56,996 nt of DNA, taken from the NCBI GenBank assembly GCA_023301465.1, contig JALZUQ010000036.1, positions 1 to 56,996 on the forward strand, given 5' to 3'. The notes under the pieces were generated by a model, which saw nothing but the letters and a program-made list of their open reading frames with translations, made no database searches and was not told the DNA's origin. A program made the translations under genes and the position numbers. This document shows, piece by piece, positions 1 to 56,996 of the stretch. Every line of letters starts with the position of its first letter. The stretch's first letter is position 1. Origin of the DNA: Oligoflexales bacterium (GTDB lineage Bacteria; Bdellovibrionota_B; Oligoflexia; Oligoflexales; JALZUQ01).

Positions 1-99
1 CAAGAATACCAACTCCAGTTCCAACAGTGGCTCCAACAAGAATACCAACTCCAGTTCCAACAGTGGCTCCAACAAGAATACCAACTCCAGTTCCAACAG
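1..99 (+). repeat. 36-bp in-frame tandem repeat (Pro/Thr linker)
   Basis: Two identical 36-bp units (1-36 and 37-72) and a 27-bp third copy (73-99). They lie in the reading frame of the first gene and encode a 12-residue Pro/Thr-rich unit containing PTPVPT. The array runs off the left edge, so its true copy number is unknown. The nucleotide identity between copies suggests recent expansion. An extended P/T linker of this type is typical of surface or secreted multidomain proteins. Confidence 0.9.
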
Positions 100-776
100 C
101 TACCTCGATTTTTTCATCCAACATATCTTGTTCATTATCTATCACAGCTCCAAGTGATAGAGTGCTGACGTTTGGAGAAAGGTTGATAGGGCGATTACAA
201 GTTTTTCATACTTCAGGTGCTACTCCTGTGTTTAATGGCATGCCTATTGTCATACTTAACTCAAGCTCAGTGGTTCCAATAACACCTACTGGACTATTTC
301 ATTGGGGGTTTGATTTCAACCCATTCGCTACTAATGCACTTAAAGCAACAAGTACAAATCAATCAATTTCTATTAATGCTTCTATAAGGCTTCAAAATGG
401 TGCTACTAAAAATTGCACAACATTTATTACCATTCCTCCATTGAGTCAATCAGATTTAGAAAATTGCGAATTTGTAGATAGTCTAACATTACAGCCACTG
501 GGAACTACTATAAATTTGAATACCTTTCCAAGGGAGAAAAATCTAAATACTATTTTCAAACTTAAGGTCACGCCTATTGGTACACGGCCTACTATTTTAA
601 TGCGAACTATAATATCAAATGCAATTACTCCATATGGGATACCAAGCACCTTTATACTGCCCGATAGCGTGCAGGGTTTTTGGGGTGTCAATTTTGTGAT
701 TGATGCTACCACAACAACTATTTATACAGTTAGCCTTCCCAATAATAAAACAGCTTGTAACTTACGGATCAATTAA
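3..776 (+). CDS. 3' part of a Pro/Thr-repeat exported protein, 5'-truncated
   Basis: The frame is open to the left window edge. The apparent GTG at position 27 is an internal Val codon of the repeat, so the true start lies outside. After the P/T linker come two segments of about 105-110 residues. Each has a Cys near its start and another near its end (first SCSL to NCTT, second NCEF to ACNL) and is rich in Thr, Ser, Ile and Asn. This suggests two beta-sandwich modules, each closed by a disulfide, as in extracellular proteins. No catalytic motif is visible. I do not recognise the family. It is probably a cell-surface or lipid-anchored protein whose signal peptide lies upstream. No clear terminator follows. 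Confidence 0.7.
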   Translation, partial: RIPTPVPTVAPTRIPTPVPTVAPTRIPTPVPTATSIFSSNISCSLSITAPSDRVLTFGERLIGRLQVFHTSGATPVFNGMPIVILNSSSVVPITPTGLFHWGFDFNPFATNALKATSTNQSISINASIRLQNGATKNCTTFITIPPLSQSDLENCEFVDSLTLQPLGTTINLNTFPREKNLNTIFKLKVTPIGTRPTILMRTIISNAITPYGIPSTFILPDSVQGFWGVNFVIDATTTTIYTVSLPNNKTACNLRIN

Positions 777-1081
777 AAGCATATATGAGAGATTATTGGT
801 TTCTCTGTTAAACTTTAACCTGGTTTATATACTCGCTTTACTCTTTGTGGGGCGCAAAAATGATTGAGTTTTTCTCTTTTATTGCGAGGGAGGTACTCTA
901 CAAGTATAAAAAATTGATGCAATTCAAAAAAAGTTATGAAATAGCCTGGTTTAGGTAAGCAAACTACATATAAAAATTTGATATTTTTCTGCAAAGTCTA
1001 CAAAAAAATAAATAGACAAGGAATCAAAAACCCCACATATAAACAAAGTTTGTATGTGGGGTTCTAAGTTTAGGGAGAAGA
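777..1081. other. intergenic region, 305 bp
   Basis: The region lies between two convergent genes. Near its right end is the terminator of the leftward gene. A 32-codon open frame (860-958, +) starts with ATG 8 nt after a GGGG stretch, but nothing else supports it as a gene. The rest is AT-rich with no recognised feature. Confidence 0.5.
1029..1063 (-). terminator. Rho-independent terminator of the leftward gene
   Basis: Inverted repeat with arms ACCCCACATA-type and TATGTGGGGT-type around a short AAA-centred loop. On the minus strand it is followed by a T-run. It lies about 20 bp past the stop codon of the leftward gene at 1082-1660. Confidence 0.8.
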
Positions 1082-1660
1082 TTAATTTTCAACTTCCATC
1101 TTTTCTTGTTTCATCATTTTTCTAGACTCTTTCATCTTCTTACGCATTTCCTTGCGGTTTTGGCGAAACTGTTTTCTCTCTGCTTGTATCTCTTTAGAAC
1201 CATCTTTGATTTTTGCACGCATATTTTGGCGTTCAGCTTTACTCTCAGAGCTTCTGGCTTTCCAAGCATCACGTTTTGTTTTTCTTTCTAACATTTTCTG
1301 TTGTTTCATTTGTTTTTTCTCATCTGCACTAAGATCTGCAGAGTTTTTCATTTTTTCGCGAAATGCTTTTCTGTCTTCTCGCATAGATTTTTTATAAGCT
1401 TTTCTTTCTGATCTCAGTTCTTTTCTATCAGATTTTAAGCCTTCTCTTAATTGTTTACGTTCTGTCCTTAGAGCTTTTTGGCTTTCTTTGTGTTTCATGC
1501 GTGCATCACGCATTTCTGCTTTCATAGGTTTCTTCAAATTTTGCTGGTACTCTGAGCGGATCTCTTTTTTAGAGTTCAAGGTCGTTTCCGCCTCTTGTGC
1601 TGATAAAAATGTGGATGCACAAAAAAAGCTGCACCCTATAACTGCGATAATTGTTTTCAT
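1082..1660 (-). CDS. exported Lys/Arg/Glu-rich helical protein
   Basis: 192 aa. An N-terminal signal peptide of about 21 residues ends in a plausible cleavage site (FLSA-QEAE). The mature part is almost entirely charged (K, R, E, M, Q) with recurring RKxxR and ERKxxR patterns, and should form a long single helix or coiled coil. There is no Cys in the mature chain and no catalytic motif. Bacteria of this type encode several such small periplasmic charged proteins, and the family is not recognised. Metal-responsive or chaperone-like periplasmic roles are known for some Met/Lys/Glu-rich exported helical proteins, but nothing here decides between them. It has its own terminator just downstream and is probably monocistronic. 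Confidence 0.65.
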   Translation of the reverse strand: MKTIIAVIGCSFFCASTFLSAQEAETTLNSKKEIRSEYQQNLKKPMKAEMRDARMKHKESQKALRTERKQLREGLKSDRKELRSERKAYKKSMREDRKAFREKMKNSADLSADEKKQMKQQKMLERKTKRDAWKARSSESKAERQNMRAKIKDGSKEIQAERKQFRQNRKEMRKKMKESRKMMKQEKMEVEN

Positions 1661-1762
1661 GTCTAAAGTCCCTTTCCGTTGGTGGTTTACCTATCGGGGG
1701 GAAGTATGTTATCTAAACTGAAACAAAAAAATACAATTAATTCAGTTTGTTACGGACTCATT

Positions 1763-1791
1763 TTGAAAATAGAATTGGCGGCAACGATATT
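1763..1791 (+). promoter_or_regulatory. probable sigma-70 promoter for dnaE
   Basis: TTGAAA (1763-1768) and GATATT (1786-1791) are separated by 17 bp. This places transcription start near 1798, about 30 bp before the GTG at 1829. The -10 box is a partial match. Confidence 0.45.
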
Positions 1792-1828
1792 TTGCTATGC
1801 ATTTAATCAGGTGTCTCATCTATAGCGA

Positions 1829-4800
1829 GTGAGATCTTATCTATGGTATGAAAGTGGAAATAGTATCTATGATTTAGGCGGACTCGTGACCTCAGCTTCT
1901 CAATTTATACATCTTCATACCCATAGTGAATTTTCTCTTGGTGATGGTTGTATTAAAGTAGATAGCCTCATCAAGAGAGTGAAGAGTTTCGGTCATGAAG
2001 CAGTTGCTGTGACGGACCACCATAACTTGTTTACGGCAGTAGATTTTTATTTAAAAGCTAAAAGCCAAGGAGTGAAAGCCGTCATTGGTGCTGAGGTCTC
2101 TTTAGCGTCAAAGTTATGTAATGTTCCTATTCAGTATGTGTTACTTGCCAAGACAACTGCTGGATACAAAGATCTCATGCAAATTGTGAGTCTTATGAAT
2201 ATTCCAGGTAAAACGGTTTATTTGGAAGATTTGAGTTCACAGCTTAAAAATGTATTTGTGATTCCTAGTCAGCACCAAGGTTTAGTACAAAATTTTTCAA
2301 ATGACTTAAAATTGTTTGAAAATCATTTATCAATATTTAAAACGAACTTAGATCAAGAACAACTGTACTTTGAAATCGTGGATAATGAATTATCGCATCA
2401 ATCTGGGTTGAACCAACAGATCACTGAGTTAGCAGAAAAATTTGGTATCCCTCTAGTTGCAACAGCAAATGCACACTACTTAACACCCGATGAAAAAGAA
2501 GCACATAGTATCATGTTAGGTATTAAAAACGACCTGACTGAAGATAAAATGCAGAACAAACTAAGACGCTATGACTTTAGTGTGTTTGACCCTGATACTT
2601 TTATGAATAGGTACAAAAACTGGCCAGAAGCGATTCGCAATACCGTTTTGATTGCTGACCAATGTAACGTAGAAATAGAAACAGGAAAATTTTATCTCCC
2701 AAAATTTGATCTACAAGATGAAACCTCTGAGCAAGCATTAGAGCGTATTGCTTACGAAGGTTTGGAAAAGCGTTTAGATCATCTCGATAAGATGCTTCCT
2801 GAAGGGGTTAGTGATGAGCTACATACAGTCTACGAACGTCGCTTAGATTATGAGCTTGGTGTCATTAACAAAATGGGGTTTCCTGGATACTTTTTAATTG
2901 TTGCCGATTTTATCAACTGGGCAAAGTCCCAGGGTATTCCTGTGGGGCCGGGTAGGGGGTCTGGTGCTGGTTCCATTGTTGCGTACTCCATGCGGATTAC
3001 CGATATTGATCCCATTCCTTATAACTTGATTTTTGAACGTTTTCTAAACCCAGAACGTATATCCATGCCGGATTTTGACGTCGATTTTTGTCAATCTCGA
3101 AGAGATGAGGTGATTCAATACGTCATCCAAAAGTACGGGAAAGACCGTGTTGCTCAGATTACTACCTTCGGAAAAATGTTAGCGAAAGCGGCTATTAGAG
3201 ATGTTGGTCGTGTTATGGGGCTTGGTTATCTCAAAGTAGATAAAATCGCACGATTAATCCCAACAGAAATAGGTATCACTCTTGATGATGCATATGAAAG
3301 AGAACCAAGACTTGTAGAAGCATGTCAGCAAAACCCTGAGATAGAAAGATTATTTGGAGTAGCCAAAAAACTTGAAGGCACCGTGAGGCACACAAGTGTT
3401 CACGCCGCAGGTATTGTCATCTCTGATGGACCCATGACAGACTACGTTCCTGTATACTTTGATGAAAGCAACCCAGAAACTCCTATCACCCAATACGAAA
3501 TGACCAAGGCCGAAAAAGTGGGGCTCGTGAAGTTTGACTTTTTGGGTTTAAAAACATTAACGGTGATTCAAAAAGCACTTCAAGTCATCAAAGAAGTCCG
3601 CGGTGAAGACATTGATATTGGCAGTATACCTTTAGATGCCAAGAACGTTTATACAAACATCTCAGCAGGAAATACCGTCGGAATATTCCAGCTAGAAAGT
3701 ACGGGTATGAGAAATCTCATGCTCAAACTAAAGCCTTCGGTGTTTGAAGACATGATTGCCGTCGTTGCTCTGTACCGTCCGGGTCCTCTTGGGTCTGGAA
3801 TGGTGGATGACTTTATCGAGAGAAAACACGGTAGGCAAGAGATAGAGTTTGCTGTACCTGAGTTAGAACCCATCCTAAAAGAAACCTATGGGATGATTCT
3901 TTATCAGGAGCAAGTACAAAACACTGCCGCAAAGCTTGCGAGCTATAGTCTTGGCGAAGCAGATATCCTCCGGCGTGCCATGGGTAAGAAAAAACCCGAA
4001 GAAATGGCAAAGCAAAAAGAAAGATTTGTTGCAGGGTGCATCAAAAACAATATCGCAGAAAAAATTGCCACGGATCTTTTTGATTTGATGGCAAAATTTG
4101 CAGAGTATGGTTTTAACAAAAGCCACAGTGCTGCATATGGTTTGATAAGTTACCAAACAGGCTACCTAAAGACTTTGTATACGGTCGAATACATGGCGGC
4201 GATCCTCACTTGCGATATGGATAATACCGATAAAGTGATTCGTTATATTCGTGATCTGTACCGCATGAAAATTGAATTGGTTGGACCTGATATTCAACGC
4301 AGTGAAGTTGAGTTTAAGGTGGCAGGTAAAAAAATAATTTTATACGGTTTAGGAGCTATTAAAGGTCTTGGCGTAGGTGCGGTTGAAGCTATTGTTGCCG
4401 AAAGAAATTCAGGTGGTGAGTTCTCTGATTTTCTAGACATGGCAAGAAGAATGAATCTTCATCAAGTAGGAAAAAAGAACCTTGAGCTTTTGGTTCAATG
4501 CGGTGCTTTTGATGCGTTTATTGGGAGTAGAGATGAACAACGCAAGTTCATTCCTAGGTTGATTAAGTATTCCTTGGATATCCACCAAGCAAAGTCCTCT
4601 GGTCAGCAAAGTCTTTTTGATTTAGGGGATGAGCCTGTGCAAGAAGACGATTGCGATGGCTACGACACTCTTAAGACGACGGTAGACAAAAAACAACTTG
4701 AGTTACGCCATCTTGTGGTTGAGCGTAAATTAATGGGGATTTACCAAACAAAGCATCCTATGGAGTTATTTAAGCTCGAAACAAAATCCCTAGGAACCAC

Positions 4801-5344
4801 TTTTATTTCTAGCCTTGAAGATAGTTCACAAAAAATGGCTACGATAGCGGGTGTTTTAACTGACGTATCCGAGCAAAGATCCAAGACCAACGGCAAGCGT
4901 ATTATCTTTTTGAGTGTAGAAGACCTTTCAGGCCATGTAGAGTTAGTCTTATATGAAGACCAAGCTCCGGAGGTACTACCAGAAGTAGACACACCACTGG
5001 TGATGCAACTACAACTCAAAAGAAGATTCAATAAGCCGGGTACCACTAAGGTGGTTCAAAAAATTGCATCCCTAAGTGAAACCCTTGCCGCTAGACTTCG
5101 GGGTGTGCGGTTAACTTTGGACCTCGAAAAACAAGCAGATGTAAATGGGCTTCTAAGTGCCCTTAGTCATAACAAAGGATCTGTAGACGGTGTGCCCATT
5201 GAGCTTCGTGCGTGGTACAAAAAAGCAGAAGTATTCTTTGAAAAAGATAGGTCGCAGATTTGTGTTCCTGCAGGTGAGCTTTTACAATTAAAAAATCATT
5301 TTCATGCATGCCATGAGGTAAAATTTTTATACCACCGATCGTAA
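1829..5344 (+). CDS. dnaE: DNA polymerase III subunit alpha
   Basis: 1171 aa, close to the usual 1160 of DnaE. It is the replicative C-family polymerase. In order: PHP domain (about 28-235), polymerase core with PGRGSGAG near 372, the catalytic PDFDVDF near 414-420, the third acidic site FDFLG near 569, helix-hairpin-helix and finger regions, then an OB-fold near 1000-1080. The PHP domain keeps HLHTHS and TDHHN but seems to have lost other metal ligands (see findings), so proofreading probably needs a separate epsilon subunit. The start is uncertain. GTG 1829 gives an extra N-terminal stretch, and GTG 1886 (MTSASQFIHLHTHS) matches the usual DnaE start better. An arginine-deiminase-like gene follows 9 nt after the stop, probably in the same transcript. 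Confidence 0.97.
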   Translation: MRSYLWYESGNSIYDLGGLVTSASQFIHLHTHSEFSLGDGCIKVDSLIKRVKSFGHEAVAVTDHHNLFTAVDFYLKAKSQGVKAVIGAEVSLASKLCNVPIQYVLLAKTTAGYKDLMQIVSLMNIPGKTVYLEDLSSQLKNVFVIPSQHQGLVQNFSNDLKLFENHLSIFKTNLDQEQLYFEIVDNELSHQSGLNQQITELAEKFGIPLVATANAHYLTPDEKEAHSIMLGIKNDLTEDKMQNKLRRYDFSVFDPDTFMNRYKNWPEAIRNTVLIADQCNVEIETGKFYLPKFDLQDETSEQALERIAYEGLEKRLDHLDKMLPEGVSDELHTVYERRLDYELGVINKMGFPGYFLIVADFINWAKSQGIPVGPGRGSGAGSIVAYSMRITDIDPIPYNLIFERFLNPERISMPDFDVDFCQSRRDEVIQYVIQKYGKDRVAQITTFGKMLAKAAIRDVGRVMGLGYLKVDKIARLIPTEIGITLDDAYEREPRLVEACQQNPEIERLFGVAKKLEGTVRHTSVHAAGIVISDGPMTDYVPVYFDESNPETPITQYEMTKAEKVGLVKFDFLGLKTLTVIQKALQVIKEVRGEDIDIGSIPLDAKNVYTNISAGNTVGIFQLESTGMRNLMLKLKPSVFEDMIAVVALYRPGPLGSGMVDDFIERKHGRQEIEFAVPELEPILKETYGMILYQEQVQNTAAKLASYSLGEADILRRAMGKKKPEEMAKQKERFVAGCIKNNIAEKIATDLFDLMAKFAEYGFNKSHSAAYGLISYQTGYLKTLYTVEYMAAILTCDMDNTDKVIRYIRDLYRMKIELVGPDIQRSEVEFKVAGKKIILYGLGAIKGLGVGAVEAIVAERNSGGEFSDFLDMARRMNLHQVGKKNLELLVQCGAFDAFIGSRDEQRKFIPRLIKYSLDIHQAKSSGQQSLFDLGDEPVQEDDCDGYDTLKTTVDKKQLELRHLVVERKLMGIYQTKHPMELFKLETKSLGTTFISSLEDSSQKMATIAGVLTDVSEQRSKTNGKRIIFLSVEDLSGHVELVLYEDQAPEVLPEVDTPLVMQLQLKRRFNKPGTTKVVQKIASLSETLAARLRGVRLTLDLEKQADVNGLLSALSHNKGSVDGVPIELRAWYKKAEVFFEKDRSQICVPAGELLQLKNHFHACHEVKFLYHRS

Positions 5345-5353
5345 GGAGTTTTG

Positions 5354-6286
5354 ATGAGTGAATTATCCCAAACAACCAATACCGTACTGATGGTGAGACC
5401 AGGAAAATTTGGTTTTAATGCTGAAACGGCAATTTCTAATAACTATCAGTCAAAATTAGACTTGTCTTCAGATGAAGTACAGATAAAAGCTTCAACGGAA
5501 TTTGATGGTTTTGTGGAAATGCTCAGAGACGTCGGAGTAGATGTCATGGTTTTTCAAAGTCCTGAAACCCCAGTGACTCCTGATGCAGTGTTTCCCAATA
5601 ATTGGATTCGTATTGCTCATAACGGTAGGTTAGATTTATTTCCTATGCTCGCAGAAAATAGAAGATTAGAAAGAAACCCACAATTAGTGAAAGAGCTGCA
5701 GGAAAAGTACGCGATTACTAGTGTGGATAAAAGCTTATTATCTCATGAAAACAACTCTAAGTTTCTTGAGGGCACAGGAAGTATTGTCTTTGATCACCCT
5801 CGCAAACGTGCTTACGCTTGTATATCGCCTAGAACGAATAAAGAGCTATTTGATTCTTACTGTAAAAGTATTGGATATGAGGCTATATCCTTTGAAGCAA
5901 AGCGAGATGATGGGCAGCTCCAGTATCATACAAATGTAGTGCTTGCTATTGGCAGTCGGTTTGCACTTGGTGATTTTGATCGTTTTGGCTCAGAGGATCA
6001 AAAACAACATGTGATGAATACCCTGTCTGAAAATTTAGAATTAATTTCTCTCACGGCAGATCAAGTTGAAAAAGGTTTTTGTGGAAATGCAATCGAGCTC
6101 AAAAACTCTAAAGATGAAGCGGTTTGGGTGATGTCGATTACCGCTTGGAGAGCATTGACTGCTAAGCAACAAGAACAACTATCATCGAATGCACATATTG
6201 TAAAAGCACCTCTTGATGTTATTGAAAAAGTGGGTGGCGGATCGGCTCGTTGTATGGTTTGTGAGGTTTTTACAGCTCAATCATGA
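5354..6286 (+). CDS. ctlX: CtlX-like citrulline/arginine hydrolase (guanidino-group hydrolase superfamily)
   Basis: 310 aa from ATG 5354, preceded by a strong AAGGAG with good spacing. The upstream TTG at 5351 is unlikely. The protein has the pentein-type hydrolase signatures of the CtlX/DDAH-like group: MVRPGKFGFN at the N-terminus, PDAVFPNNW near 77-85, LEGTGS, AYACISPRTN, a His in YHTNV near 192, FCGNAIEL, and the C-terminal GGGSARC with the nucleophile Cys near 300. Relatives hydrolyse citrulline or modified arginines to ornithine or related products plus ammonia and CO2, or an amine. Cytosolic. The specificity (citrulline versus methylarginine) cannot be settled from sequence. It probably shares the dnaE transcript, a link with no obvious functional meaning. 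Confidence 0.85.
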   Translation: MSELSQTTNTVLMVRPGKFGFNAETAISNNYQSKLDLSSDEVQIKASTEFDGFVEMLRDVGVDVMVFQSPETPVTPDAVFPNNWIRIAHNGRLDLFPMLAENRRLERNPQLVKELQEKYAITSVDKSLLSHENNSKFLEGTGSIVFDHPRKRAYACISPRTNKELFDSYCKSIGYEAISFEAKRDDGQLQYHTNVVLAIGSRFALGDFDRFGSEDQKQHVMNTLSENLELISLTADQVEKGFCGNAIELKNSKDEAVWVMSITAWRALTAKQQEQLSSNAHIVKAPLDVIEKVGGGSARCMVCEVFTAQS

Positions 6287-6413
6287 TTGGGGCTTCGTTA
6301 TAAGATATAGAAATGCTTGTGTAACTTTCTAGTGTGTTGCAATTACTTACATTATAAGTTTATATCATCAGTAATTGTTTTGATTTTTTCCTTATGTTGA
6401 AAGTAAAAATCCT

Positions 6414-6833
6414 ATGATCATTTCATCTGCCAATATTGATTTAGTCATTAAAAATGGTGGGCTCAAAGTCACTCGAACTCGCAAAGAAGTTTTGCAGGTT
6501 TTATTTGATCATATCAATAACCCACTTTCTATAGATGAAATTTTAGAAAAACTACCCGAGGGTTTTGATCGTGTCACGGCTTATCGGGTGATCCACGATT
6601 TTGCTGACCACGGTATCATTGAAAAACTAAATCACTTAAGCAGCCACCTAAAAGTATTGCTTTCACCAAAACTCAAAAAAAACCATCACCACATTGTGAC
6701 TTGCCGTATATGTGGCAATACCGTCACAGCAAATATCTGTGTTCAGGCTGGGTGGCAAGAAAAACTCTCCCACCTTGGTTTCAAAGACCTATCTCACCAT
6801 CTTTCCTTTTCTGGTGTTTGCTCGCAGCATTAG
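6414..6833 (+). CDS. Fur-family metal-dependent transcriptional regulator
   Basis: 139 aa. The N-terminal winged helix (about 10-80) contains TRTRKEVL and the recognition helix RVTAYRVIHDF, as in Fur, Zur and PerR. The hinge has HHH at 91-93, and the C-terminal dimerisation domain has CRIC (Cys97, Cys100) and a last VCSQH. The second Cys pair of canonical Fur/Zur is reduced to one Cys plus a His, so structural-zinc binding may be altered. It is probably a Zur- or PerR-like regulator. About 60 bp downstream lie two identical Fur-type palindromes in front of a MerC-like gene, the likely target. Own promoter not identified. Confidence 0.88.
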   Translation: MIISSANIDLVIKNGGLKVTRTRKEVLQVLFDHINNPLSIDEILEKLPEGFDRVTAYRVIHDFADHGIIEKLNHLSSHLKVLLSPKLKKNHHHIVTCRICGNTVTANICVQAGWQEKLSHLGFKDLSHHLSFSGVCSQH

Positions 6834-6896
6834 TCCCTAAACAGTTTGAGTTTTCATTTTCACCATAATTTCTTTGCTTGTAGTGACTCATCTTAA

Positions 6897-6933
6897 TGCA
6901 AAAATATTGCATTACAGTTGCAAAAATATTGCA
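6897..6933 (+). promoter_or_regulatory. tandem Fur-family operator boxes
   Basis: Two identical 15-bp near-palindromes TGCAAAAATATTGCA (6897-6911 and 6919-6933) with arms TGCAA and TTGCA. Their starts are 22 bp apart, two helical turns, so dimers would bind the same DNA face. The second box overlaps a -35-like TTGCAA, with TATCTC 17 bp further on, which fits repression of the following gene. The 15-bp size matches Fur-superfamily boxes. Cognate regulator inferred to be the product of the gene at 6414-6833. Confidence 0.7.
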
Positions 6934-7005
6934 TTTGAGATATCTCTTCAAATACATTGCGAGTTCTAGTGTTTGTCGTTTGTTGAGGAATAAAGGTATA
7001 AAGTG

Positions 7006-7509
7006 ATGATTTTGCAAGGGTTTAAATATAATCGTTTTTTCGACAGGTTTGGAGCAACGGGTAGTACGTTGTGCCTCATCCATTGTTTTATAAGTGCTTT
7101 TATACCAAGTATTCTAGCGGTTTTAGGTGTAGATGCAGTATTAAATAGCCAATTTGAATGGGGTTTTACTGCTGTTGCCGTTGGGTTTGCATTATTAGCA
7201 CTTTGGTCCGGTTATCAAAAACATAATTCAAAAATAATTGTATTTGCTTTTGTTCTTGGTATTTCAGGTCTCATCTTATCAAGAGTCATTGAAGAAACTA
7301 GTGGGCATCATGATCATCATGAAGTCCAAACTGCTGCAATAAGTAATCACCACGCAGAGCAAGACCACAAAACAAGTCATGAGAATGGGTTTGATTGGCA
7401 TCTTATTGGAACAATTATTGGAGTTGGGGCAGGTACAAGTATCATATTTGCTCATTTTCAAAGTATGAAAGTGACCAGAGTACTAGATACTAAAAGAATT
7501 TCTGTTTAG
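7006..7509 (+). CDS. MerC-like membrane protein with His-rich loop
   Basis: 167 aa from ATG 7006 (GTG 7003 is also possible). AAAGG and GAGG lie upstream. It has the MerC-type layout: FDRFGATGSTLCLIHC at the start of the first membrane helix, with a Cys pair (CLIHC), and about four membrane segments in all. The third is followed by a His-rich loop (about 105-132, with HHDHH, NHH and QDHKTSH) that should bind zinc or another soft metal. MerC proteins transport mercury, and chromosomal homologues without a mer operon are common and probably handle other metals. Two Fur-type boxes upstream suggest zinc- or iron-responsive expression. Probably heads a three-gene unit with the CxxC lipoprotein and the dihaem lipoprotein. 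Confidence 0.75.
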   Translation: MILQGFKYNRFFDRFGATGSTLCLIHCFISAFIPSILAVLGVDAVLNSQFEWGFTAVAVGFALLALWSGYQKHNSKIIVFAFVLGISGLILSRVIEETSGHHDHHEVQTAAISNHHAEQDHKTSHENGFDWHLIGTIIGVGAGTSIIFAHFQSMKVTRVLDTKRISV

Positions 7510-7555
7510 TTATAAGTTTATTCATTTTTGTTTATTTTTTAAAAAGGATTTAGTG

Positions 7556-8179
7556 ATGAAGTTTCGTAATGTTTTATGGTTTGCAGTGTTGGTGTTTTGT
7601 GGGGTTGGTTGTTCAACCGAGTTTGATCAAGATAGTTTTATTCAAGCACAAGACAAAAAACCGTGGACTGATATAGAAAAGCCTTCAAAGGGTTTTGGTA
7701 CCTTAGACGTTAGAGATGTTACTGTCTTAGATGACCGATTAAAAGATGAAAATGGTATAGATCAGGTATCGATTTTGAAGTTAAATGATATCATTAAAAA
7801 AACAAACAAAACAAAAGCAGTCATTCAAGTGGTTGAAACATTTCCAACAGGAGGTCTGTGCAGAGGTTGTGTAAACAAAGGAAACCTTATTTCAAGAGCT
7901 ATCTTAAAAGATCAAGATCTTTCAAAATCAACAGCTTATATCATGGTCATTTCTGGAAAATACACTCCTTCTGATCGTGAGCTTGTATTAGCTCGTAGTT
8001 ATGCTGATAAAGGCATCAAAATTGTTCGTGATATTGACGGTAAATTTCAAAAGAGTTTTGGTGATGGGAAGTTTCCTGTGACGCTTGTTCTTGACTCAAA
8101 GTATCAAGGCAAAATATTAAATATTCACCGCACGCAACCTTCGGGAGTGGTTCGAGTTCTTAAAAGTTTATCGAAGTAA
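7556..8179 (+). CDS. lipoprotein with CxxC, probably thioredoxin-like
   Basis: 207 aa from ATG 7556 with AAAGGA upstream. The lipobox GVGC puts the lipidated Cys at residue 19. The mature protein has a GGLCRGC motif (Cys102, Cys105) placed after a beta strand (AVIQVVETFP), as in thioredoxin folds. A later PVTLVLD strand resembles the cis-Pro region. So a periplasmic, membrane-anchored thiol-disulfide or metal (copper) handling role is likely. The stop overlaps the next start by one base (TAATG), giving translational coupling to the dihaem lipoprotein. It could also be an SCO-like metallochaperone, but the His ligand expected there is not evident. Confidence 0.6.
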   Translation: MKFRNVLWFAVLVFCGVGCSTEFDQDSFIQAQDKKPWTDIEKPSKGFGTLDVRDVTVLDDRLKDENGIDQVSILKLNDIIKKTNKTKAVIQVVETFPTGGLCRGCVNKGNLISRAILKDQDLSKSTAYIMVISGKYTPSDRELVLARSYADKGIKIVRDIDGKFQKSFGDGKFPVTLVLDSKYQGKILNIHRTQPSGVVRVLKSLSK

Positions 8180-9807
8180 TGCAAGTATATTGGTGTTATT
8201 TTCTTGTGATGTTGGTTCTATGTGGGCTCTGCTCATGTGCAGACCCACATGACCAACAAAAATCAAAAAACACACCTATAAATGAATCATCCAATCAAGA
8301 GAACCATTCTGATGAGTCCTTAGACCATGAAGAACAAGAAGTTGAGGTCTGGAGTCAAGAGGCTTTGAACCGTATCAATGACTCAGCTCTTGGAAAACTT
8401 CTAAATAACGAGGGTTTTAAAAAGAACCTTGTTGATTGGAACCAAAGTTTACCTAAAGATACTTCAGAGTGGATGAAGCTTTTGGGTGGCGATACCCAAA
8501 AAGTGAGTGGCATGCTTGTTCCCTTCTCTTTTGCTACAGAGTTTACTTCTCTTGAAAAACCTAGGGTTGTTTTAACAGCTCCAGAGAGTAGTGAACAAAA
8601 AGGTCGAATATTTATTGCTATCTCTGAGCTTGAAAATCATGCCCGCAAAATTGAATTCATCTCATGGAATACTATTCGTGGAGCGTTTGATTTTGGGATC
8701 ATCGAAGAAAAAAACCAACAACGCAGAGTAGTCTTTGCAAACGAAGCAACTTGTTTTGCATGTCATAGGACTAGATCGCCGATATTCCCAGATGCTTCTT
8801 GGGATAATACAGTGATAAATCGTGCTGTTATGGCTGCTTTTATTAAGGCCCAAGACCAATTAGATACACCCCAATTCTCCCAGTTAAATCAAAAACTAGA
8901 TATTTTTATTCAAAAAGATACTCAAGCTAGGGTTGAATTTCCTCCATTATTTGACGACTATATTGATGCACTTATTTTGGAAGATGATTTTTTTGCAAAG
9001 GCAGTTTTTGATGATTTTCCATTTGTGGATGCTGATCTTGAACAAGCTTTTGATTTTAATCAGGCGATTTTTGATGCTCACACCTTAGTGGTAGCAACAG
9101 ACTGGTTACAAACCTTGCCCAATCAGCATCATGCAGCCAGTATTGTAAGAGATCAGGCCTTTCATTTGATTGATAAACACCCTAACCACTACAAAACTTT
9201 AGCAACATTTAAGAGCCCGTACTTAAGTAATTTTAATTTAGTAAGTGGAAAGCCGAATAAATTTCATTCTTTGGATTCGGTCATACCATCAATAGAGAAT
9301 ATTGAAGCTGTTGCTCAGTATAACTCAAAGGTAAAAAAATCAAAAAAGCATGTAATACCTTCATCGTACCGAGCTACAGCTGCATCAGCGTTTCATGCTC
9401 ACCCGATGGATTGGAGGGACTACTTAACAGAAGACATGATTCAAAATGCCTTTAAAGATAGAGAGTGGAAGTCTACTCAAAAAAAAACGGAGTCTCTTGA
9501 TAATGAAATTGTACCCCATGAGAAGTTGTGCAGTTCTTGTCATGATGGTTCCAAAAGTAGCCCAGTACCAGATTACAGTAGTTTCAACCCCCTCATAGAA
9601 GGTGATTGGATCAAGTTTTTGAATGATGAACAAAAAAGTCAATCAAACATTTTATGTGATACTCTTGCTAGAATCAATTCAATTGAATCACCAATGCCTC
9701 CTGCCGGGACGAAAGAAAGTCATTCGTTTTTCACTTTTAAAGATAGTGTTGTGTTGAGTCTTCATACATTAGTGGAACGATTTTCTATTGACTGTCAGTT
9801 TAAATAG
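8179..9807 (+). CDS. lipoprotein with two c-type haem-binding motifs
   Basis: 542 aa. Signal peptide with lipobox GLCSC (lipid Cys at 20), then an acidic, Asn/Gln-rich linker. Two CxxCH motifs: CFACH at 192-196 and CSSCH at 451-455. The second is followed by MPPAG, a plausible Met axial-ligand region. The domain between them (about 200-440) has no recognised fold. It should be an outer- or inner-membrane-anchored dihaem cytochrome on the periplasmic side. The one-base overlap with the CxxC lipoprotein suggests the two act together, for example with the CxxC protein reducing apocytochrome or metal for it. No close family recognised. Confidence 0.72.
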   Translation: MQVYWCYFLVMLVLCGLCSCADPHDQQKSKNTPINESSNQENHSDESLDHEEQEVEVWSQEALNRINDSALGKLLNNEGFKKNLVDWNQSLPKDTSEWMKLLGGDTQKVSGMLVPFSFATEFTSLEKPRVVLTAPESSEQKGRIFIAISELENHARKIEFISWNTIRGAFDFGIIEEKNQQRRVVFANEATCFACHRTRSPIFPDASWDNTVINRAVMAAFIKAQDQLDTPQFSQLNQKLDIFIQKDTQARVEFPPLFDDYIDALILEDDFFAKAVFDDFPFVDADLEQAFDFNQAIFDAHTLVVATDWLQTLPNQHHAASIVRDQAFHLIDKHPNHYKTLATFKSPYLSNFNLVSGKPNKFHSLDSVIPSIENIEAVAQYNSKVKKSKKHVIPSSYRATAASAFHAHPMDWRDYLTEDMIQNAFKDREWKSTQKKTESLDNEIVPHEKLCSSCHDGSKSSPVPDYSSFNPLIEGDWIKFLNDEQKSQSNILCDTLARINSIESPMPPAGTKESHSFFTFKDSVVLSLHTLVERFSIDCQFK

Positions 9808-10142
9808 TTAATTTTTATGCTCGGTTTGTGCTTTACAAGAAACCCGCAGCGAAATAAATTCGCTAAAGATATTATTGTTAAAAACTCAAACACCACAAGA
9901 CTCTGTAAAAATTCTTTATGAACTATATGAGAACGCATAGGATCTTGAGAAAAGAAGTTTTGTCTACAAACGCAATTTCAAATGGAATCGTCATATTTCT
10001 CTCCCATGGCAAGATTAAGATTGATACTTGATGATTTCTAGAAGTCTTTAAAGATACTCATCTAAACCTAAAAATTCATCAAAAATTCATACAAAACCCG
10101 CTATCATTCCCACTGTAATTTTGAATATGATAAAATAAAGAC
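9808..10142. other. intergenic region holding a decayed gene fragment
   Basis: 335 bp with no intact gene. The minus strand carries a DUF192-like remnant (9923-10057, separate entry). No terminator or recognisable promoter was identified. Confidence 0.6.
9923..10057 (-). pseudogene. DUF192-family remnant
   Basis: A minus-strand frame of 44 codons ending in TAG at 9923-9925. It encodes PWERNMTIPFEIAFVDK, which matches the DUF192 core pattern W-x-K/R-N-x-x-I-P-x-D/E-I-A-F-V/I-D position by position. There is no start codon, ribosome binding site or rest of the roughly 110-150 aa domain in this frame, and the surroundings have stops in all frames. Best read as a degraded copy of a DUF192 gene. 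Match made by eye. Confidence 0.55.
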
Positions 10143-10889
10143 ATGACAATCATTAAAAAAATACTCAGTAACAAAATGCTTTGGATCTATGCTTTGTTAT
10201 TGCTTATGAGTACCATTTACTTCTTAGTGCCACCTGTGTGGAACCTCAAACGTGCAGAATTTGCAAAAATTACAAACCTCAGCAACGATTCATTTTCAAT
10301 TAATTGGGTATACTTTGATGATATTTCAAAACATTTTATTCATGCGGTAGTCATTGCAGAAGATAGTTTTTTTTATAAACACACTGGAATTGATTTCAAA
10401 CAAACCATTTCTAGTGCTCAAGTCAATTTAAAGAGTAAGAAAATCGTAAGAGGTGGTTCTACCATTACTCAACAACTTGTAAAAATGGCTTTTTTATCTG
10501 GTGAGAGAAGCTACATTCGTAAAGTGCGTGAGGTTTTTGGAGCCTTACTTCTGGAACAACTTTTAGATAAAAACGAAATACTCACTATCTATGCAAATAA
10601 TGTTCACTTCGGACAAGGTTTAGATGGCGTAAAAGAAGCAGCTAGCTTCTATGCTGATACAACCCCACAGCTATTAACCATTGAAGATAGTATACGCTTT
10701 GCACTTGTTCTGCCTAGGCCTGCACCCAGATCAAAGGCTTTTTTAAATGAAGCTCTTGGTGATTTCGCAAAAAAAAGATACATTCTTATCGTTAAGAGAA
10801 TGTTTGAAGCTGGTTATATTACGAACCAACAAATGGAAAGCAGCCTCTTGATGGGTGATTTTGGTAGTCCTTTAAAGGCAGAAAAATGA
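10143..10889 (+). CDS. mtgA: monofunctional peptidoglycan glycosyltransferase (GT51)
   Basis: 248 aa. One N-terminal membrane helix (about 13-31) is followed by a periplasmic GT51 domain. The catalytic Glu lies in AEDSFFYKH near 75-83. The other conserved motifs are RGGSTITQQLVK, RKVREVFGALLLEQ, KNEILTIYANNVHFG and LVLPRPAPR. It polymerises lipid II into glycan strands. The length fits MtgA and there is no transpeptidase domain. Its stop overlaps the acyltransferase gene by 4 nt (ATGA), so the two are co-translated. A bifunctional PBP at 33077 also carries a GT51 domain. Confidence 0.93.
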   Translation: MTIIKKILSNKMLWIYALLLLMSTIYFLVPPVWNLKRAEFAKITNLSNDSFSINWVYFDDISKHFIHAVVIAEDSFFYKHTGIDFKQTISSAQVNLKSKKIVRGGSTITQQLVKMAFLSGERSYIRKVREVFGALLLEQLLDKNEILTIYANNVHFGQGLDGVKEAASFYADTTPQLLTIEDSIRFALVLPRPAPRSKAFLNEALGDFAKKRYILIVKRMFEAGYITNQQMESSLLMGDFGSPLKAEK

Positions 10890-11506
10890 AACTTAAGATA
10901 ATACAGTGGGCAGCATATATGCTCACCCTTGTGCTTCGCATGACCTACCGCTATGAGTTTTTATTTGATAAACAAATTTTATATTCCGACAAAAAATTTT
11001 GTTTTGCAATATGGCATGAGCAGCTTTTTGGAATGATTGTTGCGATGCGTGGCATCCCCTTTGGAACGATGGCTTCAAAGAACAAAGATGGCAGTATCAT
11101 TGCATTTGTTATTGAACGTCTTGGTTTTCATACTTCACGGGGGTCATCTCATAAAGGTGGAAGGCAAGGTATGCTAGAGCTTGCTGAGATCATGGAAACT
11201 AAATTTTGTCATAGTGCCATGGCAGTAGATGGGCCTCGTGGTCCTAGGAGAAAGTCAAAGTCTGGAATATTCGCTTTAGCAGAAAAAGCATCATCACAAG
11301 TGATTGCAATCTCAGTGCTTCCTAGTCGCTACTGGGAGTTTCGTAGTTGGGATAAATTTAAGTTACCAAAACCATTTTCAAAAATTTATATTCAAATAAG
11401 CGATCCAATTTCAAAGGTAGAAGTCAGTTTTTTAGAAAAAAGAACTACCTTAAATCAGGTTCTTAAAAAAACAGAACAAGAAATCTTTGATTACCTTAAA
11501 AAGTAA
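10886..11506 (+). CDS. DUF374 lysophospholipid acyltransferase-like protein
   Basis: 206 aa, matching the length of DUF374 proteins. Motifs: AIWHEQLFG (H-x4 acyltransferase-type His), SKNKDGSIIAFVIERLGF, RGSSHKGGRQGM and VDGPRGPRRKSKSGI, which are the usual DUF374 blocks. Relatives belong to the LPLAT superfamily and are thought to add acyl chains to lipid A or phospholipid precursors at the inner membrane. No membrane helix beyond the N-terminal hydrophobic stretch. The 4-nt overlap with mtgA and the closely following NFACT gene suggest an envelope-related transcript. Confidence 0.82.
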   Translation: MKLKIIQWAAYMLTLVLRMTYRYEFLFDKQILYSDKKFCFAIWHEQLFGMIVAMRGIPFGTMASKNKDGSIIAFVIERLGFHTSRGSSHKGGRQGMLELAEIMETKFCHSAMAVDGPRGPRRKSKSGIFALAEKASSQVIAISVLPSRYWEFRSWDKFKLPKPFSKIYIQISDPISKVEVSFLEKRTTLNQVLKKTEQEIFDYLKK

Positions 11507-11516
11507 ATGAGTGTTC

Positions 11517-12776
11517 ATGAAATTCGTTGTGCAAAAAATCTGGCAAACCACAAAACATCAAATTGTTTTGAAAGGTGGGTGGTTTGGAGAAGAAAAACAA
11601 AAAGGTTTCCTCTTGCTAAGCTACGACGCCAAAAAATGTGTTCAATTTGTTCGTGAAAAACCTGAGAATATAGCATCTGGTGGAAATCTGATGGAAATCC
11701 TGAGAAAACACGGAGGAAAAATCATTTTTGAGCTCGGTTTAAAAACCGAAAACTTTATCATGTTTCCTGTTGAGGAAAACTCAATTGACGCTAAGGTTTT
11801 TGTCTTCGATAAGCAAAAAGCACAATGGAGTTTTGAGAATCTCAGCGAGCAAATTAGTTTCTTTAGGTGTAATAGTCAAAATGTATATACTGGTCGAAAA
11901 CAAGAGGTGTCTATTAACGCTTCTTTAGAATTTGAGTCATTTAAACTATGGCATAAAGTAGGAATAGCTAGCGAAGACTTAGACAATAAACCACTATCAA
12001 AAGTAAAAACTACATCGAGAGCTGATCTTAAGAAAAAACTGAAAAGAAAACTAAAAACATTATCAAAATCCATGCAGAGATTCGAGAGTGAGTTAGAAAA
12101 CAATAAATTAGCTGATTTAGAAACACAATTAAAAACACTAGATACTTCAAGTGTTAGCTACGGTGAAGCATTAAATGACTTACACCAACAAAGAAAAAAA
12201 GCTGAAAATAAAAAACAAAAACTAAGCCAGCAGTTGAGTAAGTTTAAAGCCACCCATGAAAGAGTTGAAAGTTTTTTAAATGAAAAACTTGAACATGAAC
12301 TTATAGAAAATATTCAAACGTTTTTCTCCAAAGAAAAAATTAAGTGGCAGGCTCCAAGCTCTAGATCAAATCAACGTCAACCTGTGCGTTTACCATATAG
12401 GACTTTTTTGCATCAAAACCAAGTTTATAGGGTAGGTAAAGCAGCTGCTGATAATGATCAACTTGTAAAGTTATCCAAACCATTTGATTGTTGGGTGCAT
12501 TTACAAGGCAGTTCAAGCTCTCATGTTGTTATTGTTTCGTCTTCAAAAAAATTTGAACCTTCAATGGAACAAATCAAGGTTGCAGCAATTCTTTCGAATC
12601 ATTACTCAAAGTCTAAGAAAGCTCTTGGTGCAAAAATCGTGATGACAAAGATTCATCATCTTAGAAAGCCTAAAGGTTTAAAGCCGGGTTCACAATTGGT
12701 TTCTGGGGAACAGGTTTTCGACTTTAGTTTTTTAGAGTCCGAGGTTCTAGAAGTTTTAAATACCCTGCAAAAATAG
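11517..12776 (+). CDS. NFACT-R domain protein, divergent RqcH/Rqc2 homologue
   Basis: 419 aa from ATG 11517 (GTG 11511 possible). The N-terminal 130 residues look like a reduced NFACT-N domain. The middle (about 160-260) is a Lys/Glu/Gln-rich coiled coil. The C-terminal third is an NFACT-R (DUF814) domain: PYRTFLHQNQVYRVGKAA, ADNDQLVKLSKPFDCWVHLQG and SSSSHVVI, which match the family blocks. Full RqcH proteins are about 550-570 aa and add Ala tails to stalled nascent chains on 50S ribosomes. This one is shorter, and the N-terminal DR motif needed for tRNA recruitment is not evident. So a ribosome- or RNA-binding role is likely but Ala-tailing is not assured. Confidence 0.75.
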   Translation: MKFVVQKIWQTTKHQIVLKGGWFGEEKQKGFLLLSYDAKKCVQFVREKPENIASGGNLMEILRKHGGKIIFELGLKTENFIMFPVEENSIDAKVFVFDKQKAQWSFENLSEQISFFRCNSQNVYTGRKQEVSINASLEFESFKLWHKVGIASEDLDNKPLSKVKTTSRADLKKKLKRKLKTLSKSMQRFESELENNKLADLETQLKTLDTSSVSYGEALNDLHQQRKKAENKKQKLSQQLSKFKATHERVESFLNEKLEHELIENIQTFFSKEKIKWQAPSSRSNQRQPVRLPYRTFLHQNQVYRVGKAAADNDQLVKLSKPFDCWVHLQGSSSSHVVIVSSSKKFEPSMEQIKVAAILSNHYSKSKKALGAKIVMTKIHHLRKPKGLKPGSQLVSGEQVFDFSFLESEVLEVLNTLQK

Positions 12777-12846
12777 TACAGCTAACCTTTATCTGTCAGT
12801 TACTATTAGAGGTTTCTTAGTACTGCCATTTGACTTAAATGTACTT

Positions 12847-13431
12847 TTATAAAGATTTTAACATTAAAAAAACAAGCAAAGCACCAAGCCCAAGAATCGT
12901 GTTTTTTTGAACCCCAATGCCTATCCCTAAATCCTTTACTGGAGGATTCATCAACCAGTCAAATGATTTTGGTAACCAAGCAGGTGTGCTCTTGATGTAT
13001 TCATCACTATTTTCAAACTTTTCACGCAGGTATCCGTCGTCTCTCATAGCCATAAAGTATGTAATGACTGCTGCAACCCCAACACTTAAAATAATAATTA
13101 AAACCCTGCGGGAGTAAACAGAAACCCCTAAAACTAAAAGCATGTTTGCGAGATAAATAGGGTGTCTAAATAGTTGGTAAAGTCCATCTATTTCGAGTTG
13201 AGGGGAATCTTGAGTTAGTAAAGGGTGACAAGAGCTTAAAATTCTTAAAAGTAAGCCAGCTACGATGATAATCGTTCCAAATGTTGCCGAAATGACATGA
13301 GGCTTGGCGAATAAAACAATAAAAATACACCAAACAAAAAAGATAGCAGATAAGGATTCACGAAAGTATCCACCAATTTGTTCTTTGTTGCTTTTAATGC
13401 GTTCGATTTGTTCTGTTAGTTTAGCGTTCAT
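12847..13431 (-). CDS. ICMT/PEMT-like membrane methyltransferase
   Basis: 194 aa with four or five hydrophobic segments. Signature of the isoprenylcysteine carboxyl methyltransferase/PEMT family: DGLYQLFRHPIYLANML (family G-x-Y-x-x-x-R-H-P-x-Y) with a preceding GLLLRI and a following LREKFENSDEYIKS. These integral membrane enzymes methylate lipids or small thiol/carboxyl groups using SAM. The substrate is unknown in bacteria of this type. Starts 3 nt after the stop of the RdgC-like gene, so they form a leftward pair. Converges with the NFACT gene. Confidence 0.75.
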   Translation of the reverse strand: MNAKLTEQIERIKSNKEQIGGYFRESLSAIFFVWCIFIVLFAKPHVISATFGTIIIVAGLLLRILSSCHPLLTQDSPQLEIDGLYQLFRHPIYLANMLLVLGVSVYSRRVLIIILSVGVAAVITYFMAMRDDGYLREKFENSDEYIKSTPAWLPKSFDWLMNPPVKDLGIGIGVQKNTILGLGALLVFLMLKSL

Positions 13432-13434
13432 GGT

Positions 13435-14085
13435 TTAAGTCCTTATTTTAATATCGCTATAAGTTGATGAGAGTTCCCAAGGCAGTATTTCTTCTAGTTT
13501 TTCATTTTCATCTAAGTGAACTGCAAGTCCACCCGGATTTTTTGCAACAAGAAATTGCTCTTCATTTAAGAAGGTCTTTTCAAAAAAACTAGAAAAGATC
13601 GCATTCATTTTTTTGTTGCCTGACAAAATCATGAGGGTTTGTCTATCAAAGTCAAAAAGCCCTTGGCAATGTTGGACCTGAGGCAAAGTATGACTTGTGA
13701 TTTCATCGGTGATTTTATCTTTGAGTCGTTTTTTGTCAGTGAGTGTTACTTTTGATTTTTGAAGGTAAAGGTTTTGAAGTTTCTGTTGGTATAAATACCT
13801 AAGCAAACTGGCCTTAGGTTTTTTTGAGAGTACTCTTAGTGATAATGCTAATTTTTGTTCGATAAAGCAGTGGCTCAGATCCCACGGTTCTGGAATGATT
13901 GGGTACTCATCTTTGAGTAGGCTAGGCCAATCCCAATGGACCTGTTCTGCAGATCTGGTTTGTAGGGCTTGTTTTAATGATAGCTTGCTAGACTTTTTAG
14001 GCAAAAATCCCTCATTCAAGGTTTTGATCCTTGAACTAAGCTTCGGGCCTTTTAAAAAATAGCTGTTCCAGCTTTTAGAGCTCAA
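13435..14085 (-). CDS. short RdgC-like protein
   Basis: 216 aa, shorter than the roughly 300 aa of RdgC. The region around residues 110-170 matches the RdgC core: KKRLKDKITDEIT, then HTLPQVQHC, LFDFDRQTLMIL and KKMNAIFSSFFEKTF. This parallels the family pattern of LKDEV...LLPRAF, then W/ID...L.VD, then K.AE...LLR. RdgC is a ring-shaped dsDNA-binding protein that limits RecA-driven recombination. The N-terminal part is more divergent and the C-terminus is short. Assignment made by eye and moderate. Cytosolic. A gene for an ICMT-like methyltransferase follows in the same transcript, with no obvious functional link. Confidence 0.55.
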   Translation of the reverse strand: MSSKSWNSYFLKGPKLSSRIKTLNEGFLPKKSSKLSLKQALQTRSAEQVHWDWPSLLKDEYPIIPEPWDLSHCFIEQKLALSLRVLSKKPKASLLRYLYQQKLQNLYLQKSKVTLTDKKRLKDKITDEITSHTLPQVQHCQGLFDFDRQTLMILSGNKKMNAIFSSFFEKTFLNEEQFLVAKNPGGLAVHLDENEKLEEILPWELSSTYSDIKIRT

Positions 14086-14321
14086 TGCTCATCCTCCTTA
14101 AAAACTGAGTCTTTTTGATGTTTTAGGCTGTTTTGCGTGAGGGTGCAATGGCTAATTATGGGCAAGCTATCCCTAGGAATTATTTAACCATCAAGAATCA
14201 TTAAACTTTTATAAGAGGGTGCCGATCTGAGAAGTATTGCTACCTATTCTGGTGATAGGTGTTGCATGAGAAGCTTTATCATTAGAAGCATAACAGTAAG
14301 AAAGAGTTAAAAGAGAGAATT

Positions 14322-14615
14322 GTGAACGAGCAAACTATTCAACATTACTATGAGCTATACCGCCTAAGTCACCATGACTTGTTTGCGGATATTGAAGAAG
14401 TGGAAGAGTGTAAGCTTATTTATCTTTATAAAAGCAAACTAAAATTCCTTGAAAGCCTTAGGCAGGCAGCGTTTCATGATTTGAATTCTTCTCAGAATCC
14501 ACACTTCCATAAAAAAGATCACTCTCAAATCCGTCATGCTACGGATCAAGCAAACGAAAGACTCCGGTGTATTCTCATCAACGGCCTCTCTAAACGTCAC
14601 GGTTCTTATAGCTAA
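14322..14615 (+). CDS. small hypothetical protein
   Basis: 97 aa starting at GTG 14322 with AGAGAGAA just upstream. Rich in Glu, His and Leu and predicted to be helical and soluble, with no signal peptide or Cys pair. The C-terminal half has several His (FHKKDHSQIRH) and KRHG near the end. Divergent from the RdgC-like gene. The response regulator gene starts 92 nt downstream on the same strand. Family not recognised. Confidence 0.55.
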   Translation: MNEQTIQHYYELYRLSHHDLFADIEEVEECKLIYLYKSKLKFLESLRQAAFHDLNSSQNPHFHKKDHSQIRHATDQANERLRCILINGLSKRHGSYS

Positions 14616-14706
14616 TCAACTAGCAGTTCAAAAAACAATCAATGTCATAGGCATCAAGTGGTGTTTTTGCTAATATATTCTTAATGATTTCTTGAGGTTC
14701 TGGAAT

Positions 14707-15636
14707 ATGTTGAAACACTTGCTTTTGGTAGATGACTCGAAGACTATTCAAAAAGTAATTAAAATCGCTTTTTCGTCTACTAACTTTACGGTTTCGTCAG
14801 CGTCAAGCTTAGTAGAAGCACTTGAAGTGTGCCGCACTAAAAAACCGGGTATCATCATTGCCGATGCACACCTTGAGGATGCAAGTGGTCCGTTAGATTA
14901 CTCAAAGCTTGTTCATGAATCCGGTGGTGTCCCAATAATTTTACTATATGGAAGCCACGAGACAATTAACCGCGAAGCTTTTGAAACAGCAGGCTTTCAA
15001 AATTTTATGAAAAAACCTTTTGAAGCAAAGCAAATTGTTAGTGCTGTTTATTCTTTTTATGGAGAGAACTCTCCTGGTTTAGGTGATAGTGGACAAAAAC
15101 TACCTGCACCACCAAGCACAAGTTCTACAGGAACATCCGACCATTTTTCAACCTTACCTTCTGCCCCAAATACATCTGGTAGTGGTCTAAAGTCTTCGAC
15201 TGTACCACCCGTTTCTTTGCATGGGCAATTAGATGAAGCATCACGAGGGAAGCCTGCGTTTGAGGAGTTTGATCCTCCACCTGCATTTAGGCCATCTCAA
15301 ATTCCCATACCCATCAATCAAGCTGATGAACAATCCAGCTCGTTTCAAGACAACGCTGATATTCCAACGAGGCCATTATTAGTGCCTCCTATGCAATCTA
15401 TTTCAAACACCATTGTTCCAAAGGTCCCAAATGTCCCCATTGAGCAAAAAATTGACCAAATTGATGAAGAAAAGTCAGAAATAACAGGGATATCTGAAAA
15501 AACTTTAAGAGCATTGATTCGATCTGAAATAGAAATTGCATTTAAGGACCAAATTGCGACAATAGCAAAATCAGTGATAACAGCCGAGTTGAGGCGTTTA
15601 GCTGATGAGAAAACAAGACACTTAAGCGAAGACTAA
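14707..15636 (+). CDS. response regulator with Pro-rich linker and PopZ-like C-terminal helices
   Basis: 309 aa from ATG 14707 with TTGAGG 9 nt upstream (an in-frame TTG lies at 14692). Residues 1-120 are a CheY-type receiver: acidic pair D9/D10, phospho-acceptor D53 and the conserved Lys in MKKPFE near 106. Residues 125-250 are a disordered Pro/Ser/Thr linker. The last 50 residues (ISEKTLRALIRSEIE through SVITAELRRLAD) form amphipathic helices like the C-terminal region of PopZ/DUF2497. No DNA-binding domain or enzyme output is present. In related bacteria such proteins work as scaffolds at poles or in motility. The stop is 3 nt before cysS. Confidence 0.78.
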   Translation: MLKHLLLVDDSKTIQKVIKIAFSSTNFTVSSASSLVEALEVCRTKKPGIIIADAHLEDASGPLDYSKLVHESGGVPIILLYGSHETINREAFETAGFQNFMKKPFEAKQIVSAVYSFYGENSPGLGDSGQKLPAPPSTSSTGTSDHFSTLPSAPNTSGSGLKSSTVPPVSLHGQLDEASRGKPAFEEFDPPPAFRPSQIPIPINQADEQSSSFQDNADIPTRPLLVPPMQSISNTIVPKVPNVPIEQKIDQIDEEKSEITGISEKTLRALIRSEIEIAFKDQIATIAKSVITAELRRLADEKTRHLSED

Positions 15637-15639
15637 AAA

Positions 15640-17034
15640 ATGCAGTTACATAATTCCCTTTCAAGAAGCGTAGAAAAATTTGAACCAATTGAAGCTGGAA
15701 AAGTTCGTTACTATACCTGTGGACCAACCGTTTATGGCTACCCACATATTGGAAACATGCGAACCTATATCTTTGCAGATACTTTGTACAGAGCCCTAAA
15801 GCTTTCAGGTTACGATATTCAACATGTGATGAATATTACGGATGTCGGTCACCTTACAAATGATAGTGATTTTGGAGAAGACAAGTTAGAGCTCGGTGCA
15901 AAAAAAGAAGGAGTTGATGCTTGGCAAATTGCACAAAAGTATACGGATGTTTTCTTTGAGCACTCTAAGCTTTTAAATATTCGTACGCCTGATGTTGTGT
16001 GTAAAGCGACTGATCATATTCCAGAGCAAATAGCCCTTGTAAAATCCTTAGAAGATAAAGGTTATACTTACCGAACTTCTGATGGAATTTATTTTGATAC
16101 TACCAAAGACGAGAGTTATGGAGCACTTGGTCGCTTGGATAAAAGCGGACTAAGAGCTGGCGACCGTGTAGAAATGGGTGAAAAAAAGAATAAAACCGAT
16201 TTCTCTCTATGGAAATTTTCTCCCGAAGGACAAAAAAGAGCAATGGAATGGGACTCTCCTTGGGGAGTTGGTTTTCCCGGATGGCACATCGAATGTAGTG
16301 CAATGGGCCAGCACTTTCTTGGAGATCAATTTGATATTCATACCGGCGGTGTCGATCATATACAGCTTCATCATTGTAATGAAATTGCTCAGTCTGAGTG
16401 TGGTACAGGCAAACGTCCTTTTGTGAAATACTGGCTGCATGGCGAATTTTTGGTGGTGGACGAAGGCTCCGAAACAAAAATGAGCAAGTCTCTTGGTAAT
16501 ATCTTAACAGTCCAGTCGCTACTAGATGAAGGTTTTGACCCCCTTGCTTACCGGTTCTTTTGTTTGCAAACTCACTACCGCAAACAACTAAAGTTTTCTT
16601 ATGAATCCCTAAAGGCAGCTGCAAGTGGTTTAGAGAGACTCTATCAACAAATTGCTCCTTTGACCCCAGACGCTGATCAAGAAATATCAATGTCTGATAT
16701 GGCAAAGACATTGATTAAGCCGATATTTGACGACCTAAATACCAGTAAGGTGTTAGCGGCACTATGGACCCACCTAGGAGATGCTTCCTTATCTAAAGAG
16801 GATAAATGGAGTTTGGTGAAAGCAGCAGACCTTGCTCTTGGTTTAGACTTAACGAACGCAAAACAAAAAATAAGTTTTGAAGTAGACCCTAAACTCCAAG
16901 CATTGTTAGAGCTAAGGTGTAAGCTTCGCGAAGAAAAAAAATGGCAAGAAGCCGATGTTGTAAGAGATCAAATCCATGCAGCAGGTTATGAAATTGCGGA
17001 TTCTCCTGATGGAGCGAAGCTTGTTAAAAAATAA
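15640..17034 (+). CDS. cysS: cysteinyl-tRNA synthetase
   Basis: 464 aa, the usual length. Class I aminoacyl-tRNA synthetase charging tRNA-Cys. HIGH-type motif HIGN at 36-39, zinc ligands Cys27 (YTCGP) and the later WHIECSAMG, HLHH-type and NEIAQSE residues, and KMSKS near 279-283. The C-terminal helical bundle ends with the usual EEKKWQEADVVRDQI block. The gene follows the response regulator by 3 nt, without a strong ribosome binding site, so translation is probably coupled. Confidence 0.97.
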   Translation: MQLHNSLSRSVEKFEPIEAGKVRYYTCGPTVYGYPHIGNMRTYIFADTLYRALKLSGYDIQHVMNITDVGHLTNDSDFGEDKLELGAKKEGVDAWQIAQKYTDVFFEHSKLLNIRTPDVVCKATDHIPEQIALVKSLEDKGYTYRTSDGIYFDTTKDESYGALGRLDKSGLRAGDRVEMGEKKNKTDFSLWKFSPEGQKRAMEWDSPWGVGFPGWHIECSAMGQHFLGDQFDIHTGGVDHIQLHHCNEIAQSECGTGKRPFVKYWLHGEFLVVDEGSETKMSKSLGNILTVQSLLDEGFDPLAYRFFCLQTHYRKQLKFSYESLKAAASGLERLYQQIAPLTPDADQEISMSDMAKTLIKPIFDDLNTSKVLAALWTHLGDASLSKEDKWSLVKAADLALGLDLTNAKQKISFEVDPKLQALLELRCKLREEKKWQEADVVRDQIHAAGYEIADSPDGAKLVKK

Positions 17035-17357
17035 TAAAACTATCTAAATCACGGTTGGTCAAGTTTATAGATTTCCTCTTCTATTTCTAAATAATTAGCT
17101 AAATGAAGCTCAGAAGAGGCATGTATATCATAGTGATTTATTAATTATAAGCTGTTGTTTTTATTGGGTTTGTTTATTTAATAGTGCTCTTTTTGGCTGC
17201 CCAGCAAACTAAAAAAATCTATTTTGGAACTTTTTGTGGAATTAGGAGTGGGTCTACGGAACTTTTCAAAACTGCTTTGTTTCAAAAATGATTCACACTT
17301 ATAACTATTACAGAGGACGAAAGTTCTAAAGTTCATTTTAAAATAAAAAGGAAAATA
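17035..17357 (+). other. intergenic region, 323 bp
   Basis: No gene seen. An 8-bp inverted repeat (CCTCTTCT and AGAAGAGG, about 17078-17120) with a loop of roughly 30 nt and no T-run follows cysS. Just before the next gene are a TATAAC-type -10 candidate near 17300 and a clear AAAAGGAAAA ribosome binding site. Confidence 0.4.
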
Positions 17358-17954
17358 ATGATGAAGTATTTAGTTTTAATGTTTACATTGGTTGGTTTCT
17401 CTCAAATGGCTACTGCTGGCTTGTTACGTAAGAGCCCACTTGCAAAAACAAGCAAAACCTACGTTTCTAAACAAGAATCAAAAAAGATTTACCGTGCAGA
17501 TATCACTGTATTTGATGACCGTAGTATCAAAGTTGATTTAGATCAGTTTCGCATTGCTTTGCCGATGGGTAGTCGATTTGATCGTCGTCCAGTTGCTATC
17601 AGAGAAAACGTTATGATTATGGATTCAATGCTTACAAGAATGGAAATGAATGAAATTGTTGATTTGTTGATTGAATTATCTGGAGCTGAAGTAAAACAAG
17701 TCGTAAGTCCAATGGTGTGTGCCATGGTTCCCCCAATCTATGCTACAAGATCTCCTCTTTCAATTGTTGGAGACTACAACTATAGAAGAGGCAGGTTTTA
17801 TAAGTCTATCTCAGAAGTGTTTAGTGACTCAGGTTGCTGGGAGTCTCATAAGACTTTCTTAGCTGAGCAAGAAGATCAAAAGCTAGCTTATGAGCTTATT
17901 GCTAAAATCACAAAAGTGGTTGATAGCATGATGAAGAAGTACACTGAAAAATAA
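17358..17954 (+). CDS. exported hypothetical protein
   Basis: 198 aa with AAAAGG upstream of ATG 17358. A signal peptide (about 20 residues, MATA-GLL) is followed by a basic N-terminus and an alpha/beta-looking domain. Two Cys (in VCAMV and GCWES) could form a disulfide. No membrane helix beyond the signal and no known catalytic motif. A strong terminator lies 17 nt after the stop, so the gene is monocistronic. Probably periplasmic. Family not recognised. Confidence 0.65.
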   Translation: MMKYLVLMFTLVGFSQMATAGLLRKSPLAKTSKTYVSKQESKKIYRADITVFDDRSIKVDLDQFRIALPMGSRFDRRPVAIRENVMIMDSMLTRMEMNEIVDLLIELSGAEVKQVVSPMVCAMVPPIYATRSPLSIVGDYNYRRGRFYKSISEVFSDSGCWESHKTFLAEQEDQKLAYELIAKITKVVDSMMKKYTEK

Positions 17955-17970
17955 ATGAAACGATATTCTA

Positions 17971-18003
17971 AAAAAACGAGGTTTAACGACCTCGTTTTTT
18001 TTA
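17971..18003 (+). terminator. bidirectional Rho-independent terminator
   Basis: Perfect 12-bp stem: AAAAAACGAGGT (17971-17982), loop TTAACG, ACCTCGTTTTTT (17989-18000) and further Ts. The A-run on the left gives a T-run on the minus strand. It therefore serves both the rightward exported-protein gene and the leftward DUF2079 gene. Confidence 0.92.
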
Positions 18004-19533
18004 TTAGTTAGGTTTATAATAAAAGTGAGAAATTTTGCTTTCTTTATAATCTTCATATTCCATTTGATTAGAGGTGATCCAATGGCAGTAATCGTAAAAG
18101 CTTGAGTAATGATAAGCCAAGCCTTGTGATTTTTTTGGGGGTGCTATTTTTTCACACCCTCCTTCAAAGGTTCTAAAATTAACTGATGTGATGACATGTT
18201 GAGTTTTATCAAAGTCATCTTTAGTGTTAGTCGTGGGGTTCCCTACAAAACCAAGAAGAACTTTGACGTTTCTATGGGTTTTAGCCAATTCAGTGACTTG
18301 AGACGCATCTGCTAAGATAAAATTTTCAACTGGAATGGTGCTTTTAATTTTTTGAAGTCTTTTTTTGATTGCAAAAACATGAGGGTTTTTGGCTGTTACA
18401 ACCGCTATATCTAAAGCTCCTTCTTTTGGGCTTAAAACAGAAAAATAGAGGCATGTTATCACTAAGGCAATAGATAAGTATCGTATAACAGGTTTTAGGT
18501 TTAGCAGTTTTGAATGTTTCACATTTGTTGCTCCAGCAGCCCAAAGAAAACCAAGAAATAAAAGAGGGTAATGGTTTCCAAAATGATGCACTTGAGAACT
18601 ATAAGCAACTAAAATTAGCATCACACCCGGTAGTGCTCCAAGAAGTGCATAACTAAACCCCAAGAAAGCAAAAAAACCGGTTGTTAAGCCAACAAAAAAG
18701 AAAGTTGTAAATGATCTTAGAGAGAATAGATTGTGAAACATGCTTTTTATAAGACCTACTTTACCGCCATCTGTGACGGCTGGGTTCATAAAATACCTCA
18801 TTCCATAATATGAGGGCATGTTTGTGTGTTTAGGCATCCAATATAAAAATAAAAATAAGAAAAAACCGATATTCAGTGCCGATAAAATGAGGAGTGTTGT
18901 TCTGTTTTTTTGGTGTTTGAACCCTAAAAGTGCACATGTGAAAAAATTAATGATCCAAATATTTTCTTTGCAAAGGCCTGCAATCAACAATGAAAAAGCA
19001 AGCCATTTAAGGTGCTTTTTCCAATTTATATTTTTTTCAGCTAGTAAATAACCATGGTAAATAAAGCAAGGTAGAGCAAAAATTTCTGGTACAAAGCCAT
19101 AATAAGTTCGTCCAAAGACACTTTGGTGCCAAAAAATGCTAATAATAAATGCAGAGAATACAAACTTTTTATTTTCAAAGTTTTTGTAGAATAGTTTTAT
19201 AAAAAGATAAACCGAGAATAAGTTACTTGCAATGGAAGCAAAGAAAAAAACTAGGGTGGTTTGCCAAAAATAATAAAATGGTAAAAGAATTAATATAATA
19301 GGTTGAAAATGGTGAGCCATGAAGTTTGTTTCAGATGTAATTGAACTGAAAAAATCTCCATGGTTCATAAAACTTGTGAGAACTTGAACATAAATGCCAG
19401 TATCAAAGGCGTGGACCAACGTTGAGCTTTCTCTCATAACTGCCAAGCCTAGGCTGATAATGACTGAGATCAAAAGAAAACAGCTAAGGCCTTTGTGGTC
19501 CTTGACAGAAAAGCGACTCATTGTTTGCCTCAA
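18004..19533 (-). CDS. DUF2079 polytopic membrane protein
   Basis: 509 aa with about ten hydrophobic segments. The N-terminal region has the DUF2079 signature: FDTGIYVQVLTSFMNHGDFFSS, then a FMAHHFQPI loop. Later come KENIW and the motif HFGNHYPLLFLGF. DUF2079 proteins resemble GT-C glycosyltransferases that use polyprenyl-phosphate sugars, with the catalytic Asp in the first periplasmic loop, here probably the D of FDTG. The function is not proven in any member known to me. Its start overlaps the fadA stop by 4 nt, so it is co-translated with the beta-oxidation genes, an unexpected pairing. Confidence 0.75.
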   Translation of the reverse strand: MRQTMSRFSVKDHKGLSCFLLISVIISLGLAVMRESSTLVHAFDTGIYVQVLTSFMNHGDFFSSITSETNFMAHHFQPIILILLPFYYFWQTTLVFFFASIASNLFSVYLFIKLFYKNFENKKFVFSAFIISIFWHQSVFGRTYYGFVPEIFALPCFIYHGYLLAEKNINWKKHLKWLAFSLLIAGLCKENIWIINFFTCALLGFKHQKNRTTLLILSALNIGFFLFLFLYWMPKHTNMPSYYGMRYFMNPAVTDGGKVGLIKSMFHNLFSLRSFTTFFFVGLTTGFFAFLGFSYALLGALPGVMLILVAYSSQVHHFGNHYPLLFLGFLWAAGATNVKHSKLLNLKPVIRYLSIALVITCLYFSVLSPKEGALDIAVVTAKNPHVFAIKKRLQKIKSTIPVENFILADASQVTELAKTHRNVKVLLGFVGNPTTNTKDDFDKTQHVITSVNFRTFEGGCEKIAPPKKSQGLAYHYSSFYDYCHWITSNQMEYEDYKESKISHFYYKPN

Positions 19534-20708
19534 GCTAAGTTTTCAAAAATCCCTGCAGCACCCATTCCAGTTCCGATACACATGGTTACCATACCGTATT
19601 TTTGTTTATCTCTTTTCATTCCATATAGTAGGCTCGCAGATAATTTTGCACCAGTCGCACCTAGTGGGTGACCTAGAGAAATAGCTCCACCGGTTGGGTT
19701 AACTCTAGAAGGGTCTAGTTTAAGCTCTTTCATCACTGCAATAGATTGAGAGGCAAACGCTTCGTTTAGTTCAATGCGTTCTATGCTTGATGCCTCAATA
19801 CCCGCTTGCTTGCATGCAAGTGGAATAGCGGCAACAGGTCCAATCCCCATAATCTTAGGGTCAACACCTGCTACTTGAAACCCACAAAATCTCGCCATAG
19901 GCGTGAGGTTATGCTTTTTTAAGTAGGTTTCAGATACAACCAATGCGATCGCAGCCCCATCAGACATTTGAGAACTATTACCCGCTGTGACACTGCCACC
20001 TGTCTTAAAAACAGATCTTAACTTTCCAAGTGCTTCGACACTGGTATCTGCTCTCGCACCTTCGTCAGTATCGATGGTGATTGTTTTTTCTTGAACAATT
20101 CCATTTTTGTCGAGCTTTCTTCTTTTTACATCCACTGGAAGGATCTCGTCTTTAAATAGTCCGCCTTGAATGGCTGCGATTGATTTTTTGTGTGACCAAA
20201 GAGAAAACTCATCTTGTTCCGTACGAGACACCTTGTATTTATCAGCAACATTTTCTGCTGTAAGACCCATGCCAAGATAAAACTCAGGGTGAGTATCCAT
20301 AACCTCACCAGAGGCGACAACTTTATTTCCCATCATTGGCACCATACTCATAGACTCCGTACCGCCTGCCAAAAAGCAGTGTCCAGCACCTGAACGGATG
20401 AGGTTTGCTGCAGACGCAATGGTTTGTAGTCCTGATGAACAAAACCGGTTGATGGTCATTCCGGGTACGCCCTCAGGAAGTCCAGCCATTAAAACAGCCA
20501 TACGAGCAATATTCATTCCTTGCTCAGCTTCAGGCATGGCACATCCAATCAAAGCATCTTCAATGGTATTTGGATCAATGCCGGAGTCTTTTACAACGCC
20601 TCGAATAATGTCTGCACAAAGTTCATCAGGGCGTTTGTGGGCAAACCCCCCGCGAAAAGCTTTGGTGATGGCACTTCTTTTAATATGTGTAATATATGCT
20701 TGTTCCAT
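19530..20708 (-). CDS. fadA: acetyl-CoA acyltransferase (3-ketoacyl-CoA thiolase)
   Basis: 392 aa, normal for thiolases. Catalyses thiolytic cleavage of 3-ketoacyl-CoA in fatty-acid beta-oxidation. Active-site nucleophile Cys in INRFCSSGLQ near 90, NEAFA with the catalytic His/Asn region, GGAISLGHPLGATGA with the second catalytic His, and the C-terminal Cys in MCIGTGMGAAG. Lies 35 nt after fadN and overlaps the DUF2079 gene by 4 nt, so it is part of a leftward operon tkt-fadN-fadA-DUF2079. Cytosolic. Confidence 0.95.
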   Translation of the reverse strand: MEQAYITHIKRSAITKAFRGGFAHKRPDELCADIIRGVVKDSGIDPNTIEDALIGCAMPEAEQGMNIARMAVLMAGLPEGVPGMTINRFCSSGLQTIASAANLIRSGAGHCFLAGGTESMSMVPMMGNKVVASGEVMDTHPEFYLGMGLTAENVADKYKVSRTEQDEFSLWSHKKSIAAIQGGLFKDEILPVDVKRRKLDKNGIVQEKTITIDTDEGARADTSVEALGKLRSVFKTGGSVTAGNSSQMSDGAAIALVVSETYLKKHNLTPMARFCGFQVAGVDPKIMGIGPVAAIPLACKQAGIEASSIERIELNEAFASQSIAVMKELKLDPSRVNPTGGAISLGHPLGATGAKLSASLLYGMKRDKQKYGMVTMCIGTGMGAAGIFENLA

Positions 20709-20743
20709 TTATTTGGCTCCTTGTTTGAGTATCAACTTCAAAA

Positions 20744-23164
20744 TCAGTTTCTTAGTGGTTTTCCCTTTTTAAGCATGTGCTCAATACGTTCTTTTGTTTT
20801 TTGGGTTTTACAAAGTTCAACAAAATTCACTCGCTCTAAGTTGAGAAATTGTTGTTCGGAAATTCTTGAGCCTCCATCAATTTCACCACCGCAAAGAACT
20901 TTTGCAACTTGAGTTGCAATGTGAGCATCGTGTTCTGACAGCTGACGGCCTTCAAGCATATTGTAGAGCATCATTCTAAATGTCTGAACACCAGGATTTC
21001 CAAGGACTTTAACACCTGTTCTTGGAAGTTTTGGTCTAAAGCCAAGTTGAAGCATTTCGATGACTTTAAGTTTTGCGTGAGCTGTTTGGCGGTCTCTATT
21101 CATGGTGATGCTTGTTTCTGGTCCGTATATACCCGCTTCGACGGCGTCATCTCCTGATGCAGAAACCTTCGCAAGTCCAATTAACATGAACATTTTTTGA
21201 AGGAACTTAAACGGATCACTGTCTCCAAGAGCTGCTTGATCATATGCTCTTAGTGCAAACTCCTTACAACCACCGGCAGCAGGAATAAGACCAACTCCCA
21301 TTTCTACAAGTCCAGCGTAGGTCTCACTAGCAGCAACTCTATGATGAGTGTGAAGACTTACTTCGCATCCACCACCTAAAACCATCCCGTGTGGGCAACC
21401 CACAACAGGGAAAGGAGCAAACTTTAGAAGCTGCATGGCACCCTGAAAAGTACGAATGAGCTTGTCGATAGCATCCCAGTTTTTATCATTAATGTAAGTG
21501 AGGATTTGAGAAAGATCCGCACCTGCAGAAAAATGTTGTCCATCATTCGCAACAACCATTCCTTCAAAATGAGTATTCACATGAGCAATAGCTTTAGGAA
21601 TAAATTCATTCATTGCCGTATTGAGTGAGTTCATTTTAGAGTGGAAAGTCAGGCAAGCAATTCCATCACCAATATCCATCAATGAGATGGAATCATTTCC
21701 CATTAAGTACCTTGGGTCCTCGGTATCATGCTTTTTAGGAAGCTTGACATGATATAAAGGCGATTCAATTTTTTTGTATTTTTTGAGATCACATTGCCAT
21801 TCGTCTTGAAGCCCAGTGCGTTCCCACTGTGGATCATTAGGAGAAGGTTTATAAAACTGCGTGCCTTTACCAAGCCAATCAGCAGTAGGCCTGCCTAGGT
21901 CTTGCATAACGGCGTGGACTTTTTCTGTGCCAATACCCTGGTACAGTTCTAGTGGCCCCCATTTCCATCCATAACCCCAACGCATTGCATCATCAATTGC
22001 TTTTGGTGATGAGCTAGCAATATCGTTTACTAATAACGTACTATAGTTGACAACATCAGCTAATGATAACCTTACAAGTTCAGCGTATTTATCGTTTTGA
22101 TCCATTGCGTAAGACAGTTTTGCAAAAGTCGTTTTTTGTTTGAGTGCGTCTTTTAGCCAAGGTATCTGAGGTCTTTCAGCTGGAACCCAAGTTTTTGTTT
22201 CTGGGCGGTAAGCATGAATCACAGACTTGCCTTTTTCTTTGACGCGTTTGTAGGTACCGCATCCGCTTTTACTTCCAAAGTGGCCATCTTCGATGAGGCC
22301 TTCCATCCAGCTCGGAAGCTTAAAAAAGTCATGGTACGGATCATCTGTAATCTTATCGTAGACATTTTTGGCAACAAGTTGGTAGGTGTCAAGCCCAACG
22401 ACATCAAGAGTTCTGAAAGTGGCTGACTTCGGGCGGTCCCAAAGTTTTCCAGTGAGGGCGTCGACTTCTTCGATATTAATTCCCAAACGTTCAGCATGGT
22501 GGATAGTGGTATTACAGCCTAGAACTCCAATTCGGTTTCCTATAAAGTTAATGCTGTCAGTAGCATGAACAATGCCTTTACCAAGTCGAAACTCAATCCA
22601 AGCAGAAAGATCGTTTAATAAGTTAATATTAGTTCTTCCTTGAGGGATCACTTCTACGAGTTTCATGTAACGAGGTGGGTTAAAAAAGTGTACACCAAAA
22701 AAAGAGGTTTGAAACTCTTCGGGAAGTGTCTTTGCTATATCTCCTACAGGGATCCCTGAAGTATTGGATGTGATAGGAACGCCAGGTCTTGCATATTTTG
22801 TGACTTCAGCAAAGAGTTTCTTCTTGATGTCAATTCTCTCGACGATGGCTTCAATGACCCAATCACAATCTGCAAGGACAGACATATCGTCTTCAAAGTT
22901 TCCGGGAATGATTTTTTCTAAAACGCTACTTGTCATTAACGGCGAAGGTTTTAGTTTTTGGAGAACGCCAAGTGCTCTGACGGCACGCCATGATCTTGGA
23001 GCAAAGCCTTTGAGAGCTTTTTTTAACTTCTTATCTTCAGGTACATCATCTCCACCTAAATCTAGCAGGTGAGTCCGTACTCCTGCTGCTGCAAGGTGGG
23101 CAGCAATCTGTGCTCCCATGACACCGGCACCTAAAACAGCTGCACGTCTTATCTTTATGGTCAT
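20744..23164 (-). CDS. fadN: 3-hydroxyacyl-CoA dehydrogenase/enoyl-CoA hydratase, FadN type
   Basis: 806 aa. The dehydrogenase part comes first (GAGVMGAQIAAHLAAAGV at residues 12-29, then NTSGIPVGD, FFGVHFFNPP and NFIGNRIG) and the crotonase part is C-terminal (FSAGADLSQI near 545, GMVLGGGCEVSLHTHH and EMGVGLIPAAGG). This domain order is that of Bacillus FadN, and the reverse of E. coli FadB. It hydrates enoyl-CoA and oxidises 3-hydroxyacyl-CoA with NAD+. The product goes to FadA, encoded 35 nt downstream. Starts with ATG 23164 and has a weak ribosome binding site. Confidence 0.94.
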   Translation of the reverse strand: MTIKIRRAAVLGAGVMGAQIAAHLAAAGVRTHLLDLGGDDVPEDKKLKKALKGFAPRSWRAVRALGVLQKLKPSPLMTSSVLEKIIPGNFEDDMSVLADCDWVIEAIVERIDIKKKLFAEVTKYARPGVPITSNTSGIPVGDIAKTLPEEFQTSFFGVHFFNPPRYMKLVEVIPQGRTNINLLNDLSAWIEFRLGKGIVHATDSINFIGNRIGVLGCNTTIHHAERLGINIEEVDALTGKLWDRPKSATFRTLDVVGLDTYQLVAKNVYDKITDDPYHDFFKLPSWMEGLIEDGHFGSKSGCGTYKRVKEKGKSVIHAYRPETKTWVPAERPQIPWLKDALKQKTTFAKLSYAMDQNDKYAELVRLSLADVVNYSTLLVNDIASSSPKAIDDAMRWGYGWKWGPLELYQGIGTEKVHAVMQDLGRPTADWLGKGTQFYKPSPNDPQWERTGLQDEWQCDLKKYKKIESPLYHVKLPKKHDTEDPRYLMGNDSISLMDIGDGIACLTFHSKMNSLNTAMNEFIPKAIAHVNTHFEGMVVANDGQHFSAGADLSQILTYINDKNWDAIDKLIRTFQGAMQLLKFAPFPVVGCPHGMVLGGGCEVSLHTHHRVAASETYAGLVEMGVGLIPAAGGCKEFALRAYDQAALGDSDPFKFLQKMFMLIGLAKVSASGDDAVEAGIYGPETSITMNRDRQTAHAKLKVIEMLQLGFRPKLPRTGVKVLGNPGVQTFRMMLYNMLEGRQLSEHDAHIATQVAKVLCGGEIDGGSRISEQQFLNLERVNFVELCKTQKTKERIEHMLKKGKPLRN

Positions 23165-23197
23165 CTTCTGCTTCTCCTCAAGGTAAATAAGTCTAAA

Positions 23198-25150
23198 TTA
23201 ACTAAAGTAGTTTTCAATTTTTGGTTTAATTTGCTCTGCCGTAAAGCCGTACTTATGAGCAAGGTCTGCCGCTGGGGCCGACTCACCGAAATGGTCGATC
23301 CCAATCATTAATCCTTGGTCTCCCACAAATCTTTCCCAACCTAAGGTTGTTCCAGCTTCAATGGAAACTCTTTGTTTGATTTCTCTTCCGAGAACTTTTT
23401 CTTTGTAAGATTTTTCTTGTTCAAAAAACAGTTTCCAGCAAGGAATTGAAACGACTCGTGTTTTATGATCGCTGAGAGACTTTGCAACATTCATTGCAAG
23501 CTCAACTTCACTACCTGTTGCAAAAATTATGGTGTCTGGGTCTTTAACATCATGAAGAATATAAGCACCTTTTTTTATGTCAGCAACATGTTGCTCTCTC
23601 ACTAATTGAGGAAGCTTTTGTCTCGTTAGAATCAGAGCAGATGGGAATTTATGATTAAACCCAACACGCATCATTTCTTCGGTTTCTTTTCCATCGCAAG
23701 GACGCATGACATAAAACTGAGGGATGGTTCTCAGAGACATGACATGCTCAATAGGCTGGTGAGTAGGGCCGTCTTCTCCAAGCATAAACGAATCATGACT
23801 AAACTCGTGAATCACTCTCGCTTCTTGCAAGGCACCTAAACGAAGTGCTGCTCTTGAATAGTCTGAAAAGCTAAGAAAAGTCGCGTCAAAGGGAGTCATG
23901 CCGCCATGAAGTGCCATACCATTACAGATTGCAGACATTGGAAACTCTCTTACACCAAAGGCGATGTTACGCCCTTGATAACTTGTTTTTTGAAAATCTC
24001 CCACGGCTTTTGCAAATCCACCCGTCATGTTGGAAGGTTCTAAATCTGCACTGCCTCCCATAAGATCTTGTCTTTCGTGGCTCCATTTCTCTAAGATACG
24101 ACCAAAAGAATTTCTAGTAGCCTCTTTAGAGTCTGCCGGATATTCAAGGGTGCTAAGGTTTTGGTTTGGAGAAAAGTATCCATCGTATTTTTGTCTAAAA
24201 TCTTTATCGTTTAATTTAGACTCAAGTGTTTCTCTCCACTTTTTTGCTTCATTTGATTTTTGAGGAAAGTTTTTTCGGTAGTCATTCAAAGATTCTGATG
24301 AGATATAAAATTCTTTTCCTTCTGGAATACCAAGTGCTTCTTTTGTAGCTGCAAGTTCATCTGCAGGCAAAGGAGCACCATGGGTTTTGTGTTCGCCTTC
24401 GAGAGTTTTTGCACCTTTTGCAATAATAGTGTTTCCAATAATAAGTAATGGTTTTTGACGTCCTTCTTTGCGGGAGTGAGCAAGAGACTTTTCGATAGCA
24501 CCATGATCATATCCGTCAATTTCTATGACTTCCCAACCAAAGCCTTCAAAAATCTTTTTTTCGTCATCAGAACTTACTCTATTAATATCACCAGAGATTT
24601 GTTTGCGGTTTTTGTCATAAAACCAAATAAGATTATCAAGCCCAAGGTGACCTGCAATTGATGCGGAGCCAAGAGTGATATCTTCTTGCATGCACCCATC
24701 ACCTACAAGCACGTAAGTTTTTTTATTAAAAAGATCGTTAGATAATGAAGCTCCATGATGTTTGGATGCCATTGCCATTCCCACAGACATGGCAGCTCCC
24801 TGTCCTAGTGGGCCAGTCGTACACTCAACTCCAGGAGTAAGGTGGTTTTCTGGATGTCCAGGAGTTAGGGAACCCAGTTGTCGAAAGTTCTCTAGTTCGG
24901 TTTTATCTAGCCAGCCATTTGCGTGAAGAATGGCATAAAGTTGCATAGACATATGACCTGCACTTAAAACAAATCGGTCACGTCCCATCCACTTTGGGTC
25001 TTCAGGGTCAAAGCTTAAAAAGTCGCGGTACAATATAGTAACAAAATCCATGGAACCCATGGCTCCACCCGGGTGTCCGCTTTTCGCACGGTTGACACCG
25101 TCGATAATCATGCCTTTTAAATAGTTGACGAGTTGGTGTGTAGTGCTCAC
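23198..25150 (-). CDS. tkt: transketolase
   Basis: 650 aa, the normal length. Transfers two-carbon ketol units in the pentose phosphate pathway with thiamine diphosphate. N-terminal RAKSGHPGGAMGS, LSAGHMSMQLYA, GPLGQG and the ThDP motif GDGCMQE with a following N. The pyrimidine domain has GGSADLEPSN, FGVREFPM and THQPIEHV. The C-terminal domain carries GSEVELAMN. First gene of the leftward operon with the beta-oxidation genes, 33 nt before fadN. No clear metabolic reason for the pairing apart from shared carbon-flux control. Confidence 0.96.
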   Translation of the reverse strand: MSTTHQLVNYLKGMIIDGVNRAKSGHPGGAMGSMDFVTILYRDFLSFDPEDPKWMGRDRFVLSAGHMSMQLYAILHANGWLDKTELENFRQLGSLTPGHPENHLTPGVECTTGPLGQGAAMSVGMAMASKHHGASLSNDLFNKKTYVLVGDGCMQEDITLGSASIAGHLGLDNLIWFYDKNRKQISGDINRVSSDDEKKIFEGFGWEVIEIDGYDHGAIEKSLAHSRKEGRQKPLLIIGNTIIAKGAKTLEGEHKTHGAPLPADELAATKEALGIPEGKEFYISSESLNDYRKNFPQKSNEAKKWRETLESKLNDKDFRQKYDGYFSPNQNLSTLEYPADSKEATRNSFGRILEKWSHERQDLMGGSADLEPSNMTGGFAKAVGDFQKTSYQGRNIAFGVREFPMSAICNGMALHGGMTPFDATFLSFSDYSRAALRLGALQEARVIHEFSHDSFMLGEDGPTHQPIEHVMSLRTIPQFYVMRPCDGKETEEMMRVGFNHKFPSALILTRQKLPQLVREQHVADIKKGAYILHDVKDPDTIIFATGSEVELAMNVAKSLSDHKTRVVSIPCWKLFFEQEKSYKEKVLGREIKQRVSIEAGTTLGWERFVGDQGLMIGIDHFGESAPAADLAHKYGFTAEQIKPKIENYFS

Positions 25151-25348
25151 GTTTTATTCTCCCTAAATTTTCCGCAACATTAACAAATTGCTAGGCAAAG
25201 TGCATTAAGGGGAATATGAAGTGCATGTGTAAAGAGCAGTAAACACCATGCAATACCGTTAAAAAAAGATGCTTTTTTATAATGACGAAATCATCAGGAA
25301 TGATAGATTCATGGTTTAAGTTAATGCATGCGACATAAAGGGTCTATC

Positions 25349-26821
25349 ATGGACAAATTGATAAGAATTCAATCAGCTTGTTTGCCTGCAACGCAGTCAT
25401 TTGCACGAATACTTCCAAAATTATTTTTGCAGCTTGTATTGCTGTGCTTTGTATTGACTATGTTATCACCAACGGCTCTTTTGGCTCAGCAAGGCACTGC
25501 TGCCGGTTGCCTTATTACCAATGCTGATAAAAAGATCCTTTTTGTGAAAGATACTTGGTCAGGGCGTTGGTCGCTTCCGGGTGGTCGCTGCGGCAAAGAG
25601 ACTCCTCGCCAATGTGCAGAGCGTGAAGCAAAAGAAGAAATTGGTTTAAAGTTCACGGCTGGGGATCTTTTTCTTCAAGCAGAAAAATTTAAGCTCTTTG
25701 ATTGCCATACATCAGAAATGATGGAGTTCTTTTCGTCTTCGCGTGGTGGTCTCGATCATCTTTGGGTTCCCATGACTGAGAAGCATGAGATCAGAAGTGT
25801 AGCATTTATTGAACCCGGTACTGATATCCCGTGGAGTGACCCACGTTGGAAGTTTTTAAAAGGTTCGTTGCTTCTTAAAAACCAGTTTGAGAATCAAATG
25901 GAATTTACCCTTAGTCCATCTCCATCAAAAGAGGTGAAAAGTCATGTAAATTATGCTCAACCTTATCAGGCAAAAGCAGCAAGGCTTTCAACGAGTCTAC
26001 AAAAATTTTCATGGTTAGATATCCCTATGAAAGTTTCTAGCTTTTTATCTGAAGAGTTGTTTTTTATATTATTGATCCCTCTTATGCTTCTTGTATTGAG
26101 GGTTCCTCAACATAGGGTTTGGCAGTTTCTTTTATTATTAATGATATGTGGAGCGATCAACCAAATCCTAAAATTCAGTTTCAACTTTCCTAGGCCAAGT
26201 GACTTATTTCCTGCAATGGCACTTTCTAAAGCGTCTGGGCATGGTTTTCCAAGCGGTCATACAATGGCTGCAACGGTTTGTTGGTTGTTTTTATTTTCCT
26301 TACACCCAAGAATTTGGACAGGGATTTTAGGTGGGCTTTTGATCATTTCAGGAGGCTTTTCAAGAATCTATTTGGGAGTGCATTTTTACCATGATGTGGT
26401 TTTTGGGTGGTTGTTTGGTGGGTTGGTTTTAGCTTTGGTTTGGCTCTTGTTAGGCCGTTTTAGAACGTTAGTCTTTCGGCACTTTTTGATAGCTTTTTTT
26501 ATCACTTTGGGCTGTTTTTGTTTTACATTTGATCCCGGTAGCCTTCGTCTTGTGTGGATTTGTATTGGTGTGACTATGGCTTTTAAGTTTTGTGGTATTA
26601 ACCAACGCAAGACCATGTCTCTTCCTATGAATATGATTTATTGGGTGTTAACGGTTGCTGTGTTAGCTGGTTTGTATTTTGGAACTAAATACATTGTCCC
26701 AGAAGAAGGGTATACAACTCTTTATATTACGATAGTTTCTGCTCAGAGTTTTTTATTAGGATTCCTATTAATGTATTTGCCCATAAAATTTTCTCATAAG
26801 ACATCTGCTATTGGTGTTTAA
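25349..26821 (+). CDS. exported bifunctional NUDIX hydrolase/PAP2 phosphatase
   Basis: 490 aa from ATG 25349, which has AAAGGG upstream (ATG 25328 is also in frame). An N-terminal hydrophobic segment (about 24-45, ending PTALLAQQ) looks like a signal peptide or anchor. The NUDIX domain follows, with an exact box at about 78-100 (G-x5-E-x7-REAKEEIGL). The C-terminal half is a PAP2 domain with five or six membrane helices and all three motifs: K-x6-RP near 275, PSGH near 300 and SR-x5-H-x3-D near 338. Both domains remove phosphates from diphosphates and could act in sequence on a lipid or nucleotide diphosphate at the periplasmic face. Its 3' end overlaps epmB by 11 nt. Confidence 0.85.
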   Translation: MDKLIRIQSACLPATQSFARILPKLFLQLVLLCFVLTMLSPTALLAQQGTAAGCLITNADKKILFVKDTWSGRWSLPGGRCGKETPRQCAEREAKEEIGLKFTAGDLFLQAEKFKLFDCHTSEMMEFFSSSRGGLDHLWVPMTEKHEIRSVAFIEPGTDIPWSDPRWKFLKGSLLLKNQFENQMEFTLSPSPSKEVKSHVNYAQPYQAKAARLSTSLQKFSWLDIPMKVSSFLSEELFFILLIPLMLLVLRVPQHRVWQFLLLLMICGAINQILKFSFNFPRPSDLFPAMALSKASGHGFPSGHTMAATVCWLFLFSLHPRIWTGILGGLLIISGGFSRIYLGVHFYHDVVFGWLFGGLVLALVWLLLGRFRTLVFRHFLIAFFITLGCFCFTFDPGSLRLVWICIGVTMAFKFCGINQRKTMSLPMNMIYWVLTVAVLAGLYFGTKYIVPEEGYTTLYITIVSAQSFLLGFLLMYLPIKFSHKTSAIGV

Positions 26822-27800
26822 GCAAGGGTTACATGATGAGGTGACTTGGGCTACTGAATTAAAAGGGGCGATTCGTAGTGTTAGTGATTTAGAGAAATAT
26901 CTACAAATAAAAATTCCAAAAGAACTCCACGAAGTCAGATTCCCAATTTTAGTCACAAAATATTTTGCCAGTAAAATGTCTAAAAGCTTGGATGACCCGC
27001 TATTAAAGCAAGTACTCAAAAAAACACCTTTTTTAAAGACTGATGAAGAGCTAGAAGAGCCTCTTCTTGAAAACCAATACAAGCTTCATGATGTAATTCT
27101 CAAGAAATACGCTCATCGTATACTGTGTTTAACCACATCTCAGTGTGCTATTCATTGCCAGTACTGTTTTAGGCAAAATCATGATTACCCCTTAAAATCA
27201 AAACTAAGAGAGTTTTTTAAAACTCCACCGACATGGTGGAACCAAAACGAGATAAAAGAGGTCATTTTAAGTGGGGGAGATCCGCTGACTCTTACAAATA
27301 GTTTTATAAAAGAAGTTCTTGAGGGCTTTGCTGCTTTGAGCTCCGCACATACCTTAAGAATTCATACAAGAGTACCTATTGTCCTGCCGTCGCGTGTGAC
27401 AGACGAATGGTTGAGTTTGTTTGATGATAAACGCTGGAAACTTGTGATGGTTGTTCATGCAAACCACCCTAACGAGCTAGAAGGCAAGTTAATCAAAAGT
27501 ACTTTTAAAAAGCTTTCTCAAAAATTTACTCTCCTCAATCAATCGGTATTATTAAAAGGAATAAATAATCAAGAGAGTACTCTAAAAGAGCTTTCATGGA
27601 AGCTTCATGAGTTAGGAGTAATGCCATATTATTTGCATCAATTAGATAAGGTTTCTGGAGGTGCAGAATACGAGGTGCCTGAAACAGTTGGCTCGAAGTT
27701 AGTGGAGTCTATGGCGGCAGAATTGCCCGGCTATCTTGTCCCTCGGTATGTTCGCGAAATCCCCGGTAAGAAAAACAAAACCCCTATCTTTAATGGGTAG
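26811..27800 (+). CDS. epmB: EF-P beta-lysylation protein EpmB (lysine 2,3-aminomutase family radical SAM enzyme)
   Basis: 329 aa, the length of EpmB rather than the longer KamA. The radical SAM cluster motif CAIHCQYCFR lies near 112-120. It is followed by ILSGGDPLTL, LRIHTRVPIVLPSR, VVHANHPNE, LLNQSVLLKG, MPYYLHQLDKVSGGA and the C-terminal PGYLVPRYVREIPG, which align block by block with E. coli EpmB. It converts (S)-alpha-lysine to (R)-beta-lysine for modification of elongation factor P. No epmA or efp is in the window. Start TTG 26811 overlaps the PAP2 gene by 11 nt (GTG 26814 possible). The 3' end overlaps the convergent gene by 11 nt. Confidence 0.85.
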   Translation: MVFKQGLHDEVTWATELKGAIRSVSDLEKYLQIKIPKELHEVRFPILVTKYFASKMSKSLDDPLLKQVLKKTPFLKTDEELEEPLLENQYKLHDVILKKYAHRILCLTTSQCAIHCQYCFRQNHDYPLKSKLREFFKTPPTWWNQNEIKEVILSGGDPLTLTNSFIKEVLEGFAALSSAHTLRIHTRVPIVLPSRVTDEWLSLFDDKRWKLVMVVHANHPNELEGKLIKSTFKKLSQKFTLLNQSVLLKGINNQESTLKELSWKLHELGVMPYYLHQLDKVSGGAEYEVPETVGSKLVESMAAELPGYLVPRYVREIPGKKNKTPIFNG

Positions 27801-28518
27801 GTATCGCAATTATCTCATTATTTTGGTTTTCTTTATAAAGAGAAATATAAAAATCCATAAGATTTTGTTTGGGGTAACTAAACGCTCGATCAACGCCATT
27901 TACAGCGTTAAATCGTTTATCATTAAGGTAGTGAGCTACTGGTACTTTAAAAACTTCAATGTCTTCCCAGCGGTTTAATATACTAGCTTTGAAGTCTTTC
28001 ACAGAAGTAATAGGTTTGAACATAGATTTAATATAATCTCTTCCTTGTAGCATGGCATTCGAGTCTTTTATATCCAGATCAATAATTTGGTCATGATAGA
28101 CAAGCACAACGTGATACCTCCAAACAACAACATCTGATTCTTTTACATTTAGATGTGAGTTTCTAGGATATAAATAGTGGGATGGATCTTGATCTTTCCA
28201 TAAACCTCGTGGGTCAGAATTATCTCTGTGTTTAATGACAGCCACATGAAAATTGGGGTCATCAACAGGTATGTTAAATTGATCGGATAAACTTTTAGCT
28301 AGTTTCCCACAGTTGTCATGACATTTGTTGGGTATGTAAAATTTTCTATCATGAATATTTTTAGCAATGTATTCACTTATTCTGTACTTTAATAGATCAC
28401 ATTCAAATGCTTTAGCCGAATTTGATACTGCAAAAAAAATGAAGGCTGAACAATATAGAAGCCCTATAAAAAAAATATTTTTTTTTCGTAAAGATGTTTG
28501 GATAGGTACACCTGCTTG
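27790..28518 (-). CDS. putative secreted Cys-His-Asp enzyme (protein-glutaminase-like), start unclear
   Basis: The first canonical start, GTG 28245, gives only 151 aa and omits a clear upstream signal peptide. The frame is open from 28518 and encodes RKKNIFFIGLLYC...NSAKA-FEC (hydrophobic core then cleavage site), followed by HDNCGKLAKSL. No ATG, GTG or TTG occurs in this frame before 28518. An in-frame ATT (28476) or a one-base correction in the A9 run (28478-28486), which would join GTG 28511, could supply the start. The mature chain has a Cys (NCGKLA), then WRYHVVLV followed by IIDLD. This Cys-His-Asp order and local sequence resemble protein glutaminases and other papain-like enzymes. Overlaps the epmB 3' end by 11 nt. 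Function is an inference. Confidence 0.5.
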   Translation of the reverse strand, partial: QAGVPIQTSLRKKNIFFIGLLYCSAFIFFAVSNSAKAFECDLLKYRISEYIAKNIHDRKFYIPNKCHDNCGKLAKSLSDQFNIPVDDPNFHVAVIKHRDNSDPRGLWKDQDPSHYLYPRNSHLNVKESDVVVWRYHVVLVYHDQIIDLDIKDSNAMLQGRDYIKSMFKPITSVKDFKASILNRWEDIEVFKVPVAHYLNDKRFNAVNGVDRAFSYPKQNLMDFYISLYKENQNNEIIAIPTH

Positions 28519-28699
28519 TTAAAAGTTTTATAATTATTTTATCATTATGTATTAAAAAATGTGTCACTCTATGAGGTTAAAATAGTCAAATGATTGGGGT
28601 GAAGTACATAAGTGTCTAATAGTACAGAGGATAACCTGATGTTTGACGATCGAGAAAGTTAGTTTTTTAGGCTGTCAGAGGTATCTAGACTAAAGTTTT

Positions 28700-29680
28700 T
28701 TAAATAACTTTTCTTATGGGGAGTGGAATCTCTTGAGATTTTTTTATTTGGTTTAACTTCCGTAATTGGTAATCAACTTTTTCGAGAAGCTTTCTGTTTA
28801 TGCTTATAAGGTCTGCGACAAGGCCTATCAATACCATAAAAAAACCGATACTGAGTAAAACCCCACATAAAATAACTGATTGTATATGTCCAGTGCCTTG
28901 ACCCATATACACAAAATTTAAGTATCTAATTCCTAGAGTAAGACCAGCCATGATACTAATAATACCCGGAACACCAAAGAATTTTAAAGGTCTATATACC
29001 ATGAAAATTCGAATCATTGTCCAAATCGAACGTTTGATGTAGTTACTCATACTTTTTAGTAATCTCGAAGGTCGTAAGTCTTTATTAGTGCGTATTGGCA
29101 CTGAACTTACTGCAAACCCTAAAGACCCTGATTGAATGATAGTTTCAATAGTGTACGTGTATTCAGAAAAAACATTTAATTTAATGGCGACATCTTTTGA
29201 CATTGCTCGGAAACCGCTTGGTGCGTCAGGAACGTTTGTTCCACTCACTATACGCACCACTAAACTTCCGAGTTTTTGAAGGAGCTTTTTAATTGGAGAA
29301 AAGTGCTTTGTAGTCAAAATAGGTCGTTCGCCAATAACATAATCAGATTGTCCATCAAGAATGGGTTGAACGAGTTTTACAATATCTGCACCGCAGTATT
29401 GGTTGTCGGCGTCCGTATTTACAATTATATCAGCTCCTTGATCTAAAGCATGATCAATGCCTTTCATAAATGCTTTTGCTAACCCTTGATTCTTTGTTAG
29501 TGATACAATGTGATGAACACCGTGTTTTTTTGCTGTTTGCACAGTGCTATCTGATGACCCGTCATCAATAATTTGCCATTCAACTTTATCTATGCCTTCA
29601 ATATGCTTAGGTAAATCATTTAAGGTAATAGGGAGTGTTTTTTCTTCATTTAAGCATGGAATTTGAATTATGAGCTTCAA
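28700..29680 (-). CDS. GT2-family polyprenyl-phosphate glycosyltransferase
   Basis: 326 aa. N-terminal GT-A domain of family 2: IPCLNEEKTL, QIIDDGSSDST, GLAKAFMKGID and the metal-binding TDADNQY near 92. Later VIGERPI and SGFRAMSKDV fit the dolichyl-phosphate-mannose synthase/GtrB type. Two C-terminal membrane helices (about 235-260 and 270-300). It would transfer a sugar from a nucleotide donor to a polyprenyl phosphate on the cytosolic face. The GtrA-like gene and the TPR membrane protein upstream on the same strand complete a typical flip-and-transfer set. Last gene of this leftward group. Confidence 0.88.
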   Translation of the reverse strand: MKLIIQIPCLNEEKTLPITLNDLPKHIEGIDKVEWQIIDDGSSDSTVQTAKKHGVHHIVSLTKNQGLAKAFMKGIDHALDQGADIIVNTDADNQYCGADIVKLVQPILDGQSDYVIGERPILTTKHFSPIKKLLQKLGSLVVRIVSGTNVPDAPSGFRAMSKDVAIKLNVFSEYTYTIETIIQSGSLGFAVSSVPIRTNKDLRPSRLLKSMSNYIKRSIWTMIRIFMVYRPLKFFGVPGIISIMAGLTLGIRYLNFVYMGQGTGHIQSVILCGVLLSIGFFMVLIGLVADLISINRKLLEKVDYQLRKLNQIKKSQEIPLPIRKVI

Positions 29681-29787
29681 ATGAATTTCTCCAAATAAAA
29701 ATAAGTAGTTTTTCTTACTTAAATATTCGGGTGTAATAAATATTTTAGTGATTTACGTGGAAAAATTTGCCTAGTATTTTTTTTGTT

Positions 29788-30153
29788 CTATTTAAATACT
29801 ATATATTTAGAAGATAGAAATCGTAATGGGAAAAACGCAACGATATTTATGAATATTGCAATATAATGGTTTAAATCATTATGGATGAGAATCCAGAAGC
29901 TAAAAACATTTAATACATAGAATATGAATACATGCAAAATAAATCGTAAAGCCTTTGTGGGAGAAGCTTTTTGTTGGCTGAAAATAAGGTTTTGAATGAA
30001 AAAAGTTGCAAGATAATTTAATCCATATCCTGAAACATAAGAATAAAAAGTGTCAAATTTTAAAAAATCGACACTAAAATATATAAATAAAAATATGAAC
30101 ACATAGCTTAATAAACTTTGGATAATGTAGAGTGTGAGTTTTTTTTGTTTCAT
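29788..30153 (-). CDS. GtrA-like membrane protein
   Basis: 121 aa with four membrane helices and short loops. Features of the GtrA family: an N-terminal basic start, the GYGLNYLATFFIQNLIFSQ block after helix 2, and the C-terminal PLRFLSSKYIVF, matching the family R-F-x-x-x-R/K-x-x-V/I-F end. GtrA proteins are thought to flip polyprenyl-phosphate sugars across the inner membrane. Its start overlaps the stop of the TPR membrane protein by 4 nt. The GT2 gene lies about 107 bp downstream. Confidence 0.8.
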   Translation of the reverse strand: MKQKKLTLYIIQSLLSYVFIFLFIYFSVDFLKFDTFYSYVSGYGLNYLATFFIQNLIFSQQKASPTKALRFILHVFIFYVLNVFSFWILIHNDLNHYIAIFINIVAFFPLRFLSSKYIVFK

Positions 30154-31952
30154 TTTTGTTGCTGTATTATTAGTTTTAAATTTTGGAGATCTTTTTTGAT
30201 TTGAAAGTTGTTAGGTTGTGTCTCCGATAGTTTTTTTGTGATCTGGTATACTTTTAAATAATTTTCTTCTTGTCTGTAAATTCTGAGGCGGCTTGTTAGG
30301 TAAGAGTGTGATGACTTCAGATGTTTTGGTAGATTATCTAACTCTAGGTGAGCTTTCTTGAAATTTTTTAATTCATTGTAAATATATGATTTAGCAAGGT
30401 TTGCTTTATATTCCTTAGGGTGTTTTTTTTGAATGAGGTTATATATGTCTAATGCTTTTTCATACTCTTTGGTTTGTATAAAAACACTTGCCTTATTCAA
30501 TATCGGTTTTGATTGATGAGGGGCAAGTGCTAGGGCATGTTCAAACTTTTTCAAGGCGTTATCTGTGTCGTTTGACCTGAGTGCAATGATCCCTAAATTA
30601 TTATAGGCTTGCCATTGGAGTGGGTAGGATTTTAAGGATTGGTTAAAAAACCCTACAGCTTTAACGTAGTTCTTTTTATTCATATTAATAACCCCTAATT
30701 GATTAGTGGTAAGAGGATGATCTCCATAATCAGTCTCATAGGTTTCGAGCCAGATATTTTCTTCAGTATTCCATAGTTTATTTCGTTCATATGTTCGTAA
30801 GGCAAAAACTAGAGGGACTAAACATAAAAGTGCTAATATATAGCTTGGTGTTTTATATTGTTTCTCGACTTTTATGTAATGGAAAATATAGCCAATAGTA
30901 GATATCACTGAGAAAGCTAGTCCAAATAATGGAATGTAGAGTCTATGTTCTTGAGCAAACATAGTGAGTCTAAAAAATGAAGCTTCTAGACTAATACTCG
31001 CAAAAAAGAAACATATTCCAAAGCCAATAAATGGTCGTTTTATAATGTTTTTAAATGCAATTAAGAAAAAAACACTCAATAAAAGCAAAGAAGTTATCCA
31101 TTGAAGGTTGATGGAGTGGAATGATTTTATGTTATAAATTAACTTAAAACCTGAGAATAAAAATATTCTTTTAAAATACTCCGGGTAAACGATGATTTGA
31201 CTGAGAAAGTAATTAAAGTGACTTGATTTTTGGTAGTAAGTAGACACGGTTTCATTTGAAAGGTGCATTTCTTTATCTCCAAAGACAAATGTAATGAGAA
31301 TAAGGAGTAAAGGAGGAATGAGAAGTGCAAGGTAGAGTTTGTAATTTCTTAATGGATTTCTTTTAAAACAAATGTAGTCTAGGCAAAGTATAACTGGAAA
31401 AAGAGTAATGGCATTTTGTTTTGTAAAGCATGCAAATAAAAATGATAATAATAAAAAAGAAAGCCATTTTTTTGAGTTAGTTAGTCTATAGCAACAAAAA
31501 CTATATATACTTGTAAAATAAAATAGTGCTACAAGCGACGCATGTCTTTGAATAATATAACTAACGGCCATAATTTGAATTGGATGTAATGCAAAAATGC
31601 AGGCAACAAAAAACGGATAAGCTTTAGATGAGAAAATTTCTTTATTTAATTCAAAGAGTTTTGAGGAAATGAAGTATACTAGAACAACATTTATTAAGTG
31701 TATAAAGAAATTTGCTAAGTGATAAAAGTAAAGACTATTTTCTGCAATCTGAAATTGTATAGCAAAACTCAAAAAACTCAGAAACCTCGGAGGATTATAC
31801 TCCCAAATTTTTCTAATATCTAAAGAATTATTTTGAATGCCAGGGTTATTTAAAAGCTGGTCTAAGTCATCAAAGAAAAACGGAACTCCGAAGGAAGGGA
31901 TATACGCAATTGCAGTTAATAGACATAAAATCGGTAAAAAAAATCTATTCAT
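30150..31952 (-). CDS. polytopic membrane protein with C-terminal TPR repeats (GT-C-like)
   Basis: 600 aa. The N-terminal 390 residues have about ten membrane helices. The first loop holds FFFDDLDQLLNNPGI, the Asp-Asp type catalytic loop of GT-C transferases. ALHPIQIMAVSYIIQRHASLVALFY is characteristic of the TMTC/PMT-like TPR family. Residues 400-590 carry about five TPR units (for example YNNLGIIALRSNDTDNALKKFE). It would take a lipid-linked sugar and add it to a protein or glycan in the periplasm, with the TPRs binding the acceptor. First gene of the leftward glycosylation group, read from a promoter in the 262-bp gap before the methyltransferase. Confidence 0.75.
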   Translation of the reverse strand: MNRFFLPILCLLTAIAYIPSFGVPFFFDDLDQLLNNPGIQNNSLDIRKIWEYNPPRFLSFLSFAIQFQIAENSLYFYHLANFFIHLINVVLVYFISSKLFELNKEIFSSKAYPFFVACIFALHPIQIMAVSYIIQRHASLVALFYFTSIYSFCCYRLTNSKKWLSFLLLSFLFACFTKQNAITLFPVILCLDYICFKRNPLRNYKLYLALLIPPLLLILITFVFGDKEMHLSNETVSTYYQKSSHFNYFLSQIIVYPEYFKRIFLFSGFKLIYNIKSFHSINLQWITSLLLLSVFFLIAFKNIIKRPFIGFGICFFFASISLEASFFRLTMFAQEHRLYIPLFGLAFSVISTIGYIFHYIKVEKQYKTPSYILALLCLVPLVFALRTYERNKLWNTEENIWLETYETDYGDHPLTTNQLGVINMNKKNYVKAVGFFNQSLKSYPLQWQAYNNLGIIALRSNDTDNALKKFEHALALAPHQSKPILNKASVFIQTKEYEKALDIYNLIQKKHPKEYKANLAKSYIYNELKNFKKAHLELDNLPKHLKSSHSYLTSRLRIYRQEENYLKVYQITKKLSETQPNNFQIKKDLQNLKLIIQQQK

Positions 31953-32220
31953 AGTATCGTGTCCAATTTAGTCGAGTTTTATTTATAATATCAAATATTA
32001 CATTATATGCATAACTACTTCGACCAAACGATTGGAGCCAGCAATGTAAAGACATTTTGTTGAGGGTTGTCTAGTGGTAGTCGCTTGTCGTTAAAAGATG
32101 TGAAGAGTTGCGTTCTATTGAGGCTTTTATTGATTTCAGGGTTTTTTTTTAGGTATCATTCCTTATGTTAGGCTTGTATCATTTAGTTAAGTTTTACTAA
32201 GCTATTTAGAGTAGGTGAGT

Positions 32221-32847
32221 ATGGAAAAAAAACTAGAACCTAAAGACGTTATTACTGGAAATTATTTTAATAAATATCAATCAAAGTTTTTTTTATATCA
32301 GTATGTCACAAATAATTTTTGTAAAACTTTAGAAGAGCTCTTCCACTCTTTTAACGATATTGAAAGTGTCCATGAAGTAGGGTGTGGAGAAGGTCATCTC
32401 CTAGATATACTCAATAAAAAAAATGTCAAAATGTATGCGAGCGATATTTCTCATCATTGTATTGAACAAGCAAAAAACAAAGCTATGTTATTAAAATATG
32501 AGGTGAACTTTAAGGTTTCAAGTATCTACGACCTCAAAAGTGATGTAGATAAAGCGAACCTCGTTGTTTGTTGCGAAGTTTTAGAACATTTGGAAAACCC
32601 CAATAAAGCTATTGAAGTTCTCGCATCCATTGCGGACCCATATTTAATCATTAGCGTTCCTAGGGAGCCACTTTGGAGTATTTTAAATATGGCACGTGGA
32701 AAGTATTGGAAGTCTCTTGGTAATACACCGGGTCATTTGCAAAGATGGAGTTCAAACCAAATAGTGAATCTTTTGAGTAAACACTTTGAGATCCTTGAAA
32801 TAAGGCAGCCAATTCCATGGACGTTTATTAGCTGCAAAAGAAAATAA
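32221..32847 (+). CDS. class I SAM-dependent methyltransferase
   Basis: 208 aa from ATG 32221 (GTG 32215 also possible). Rossmann motif I EVGCGEGHLL near 51-60, a motif II acidic region YASDIS, and VVCCEVLEHLENP near 113-125, as in UbiE/Methyltransf_11 members. The C-terminal GNTPGHLQRWSSNQIVNLL block occurs in methyltransferases near glycan clusters. Divergent from the leftward glycosylation genes and perhaps modifying the same glycan or lipid. Substrate unknown. Soluble. Confidence 0.82.
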   Translation: MEKKLEPKDVITGNYFNKYQSKFFLYQYVTNNFCKTLEELFHSFNDIESVHEVGCGEGHLLDILNKKNVKMYASDISHHCIEQAKNKAMLLKYEVNFKVSSIYDLKSDVDKANLVVCCEVLEHLENPNKAIEVLASIADPYLIISVPREPLWSILNMARGKYWKSLGNTPGHLQRWSSNQIVNLLSKHFEILEIRQPIPWTFISCKRK

Positions 32848-33076
32848 AATAAGAAAACATCTTTTTCATAATATACATAATATTGAAATTACTAGGGTAA
32901 TTTACTCTTTTAATTTATTTGCTGATGATATTTAAGGCGTTTCATGTCTTTTTAAGGTTGAACTGCATATAAATTAATAATCATTTAACTCAAATCATAT
33001 GCTTAAATTTGTGTATTAATATTGAATGAATTAGCATAGTTAGGTTTATTATGTCTTTCTTAGTTAAGGATTAGCA

Positions 33077-36000
33077 ATGCTCAAACGACTTTTTAAATAT
33101 TCAGGAATGGCACTCTTGTTTGGTGTGATTTGTGGTGTTCTTGCTTGCTGTGCCTTAGCATTCTTTATTTTCTTTGGAGATACAAGTCATTTAGAAAAGT
33201 CAGCTATACGAGAGCTTATCGAAGAGCAAAGCACAGTTTTTTGTGACGATGAATCCACAAAGGTCGGTAGTTTTATTGGAAACTCTCACCGTCAGTACGT
33301 GTCCTTTGAAAAAATTCCATTAGATATGGTTCGAGCTATTGTTGCGTCTGAAGACCGTTACTTTTATGATCATTACGGCTTCAACCCTATGGCAACCTTG
33401 AAGGCTTTTGCTGAAGGGGCTAAAAACGGATTTAAGTTTAGACGTGGTGGTTCCACCTTAACGCAACAAACCGTAAAAAATCTTTTATCAAGAAGCGAAA
33501 GAACATTTGTTAGAAAGTTTAAAGAACTAGTAAGTGCGTTTCAATTGGAGCGTTTGTACTCCAAAGACGAGATTTTAGAGTTTTATTTTAATGTGTTTCA
33601 TGTAGCTGGTACTGGGCGGGGTGTCGGTGTTGCGTCTAGGTATTTTTTCAATAAAAAAGTACAAGACTTAAGCTTAGTAGAGTCAGCTTTTATCGCAGGC
33701 TCTGTAAAAGCTCCTTGGTATTATGATCCTTTTTCAAAATACACAGAAGAAAAAAGGTTAAAAGCAAAAGAAAAAGCTTTTGTAAGAAAAAATTATGTTC
33801 TTGGTCGTATGTTAGAGCAGGGTTGGATTAAGCAAGAGCAATTTGACGAAGCCTCAAAAGTGCAAGTCCCATTTAAAAGAGGAAAGTTTAGAACCAAAGA
33901 AGTTAATCTAATTGATATGGTTCGACGTGAACTCAACCACGAAGAGGTTTTAGAAAAAATTGGTTTAGATTCCATTGATAAGATTACAAGTGCAGGTTTA
34001 AAGATATATACAACTCTTAATTGTAATCTCCAAAGACAAGCACAGCAAAGAATGCGGCAAAACCTTGCAAGAGTAGAAACCATTTTAGAAGGTTTTGAAG
34101 TAGAGTCACCAGATAAGTTTAAGCCTAAAAAGAATATAGAAGTCTATGAGTACCACTACGGCAAAGTTCTTGAGATTGATCGTAGCAACAAGAAAAAACC
34201 AAAAATCATTGTTGACTTGGGTTATCCAAAGGGTGAAATCCCACACGAATCTTTAGTTCGGTATGCAAAACTTTTAGACTTAGCAAAAGGGCGTGGTTAT
34301 AAAAAAGTACTAAATAAGCTCATAAAAAAGATAAAAAAAGGTGATATTTTATATGTTGAGGTCAGGTCTTATGATGAAACGACAAACCAAGCCGTTTTAG
34401 AGTTGCACCGCAGGCCAAAGGTAAACGGTGGGCTAGTTGTTGTAGATGGCGGGCGTATAAAGTCTGCAATTGGTGGTTTTGACAAAGAAGGCTATAACCG
34501 TGCGTTTCGTGCAAGAAGACCTCCGGGATCTGTCTTTAAAACAGTAGTTTTTTTAGCGGCTATGCAGCTAGGGTGGTCTCCTCTTCAAATATTAAACAAT
34601 CAAAGAAATATCTTTGTGTACCAAGGGCAGTTTTATTACCCAAGATCTGACCATGACAGCCCCTATAAAGATGTGTCCATGGTATGGACTGGTGTTATGT
34701 CAGAGAACTTAGCTACCATTGACTTAACCATGCGTTTGTTAGAGCAGTTAGACTTTAATCAGTTTCAATCTTTAATGCAGTTTATGGGTTTAATGCCTAA
34801 AGCAAATGAAAAGGCTAGTGATTATCACTTTCGAGTTGCCAGAGCTACTGGAGTTCAATTAGAAAAATTCGGTGTCGCACATTCCCTTCTCAAGAAATCA
34901 TTAAACAAGCAGATCCCTGATTTAGTCTTTGCTGGTAGAGATGATGTTGTAAGAATCCTCAAAAGAATGTGGAATGGCAGAGGCTATGAGGCAGAGTTAA
35001 AGAGGCTAATTACATCGTTTCAAGCGATACCTGACCCAAATGATATGACTGCCCCAAAAAAACTCAGGCTAAGAGAGCAAAAAAGACGTGAAAGACTCAT
35101 CAAGAATAATTTGCTTAGGTATAACCGCCAAAGAAAACAGCTCGCAAAAGATTGGTTGGTGTTAGCTTCTTCAGAAGAAACAGATATTGATGACTTAACC
35201 CGAACTAGGTCCAGCTACCAGAAAACCGATAGCCATTTAGATAAAGTGAAAAGCAGGTTTAGAGTCATTAGTGATACTGGGTCTAGGCCTAAATTAGCCT
35301 ACTTTTATAAACCAAAAAAAGAAGAGTTTAAAACAAGAAAGCCATACCCTGAGACAATGATGGGAAGGCCCATTAATAGCCTTGATCTTCAAGCAATATG
35401 GCAGTCAGAAGATGGTGGTATTCAAATGTCTGATGTCTACCTTGAGGGGTTGTTGCCAGTTTCAATTTTGACAAAAATAATTTCTGACCGACAAGAAATG
35501 ATTTTAAGCACAAGGCGTAAATCAGGAAAATATAGGTTAAAACAGTATTTTAATCATTACGATTTTAAAATTGGACTCGGTCTTGTGTATCTTAAACGTC
35601 TCGTAAAAAATATGGGTGTTGAATCTAAAGTTAAGCCTGTACTGAGTTTTGGTTTAGGGACAAATGATTTGTCTGCAGCTGAAGTTGCAAAAATATTTCA
35701 AACATTTATTTCTGGAAAAACATACCGGTTTTATAAAAAAGGCCCACAAAATCAGCTAACGATTTTAAAGAGAGTGGAAGACCGTGAAGGAAATATTTTA
35801 TTTAAACAACAAGCAACTTCACATCAATTATTCGATGAAAAATATGCAATGCAGATAAGGGAAATACTTAGAAGAGTTGTGACTCATGGAACTGCAAAAC
35901 GGGCAAGGGGTGAGCTGCATGTTGCATTAAACGATAAAAAGAATTCACCTAAAATCAGAATCCCCTCTTTTGGAAAAACAGGGACAACGAACGATTTCAC

Positions 36001-36628
36001 CACAAGTTATTTTGCCGGTTTTTTGCCATATCCAGTTGAAGACCATAAAAAGTTAGATCCAGAAAATAGTTTTGTAATGTCTGCTTACGTAGGCTACGAC
36101 CGAAACAAAGTTATGAAAAATGGACGTATTCGAATATATGGTGGTGATGGTGCTCTACCGCTTTGGACAGATGTCGCAAAAGATATTATAGAAGAGTATG
36201 ACTATGCAAGTTATATGGATAAAAATGATTTAAGAATTATATCTCGCAAGGTGTGGCCTCTTAAGTTTGAAGGTGGTGTCAAAGCAATCGAAATTGATAT
36301 TCCTCGCGGCACTGTTTTAGATGTTTCGCCAAACTTATCTAAGCCACCAAGGTACGCAAGCACTGATTTAAGCGAAACAGGTGAGTCTTATGTAAATAAT
36401 TTTGAGTTGACTGCCGGTGTAAAAGGGATCTTCTATTTGATCCCAAAACCTAATTTTATTGATGAATTTCAGCCTTGGCAGAAATTTGCTTTATATGACC
36501 CAGCTCCTGAGCAGGTGACGTTTGATGAGTCTGTTGAGGCTGTTCCAACGATTGAAACTTCAAAAAACACAGAAAAAGCAGAAGGTTCTAAGGGAAAGAA
36601 GGAATTTAAAGAAGAAGACCTATTCTAG
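33077..36628 (+). CDS. class A penicillin-binding protein (PBP1-type) with large insertion
   Basis: 1183 aa, much longer than the usual 750-850. N-terminal membrane helix (about 10-33). GT51 domain with catalytic SEDRYFYDH near 92, RGGSTLTQQTVKNLL and EILEFYFN. Transpeptidase motifs: SxxK (GSVFK) near 484, SEN near 541 and KTGTT near 967. The 425 residues between SxN and KTG are about twice normal, owing to a very basic, Arg/Lys-rich segment about 600-800. It makes and cross-links peptidoglycan in the periplasm. The C-terminal tail is acidic (EKAEGSKGKKEFKEEDLF). Start ATG 33077 has AAGGA upstream. Confidence 0.93.
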   Translation: MLKRLFKYSGMALLFGVICGVLACCALAFFIFFGDTSHLEKSAIRELIEEQSTVFCDDESTKVGSFIGNSHRQYVSFEKIPLDMVRAIVASEDRYFYDHYGFNPMATLKAFAEGAKNGFKFRRGGSTLTQQTVKNLLSRSERTFVRKFKELVSAFQLERLYSKDEILEFYFNVFHVAGTGRGVGVASRYFFNKKVQDLSLVESAFIAGSVKAPWYYDPFSKYTEEKRLKAKEKAFVRKNYVLGRMLEQGWIKQEQFDEASKVQVPFKRGKFRTKEVNLIDMVRRELNHEEVLEKIGLDSIDKITSAGLKIYTTLNCNLQRQAQQRMRQNLARVETILEGFEVESPDKFKPKKNIEVYEYHYGKVLEIDRSNKKKPKIIVDLGYPKGEIPHESLVRYAKLLDLAKGRGYKKVLNKLIKKIKKGDILYVEVRSYDETTNQAVLELHRRPKVNGGLVVVDGGRIKSAIGGFDKEGYNRAFRARRPPGSVFKTVVFLAAMQLGWSPLQILNNQRNIFVYQGQFYYPRSDHDSPYKDVSMVWTGVMSENLATIDLTMRLLEQLDFNQFQSLMQFMGLMPKANEKASDYHFRVARATGVQLEKFGVAHSLLKKSLNKQIPDLVFAGRDDVVRILKRMWNGRGYEAELKRLITSFQAIPDPNDMTAPKKLRLREQKRRERLIKNNLLRYNRQRKQLAKDWLVLASSEETDIDDLTRTRSSYQKTDSHLDKVKSRFRVISDTGSRPKLAYFYKPKKEEFKTRKPYPETMMGRPINSLDLQAIWQSEDGGIQMSDVYLEGLLPVSILTKIISDRQEMILSTRRKSGKYRLKQYFNHYDFKIGLGLVYLKRLVKNMGVESKVKPVLSFGLGTNDLSAAEVAKIFQTFISGKTYRFYKKGPQNQLTILKRVEDREGNILFKQQATSHQLFDEKYAMQIREILRRVVTHGTAKRARGELHVALNDKKNSPKIRIPSFGKTGTTNDFTTSYFAGFLPYPVEDHKKLDPENSFVMSAYVGYDRNKVMKNGRIRIYGGDGALPLWTDVAKDIIEEYDYASYMDKNDLRIISRKVWPLKFEGGVKAIEIDIPRGTVLDVSPNLSKPPRYASTDLSETGESYVNNFELTAGVKGIFYLIPKPNFIDEFQPWQKFALYDPAPEQVTFDESVEAVPTIETSKNTEKAEGSKGKKEFKEEDLF

Positions 36629-36953
36629 GTATTAATAATTCTTATGTTTGGCCATAAAGTTAATTAATTTTATTTAATCTTTAAAAAATCATATAAAGGT
36701 TGTGCGGCTAGGTTTCACGATTTAGTCGTTATCAATGAAGCAGTGCTTAGCACTGTTTGGTTGAATATCTGGGGGGAGAGGGTTTTCGTTTACGAGAGCC
36801 CTCTTTTTTATGCTTTTCGTGCCTCATTAAGGTGGTTTGATATTGGTAGTAGCAAGGTTAACGGATTACTCACGCTGTTGATCATCATAATATTTTGAAC
36901 TATAGTCTAGGCTTAGCAATAGAACAAAATGTATAAACCAGTTTGGAGATACA
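36629..36953 (+). other. intergenic region with candidate small RNA
   Basis: 325 bp. Contains TATAAA (36693-36698), a perfect hairpin CAGTGC-TTA-GCACTG (36741-36755) and a strong terminator (36778-36809). Together they could produce an RNA of about 105 nt. Alternatively this is the long 3' untranslated region of the PBP gene or an attenuator for the genes after it. A 9-codon ORF beginning ATG 36735 overlaps the first hairpin. Confidence 0.4.
36778..36809 (+). terminator. Rho-independent terminator
   Basis: The 11-bp RNA stem GAGGGTTTTCG (36778-36788) pairs with CGAGAGCCCTC (36793-36803), using two G-U wobbles. It has a TTTA loop and six Ts. It ends 181 bp past the PBP stop. Confidence 0.85.
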
Positions 36954-37268
36954 ATGAAAAACATATTTTATATACTCATGTTGGCTTTCACTTTTGCTGG
37001 CTGTACACACATCCAACTATCTAGCTGGGATGGTAATACATATGAGTTGTGCTGTTCTGGAGGTTGTGATGGCACGGATATTTGGGATCAAAAAAATAAA
37101 ACAGTATGCTCTGGTTCTCCAGAACTATTAAGTGGAAACAATCACTCTGAGATTCTTGGGGTTCATACTCATAGGACAAAACGTTTTTCTCACTCACAGT
37201 TAACACGTCGCGATGTTCATTGTCGGCGTTATCGTTGCTCAGGAAAAGTCACCCCTTCTGTTGATTAA
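36954..37268 (+). CDS. small Cys-rich lipoprotein
   Basis: 104 aa. Signal peptide with lipobox FAGC, lipid Cys at 17. The mature 87 residues have six further Cys, including CCSGGC and CRRYRCSG, which suggests three disulfides or metal binding, with conserved-looking WDG and HTHRT stretches. The last 56 nt overlap the start of the TonB-dependent receptor gene in another frame. The two are probably co-expressed, and the lipoprotein could be an accessory partner of the receptor at the outer membrane. Family not recognised. Confidence 0.65.
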   Translation: MKNIFYILMLAFTFAGCTHIQLSSWDGNTYELCCSGGCDGTDIWDQKNKTVCSGSPELLSGNNHSEILGVHTHRTKRFSHSQLTRRDVHCRRYRCSGKVTPSVD

Positions 37269-39081
37269 CTTTTTATTTTTAAGTTTTGTTTTTTTATTTA
37301 CGTTTCAACTAAAAGCAAATGAAGAACCATTTATTGTGACATCATCTGGTTGGAAGCAGAGTGTTTTAGAGGTTGGAGACTTTCACTTAAGCTTAGATCA
37401 AGATAAAACTCAAAAACAAAACTATGAAGGCATTGTCAAAGATAACGTCGCTAGCTTAGGGGAATCTATTGGTGGTGAGGGTAATCCTATCTTTGTGGGT
37501 TTACGTGGTTTTTCAAGCGAGCACACACAGATTATTGAAGACGGTGTGATCCAGCGTGATCTAAGTTCCCCATCAGGTGTTTTGCCTTTGTCTGAGATTT
37601 TTTCAACTCCAGTTGATAGGGTAGAAGTCGTCTATGGAAGCCATGCGAGCAGGTGGGGTGGTGGTGCACTTGGTGGTGTTATTCACTTTATATCTCCAAA
37701 CAGACCAAGTAATTTCCTTAATCTCAGTACAGGGAGTTATCAAAGCTACAAGTTAAATGGGCTTTATAAAGCCTACGAAACTCCTATGCACCATCTATCC
37801 ATTCAAGGGACTGCTCAAGTAAGTGAGGGTTTTTCAACTGCTGATGGAGGATCTGAGAAAGACGGCTATCAAAACTATGGCGGCAGGCTCTTTTATAGCC
37901 GTGCGTCAAGTAAGTCATTGTTTCGTGTATCTTCAAGTCTTTCCTACCGAAAACAAGATGTTGATGCCTTTGGAGGTGCAGAAGGCGATCTAAGAGATTA
38001 CTCTATTGATACATCAAGATTCAAGTTGCTTGCCTCATACGAGAAACAAAAGAGCAAAGCCTATCAATATAAGACGTACTTACAGCTTTTACAATCAAAC
38101 CGACTCAATAATTCACCTCAAAGTGTGTGGAATATCAACCCAAAAATAAAGTATACGGGCTTATCTATAGATATTGGCTATCAATCATTATGGAAAATCT
38201 CTAAAAATATTCAGTTCAATAGTTATATCCATTGGTATCATGATGGGCTAGATATTGATTTTTTAGAACAACAATTAACAGATCATCATCAGCGTGGTGT
38301 TTTTCAGTATGGAAGTGAAATACAAGCGAGCTTACATTCGTATTTTATAAAACTTGGGGCTTTAAGTGGTTACTCTTTAAAAAGTAAAACAAACTCAAGT
38401 TATAAGCTTTCCATTGGTAGAAAATCTAAGGGAGCGTTTTATAGTAGGGCTTTTTTGAACATTAGTAGAGGCTCTAAACTTCCTTCTTTATATCAACTCA
38501 ATGACCGCCAATATGGTAATCATTTATTGGAAACTGAATATTCTACGGGTGCAGAAGCAACGTTTGGGTTTGGAAGTAAGTTCTTTGATATCCAATTTGC
38601 ATGGTATCAGTTTTTCTTATTTAATTTTATAGATTTTGATTTGAAAGTGAATCAATATCAAAACTTAGCAAAAGTCAGGTTTCAAGGTTTTCAGTTTGTT
38701 GGTTCTGTATACCCTGAAGTGTTTCCTGCTATAATTAAGAATAAACTGACTTTAAAAACAAATATCCAAGAGTCAAAAAACCTCAGAACGAACCAAGTAT
38801 TGCCAGGAAGGCCAGAGCTAGATGCTAGTATTAACCTCACTTTTCAGTGGAGTAACCTGAGCTTGTTGAATTCGCTCCATTACGCTGGAGAAAGAGTAGG
38901 GTTTAATGGAACTGCTTTGGATGATTATATGCTGTGGAACACTTCCGCAAGTTACCAATGGAAAAAAAGTATAAGCTTTCAATTGAACCTTCGAAATATA
39001 CTGAACACCACCTATGAGATATCGCCGGGTTTTAAGCAACCCGGCAGAAACTGGCAACTCAGTATGAGTTGGAAGTTGTGA
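37213..39081 (+). CDS. TonB-dependent outer-membrane receptor
   Basis: 622 aa. The signal peptide core LLLINFLFLSFVFLFTFQLKA starts about 15 residues in. The frame starts at ATG 37213 inside the preceding gene. TTG 37261 is an alternative. TonB-box-like EPFIVTS follows. The plug domain (about 40-160) has the usual IGGEGNPIFVGLRGFSSEHTQ and GVIQRDLSS blocks, YGSHASRWGGGALGGVIHF, then a beta-barrel of alternating aromatic strands ending in NWQLSMSWKL. BtuB/FepA-like, but small. Substrate (haem, corrinoid, siderophore or other) cannot be told. No TonB/ExbBD genes nearby. Confidence 0.88.
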   Translation: MFIVGVIVAQEKSPLLLINFLFLSFVFLFTFQLKANEEPFIVTSSGWKQSVLEVGDFHLSLDQDKTQKQNYEGIVKDNVASLGESIGGEGNPIFVGLRGFSSEHTQIIEDGVIQRDLSSPSGVLPLSEIFSTPVDRVEVVYGSHASRWGGGALGGVIHFISPNRPSNFLNLSTGSYQSYKLNGLYKAYETPMHHLSIQGTAQVSEGFSTADGGSEKDGYQNYGGRLFYSRASSKSLFRVSSSLSYRKQDVDAFGGAEGDLRDYSIDTSRFKLLASYEKQKSKAYQYKTYLQLLQSNRLNNSPQSVWNINPKIKYTGLSIDIGYQSLWKISKNIQFNSYIHWYHDGLDIDFLEQQLTDHHQRGVFQYGSEIQASLHSYFIKLGALSGYSLKSKTNSSYKLSIGRKSKGAFYSRAFLNISRGSKLPSLYQLNDRQYGNHLLETEYSTGAEATFGFGSKFFDIQFAWYQFFLFNFIDFDLKVNQYQNLAKVRFQGFQFVGSVYPEVFPAIIKNKLTLKTNIQESKNLRTNQVLPGRPELDASINLTFQWSNLSLLNSLHYAGERVGFNGTALDDYMLWNTSASYQWKKSISFQLNLRNILNTTYEISPGFKQPGRNWQLSMSWKL

Positions 39082-39098
39082 TATCTTAGAAAACATGA

Positions 39099-39578
39099 TT
39101 ATTTTCGACCTTTTCTAGCAGCAGATGATCTAAGAGTGATCGCTGCAAGCTGACGCAAACGTTTAACTTGTTGAAATGTATGCTTTAGCCTAAATTGTTG
39201 GGGTTTAGTTTTGATGTCTTGAACAGCTTTGTTCAATCTATTAAACTGGTGTTTTAGGTTAGATAACTTCTCTAAAGCAGTTTTTGGCGAGCCTTTTTGA
39301 ATGCTTTTTAAAACAGTAACCAGAACTTTTTTAGCTAGATTTTGACTGATTCGTGAAACTTTTGCAAATTTACTAGATTTAATTGCGGACTTCTTTTGTT
39401 TTGATGTTTTTGCAATTTTTTTGGAAATTTGACTCAATGCACTTAGGCTTTGTGAAAGTTGTTTTACAATTCTTACAGTAGGTTGTTTTTTTTGCTGATG
39501 TCGTTTTCTGTCATGTTGTGGTCCTGCGAGTAGGCTTGAGGTCATGATGAAGCTTAAGCTGAAGATTATTGTTTTCAT
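39099..39578 (-). CDS. exported basic helical protein
   Basis: 159 aa, ATG 39578 with AAGGAGAG upstream. Signal peptide (about 18 residues, SLLA-GPQ). The mature part is very rich in Lys, Gln, Ser and Leu, lacks Cys, and should form helices with a strongly basic face (KKIAKTSKQKKSAIKSSK). Similar in style to the exported charged proteins at 1082-1660 but without sequence likeness. It may bind nucleic acid or acidic envelope polymers. Converges with the receptor gene. Family not recognised. Confidence 0.6.
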   Translation of the reverse strand: MKTIIFSLSFIMTSSLLAGPQHDRKRHQQKKQPTVRIVKQLSQSLSALSQISKKIAKTSKQKKSAIKSSKFAKVSRISQNLAKKVLVTVLKSIQKGSPKTALEKLSNLKHQFNRLNKAVQDIKTKPQQFRLKHTFQQVKRLRQLAAITLRSSAARKGRK

Positions 39579-39784
39579 GTTTTGCTCTCCTTGTCAGTGC
39601 AATTATTTCAATTACATTGATACAAGGATCGTTCCGGTTGAACTCTTTAATTTTTTTTATGAATTGATATTGATTTTAATGGTTTGTAGTCAAAATGGCT
39701 TGTTTATTTGGAAAATTGGAATACTTTTGTCATGAGTTTAGTATCATATCTTTACTGATTATTATTTGATTTTTAAATTATTCA

Positions 39785-39817
39785 TAAAAAAACCTCACAC
39801 TAGGTAGCGTGAGGTTT
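39785..39817 (-). terminator. Rho-independent terminator of the pilin gene
   Basis: Stem AACCTCAC (39791-39798) and GTGAGGTT (39809-39816). On the minus strand a T-run follows the stem. It lies about 30 bp past the pilin stop. Confidence 0.85.
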
Positions 39818-39844
39818 GAAATAAACTTTTTTAAAAGTTTCAAA

Positions 39845-40345
39845 TTATAGACAAGATGCAATACCACTAGAAGTATTTGAAAGTGTCTTATCTTGGTTAA
39901 TTTCCCAGTCATCAGCTGTTGTGCATCCTGGGAATACTTGGTTATCACCACCTGTTAAAGAGTTTGCTCCTGCAGTAAATGCAGTTCCTTCAGTTCCTGC
40001 TACTACTGCAGCATCATATTGGTAACGAACTTTTGTACAATCTGTAACACGAAAACCAATTGGGTTTGTTGTTAAGTTACAGTTAGTTGTATTTTCACCA
40101 GCACCACCAATACCTGACTCAATTCCTTGACCCATTGCTCCAAAAGCAACATACTCATCATTATCGCCGTGATAAGTAGTCTCAAGCGTATAGATGTGGT
40201 TCAAGTTAGACTTTGCCTCTGCTTGACGTGCACGTGCTTGGAAACCCTGAAAACGAGGGATAGCAAGAGCAGCTAAAATTCCGATAATCGCAACAACGAT
40301 CATCAATTCGATCAATGATAGACCTGACTGTGAGTTGAATTTCAT
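39845..40345 (-). CDS. pilA: type IV pilin (PilA-like major pilin)
   Basis: 166 aa. Short basic leader of 8 residues (MKFNSQSG), then the prepilin cleavage site G-LSLIELM with Glu at +5 and the hydrophobic helix [15 protein letters not shown]. The +1 residue is Leu, not the usual Phe, which PilD usually still methylates. The C-terminal domain is Gly/Thr/Asn-rich, with Cys at TNCN, DCTK, GCTT and a final SCL that can form the D-region disulfides. Subunit of retractile pili for adhesion, twitching or predation. Very strong SD (AGGAGG). Own terminator. No other pil gene nearby. Confidence 0.88.
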
Positions 40346-40430
40346 AAAACCTCCTAAAAATCAACATTCATAAATTTTTGAAGGTGACCTATACCTTCAT
40401 TCTCAACCATGTATTATGATTCGGAGGAGG
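40346..40430 (-). promoter_or_regulatory. pilin leader with strong SD, hairpin and possible anti-SD
   Basis: AGGAGG (complement of 40350-40355) precedes the pilin ATG. Upstream are a 6-bp hairpin (40380-40398, arms GAAGGT and ACCTTC) and CCTCCTCC (complement of 40423-40430) that is complementary to the SD. A TAATAC-type -10 lies just downstream of CCTCCTCC, so that block may not be transcribed. Confidence 0.35.
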
Positions 40431-40479
40431 CCTTTGAAACTTTAGGGGTAGGAAGATAAATTTTATTATTCCAATGATT

Positions 40480-42354
40480 TCAATTGCTTATCGCTGGGTA
40501 TCGGCACCATGTTTTAGGGTCAAAGCTGAACTCAGAGATATGAAAGCCCAATGCGTATCGCTCTCTTTTCCATTGGTTTCGTTTCCATAAGGATCTAAAC
40601 TTAAGAATATAGCTTTTAATTTCTTTGATGGAGTGATCTTTATGCTGGTTAGATAGAGTTTCTTCGATTTCTTGCCAATTTTTTCTTTCCCAAAAAAATA
40701 AGGTTTCAATAGATTCAGCAATTGCAAACGGCATCAGTTCTTTTTCGTCAGATTGCTCTGAAGGGCTAAGCTCAGCACTTGGCGTGAGTTTAAGGGTTTT
40801 GTGGAGGCTTTTCATGGGGCCTGTAACGGGGAGTTCGGTTTCACAGGCCCACTCTAACCACTCTAATAGAAAAGCTTTACTCACTCCAGATATAGGGGAG
40901 ATACCACCAGATGTATCTCCGTCCATAGTAGTGTATCCCAGTGCTGCTTCCGTGCGGTTACAACAAGACACTAAAAGTTGGTTTTTGAGGTTTGCAATCA
41001 TCCAAACAAGAGGAGATCTAGATCTTGCTTGAATATTTTGAAGGGGAATATAATGATCATCCCAGCTTAATGGTTTAGATAGTACGGAAGCAATTTGTTT
41101 GGTGTACAAATCGACATTAGCGTCAATATTGAACTCAAGAAAATGGCAACCCACTTCATTTGAGAGTGAGCTTGCTGAGTCTAAAGTTTGCTCGCTATTA
41201 TTTTTTGTTTTTAAATATATTGTGGTCATTAATCCTTTTATAAAGTCTGATTCGTTTACTCCTTGGATGAAAGGAAAAAACTCTTTCATTTTTTCTTTGC
41301 CAAAATGATTAAATGCACGTTTGATCATAAAGTAAATTAAATAAGTTGTGACGGTGGAATCACAGCCTCCGCTTAAAGATACAGTATATCCTTGAAGTTT
41401 TGATTTTTTAAGATAGTGAAACAAAGCTAAAGACTCAGCATAAAGAAACTCTTCAAATGGGTTCTCGTCTTGATCTGAGCTCGTGCTAGGAGACATTAAT
41501 TCTGTTTGTAAATCAACGCCTTGAATAGGTATTGAGTGCATCAATTTTGGGGGTTCACTTTTCTTTTTTGCTGGAATATCCAAAGCAATATAGTGAATAT
41601 CTAATTCTTCAAGAGAAAACCTTTTTGAGGCATGCTTTATAACGCCACCTGATGCATGCAAAGAGCTGCCGTCATAAACTAGTCGTCCAGACTCAAGGCC
41701 AAGTAAGTTTGAATAAAAATATTCGCATTGATAGTCAGAACTTCTAGACTCAACAATTTTTCTTCTTCTCTTGTTTTTGTGAATTGCAAAATGTGATGCA
41801 GAGGGGTTAATAATCACATCGCAAGTACTGAGCTCTGGGTGTCGCTCACTTACCCAAGCCTCTTCGCAGATCTCAAAACCTAGTCGAAGTCCTTGCCATT
41901 CAACGCAAAGATCACCAGCAGGTATCGTTGTATTTGCATACTTTAATGGTGATGTTTTGTGTTCTGCCCAAGGGTAAAACCACCTTGATTCGTAGTAAAC
42001 ACCAGAATTTGCCATGACTCTTTTGAGTCTTATTCCGATGAGTGATCCATTAGACATGATAGCATAACCATTACGAAGTTTGCCCTCATGAAAAACAGGG
42101 ACTCCAACTCCGCAAATGATGTCTTTTGTATAGGGTAAAAGATCAACGACGATTTTTTCAGCACGCTTCCAAGTTTCTTCGTAAAAGAAGAGATCTTCAC
42201 AGCCATAGCTTGTTGTGCATAGTTCTGGAAACCATAGAAGTTGAGCGTGGTTTTTTTTTGCCATATTGATAGCTTGGATCATTCGATTTTTATTGTTTAC
42301 CCAATCTCTTGGTGTTTGTTGAATGCTAATGAGAGCAGTGTTTAATGAAGTCAC
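40480..42354 (-). CDS. nadE: glutamine-dependent NAD+ synthetase
   Basis: 624 aa, the size of two-domain NadE. The N-terminal nitrilase-type glutaminase has its triad: Glu in FPELCTTSYG near 43, Lys in LKRVMANSG near 113, and Cys in FEICEEAW near 175. The C-terminal adenylating domain has the SGGCDST P-loop near 330 and GDTSGGISPI. It makes NAD+ from nicotinic acid adenine dinucleotide, ATP and glutamine. ATG 42354. A terminator separates it from the upstream lipoprotein gene, so it has its own promoter in a very short gap or depends on read-through. Confidence 0.95.
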   Translation of the reverse strand: MTSLNTALISIQQTPRDWVNNKNRMIQAINMAKKNHAQLLWFPELCTTSYGCEDLFFYEETWKRAEKIVVDLLPYTKDIICGVGVPVFHEGKLRNGYAIMSNGSLIGIRLKRVMANSGVYYESRWFYPWAEHKTSPLKYANTTIPAGDLCVEWQGLRLGFEICEEAWVSERHPELSTCDVIINPSASHFAIHKNKRRRKIVESRSSDYQCEYFYSNLLGLESGRLVYDGSSLHASGGVIKHASKRFSLEELDIHYIALDIPAKKKSEPPKLMHSIPIQGVDLQTELMSPSTSSDQDENPFEEFLYAESLALFHYLKKSKLQGYTVSLSGGCDSTVTTYLIYFMIKRAFNHFGKEKMKEFFPFIQGVNESDFIKGLMTTIYLKTKNNSEQTLDSASSLSNEVGCHFLEFNIDANVDLYTKQIASVLSKPLSWDDHYIPLQNIQARSRSPLVWMIANLKNQLLVSCCNRTEAALGYTTMDGDTSGGISPISGVSKAFLLEWLEWACETELPVTGPMKSLHKTLKLTPSAELSPSEQSDEKELMPFAIAESIETLFFWERKNWQEIEETLSNQHKDHSIKEIKSYILKFRSLWKRNQWKRERYALGFHISEFSFDPKTWCRYPAISN

Positions 42355-42378
42355 TTAGAGATCTCCTTACACGTAAAA

Positions 42379-42409
42379 AAACCGTCTTCAACAAAAATGA
42401 AGACGGTTT
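42379..42409 (-). terminator. Rho-independent terminator between lipoprotein gene and nadE
   Basis: Perfect 12-bp stem AAACCGTCTTCA (42379-42390) and TGAAGACGGTTT (42398-42409). It is followed by Ts on the minus strand, and lies 24 bp past the lipoprotein stop and directly upstream of nadE. Confidence 0.92.
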
Positions 42410-42432
42410 AATATTAGCATAGAGAAATTTGA

Positions 42433-43041
42433 TTAGCACCCACAAATAGGTTGTTTAATACGAGTTACTATATCTAAAAGAGGTCTTCCACTTGATGCAC
42501 CGGTATTAAAAGGACATAGAGCACTACAAAATAAATTATTTTGTGTAGTCGTTCCCGGAAAAATTCCATTTCCACCATTTAAAACATTACCTATTAGATT
42601 GTTAATATTTGGAACACTTCCAGGTTGTCCAAGGCCAATAAGATCTAATAGTGGGGTGCTAATATTGTTTGTGCCCCCAGTTGCACCTGATATTAAGTCG
42701 GCGATTGTTCCTGTAGTATTACTTGTAGTACTATCAGTAGTAGGGTTAAGGGTGATGTTTGTTACATCCGTTATACTTGTATCATTAATAGTTGGATCTA
42801 TAATAGTGTCGTTAGCAGGTGGAAGTACTCCAGTGGAGTCTACCGTTTCACCGGTGATGTCTTCAAGTCCTGTCGTTGCGTCTTCTAAAGGCGTTCCAAG
42901 GATATTGGTGTCCAAAGGGTTTGCTTCTTCAGAATCATTTGACTGGATGCCTTGATCGACGAATCTTTCATTTTCATTTGCAACGTTACCGCCACATGCC
43001 ATCATGATCATGCTTAAGATTATAGTGCTAATAGTTTTCAT
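42433..43041 (-). CDS. low-complexity Thr/Asn/Asp-rich lipoprotein
   Basis: 202 aa. Lipobox MMAC, lipid Cys at 16. The next 120 residues are acidic and Thr/Asn/Asp-rich with no regular fold, probably a spacer. The C-terminal 50 residues contain CSALCPF and a final CGC, which may form disulfides or a metal site. Divergent from the sigma-54 controlled operon at 43302. The two promoters share the 260-bp gap, so the palindrome at 43159 might affect both. Family not recognised. Has its own terminator. Confidence 0.6.
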   Translation of the reverse strand: MKTISTIILSMIMMACGGNVANENERFVDQGIQSNDSEEANPLDTNILGTPLEDATTGLEDITGETVDSTGVLPPANDTIIDPTINDTSITDVTNITLNPTTDSTTSNTTGTIADLISGATGGTNNISTPLLDLIGLGQPGSVPNINNLIGNVLNGGNGIFPGTTTQNNLFCSALCPFNTGASSGRPLLDIVTRIKQPICGC

Positions 43042-43158
43042 TTCATGAACTCCGTTCTCGTGGTTTTATAATAAAGTTGCAAACTGTGTTCCATATTTTT
43101 TTCATGCAAGATGCAACCTATTCAATTTAAAGTGTTGAATCGTCAAAAACTCTAAAAA

Positions 43159-43179
43159 ACTGTCAAATATTTTGACAGT
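43159..43179. promoter_or_regulatory. 21-bp perfect palindrome, candidate enhancer site
   Basis: ACTGTCAAA-TAT-TTTGACAGT, with 9-bp perfect arms. It is centred about 94 bp upstream of the start site predicted from the sigma-54 promoter at 43237, in the usual place of an enhancer-binding-protein site. No T-run on either side, so not a terminator. Confidence 0.65.
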
Positions 43180-43236
43180 CTTAAGGGATTATAAACACCT
43201 TTTCCTTTTAAAATCTAATTGTGAGCCGATAAAACT

Positions 43237-43252
43237 TGGCATGCTGATTGCA
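43237..43252 (+). promoter_or_regulatory. sigma-54 promoter
   Basis: TGGCATGCTGATTGCA fits the RpoN consensus TGGCAYR-N4-TTGCW. The invariant GG (43238-43239) and GC (43250-43251) are spaced by exactly 10. Transcription would begin near 43263, about 40 bp before the ATG at 43302. Confidence 0.75.
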
Positions 43253-43301
43253 CATACTTAAATACTAATCCAGTTGTTTATGTTGTTGAAGGAAAGCAGT
43301 T

Positions 43302-43589
43302 ATGTTTAGAAGTAGAAAAAGCAAAAAAGAAAAAATTCATTATGTACATGTTCCCCGTAGGAATCAAAACTATTTACCTATGATGGTCTTTACGATGCTA
43401 ATCACATTAATTATCTGTGTCAGTTTAGATAATGTGCCTGCAGGGTCTAAAGAAAAAATCACCGGTTCAAGAGTGGTGAAAATAATTGATAATGGGATTC
43501 ACAAATTTCAAAAGCGTATTTATATTGCAAAGAAAAGAGTGAATAAGTATATAAAGAAAAAATCTAGTCATCATAAAAAAAGATCATAA
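43302..43589 (+). CDS. small basic single-span membrane protein
   Basis: 95 aa, ATG 43302 with GAAGGA upstream. Basic N-terminus (RSRKSKKEK), one membrane helix (about 25-45), then a strongly basic C-terminal tail (IYIAKKRVNKYIKKKSSHHKKRS). The positive-inside rule is balanced by basic residues on both sides. First gene after a sigma-54 promoter and followed 46 nt later by a NERD/helicase gene, so it may anchor or recruit nucleic acid to the membrane. Family not recognised. Confidence 0.65.
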   Translation: MFRSRKSKKEKIHYVHVPRRNQNYLPMMVFTMLITLIICVSLDNVPAGSKEKITGSRVVKIIDNGIHKFQKRIYIAKKRVNKYIKKKSSHHKKRS

Positions 43590-43635
43590 TTAATAACTGT
43601 TTAAATTGTTACATTACTATTAAGGGGATCACGCA

Positions 43636-45684
43636 GTGGCAAAATTTTTTCCAGATGTTAAAAAAGAGAACATTACATTCATGAGTCACGGTGAGAAATT
43701 GTTTTATGAACAGTGTGCTGTGTCATTGTCAGATGAGTGGACAGTTCATTATTCAGTTGTTTTGTCTAGAAAAGAACAAGATAGAGGTGTTCGTGACAAT
43801 GAAATGGACTTTATCTTATACCACCCTCGCCATGGCCTTGTCGTCGCAGAGGTAAAAGGTGGAAAGATTTCTTACAATCCTACACAAAGAAAATTTTATT
43901 CAGAAAATAGATATGGAAAAGTTTTTGGTATCAAAAACCCATTTCAACAATCTCAAGCATTTAAAGGAAGACTGATTAGTGCTTTGAGTTTTGATAAAAT
44001 CAGAGTGCCTGTATCATATATGGTGGTACTACCAGATATTGACAGTGAATTCCTAGGTAATGCTTCATTTCAATCTATGGAAACCGTTGTTCATCGTGGT
44101 CATTTTGAGCAATTAGAATCTAAAATTAAACAAATCGTTAGTCAGAGTCAACCTGAACGATTTATGAAATTTAAAGATCAAAAAAACGAAATCAATCATT
44201 TTTTTAACGGTAAATATTTCAAAGCTGAAGTTAATCTTAGAGACTATATTGAACTTCAGTCTGAGCGTGTAACAGATATTGAATTAATTCAATCATCTTT
44301 TATCACTCCCATTGCTAGTCAAAAGCGTGTTGCTATTGAAGGTGAAGCCGGAACGGGTAAAACTCTTCTTGCGAGTCAGTTGGCAAAACATTTCTCTGTT
44401 GAACAAACAGGTTCAGACTCTAAAAATATTTTGTTTTTATCTCCAAATGAGTATGTAAATCGTCAATTAATAGAAGATCTTCCAAAAAATGTCACAGTAA
44501 AGACTTTTCTTGAACTATCAAAAGATTTTGGGATAGATCTCTTAAAACAGCCAACAGAAACAACATCTATTGATGAAACATCAAAAGATGACTGGCAACA
44601 GTTTAAAGCACCAGAACTATTAATGGAAAAAATCCAAAAAGGTTCATTACGATATGATGTAATCATTAGTGATGAATCTCAAGACATTCAACCTTTATGG
44701 TGGGAACCTATCGAATCATTACTTTCAGGTGATGACAGTAACTTATATGTCTTTTTTGATCGTAATCAAGGTGTTTTTGCTCAAGATGAGTTTGAGCCTG
44801 AGAGTGTGCTTCCAAAAGTAAATAGTTTTTTTCCGTTAGTTCAAAACTACCGAACCACGAAAGAGATTTCACAATTTGCTGAAAAATTTAAACCTGAATC
44901 TGCAAGTTTTAAGAATCATGTAGACCGTATTGGTATGGTTCCAAAGGTTATCACTTATAAAAATACTGCGGATGCTCAAGCAAAATTAACTGAATTAATG
45001 AAAGAGTTAGATTCTCAAGGGCTTCGAAGCGGAGATTTAGCGGTTTTAAGTGCAAGAAAGACAGACCATGAAGTTTCAGTTTTGTCTGGGATTCAAAAAC
45101 TTGGACCTTATAAGATAGATCATTTGCAAAAGAGAAAATCTAAGCAAAAAGAGCTTTACCAAAAAAACTCTTTACTTTGTTCAACCGTACAAGGGTTCAA
45201 AGGTCTAGAGTGTGAAGTAGGGGTATTAATTAATATAGATGAAAATAAGCTTAGTCTTGATAATGCTCTATTTAAAAGTTTGATGTATGTTGCAGCAACT
45301 CGTGCAAAGCACATGCTCTACGTTTTTGTCCAAGAAAAGTCAGAAAAATCTGACCGAATCCATAAAATTGTCGATAATATTGAATCCATTGGTTCAATTG
45401 TAGTCGATAAGAATCAAGAAACCAGTAATCACCTAGAGTCTGGTATCATTACATACTATGACCCTCAGAGGTTTGGGCTTGTGCAAGTCGCCTCTATGGC
45501 GAGTTCTAGCACAAATGAGGTCCTCTTTTTTCCCAATGATTTAGATGTTACAATTGGAGTAGGTGACCGAGTGAAGTTTAGGCTCAAAAACGTTCAAGGC
45601 AAAATGGCAATCGCATTTGATCTTAAAATTGTTTCTGAAGCAGCTTCCCAAGAAAATTCTGAACCAGTGGAGCTAGTTGGCTGA
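43636..45684 (+). CDS. NERD-domain superfamily-1 helicase with C-terminal cold-shock-like domain
   Basis: 682 aa, GTG 43636 with AAGGGG upstream. The N-terminal NERD domain (about 15-120: HGEKLFYEQ, NEMDFILYHPRHGLVVAEVKGG) is a nuclease-related fold with the D-x-n-E-x-K type acidic residues. An SF1/UvrD-like helicase follows: Walker A GEAGTGKT near 236-243, DESQD near 350, QNYRT, STVQGFKGLE and VAATRAKHMLYVF. The last 70 residues (from about 602) look like a cold-shock OB fold (GIITYYDPQRFGLVQV, EVLFFP, IGVGDRVKF). Cytosolic DNA or RNA processing is likely. Stop overlaps the protease gene by 1 nt. Confidence 0.82.
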   Translation: MAKFFPDVKKENITFMSHGEKLFYEQCAVSLSDEWTVHYSVVLSRKEQDRGVRDNEMDFILYHPRHGLVVAEVKGGKISYNPTQRKFYSENRYGKVFGIKNPFQQSQAFKGRLISALSFDKIRVPVSYMVVLPDIDSEFLGNASFQSMETVVHRGHFEQLESKIKQIVSQSQPERFMKFKDQKNEINHFFNGKYFKAEVNLRDYIELQSERVTDIELIQSSFITPIASQKRVAIEGEAGTGKTLLASQLAKHFSVEQTGSDSKNILFLSPNEYVNRQLIEDLPKNVTVKTFLELSKDFGIDLLKQPTETTSIDETSKDDWQQFKAPELLMEKIQKGSLRYDVIISDESQDIQPLWWEPIESLLSGDDSNLYVFFDRNQGVFAQDEFEPESVLPKVNSFFPLVQNYRTTKEISQFAEKFKPESASFKNHVDRIGMVPKVITYKNTADAQAKLTELMKELDSQGLRSGDLAVLSARKTDHEVSVLSGIQKLGPYKIDHLQKRKSKQKELYQKNSLLCSTVQGFKGLECEVGVLINIDENKLSLDNALFKSLMYVAATRAKHMLYVFVQEKSEKSDRIHKIVDNIESIGSIVVDKNQETSNHLESGIITYYDPQRFGLVQVASMASSSTNEVLFFPNDLDVTIGVGDRVKFRLKNVQGKMAIAFDLKIVSEAASQENSEPVELVG

Positions 45685-47096
45685 TGAAATTACGATTAAG
45701 ATATTGTGTTCTTTTAACTTTATTTTTATCGTGTACTGTCAACAAAAACCCCGAAGTAACCGGTACCTCTCAAGGTCCAAATATATTTGGAAATTCAACC
45801 GCTACAGGTAATTTCAACTTTAGTGGTTCTCAATGCCCCAATAAGTCTATAGACGCCCTAAGCCCAGTGGTAATCAAAAGGTTTAATAATGCTTCTGGCG
45901 GTTCTGAAGATATAAGGTTTATACCTTCAACCCTGAATAATACAAATTCACTTGAGTCTGTAGGTATTCAAAGCACGCTATATGCTTATGAAGAACAAAA
46001 AACCTGCTACGGCACCGACAAAAACTGTGTGTCCACTAAAATTCTCAGAGAACCCAAAAACTTAAACATCTGTAATGATATAGACTCATATGCTCGCGAT
46101 AGTAATGAGAGCATTGCTGTAAATGCAGCCGTAAATATCGACACAGCCTATGCATTTTACGATAGTGTAAGAGGCAGTCGTCCCCAATTACCACGAGCAC
46201 AACTCCTTGTGCACCCTGTCAAAACACTGAATGTTTATAAATCCCGGTCAGACCAAATACTTGTTGAATCAAAAAAAGTTGAGAACAACTTGGCGTTAAG
46301 CCCTAGTTTTTACGGTTTACCAACATTTATTATTTATAGAAAAAGTGAGAAAGCGATTCAAAAAAATTTTTGGAATGGTGCTTTTTTGACGGATTCTTTA
46401 TGGGCGTTAGGGCATGAAACGGGACACTTAATATTTCGTCAAAATGCCTTCAAAGGATTAAACTACCCGCAAAGGTTAGCTCACACAGAAATTGGAGCTT
46501 ATCTCCCAGAAAGTATTATAACAGGTGAGCCATCATTAATAGACTTTAATGGACTCCCTAGAACGGTATCATTTTATGATACGGTTTCTACTGTGAATGA
46601 GGCGTTTGCTGACCTTTATGGTCTATATGTTAACTCATCAAACGCCAGTGGTATTGACCGAATAAATTGTTTTGAAAAAAGAGATCCAACTCTAGACAGA
46701 TATTCGTCTAGCGGTTCTTTTAAAGTTCTGTCTAGCGATATTTTAGATGTGTTTTATTCTAGGCTAACAAGTGGTGAGTACAATTGTACGGAGCCATGGT
46801 TTCAAGATATTCATGATTTTGGTCAACCCATTGCTCATGGTATTCATAGTATTTTTGTGAGTGCAGTTGGAAACAATAGTGTTTCGTTAGCCGATAGGCT
46901 ATTAACTTGGGCAACAAATATTAATGATTTAGTCTCTAACAACGCAGAAGTTGAGCTAGATGCTCTTGTCTATCAAGGGGTAAAGGCTTCAGAGATAAAT
47001 TCTAGACTGAGTGCCACGCAATGCCAAACAATAAAAAGAGTTTTTCCAGCTTTTGAGCAAAAATGGACTAATGAAGGCAAGTTAAATTGTCAGTGA
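45684..47096 (+). CDS. lipoprotein zinc metallopeptidase (HExxH gluzincin-like)
   Basis: 470 aa. Signal peptide with lipobox LFLSC, lipid Cys at 17. Zinc motif HETGH at 244-248 and third ligand Glu306 in NEAFADLYG, 58 residues later. This order (HExxH plus E-x3-D) is that of M4-like and related gluzincins. Several Cys in the N-terminal part may form disulfides. It would cleave proteins or peptides at the periplasmic or outer face. The TGATG overlap couples it to the helicase gene, an unusual partner for an exported protease. Converges with the next gene, with 8 bp between stops. Confidence 0.72.
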   Translation: MKLRLRYCVLLTLFLSCTVNKNPEVTGTSQGPNIFGNSTATGNFNFSGSQCPNKSIDALSPVVIKRFNNASGGSEDIRFIPSTLNNTNSLESVGIQSTLYAYEEQKTCYGTDKNCVSTKILREPKNLNICNDIDSYARDSNESIAVNAAVNIDTAYAFYDSVRGSRPQLPRAQLLVHPVKTLNVYKSRSDQILVESKKVENNLALSPSFYGLPTFIIYRKSEKAIQKNFWNGAFLTDSLWALGHETGHLIFRQNAFKGLNYPQRLAHTEIGAYLPESIITGEPSLIDFNGLPRTVSFYDTVSTVNEAFADLYGLYVNSSNASGIDRINCFEKRDPTLDRYSSSGSFKVLSSDILDVFYSRLTSGEYNCTEPWFQDIHDFGQPIAHGIHSIFVSAVGNNSVSLADRLLTWATNINDLVSNNAEVELDALVYQGVKASEINSRLSATQCQTIKRVFPAFEQKWTNEGKLNCQ

Positions 47097-47104
47097 AAGT
47101 TACT

Positions 47105-48400
47105 CTATTCAGCTGCGACATCATCTAAAAACTGTTCATATGCAGATTTGTTTTTATCGAGATCTTTATTTTTGATGAGGTCTTGCAAAGCTTCTTCTTT
47201 TTGTTCTTCAGTTATTTCTTCTTCAAATATAGGCAAGCTATCTTCATCAAATGCAGGTTCATCTTCAAAAATCAATCCAAATGGATCAGCTGTCCATTCA
47301 GCTATACTAGCACTTCCGTACAATAAAAGCCCCGGTACTACAAAGTATGAAAAAGAAATCTCCTCTAGTGAGCTAGTCCATGTTTCTGGCCATCTAGAGC
47401 TGAGCTTTTGAGAGATCCATTCGAGTTTTGTTCGACTCAGGGTTTTTGCTAGTTGTTTTTCATCAATATCACTTTCAGAGAAGTGTTGCTTGTAGACTTG
47501 CAAAAGAGCAGCAGTTCTTCTTCTCTCATGTCGTAACCAAGGAGTTCTCATCCAAGATAATACTCCAGACTTTGAGTTTTTGATTTCTAAATCGAATACC
47601 TTTAATCGTTCTTCGAGATGACTGATAACTTGTGATGGTTGATGAAAGTTTTCTAGATAAAATGACAGGTTTTTTACTTGTAGGGTTTTTTGGTCTTGGA
47701 CATTTTTAAAACCAAAAAATCGGCTACTGTTCAAAGCCATAGTGGTTAGTTTTGAGCTAATAATATCATCGAGTACAATATCGTTATATACAATATCATT
47801 ACGGTGCTTGTAGAGGCTATTAACCATATAATTGATAAGTGAAGAAGGTCTCACTAAATAGATTCGGTTATACCATTTTTTTAATTTTAAAATGTACCAT
47901 CTTTGCGTAAACACAATTTCTAGAACAATTTGCTCTATTGAGGTTAATTTAGCTTTCTTTTTAAGAAGAAGCTCATCTATTCCACCTTCCATTAATCGTT
48001 CAACCACTTTAATAACGGTTTTTGGAGATGTTTTACTATAGAGGTGTTTAAGTGTAAGACCTACAAACGGTAAACTCTCAATTGCTCCAAGAAAACGTTG
48101 AATATTGATATCCCGTGGTTCACTCTTAAAAACTTCAAGCATCTTAAGAGATTCATCACTGGACATCTTTAACCGTGTTTGCATCACATAAACAAGCTTA
48201 GCTTCATTGATAGGTAAGTGCTCGGTTTCTTTTGTAAGTTTAAATAACGCATCCAGTTTACGTTTACTAAGGTCCTGAGCTTGAGACTCAGACATTCCGC
48301 TTAATACATGGTGACGTTTAATCCACTCACAGCTATCAGCTTTGACTGTCGAAACGAAAAGAAACCCTAGAAGGATAGAAATATAGATTTTATGATTCAT
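47105..48400 (-). CDS. exported hypothetical protein
   Basis: 431 aa from ATG 48400. A longer frame to ATG 48448 is unlikely because its first codons lie in the preceding terminator. Signal peptide of about 22 residues (STVKA-DSC). The mature part is mostly helical, with many Leu/Lys/Glu and a segment around residue 375 (ISFSYFVVPGLLLYGSASIAEW) that could be a membrane span. The tail is very acidic (EDEPAFDEDSLPIFEEE) and ends with a Lys-rich repeat (KNKDLDKNK). No motif recognised. Periplasmic or membrane-associated. Confidence 0.6.
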   Translation of the reverse strand: MNHKIYISILLGFLFVSTVKADSCEWIKRHHVLSGMSESQAQDLSKRKLDALFKLTKETEHLPINEAKLVYVMQTRLKMSSDESLKMLEVFKSEPRDINIQRFLGAIESLPFVGLTLKHLYSKTSPKTVIKVVERLMEGGIDELLLKKKAKLTSIEQIVLEIVFTQRWYILKLKKWYNRIYLVRPSSLINYMVNSLYKHRNDIVYNDIVLDDIISSKLTTMALNSSRFFGFKNVQDQKTLQVKNLSFYLENFHQPSQVISHLEERLKVFDLEIKNSKSGVLSWMRTPWLRHERRRTAALLQVYKQHFSESDIDEKQLAKTLSRTKLEWISQKLSSRWPETWTSSLEEISFSYFVVPGLLLYGSASIAEWTADPFGLIFEDEPAFDEDSLPIFEEEITEEQKEEALQDLIKNKDLDKNKSAYEQFLDDVAAE

Positions 48401-48436
48401 ACCCCTATTATGGGCTACCTTGGTATGAAAATCAAA

Positions 48437-48461
48437 AAACCCAGCCATAAAGGCTGGGTTT
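48437..48461 (-). terminator. Rho-independent terminator
   Basis: Perfect 10-bp stem AAACCCAGCC (48437-48446) and GGCTGGGTTT (48452-48461), loop ATAAA, with Ts on the minus strand. It lies 30 bp past the stop of the gene at 48491-49129 and overlaps the spurious first codons of the next frame. Confidence 0.9.
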
Positions 48462-48490
48462 GAATTTTTAAAGCTTAGAAAGGTCTAAGA

Positions 48491-49129
48491 TTATAAGAAA
48501 CACTGTGCTGCTTGAGCTGCATAACCAGTTTGTCTTGCGTTATCAAAATAAGTTGTTTTGAGAACATTCTCGCCATTAGCAATAGCTTCAGAGTTAGATT
48601 CTGACTCTGCTCTTGCTTTTGCTTGCATAAATAGATCAACAAATCGTTTTGTTGCTGCAAGTGATGAAGGGTCTGCCCATACATCTTTGCTGATTTCATT
48701 GCTTACTGCTTCAACAAAAGCGGCGTCAATCTCAGAATTTTCAAAAGTATAACCTGCTTCTTCTAATGCAGTCTCTAATAATCCAACAAACTCAGAGCTG
48801 GTAACATCACCGTCAACGGAGATTTCTTCTTGGCCAAGCTCTTGTTGGTAGTATTTAACCCCTTGGTACTCTTGTGTAGAACCACTTTTTGAAAAAGAGT
48901 CTTTAAAAGAAGGTAAGGCTTTTGAGTTCAATGAAGAAGCCTTAGAAGATATTCCAGGAATTGCTTGAATGCTCATGCTTCCTGCTGCGTTAACTTTGCT
49001 TGGGCTAGTTACGGCACCAGTTGACGTCTTTGCAGACCCAGTAGCTCTTGTAGGAGCTGTTTTAGATGCTTGTGAGTAAGCTAATGTGCTTAAGCCTAAT
49101 GTGGCTGCGATTATAAGGGTACGTTTCAT
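48491..49129 (-). CDS. exported hypothetical protein
   Basis: 212 aa. Signal peptide of about 19 residues (TLAYS-QAS). The first 70 mature residues are Ser/Thr/Ala-rich and look disordered. The C-terminal 120 form an acidic helical domain (VGLLETALEEAGYTFENSEIDAAF, FVDLFMQAKARAES), ending in a lone Cys (AAQCFL). Has its own terminator. Divergent from the 1491-aa exported protein, with which it might share regulation through the 190-bp gap. Family not recognised. Confidence 0.6.
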   Translation of the reverse strand: MKRTLIIAATLGLSTLAYSQASKTAPTRATGSAKTSTGAVTSPSKVNAAGSMSIQAIPGISSKASSLNSKALPSFKDSFSKSGSTQEYQGVKYYQQELGQEEISVDGDVTSSEFVGLLETALEEAGYTFENSEIDAAFVEAVSNEISKDVWADPSSLAATKRFVDLFMQAKARAESESNSEAIANGENVLKTTYFDNARQTGYAAQAAQCFL

Positions 49130-49251
49130 TAGGGGGGTTCCTCCAAAAGGGTTGAATAAAAAGTATATAATGTTGCTACATTTGTTGGATTAACATGTGC
49201 TATTTGTTTAGTCAACAAAAATCAGCTCTTTTTTCTTATTATCTATAAAGT

Positions 49252-49280
49252 TTGTTAAAATCATAAAATTATGATATAAT
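49252..49280 (+). promoter_or_regulatory. sigma-70 promoter of the 1491-aa protein gene
   Basis: TTGTTA (49252-49257), 17-bp spacer, TATAAT (49275-49280, perfect -10). Start of transcription near 49287, about 35 bp before the ATG at 49321. Confidence 0.75.
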
Positions 49281-49320
49281 TTTTAAATATAGTACAATAA
49301 TATGGTGGGTTTTTCATAGT

Positions 49321-52300
49321 ATGTTGAAATCACAGAATAAAATTTTAAGAGAGTCTCTAAGGTTGAACATATGGCTTCTAGCAAGCCTCCTTTTAACGAG
49401 CTTAAGCTTTATCAGTGTTCCTTATGCTTATTCACAATCAGCTAATCAACCAAAGAGCAACTCTGAATCTCCTAAAACAAAAAAGCCTAAAATAGATGAG
49501 TCTAAGTTTAACGAGCTTCTTAGAGTGATTTTAGAAATCTCTGAGCTTAAGGACCTTGAATCAGAAGGGCAAATTTCTCACTTCACAATGGTGGAGTTAA
49601 ATGAAGGTTCCGACATTAATCAGAGTCAAGATAATATTTATAAGCTTGATGATGCTCTTTTTCGAGACCCTCGCGGTTTAGGGGCACAGTTTGGAACATT
49701 TTTGGTGAATCCTGAAGAGGTTTTTAAATCATACAAAACTAGCTTTGTCTTGGATGAGAACTCTACAAATAAAAGAACTCATGTAATTGAGCAAGAAACA
49801 GAACGACTTGCTGAGATTATAAAGACATCAAGTGGTCCAGATGATGATGGCGATCGTATGACTCCAGCAAAAAAACAAGAGGCACTAGACGATCTTGCGT
49901 TTAGTATTGATCTTGGAAACTATATCACAGCATCTAAGCATGCACTATTAAGGCAAACATTTTTAGCACCTACAAATCGCCAAAAAAGAGATTCTGCATT
50001 TAGACTGATGATTGGTTTAAATCATCGTGGCAGTTTGAATGTTTATAAAATCGCAAAACACTTTAGGGATAATCTTTATAGCTCATGTGAGAATTGGATG
50101 GTTTGTTATGACGCTTTGTCACACCTGGGAGAAATTGCTAATGCAAGTCCATCGTTAATATTGGATGAGGAATATCAGGCAAGATTAAAATCTTTATTTG
50201 AAGGTCTTAATCAAAAAGATGAATTTGTAGAGAAAATGCTTTTATACCGTTTGTCAATTATTACTGCTCAAGCAAAGTTTATGGAATTGACTGGCTTAAA
50301 TAGTCGTCACAGTCTTGGTCGTGAGCCTACACTAGCGTATCGTTTTATGAATGAAGACGACAAAAAAGAACAGATTGCAGAGAAGTCAGAAGAAATAAGA
50401 AACGCTATTAATAAAGCAATTGGTGAAAACTCATACTATGACGAGATGATTAAAATTCTTAAGCAAAAGTATGTAAGTCATTACCGTATGCAAGAAAGGA
50501 TTAAAAAGAGTAACAATCAAGCTGATCAATTAGAAGCTAAACTAGAAGAAATTACGAATGAACGAACAAGTTCTTTCATGGAATTGGTGAAGTCCACAAA
50601 AGAACAATGGGAAAAAAATGGTAAAAAAGAAAAAATTGAGATTCCATTATCTTCATTTACAGATAGTAAGGTTCTAATATCAGAGAAATTAGAACTCATT
50701 GAGGAAAAAGTAAAGCAAGAGTCTAGGTACACAATCAAAAATGAAATTGAAGCATTAAGAAATCCTAAAATTGAAATTACAGATTACGAGCTTATCGCTC
50801 AAGGAATGCGTGAACACATAGCGTATACAGAAGCAGGAAGACTTAGGCAGGACTTTAGAGGAATGATTCCTGATAAACTTCTCAACTCTGATAATTGGGA
50901 AAATGAAATTGCTAATAAAATTCAAGGGGCTTATACAAAATCCAAACTAGGCAATGATCCGAAGTACATATATGCGGTTGAGGCGATGCCTCATAATATT
51001 GCTCAAGGAATGTTGATGTCAAAGTATAATGTTGAAGGTATGCGTTATTACCTAAAACGTTTGGAGTCTGGTTGGCGACCTTTTCTTGCTGGGGTTCAAA
51101 AGTTAACAGGCTCTATTATTGAAAATAAATATCAGTTAAAAGATGAGCTTTTTAAACAAAAAGGTTTTGAACCATTGTCTATTTTATTCTCTCTTGTTTA
51201 TTATTCAAAGTGGGAATTATCCATGGGTCATCGTGAGGAATGGAAAGAAACGGCACAAAAATTCATGTTGGCATTGGTGGAATCTTCTAAGAAAAATAAA
51301 GATCTACCTTCAGCCAAAGAAATGATGCGTATGATGAACTCTGAATTTTTGGTGAAGCAATTTGGATTGTTAGATCTTAAGTTTGAGCACAATGTGAGTA
51401 TTGTAGAAAAAGCAATAGATAATCTTGGTTTAAATGTTTTTCAAGGTAGTCCAAAGTTTGCAAACGCTGAAATCATGGACATTGAAAAATGGGTAAATGT
51501 CAATATCCCTGGCTTTGAGTCTATTGGTTATCAATATCAAAAAATAGTAGATATTCAGACTAGGTTTTTGATTGAGCTTAATAAAATGCAAGCAATTCAA
51601 GATGAACACAGCCAAGCCGAAGTAGCTGAAAAAGTAATGAAACCTTTAATGCGAAGCTATATGCAAAGGATTTTAGCATTTAATTGTTATGGGTTTTGGA
51701 TGCCTATTGGTGAGCAGGGAAAACTCATTACAAATCCTAAGCATATGCGTACATTTTTATTAGGTTTCGATGAACACCGTAAGTACTTTGAGTCTAAACA
51801 TGATTGGCAAAGATACTACCAGATGCCTGAAGACAAAGACGGTGAAAGGTTTATTGATAAAAAGTTTGATTTAGCACAAGTTTGTGCTGGGTATACTCTA
51901 GAAGAAAAAGCTCAGCTTGAAAAAGATGGAGAGAATCCGCTGATTCATGCAATGAAAAATGTTGAAAACCGTGTGAATGCATATTTAAGCTACCAAGAAG
52001 AAAAGTTATTTCCAAAAACGGACTTATTGATTTGGGCTCAGCAAGCGATGAAAACAAGTGCGATGATGGCTCCTGTACTTGTGGCAATGTCTGGTGTGAG
52101 TCTGGTCAATGGTTTTATTAGGTCTGCAACGACTAATACAGCGATTAAAAGAGTGAGTGGTCGTGCTTTATATAAGTATGCTCTTCAGCATCCAATGAAT
52201 AGGGTGCGTAGAACTCTGAACTTAGTTCCAAAAATAATCGGTCGTTCTGGAGTAAGTAAGAAATTTATGTATAGCTTCTCAGTTAAACCAGCTATGAAAG

Positions 52301-53796
52301 CATCAAAATGGTTCAGTGGTTCATTGTGGAATTTAACTCTCTTTATGGGGCTTAATAATGCAACTATGGCAATGATTCATGATGTGGTGAAGCCTGTGTT
52401 AGAGCCTATGTTTGAGAAATACGGTATTGATCGTGAAATGATGGATGCATGGTTTCCAAGTCATAAATTTATGGATTGGCGTAAGAATGAGTCAACTTGG
52501 CAGAACTTTAACCGTAACTTTGGGGCATCATACGCCACAGGTTTACCACTCTTCATGGCAATTCCATTGTTTCATGGACTAGCCTTAAGGCAAATTCATT
52601 ATCGTAATATTTGGGGACGTGCTTCAACAACTTGGTATGGAGTTGGTTTGAGCAGACGTTCTATCTTTTATTCACAGCTCAAAAAAATGAAGCTTCACAA
52701 TACAGGTCTTTTGGCAAAATTAGATGTGAATTTTGGTCGTCACCCAAACTTAGTTGGATTGCTAGAGGCACAGATTACTCATAAAGGTTTTTTGAGGCTT
52801 CCAAGAAATGGAACGGCTTTGGAGTTTAACCCAATCGGTCTGTCAACTACAGAGCATGTTGCTTATGCATCACTACCTGCTGCATATCAGTTCGGTTTGT
52901 TTTTAGGGACGCCATATGCATATCGTGCAGCAATGAAAAATGGCTCAATCACCAAAGAGAAGTTACGTGCTTTTTTTGCGGGTGAAGCAATTGACGAATC
53001 TAACTTTTTAGATATTGATGTTTTTCAAGGTTGGAATGTATTTTGGAAAAAAGATGTCATTCAATCGGCTACTTTCACAGGTGTTTTTAGTTTGATGGGA
53101 ATGTATAGCCATAGATCTACGAGAAGAACTCAAGTGAAAAACATCATTTCTGGTGAAAGAATCAAGAATAATAATGGTCAAGACCAAAGATTGTTAGAAC
53201 ACTATAGACGTGGTGGAAGTGACCCTTTTAAAGTATTAAAATTAAAAAAACCTAAGCCAAAAGCAGTGAAAAAAGCAGTTAAAGAAAATACAAGTATTTA
53301 TTCTGAAACTCAAATTGAAAATGCTCTTTATGCTGCTTCGAGCACTTCTAAGATTTCTACGTCTCAGCTTAATAAAATGGCCGATATTATGAGAAGTCCA
53401 GCCAAGCTACAAGAGTATATGACGAAAGCAAATCAGCCATCATCTATATATGAGTTGTTTGGTTTGGAAAAGCCAACTCTTAATGAGTTAGTAAAAGCAG
53501 AAAATGGTAAAATGGATTTATTTGAAGGGAAATTTAAAGAGAAGTCTTTAAATGATCGTCTTGCAGATGCCTTAGCATACCCACAATTTTCTTTTACAAA
53601 TAAAACGATAGAAATGTTTTTTAATCACTTAAGAACTGCAACACCCATCAGAGCAGCCGGTACAAAAATTGAAATGCCACTTTATCAATATCATATGGGA
53701 TATAAATTACAAAAAAGTGTTAGGCCAGTAGGTTGGTCTATGGGTAGGCATATTCGAAGAGTAGAAAAAATGGGATCTAGAATCAATCAGTATTAA
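49321..53796 (+). CDS. very large exported protein of unknown function
   Basis: 1491 aa. Signal peptide of about 38 residues (LLASLLLTSLSF, AYS-QSA) is followed by a Ser/Pro/Lys-rich linker. Residues 50-900 are helical and charged, with a coiled-coil stretch about 375-450 (rich in Lys/Glu/Gln). Residues 900-1270 contain about five hydrophobic segments (APVLVAMSGVSLVNGFI, WNLTLFMGLNN, GLPLFMAIPLFHGLAL, AAYQFGLFLGTPYAY, TFTGVFSLMGMY), which suggests insertion in a membrane. The C-terminal part has a basic KPKPKAVKKAVK stretch. No catalytic motif recognised. A DUF167 gene follows. An exported AAA+ gene is encoded convergently. The SD is poor (GGTGGG 11 nt upstream). Confidence 0.7.
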   Translation: MLKSQNKILRESLRLNIWLLASLLLTSLSFISVPYAYSQSANQPKSNSESPKTKKPKIDESKFNELLRVILEISELKDLESEGQISHFTMVELNEGSDINQSQDNIYKLDDALFRDPRGLGAQFGTFLVNPEEVFKSYKTSFVLDENSTNKRTHVIEQETERLAEIIKTSSGPDDDGDRMTPAKKQEALDDLAFSIDLGNYITASKHALLRQTFLAPTNRQKRDSAFRLMIGLNHRGSLNVYKIAKHFRDNLYSSCENWMVCYDALSHLGEIANASPSLILDEEYQARLKSLFEGLNQKDEFVEKMLLYRLSIITAQAKFMELTGLNSRHSLGREPTLAYRFMNEDDKKEQIAEKSEEIRNAINKAIGENSYYDEMIKILKQKYVSHYRMQERIKKSNNQADQLEAKLEEITNERTSSFMELVKSTKEQWEKNGKKEKIEIPLSSFTDSKVLISEKLELIEEKVKQESRYTIKNEIEALRNPKIEITDYELIAQGMREHIAYTEAGRLRQDFRGMIPDKLLNSDNWENEIANKIQGAYTKSKLGNDPKYIYAVEAMPHNIAQGMLMSKYNVEGMRYYLKRLESGWRPFLAGVQKLTGSIIENKYQLKDELFKQKGFEPLSILFSLVYYSKWELSMGHREEWKETAQKFMLALVESSKKNKDLPSAKEMMRMMNSEFLVKQFGLLDLKFEHNVSIVEKAIDNLGLNVFQGSPKFANAEIMDIEKWVNVNIPGFESIGYQYQKIVDIQTRFLIELNKMQAIQDEHSQAEVAEKVMKPLMRSYMQRILAFNCYGFWMPIGEQGKLITNPKHMRTFLLGFDEHRKYFESKHDWQRYYQMPEDKDGERFIDKKFDLAQVCAGYTLEEKAQLEKDGENPLIHAMKNVENRVNAYLSYQEEKLFPKTDLLIWAQQAMKTSAMMAPVLVAMSGVSLVNGFIRSATTNTAIKRVSGRALYKYALQHPMNRVRRTLNLVPKIIGRSGVSKKFMYSFSVKPAMKASKWFSGSLWNLTLFMGLNNATMAMIHDVVKPVLEPMFEKYGIDREMMDAWFPSHKFMDWRKNESTWQNFNRNFGASYATGLPLFMAIPLFHGLALRQIHYRNIWGRASTTWYGVGLSRRSIFYSQLKKMKLHNTGLLAKLDVNFGRHPNLVGLLEAQITHKGFLRLPRNGTALEFNPIGLSTTEHVAYASLPAAYQFGLFLGTPYAYRAAMKNGSITKEKLRAFFAGEAIDESNFLDIDVFQGWNVFWKKDVIQSATFTGVFSLMGMYSHRSTRRTQVKNIISGERIKNNNGQDQRLLEHYRRGGSDPFKVLKLKKPKPKAVKKAVKENTSIYSETQIENALYAASSTSKISTSQLNKMADIMRSPAKLQEYMTKANQPSSIYELFGLEKPTLNELVKAENGKMDLFEGKFKEKSLNDRLADALAYPQFSFTNKTIEMFFNHLRTATPIRAAGTKIEMPLYQYHMGYKLQKSVRPVGWSMGRHIRRVEKMGSRINQY

Positions 53797-53832
53797 ACGA
53801 GAAGACAGCAACAAATTAACGAAGGAGTATTT

Positions 53833-54069
53833 ATGGGAAAGTCTGAAAAAATTATCGACATTGTGGTGAAGCTTAGAAGTAACAAAGAAAAAGTGGAGCC
53901 TCTTCCAACGGGGACCTTAAATATTAAAATTAATATTCCTCCCGTAGATACTCGCTCAAACTCTAAGGTTTGTTATCTAGTTGCTGATTACTTTGGTGTT
54001 GAGGTCGAGGATGTGCGTGTCATAAATGGTTTTCAAAGTCAGAATAAACAGGTTTCTTTAAGCATATAA
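53833..54069 (+). CDS. DUF167 (YggU-like) protein
   Basis: 78 aa. Start ATG 53833 with GAAGGAG upstream. The block NIKINIPPVDTRSNSKVCYLVAD...NGFQSQNKQVSL matches DUF167 (PPVDGKAN...LA...G..S..K). Family members are about 80-120 aa, with an alpha/beta fold and no established biochemical function. Cytosolic. Follows the 1491-aa exported protein by 37 nt, so it is probably co-transcribed, and is ended by a bidirectional terminator. Confidence 0.82.
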   Translation: MGKSEKIIDIVVKLRSNKEKVEPLPTGTLNIKINIPPVDTRSNSKVCYLVADYFGVEVEDVRVINGFQSQNKQVSLSI

Positions 54070-54103
54070 TTTTCAAATCCGGTGATTTTAACAAGATATA
54101 TCT

Positions 54104-54142
54104 AAAAGAGCGCACCCCTTCCTTAAGAGGTGCTCTTTTTTT
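54104..54142 (+). terminator. bidirectional terminator between convergent genes
   Basis: Arms AAAAGAGCGCACC (54104-54116) and GGTGCTCTTTT (54129-54139), pairing with a 2-nt bulge. Flanking T and A runs serve the rightward DUF167 gene and the leftward AAA+ gene. Confidence 0.85.
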
Positions 54143-56744
54143 ATTTTCCTAAGCTGCACGCAGTTTCACGCATATAGATTTCAATTGAATCAGAGTCGAC
54201 TTCTAGGCTAGCCATATCTTCTATTTGACCTCTGATATCTTCAAACTCATTATCTAAAGAAGCTTTGTCAACGATGGCTTTGTTTGGGTCATCTATTAAA
54301 CTCTTGTTTTCTAAGTCGTCTGTATCGGCTTTAACTTGTTTGATGTTAGGTTTGTTTATATCTAAGTAAGTCTCGGTGTACTTTTTTCTTGTTTCGGAGC
54401 TACCAAGTAAGGCTAGTGCTTTTTGGCTTAAGATCTTATTTGTCACTAAATTTTCAATATACTTAGTAATTTGTGACTCTCTAGACTCAACAGTTCTTTC
54501 TTGGAGTGTTAAAGTATTTCTGTTGAAAGTATGTTCATTTAAAAGCTCTTTAGTACTTGTGCTAATATCACCTTCCAAAATAAAATGTGCAGATAGACCC
54601 GGAAAATAAATTTTCCGTGCACCTTTTTCATCATGAATATACCCCTGTGACATCCATTTCATCACTTCTTGTTGATCAATTGCTGACAGCAATTGAAAAC
54701 CATTAAATTGAAGAATTCCTACGGCTCCTCCATTCTTACTGTCTCCAACAAATTTAATGATTTCTTGTTTAATATAATCTAAGTTTGATCTACCTGACAC
54801 ATTAACTTTAAGTACGTTTCTACCTAAAATATCAGCCACTAATTGCGAGTGTTCAATTTGGCCTGAGCCTTTCTCTCCTTGAAAAACAGATAGTTTTGCT
54901 CTGTAATTGTTAGTGTTAACTCCTGTGATAACATTCACCGCAATAGATGTAAGCTTTGTTGATAAATCTGCTTTTAAAGAATCAGAGGTGCCTTCAAAAC
55001 CAGCGATTTTTTCAGATACTCTTTGTTGGAGGTTTTTAGCTTCGAAAATAATGCCTTTCGTTCCAAAGTAGTTTGACAGAAATGATCTAGCAGTGTTGAT
55101 GTCAACAACTTCTCCTTTAGGACTATCGAAGAACTTCGTTTGACTTTGAAAAGTACCCATTAAGTCTCTAGGCCCACGTACGACACCTGCATTAGGATCC
55201 ATTACCCTTGATTGTTTGAGTATTTCAGCAGCAATTTTTTCGGGCTCTATTATGGTAACGCCTTTGTCTCTTAGTTTAATTAGGTCGTTCTCAATAACCT
55301 TTACAATAATATCGTCACTAATGGGTTCAATATCAAAAAGGCTAAACCGATCTACAAGTGCTTCATTTGGCCAAATATATTGATAAAATTCCTCAGTAGT
55401 GGTTGCTGCAATTAGCTTGACTCTACCAGCACTCATGGCGTTTTTTAATTGTTCAAAAATTCCATCACTTACACCGTTTTCACCTTTGTCCATTAATTTA
55501 TGGACTTCATCAGTGTGGAATACAATCGGTCTGTTGCCAGTATTTGCTTTTTTAAGGATTGCTGCAATTCGAGTTTCAAGCTGACCTCTATATGAAGTGT
55601 TTGATTTTAAATTAACACTATCTAAAATGCGTAGGTCAATCTTCTCTAAGTCATTAAATATTCTTTGTTTAAGTTCATCGACTTGAGTTTGAGTAAAATC
55701 TTTAATATAGGTTTTATCTTCTAAGCTCTTATGAAAAAGATGATCGGAGATTTCATTGGGGAACTTTGCTCTAGCCAACATAGCCATGGTATTATCAGAG
55801 GTGAAGCTTTTACCTGCACCTTTTAATGCCCTCAATAGAATACTTTTACCATCAAGTTTTACCCCGCCTAATCCTTCAAAGCTTAGAGAAAAAGCATAGA
55901 CGATTCTTCTTGCAGATTGAGGATCTACTTTGTCAAATTCATTGAAGAAAGGGCTGTCTCTAAAGTGAACTCTTGCGTCTGGTACAGCCTGTTCGATAAT
56001 AGCTTCACTGTCGGGGTTAATGGTTTGAAGATCTGAGTAATTCAGTGCTCCACCTTCTGCGTTCTCATTTGCTGCTAAAGTTTTTGATGCTTCTTCGACA
56101 GACTCTTTATTATAGTTTGATACATAGTATTCATCTCCATAAGCTTGATTCAATTCCGCATTATTTGCGTTTGCTCTCTTATTTTCGGCAATATTGACAG
56201 CTTTCATACCAAAACTCTCTTTTAGTATGTCGATGTGTTTTCTGTGTGCTCCATATATGCTCATGCCAACAGGTAGTTTTGAGTTTTGCGATTTTTGTCG
56301 TATCATGTTTTTTAGGTCTTCTAGAATGACTGTCTTTTCAAAACGTTTTAAATCTAAGTCGACACCTACATCATGGATTTTGATGAGTGCATCATTGACT
56401 ACTTCATATAGTATGTAACCCACGACTTTATTTGTTTCTGAGTCTCTCACTGCTAGAGTTTCTAGCTTCTTCTTTATAAAAGCATCCGTCAGTTGCTCTA
56501 CTGTGTACCAGCGATTATATTGATTTTGAATTTTTTGGATAATTTCAACTTGTGCTTCAATAAAGGGGACTCGAAGATCTGGGTTTAATTGGTTGGTTTC
56601 AGGGTCTTCCGTTACAGCAGTGTCGGTGGTTACGTATTTTTTGGGCGTTGTTACGTCATCTTTAATACCTGAAGTGGGGGTTCTCAAGCGACAGCCACTG
56701 ATGAGTATGAAAAAAGTCATGGCAAAAGTTAACTTAGTCAGCAC
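54141..56744 (-). CDS. lipoprotein ClpB-like AAA+ ATPase with GNAT-like N-terminal domain
   Basis: 867 aa. GTG 56744 has GGAGG 6 nt upstream. Signal peptide with lipobox ISGC, lipid Cys at 18 followed by Arg, which predicts the outer membrane. Residues about 92-185 resemble a GNAT fold but lack the acetyl-CoA G-x-G loop. Residues 295-500 match ClpB/ClpC D1: deviant Walker A ALKGAGKS (306-313), SYRGQLETR (384-392), Walker B D412-E413 in FHTDEVH, sensor ATT and Arg466 in VDRF. A second region about 565-740 looks like D2 with a broken Walker A (GEKGSGQ at 623-629). An AAA+ protein exported this way is unusual. The fold call is by eye. Confidence 0.7.
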   Translation of the reverse strand: MLTKLTFAMTFFILISGCRLRTPTSGIKDDVTTPKKYVTTDTAVTEDPETNQLNPDLRVPFIEAQVEIIQKIQNQYNRWYTVEQLTDAFIKKKLETLAVRDSETNKVVGYILYEVVNDALIKIHDVGVDLDLKRFEKTVILEDLKNMIRQKSQNSKLPVGMSIYGAHRKHIDILKESFGMKAVNIAENKRANANNAELNQAYGDEYYVSNYNKESVEEASKTLAANENAEGGALNYSDLQTINPDSEAIIEQAVPDARVHFRDSPFFNEFDKVDPQSARRIVYAFSLSFEGLGGVKLDGKSILLRALKGAGKSFTSDNTMAMLARAKFPNEISDHLFHKSLEDKTYIKDFTQTQVDELKQRIFNDLEKIDLRILDSVNLKSNTSYRGQLETRIAAILKKANTGNRPIVFHTDEVHKLMDKGENGVSDGIFEQLKNAMSAGRVKLIAATTTEEFYQYIWPNEALVDRFSLFDIEPISDDIIVKVIENDLIKLRDKGVTIIEPEKIAAEILKQSRVMDPNAGVVRGPRDLMGTFQSQTKFFDSPKGEVVDINTARSFLSNYFGTKGIIFEAKNLQQRVSEKIAGFEGTSDSLKADLSTKLTSIAVNVITGVNTNNYRAKLSVFQGEKGSGQIEHSQLVADILGRNVLKVNVSGRSNLDYIKQEIIKFVGDSKNGGAVGILQFNGFQLLSAIDQQEVMKWMSQGYIHDEKGARKIYFPGLSAHFILEGDISTSTKELLNEHTFNRNTLTLQERTVESRESQITKYIENLVTNKILSQKALALLGSSETRKKYTETYLDINKPNIKQVKADTDDLENKSLIDDPNKAIVDKASLDNEFEDIRGQIEDMASLEVDSDSIEIYMRETACSLGK

Positions 56745-56805
56745 AAAAAACCTCCAGAAAAACCTTGAAATTATAGAAAATTAGTACGATTTAGCACTAA
56801 GATTA

Positions 56806-56996
56806 TTATAAGCTATAAAAGGTCTTGATTGGTAATGACGTGTTTTGGGGTTTGATATATTTGTTTAAAATAACTCTATATTTCAGGTACTTATAAAGTT
56901 GTTTGGTTGTTTGGTTGTTTGGTTGTTTGGTTGTTTGGTTGTTTGGTTGTTTGGTTGTTTGGTTGTTTGGTTGTTTGGTTGTTTGGTTGTTTGGTT
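56806..56996 (-). other. open frame entering from the right edge through the tandem repeat
   Basis: A minus-strand frame is open from the window edge through the 8-bp repeat and ends with TAA at 56806-56808. The repeat would encode a cycle of Asn, Gln, Thr, Lys and Pro, followed by a 31-codon tail. The low complexity makes coding status uncertain. Confidence 0.25.
56901..56996 (+). repeat. 8-bp tandem repeat, 12 copies to the window edge
   Basis: GTTTGGTT is repeated 12 times without error from 56901 to 56996 and continues past the edge. The unit length is not a multiple of 3, so copy changes would shift any frame. It is stop-free in all frames on both strands. Confidence 0.97.

What the first reader, a model, noticed from the sequence alone, without database searches (positions are those of the whole stretch)
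54141..56744. Exported lipoprotein carrying a ClpB-like AAA+ ATPase and a GNAT-like domain
The N-terminus has a clean signal peptide with lipobox ISGC, and a strong SD supports the start. The body has ClpB D1 features (SYRGQLETR, FHTDEVH, ATT, VDRF) and a D2-like region with a broken Walker A. AAA+ unfoldases normally act in the cytosol because ATP is scarce in the periplasm. Options: the protein is delivered into another cell (for a predatory or intracellular lifestyle), uses ATP exported by other means, or has lost hydrolysis and serves as a scaffold. The Walker A of D1 is also off-consensus (Ala in place of the first Gly). The GNAT-like part lacks the acetyl-CoA loop. I know of no described protein with this architecture.
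Basis: partly seen in the sequence, partly recalled or inferred. Interest (0 to 1): 0.78.

Follow-up and report, generated by a model that had tools for sequence, protein, structure and literature searches.

The report
Exported Clp-type AAA+ ATPase lipoprotein
This bacterial gene encodes a protein built around the ATP-driven motor domain of the Clp/Hsp100 unfolding machines but carrying an export signal and a lipid anchor, and the same genome holds at least three more exported Clp-like proteins, which is surprising because ATP is thought to be absent outside the cytoplasm.

Summary
The 867-aa gene (54141-56744, minus strand) has one well-supported start (GGAGG Shine-Dalgarno) and a textbook lipoprotein signal (ISGC). 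It carries a Clp/Hsp100 D1 AAA domain (PDB E=1e-13; Pfam AAA above cut-off). Walker A Lys, Walker B DE, sensor-1, pore-loop Tyr and one of two Arg fingers are intact; the first Gly of Walker A is Ala. The second AAA region is only weakly supported and has lost both Walker motifs. The GNAT claim has no sequence support.

No orthologue was found in any genome searched. The window gene is not alone, though. The same genome has three other signal-peptide-bearing Clp-like proteins. One (contig C45) belongs to a conserved CUB-Clp family: eight full-length members in seven genomes of two phyla, 41-44% identical, all with signal peptides, an invariant D2 ATPase site and usually an adjacent conserved membrane gene. 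Two more sit in an operon with an exported vWA protein and an exported trypsin-like protease.

Best reading: an extracytoplasmic, torsin/CLPB-like AAA+ remodelling set that still binds, and probably hydrolyses, nucleotide. Location, D1 and the family pattern are strong; activity, ATP source and this gene's own function are inferred.

The parts
54141..56744 (-). Exported Clp-type AAA+ lipoprotein, 867 aa (P0001)
56751..56755 (-). Shine-Dalgarno GGAGG, 6 nt before the GTG start
56691..56744 (-). Signal peptide with lipobox ISGC (residues 1-18, Cys18 = lipidation site)
   Evidence: only 2 Cys in the protein (18, 863)
56583..56690 (-). T/P/D-rich tether after Cys18 (residues 19-54)
   Evidence: sequence
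56175..56582 (-). N-terminal region called GNAT-like (residues 55-190); fold unassigned
   Evidence: no Pfam or PDB match at E<=10 that supports GNAT
55125..55856 (-). AAA+ domain of Clp D1 type (residues 297-540)
55806..55829 (-). D1 Walker A ALKGAGKS (306-313; Ala for the first Gly)
55581..55598 (-). D1 pore loop 1 TSYRGQ (383-388)
   Evidence: alignment A1
55506..55526 (-). D1 Walker B IVFHTDE (407-413)
   Evidence: alignment A1
55398..55409 (-). D1 sensor 1 AATT (446-449)
   Evidence: alignment A1
55344..55361 (-). D1 arginine-finger region ALVDRF (462-467; canonical ALxRRF)
   Evidence: alignment A1
54540..54947 (-). Degenerate D2-like region (residues 600-735): GEKGSGQI for Walker A, GILQFN for Walker B; lacks the D2 pore-loop segment
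   Evidence: tentative: hhalign P=0.02; spacing 25/32 as in the exported family against 28/44 in canonical D2
54112..54133 (-). Intrinsic-terminator-like hairpin between this gene and the convergent gene
   Evidence: consensus scan only

Best explanation
The gene encodes an envelope-anchored AAA+ protein. It is exported by a type II signal peptide, lipidated at Cys18, and tethered (probably to the outer membrane, as Arg follows the Cys) by a ~36-residue linker. Its D1 keeps the residues needed to bind and hydrolyse ATP and a substrate-gripping pore loop; its second AAA region is probably a dead, short D2 used for assembly. It is one member of a set of exported Clp-like proteins in this genome and related lineages. 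It most likely works like torsins or mitochondrial CLPB: a ring or partial ring that uses nucleotide present outside the cytoplasm (from a prey or host cell, lysed neighbours, or an unidentified exporter) to remodel or unfold envelope or substrate proteins. In other members the products are probably handed to exported serine proteases. Shown from sequence: export signal, D1 homology and motifs, other exported members, conserved ATPase site in one family, protease and vWA neighbours. Inferred: outer-membrane sorting, ring assembly, ATP use, substrate remodelling, coupling to proteases.
For: Signal, lipobox and SD. D1 homology and motifs. Three other exported Clp-like proteins in the same genome: C45 P0002 (PF07724 2.5e-18; ClpB D2 1.7e-27), C24 P0003 (ClpC 2.5e-30) and C24 P0004 (Torsin family above cut-off, 28.9 vs 27). 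CUB-Clp family in two phyla, all with signal peptides and invariant GPTGTGKS / FEEID / FLNRF / GARPMER. A signal-peptide scan finds strong hydrophobic N-termini (score >=28) in 11/11 exported proteins; among 39 Clp hits used as controls only one scored above 21, and that one (G011) is itself an exported ankyrin-Clp. CUB, an extracellular domain type, passes Pfam's cut-off in one member (24.6 vs 21.4). Neighbouring genes: trypsin, subtilase, vWA, conserved membrane gene adjacent in 6 of 8 loci.
Against: No orthologue of the window gene was found, so none of its own residues can be shown to be under selection. The periplasm is held to lack ATP. One Arg finger and the first Walker A Gly are changed. 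The second AAA region is weakly supported. The window protein is not demonstrably closer to the exported CUB-Clp family than to canonical Clps: its D1 scores 104.6 against canonical D1 and 28.8 against exported D1. No protease or vWA gene lies beside it within the contig, which ends 252 bp upstream of the start codon.
Confidence: 0.5

Rival explanations
1. Exported pseudo-ATPase: the AAA fold is kept as an oligomerising scaffold or nucleotide-gated holdase in the envelope without hydrolysis.
For: D2 motifs lost, first Arg finger lost, Walker A off-consensus; ATP thought to be absent from the periplasm; each of P0001 and the CUB-Clp proteins has one dead AAA domain.
Against: D1 keeps Lys, DE, sensor-1 Thr, pore-loop Tyr and one Arg. 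In the related CUB-Clp family the D2 ATPase site is invariant at ~42% identity across two phyla, which is not what a plain scaffold needs.
Confidence: 0.27
2. Delivered or exposed to another cell: the lipoprotein faces, or is released into, a prey or host cytosol and uses that cell's ATP.
For: Best named DnaE relatives include Bdellovibrio-like and Oligoflexia genomes, lineages with predatory members; ankyrin-Clp and CUB modules look suited to interaction outside the cell.
Against: Lifestyle of this organism unknown; no delivery system examined; the ATP/ADP-carrier-like protein is a weak, short match that scores better as a general MFS transporter.
Confidence: 0.15
3. Decaying or recently captured Clp fragment with no current function.
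For: No orthologue found in 58 own-phylum or 369 sister-phylum genomes; degenerate second domain.
Against: 867-codon intact frame, good SD, retained catalytic residues, composition typical of the window (GC 0.363, GC3 0.29).
Confidence: 0.05
4. Cytosolic Clp homologue with a misannotated start.
For: None found beyond ATP availability.
Against: The only start with an SD gives the lipobox; L20 directly follows Cys18 without an SD, and the next starts are V99/V108. Other Clp-like proteins of the genome also carry signals.
Confidence: 0.03

Closest known systems
ClpB/ClpA/ClpC/ClpV (Hsp100) D1
   Same: D1 fold and sequence, pore loop SYRG, Walker B DE, sensor ATT
   Different: Signal peptide and lipid anchor; no Clp N-domain and no ClpB M-domain detected; second AAA region dead; far below every Clp equivalog cut-off (58.6 vs 884.95 for ClpV)
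Torsins (ER lumen and nuclear envelope, Clp/Hsp100-related)
   Same: Clp-derived AAA+ in a non-cytosolic compartment; torsins also lack pore loops and depend on membrane cofactors (PMC7175109). P0004 of this genome passes Pfam's Torsin cut-off
   Different: Torsins have one AAA domain and no Arg finger; the window protein resembles D1, not the torsin/D2 type
Mitochondrial CLPB/SKD3 (intermembrane space; PMC7343390, PMC9934407)
   Same: Clp-type AAA+ in a compartment comparable to the periplasm; an exported ankyrin-Clp occurs in G011 of the same order
   Different: SKD3 is ankyrin plus a single D2-type domain; P0001 has no ankyrin; P0002 has CUB instead
CUB-Clp family found here (P0002 and relatives)
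   Same: Exported, two Clp-like domains, one dead; Walker A to Walker B spacing of the short D2 (25 + 32) matches P0001
   Different: In CUB-Clp D1 is dead and D2 live, the reverse of P0001; no sequence-level proof of common descent

Membership tests
Clp/Hsp100 AAA+ (double-ring unfoldases) | D1 AAA module with Walker A/B, sensor 1, Arg finger and pore loop | tested here: met
   first Walker A Gly to Ala, one of two Arg fingers lost
Clp/Hsp100 AAA+ (double-ring unfoldases) | Functional D2 AAA module | tested here: not met
   Walker A K to Q, Walker B DE to FN; domain assignment itself weak
Clp/Hsp100 AAA+ (double-ring unfoldases) | Score above an equivalog cut-off (ClpA/B/V) | tested here: not met
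   best 58.6 bits against 884.95
Clp/Hsp100 AAA+ (double-ring unfoldases) | ATP hydrolysis and hexamer formation | not testable with these tools
   needs purified protein
Bacterial lipoprotein (SPase II substrate) | n-region, h-region and lipobox Cys behind a valid start | tested here: met
   (motif rules; SignalP not available)
GNAT acetyltransferase | Detectable GNAT profile match and acetyl-CoA loop (Q/RxxGxG/A) | tested here: not met
   no match at E<=10; loop absent from the sequence. The fold itself is not excluded
Torsin | Match to the Torsin profile (PF06309) | tested here: not met
   absent for P0001; met by P0004 of the same genome
CUB-Clp family | Dead D1 + CUB insert + live short D2 | tested here: not met
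   P0001 has live D1, no CUB hit, dead D2-like region

The most novel reading that the evidence does not exclude
Some bacteria run an extracytoplasmic set of Clp/Hsp100-type AAA+ machines: lipoprotein and periplasmic unfoldases, some encoded beside exported serine proteases and a vWA protein. They are powered by nucleotide outside the cytoplasm and the window gene is one of them. This would be a bacterial counterpart of torsins and mitochondrial CLPB, and an exception to the rule that envelope protein quality control is ATP-independent.
Probability: 0.42. Interest if true: 0.93.

Novelty: new variant of a known kind. Interest (0 to 1): 0.8.

Why it matters
Envelope chaperones and proteases of Gram-negative bacteria are described as ATP-independent because the periplasm is held to lack ATP. 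A conserved family of exported Clp-type proteins with an invariant ATPase site in two phyla challenges that directly and testably. It implies either a nucleotide supply outside the inner membrane, use of a prey or host cell's ATP, or a nucleotide-independent job that still needs an intact P-loop. It may also offer a bacterial parallel, possibly a relative, of the torsins and mitochondrial CLPB, whose origins and modes of action are debated.

Tried and rejected
Orthologues of the window gene: own phylum (58 genomes), 369 genomes of the Bacteriovoracaceae-side phylum, plasmids, phages, IMG/VR, and an exact-pattern scan of GTDB species genomes gave only generic Clp hits or nothing. The wide searches at E<=1e-12 and 1e-13 would miss very divergent orthologues. 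Single-sequence AlphaFold failed (pLDDT 34). A model with 27 viral Clp sequences reached about 75-82 over part of D1 only, and its Foldseek match to ClpA is not independent, because the alignment was seeded with Clps. The D2-like region scores no better against the exported D2 profile than against the canonical one. GNAT rejected as unsupported. L119/L008 (D1 proteins with other N-termini) rejected as relatives of the window gene. The TLC ATP/ADP carrier match in the genome was rejected as evidence for ATP exchange. L219 (exported-type N-terminus, TM core, AAA beside an MscS-like gene) was set aside as an ordinary inner-membrane protein with a probably cytosolic AAA domain.

Full report
WHAT IS THERE. 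The reading frame is exactly as reported: 867 codons, minus strand 56744 to 54141, GTG start. The start has GGAGG 6 nt upstream. Other in-frame starts within the first 110 codons are M9 (inside the signal), L20 (just after the lipobox Cys), V99 and V108, none with such a site. The N-terminus MLTKLTFAMTFFILISGC has a Lys in the n-region, an uncharged hydrophobic core and lipobox ISGC. By the same rule none of the other 47 ORFs of at least 100 aa in the window qualifies. The mature protein begins with a T/P/D-rich tether and holds only one more Cys (863). Export as a lipoprotein is therefore the well-supported reading, although SignalP was not available.

DOMAINS. Residues ~297-540 are an AAA+ domain of the Clp D1 type. 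PDB hits are PfHsp101 1.3e-13 and ClpB/ClpA/ClpC about 1e-8. Pfam AAA is above its cut-off, NCBIfam ClpV 3.6e-16, and hhalign against 39 Clp hits from related genomes gives P=1e-14. Alignment A1 shows ALKGAGKS (A306 for the first Gly), Walker B D412-E413, AATT, pore loop SYRG, and ALVDRF (R466 kept, the other Arg finger is Asp). DEAD-box helicases use AxxGxGKT (established knowledge), so the Ala need not abolish ATP binding. Residues ~600-735 line up with Clp D2 in the right order, with GEKGSGQI for Walker A and ILQFN for Walker B, but the signal is weak: hhalign P=0.02, 4/200 shuffles and 0/72 real-protein segments score as high; a combined profile gave 7/200. The N-terminal GNAT claim found no support. 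AlphaFold with one sequence failed; with a Clp-seeded alignment only part of D1 was moderately confident, so its match to ClpA is not independent.

THE WINDOW GENE HAS NO FOUND ORTHOLOGUE. Its own phylum as held (58 genomes, one class), 369 genomes of a second phylum, phages, plasmids and viral contigs gave only ordinary Clp hits or nothing. The 1491-aa exported neighbour (49321-53796) has none in 54 genomes either. The window is a whole contig (C36) of a 2.77-Mb draft genome. The best named DnaE relatives are an uncultured proteobacterium, Deltaproteobacteria, a Bacteriovoracaceae MAG and Bdellovibrio-type MAGs, so an Oligoflexia/Bdellovibrio-side lineage is inferred, not proven.

IT IS NOT ALONE. 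A scan of its own genome for AAA domains, followed by a look at N-termini, uncovered other exported AAA proteins. (a) P0002 on contig C45 (L234:12236-14479): signal peptide, degenerate Clp D1, a CUB-like insert, and an intact D2 (PF07724 2.5e-18, ClpB_D2-small; ClpB D2 in PDB 1.7e-27; torsin 2e-4). (b) On contig C24 an apparent operon of five same-strand genes, all with signal-type N-termini: a 537-aa protein; P0004 (955 aa, AAA_2 and Torsin above cut-off); a vWA protein; P0003 (855 aa, dead D1 and live D2 with the GAPPGFVG pore loop, ClpC 2.5e-30); and a trypsin-family protease. Canonical ClpA/ClpB-like genes are also present in the genome (L002, L003). (c) In another genome of the order (G011), a signal peptide, ankyrin repeats, a live D1 and, in a shifted frame, a D2. 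That gene is frame-broken in the draft; it was not mended.

THE CUB-CLP FAMILY IS CONSERVED. P0002 has an orthologue in G040, a different family of the order (43% identity, E=1e-184). A profile of its dead D1 plus insert found clear orthologues in 6 of 369 genomes of the other phylum (E 1e-59 to 1e-110). The eight full-length proteins (seven genomes) are 41-44% identical to P0002. All have signal-type N-termini, one of them (G119a, ILLLLIVLAISISC) probably a lipoprotein. D2 keeps GPTGTGKS, YLFEEIDKA, sensor-1 T-N, FLNRF and GARPMER without exception, while D1 has lost its Walker motifs but keeps a Y/F-V-G pore loop. CUB scores 24.6 bits (cut-off 21.4) in G119a and 21.2 for the isolated G040 segment. 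A small membrane protein gene sits next to it, 2-193 bp away, 41-46% identical to the P0002 neighbour, in 6 of 8 loci. Exported proteases lie beside three members: a subtilase 15 bp downstream (G119a), a subtilase upstream (G119b), a trypsin-like gene upstream (G040). In a motif control 11/11 exported proteins show a strong hydrophobic N-terminus (score >=28). Five of 39 Clp hits used as controls flagged at all: four weakly (<=21) and the fifth is the G011 ankyrin-Clp.

IS THE WINDOW GENE ONE OF THIS SET? By location and Clp ancestry, yes. By descent, unproven. Its D1 is nearer canonical Clps than the degenerate exported D1 (hhalign 104.6 vs 28.8). One structural hint links them: canonical D2 has 28 and 44 residues between Walker A, the next strand and Walker B, because it holds a pore loop. 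The CUB-Clp family has 25 and 32 (script values of 18/39 in four members come from an earlier D-M match; the sum, 57, is the same), and P0001 has 25 and 32; G011 has 28 and 32, P0004 27 and 30. This comparison was made after seeing the sequences and is weak evidence.

HOW IT PROBABLY WORKS. An envelope lipoprotein whose D1 can bind, and probably hydrolyse, ATP, gripping substrate through SYRG, with the second domain as a structural ring. P0001 (D1 live, D2 dead) and P0002 (reverse) could even co-assemble; this is untested. The ATP source is the open question: prey or host ATP, lysis, or an exporter. The only ATP/ADP-carrier-like gene found is a weak, short MFS-type match, so it says nothing for this. 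Eukaryotic precedents for Clp-type AAA+ outside the cytosol are torsins (PMC7175109: the only AAA+ in the ER/nuclear envelope, lacking Arg finger and pore loops) and CLPB/SKD3 in the mitochondrial intermembrane space (PMC7343390; PMC9934407).

NOVELTY. Searches of the held literature for periplasmic, secreted or extracytoplasmic AAA+/Clp proteins returned nothing that describes such a protein in bacteria; that library is incomplete and absence there is not proof. I rate it a new variant of a known kind: the engine is Clp, the compartment and accessory domains are new.

LIMITS.

Noticed in passing
L283:6496-15261 (own genome, contig C24): Operon of exported proteins: 537 aa unknown, torsin-like AAA (P0004), vWA, Clp-like AAA with live D2 (P0003), trypsin-like protease. 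Looks like a candidate extracytoplasmic AAA+ protease system.
   Followed up: partly
L234:11538-14479 (own genome, contig C45) and loci L256, L277-L282: Conserved CUB-Clp family of exported proteins with an adjacent small membrane protein gene, in two phyla.
   Followed up: partly
L027:226-3034 (genome G011): Signal peptide + ankyrin repeats + Clp D1/D2, recalling mitochondrial CLPB/SKD3; frame broken between D1 and D2 in the draft assembly.
   Followed up: partly
window 56898-56996: 12.4 perfect copies of the 8-bp unit GTTGTTTG at the contig end, 154 bp upstream of the start codon; could be a phase-variable repeat or just the place where assembly broke.
   Followed up: no
window 49321-53796: 1491-aa orphan protein with a signal peptide and a hydrophobic C-terminal third, convergent with the AAA gene, no relatives in 54 genomes.
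   Followed up: partly
L234:4333-7543: 803-aa protein with signal-type N-terminus, TM core and AAA_22 domain directly followed by a MscS-like membrane protein; possible ATPase-gated channel.
   Followed up: no
L119:1264-3171 and L008:49-2046: A separate Clp-D1-only protein family in this order and in the second phylum, next to an actin/ParM-like or coiled-coil gene.
   Followed up: no
L233:121-1377 (own genome, contig C3): 418-aa transporter matching the TLC ATP/ADP carrier family above Pfam cut-off but better as a general MFS protein; absent from 14 control genomes.
   Followed up: partly
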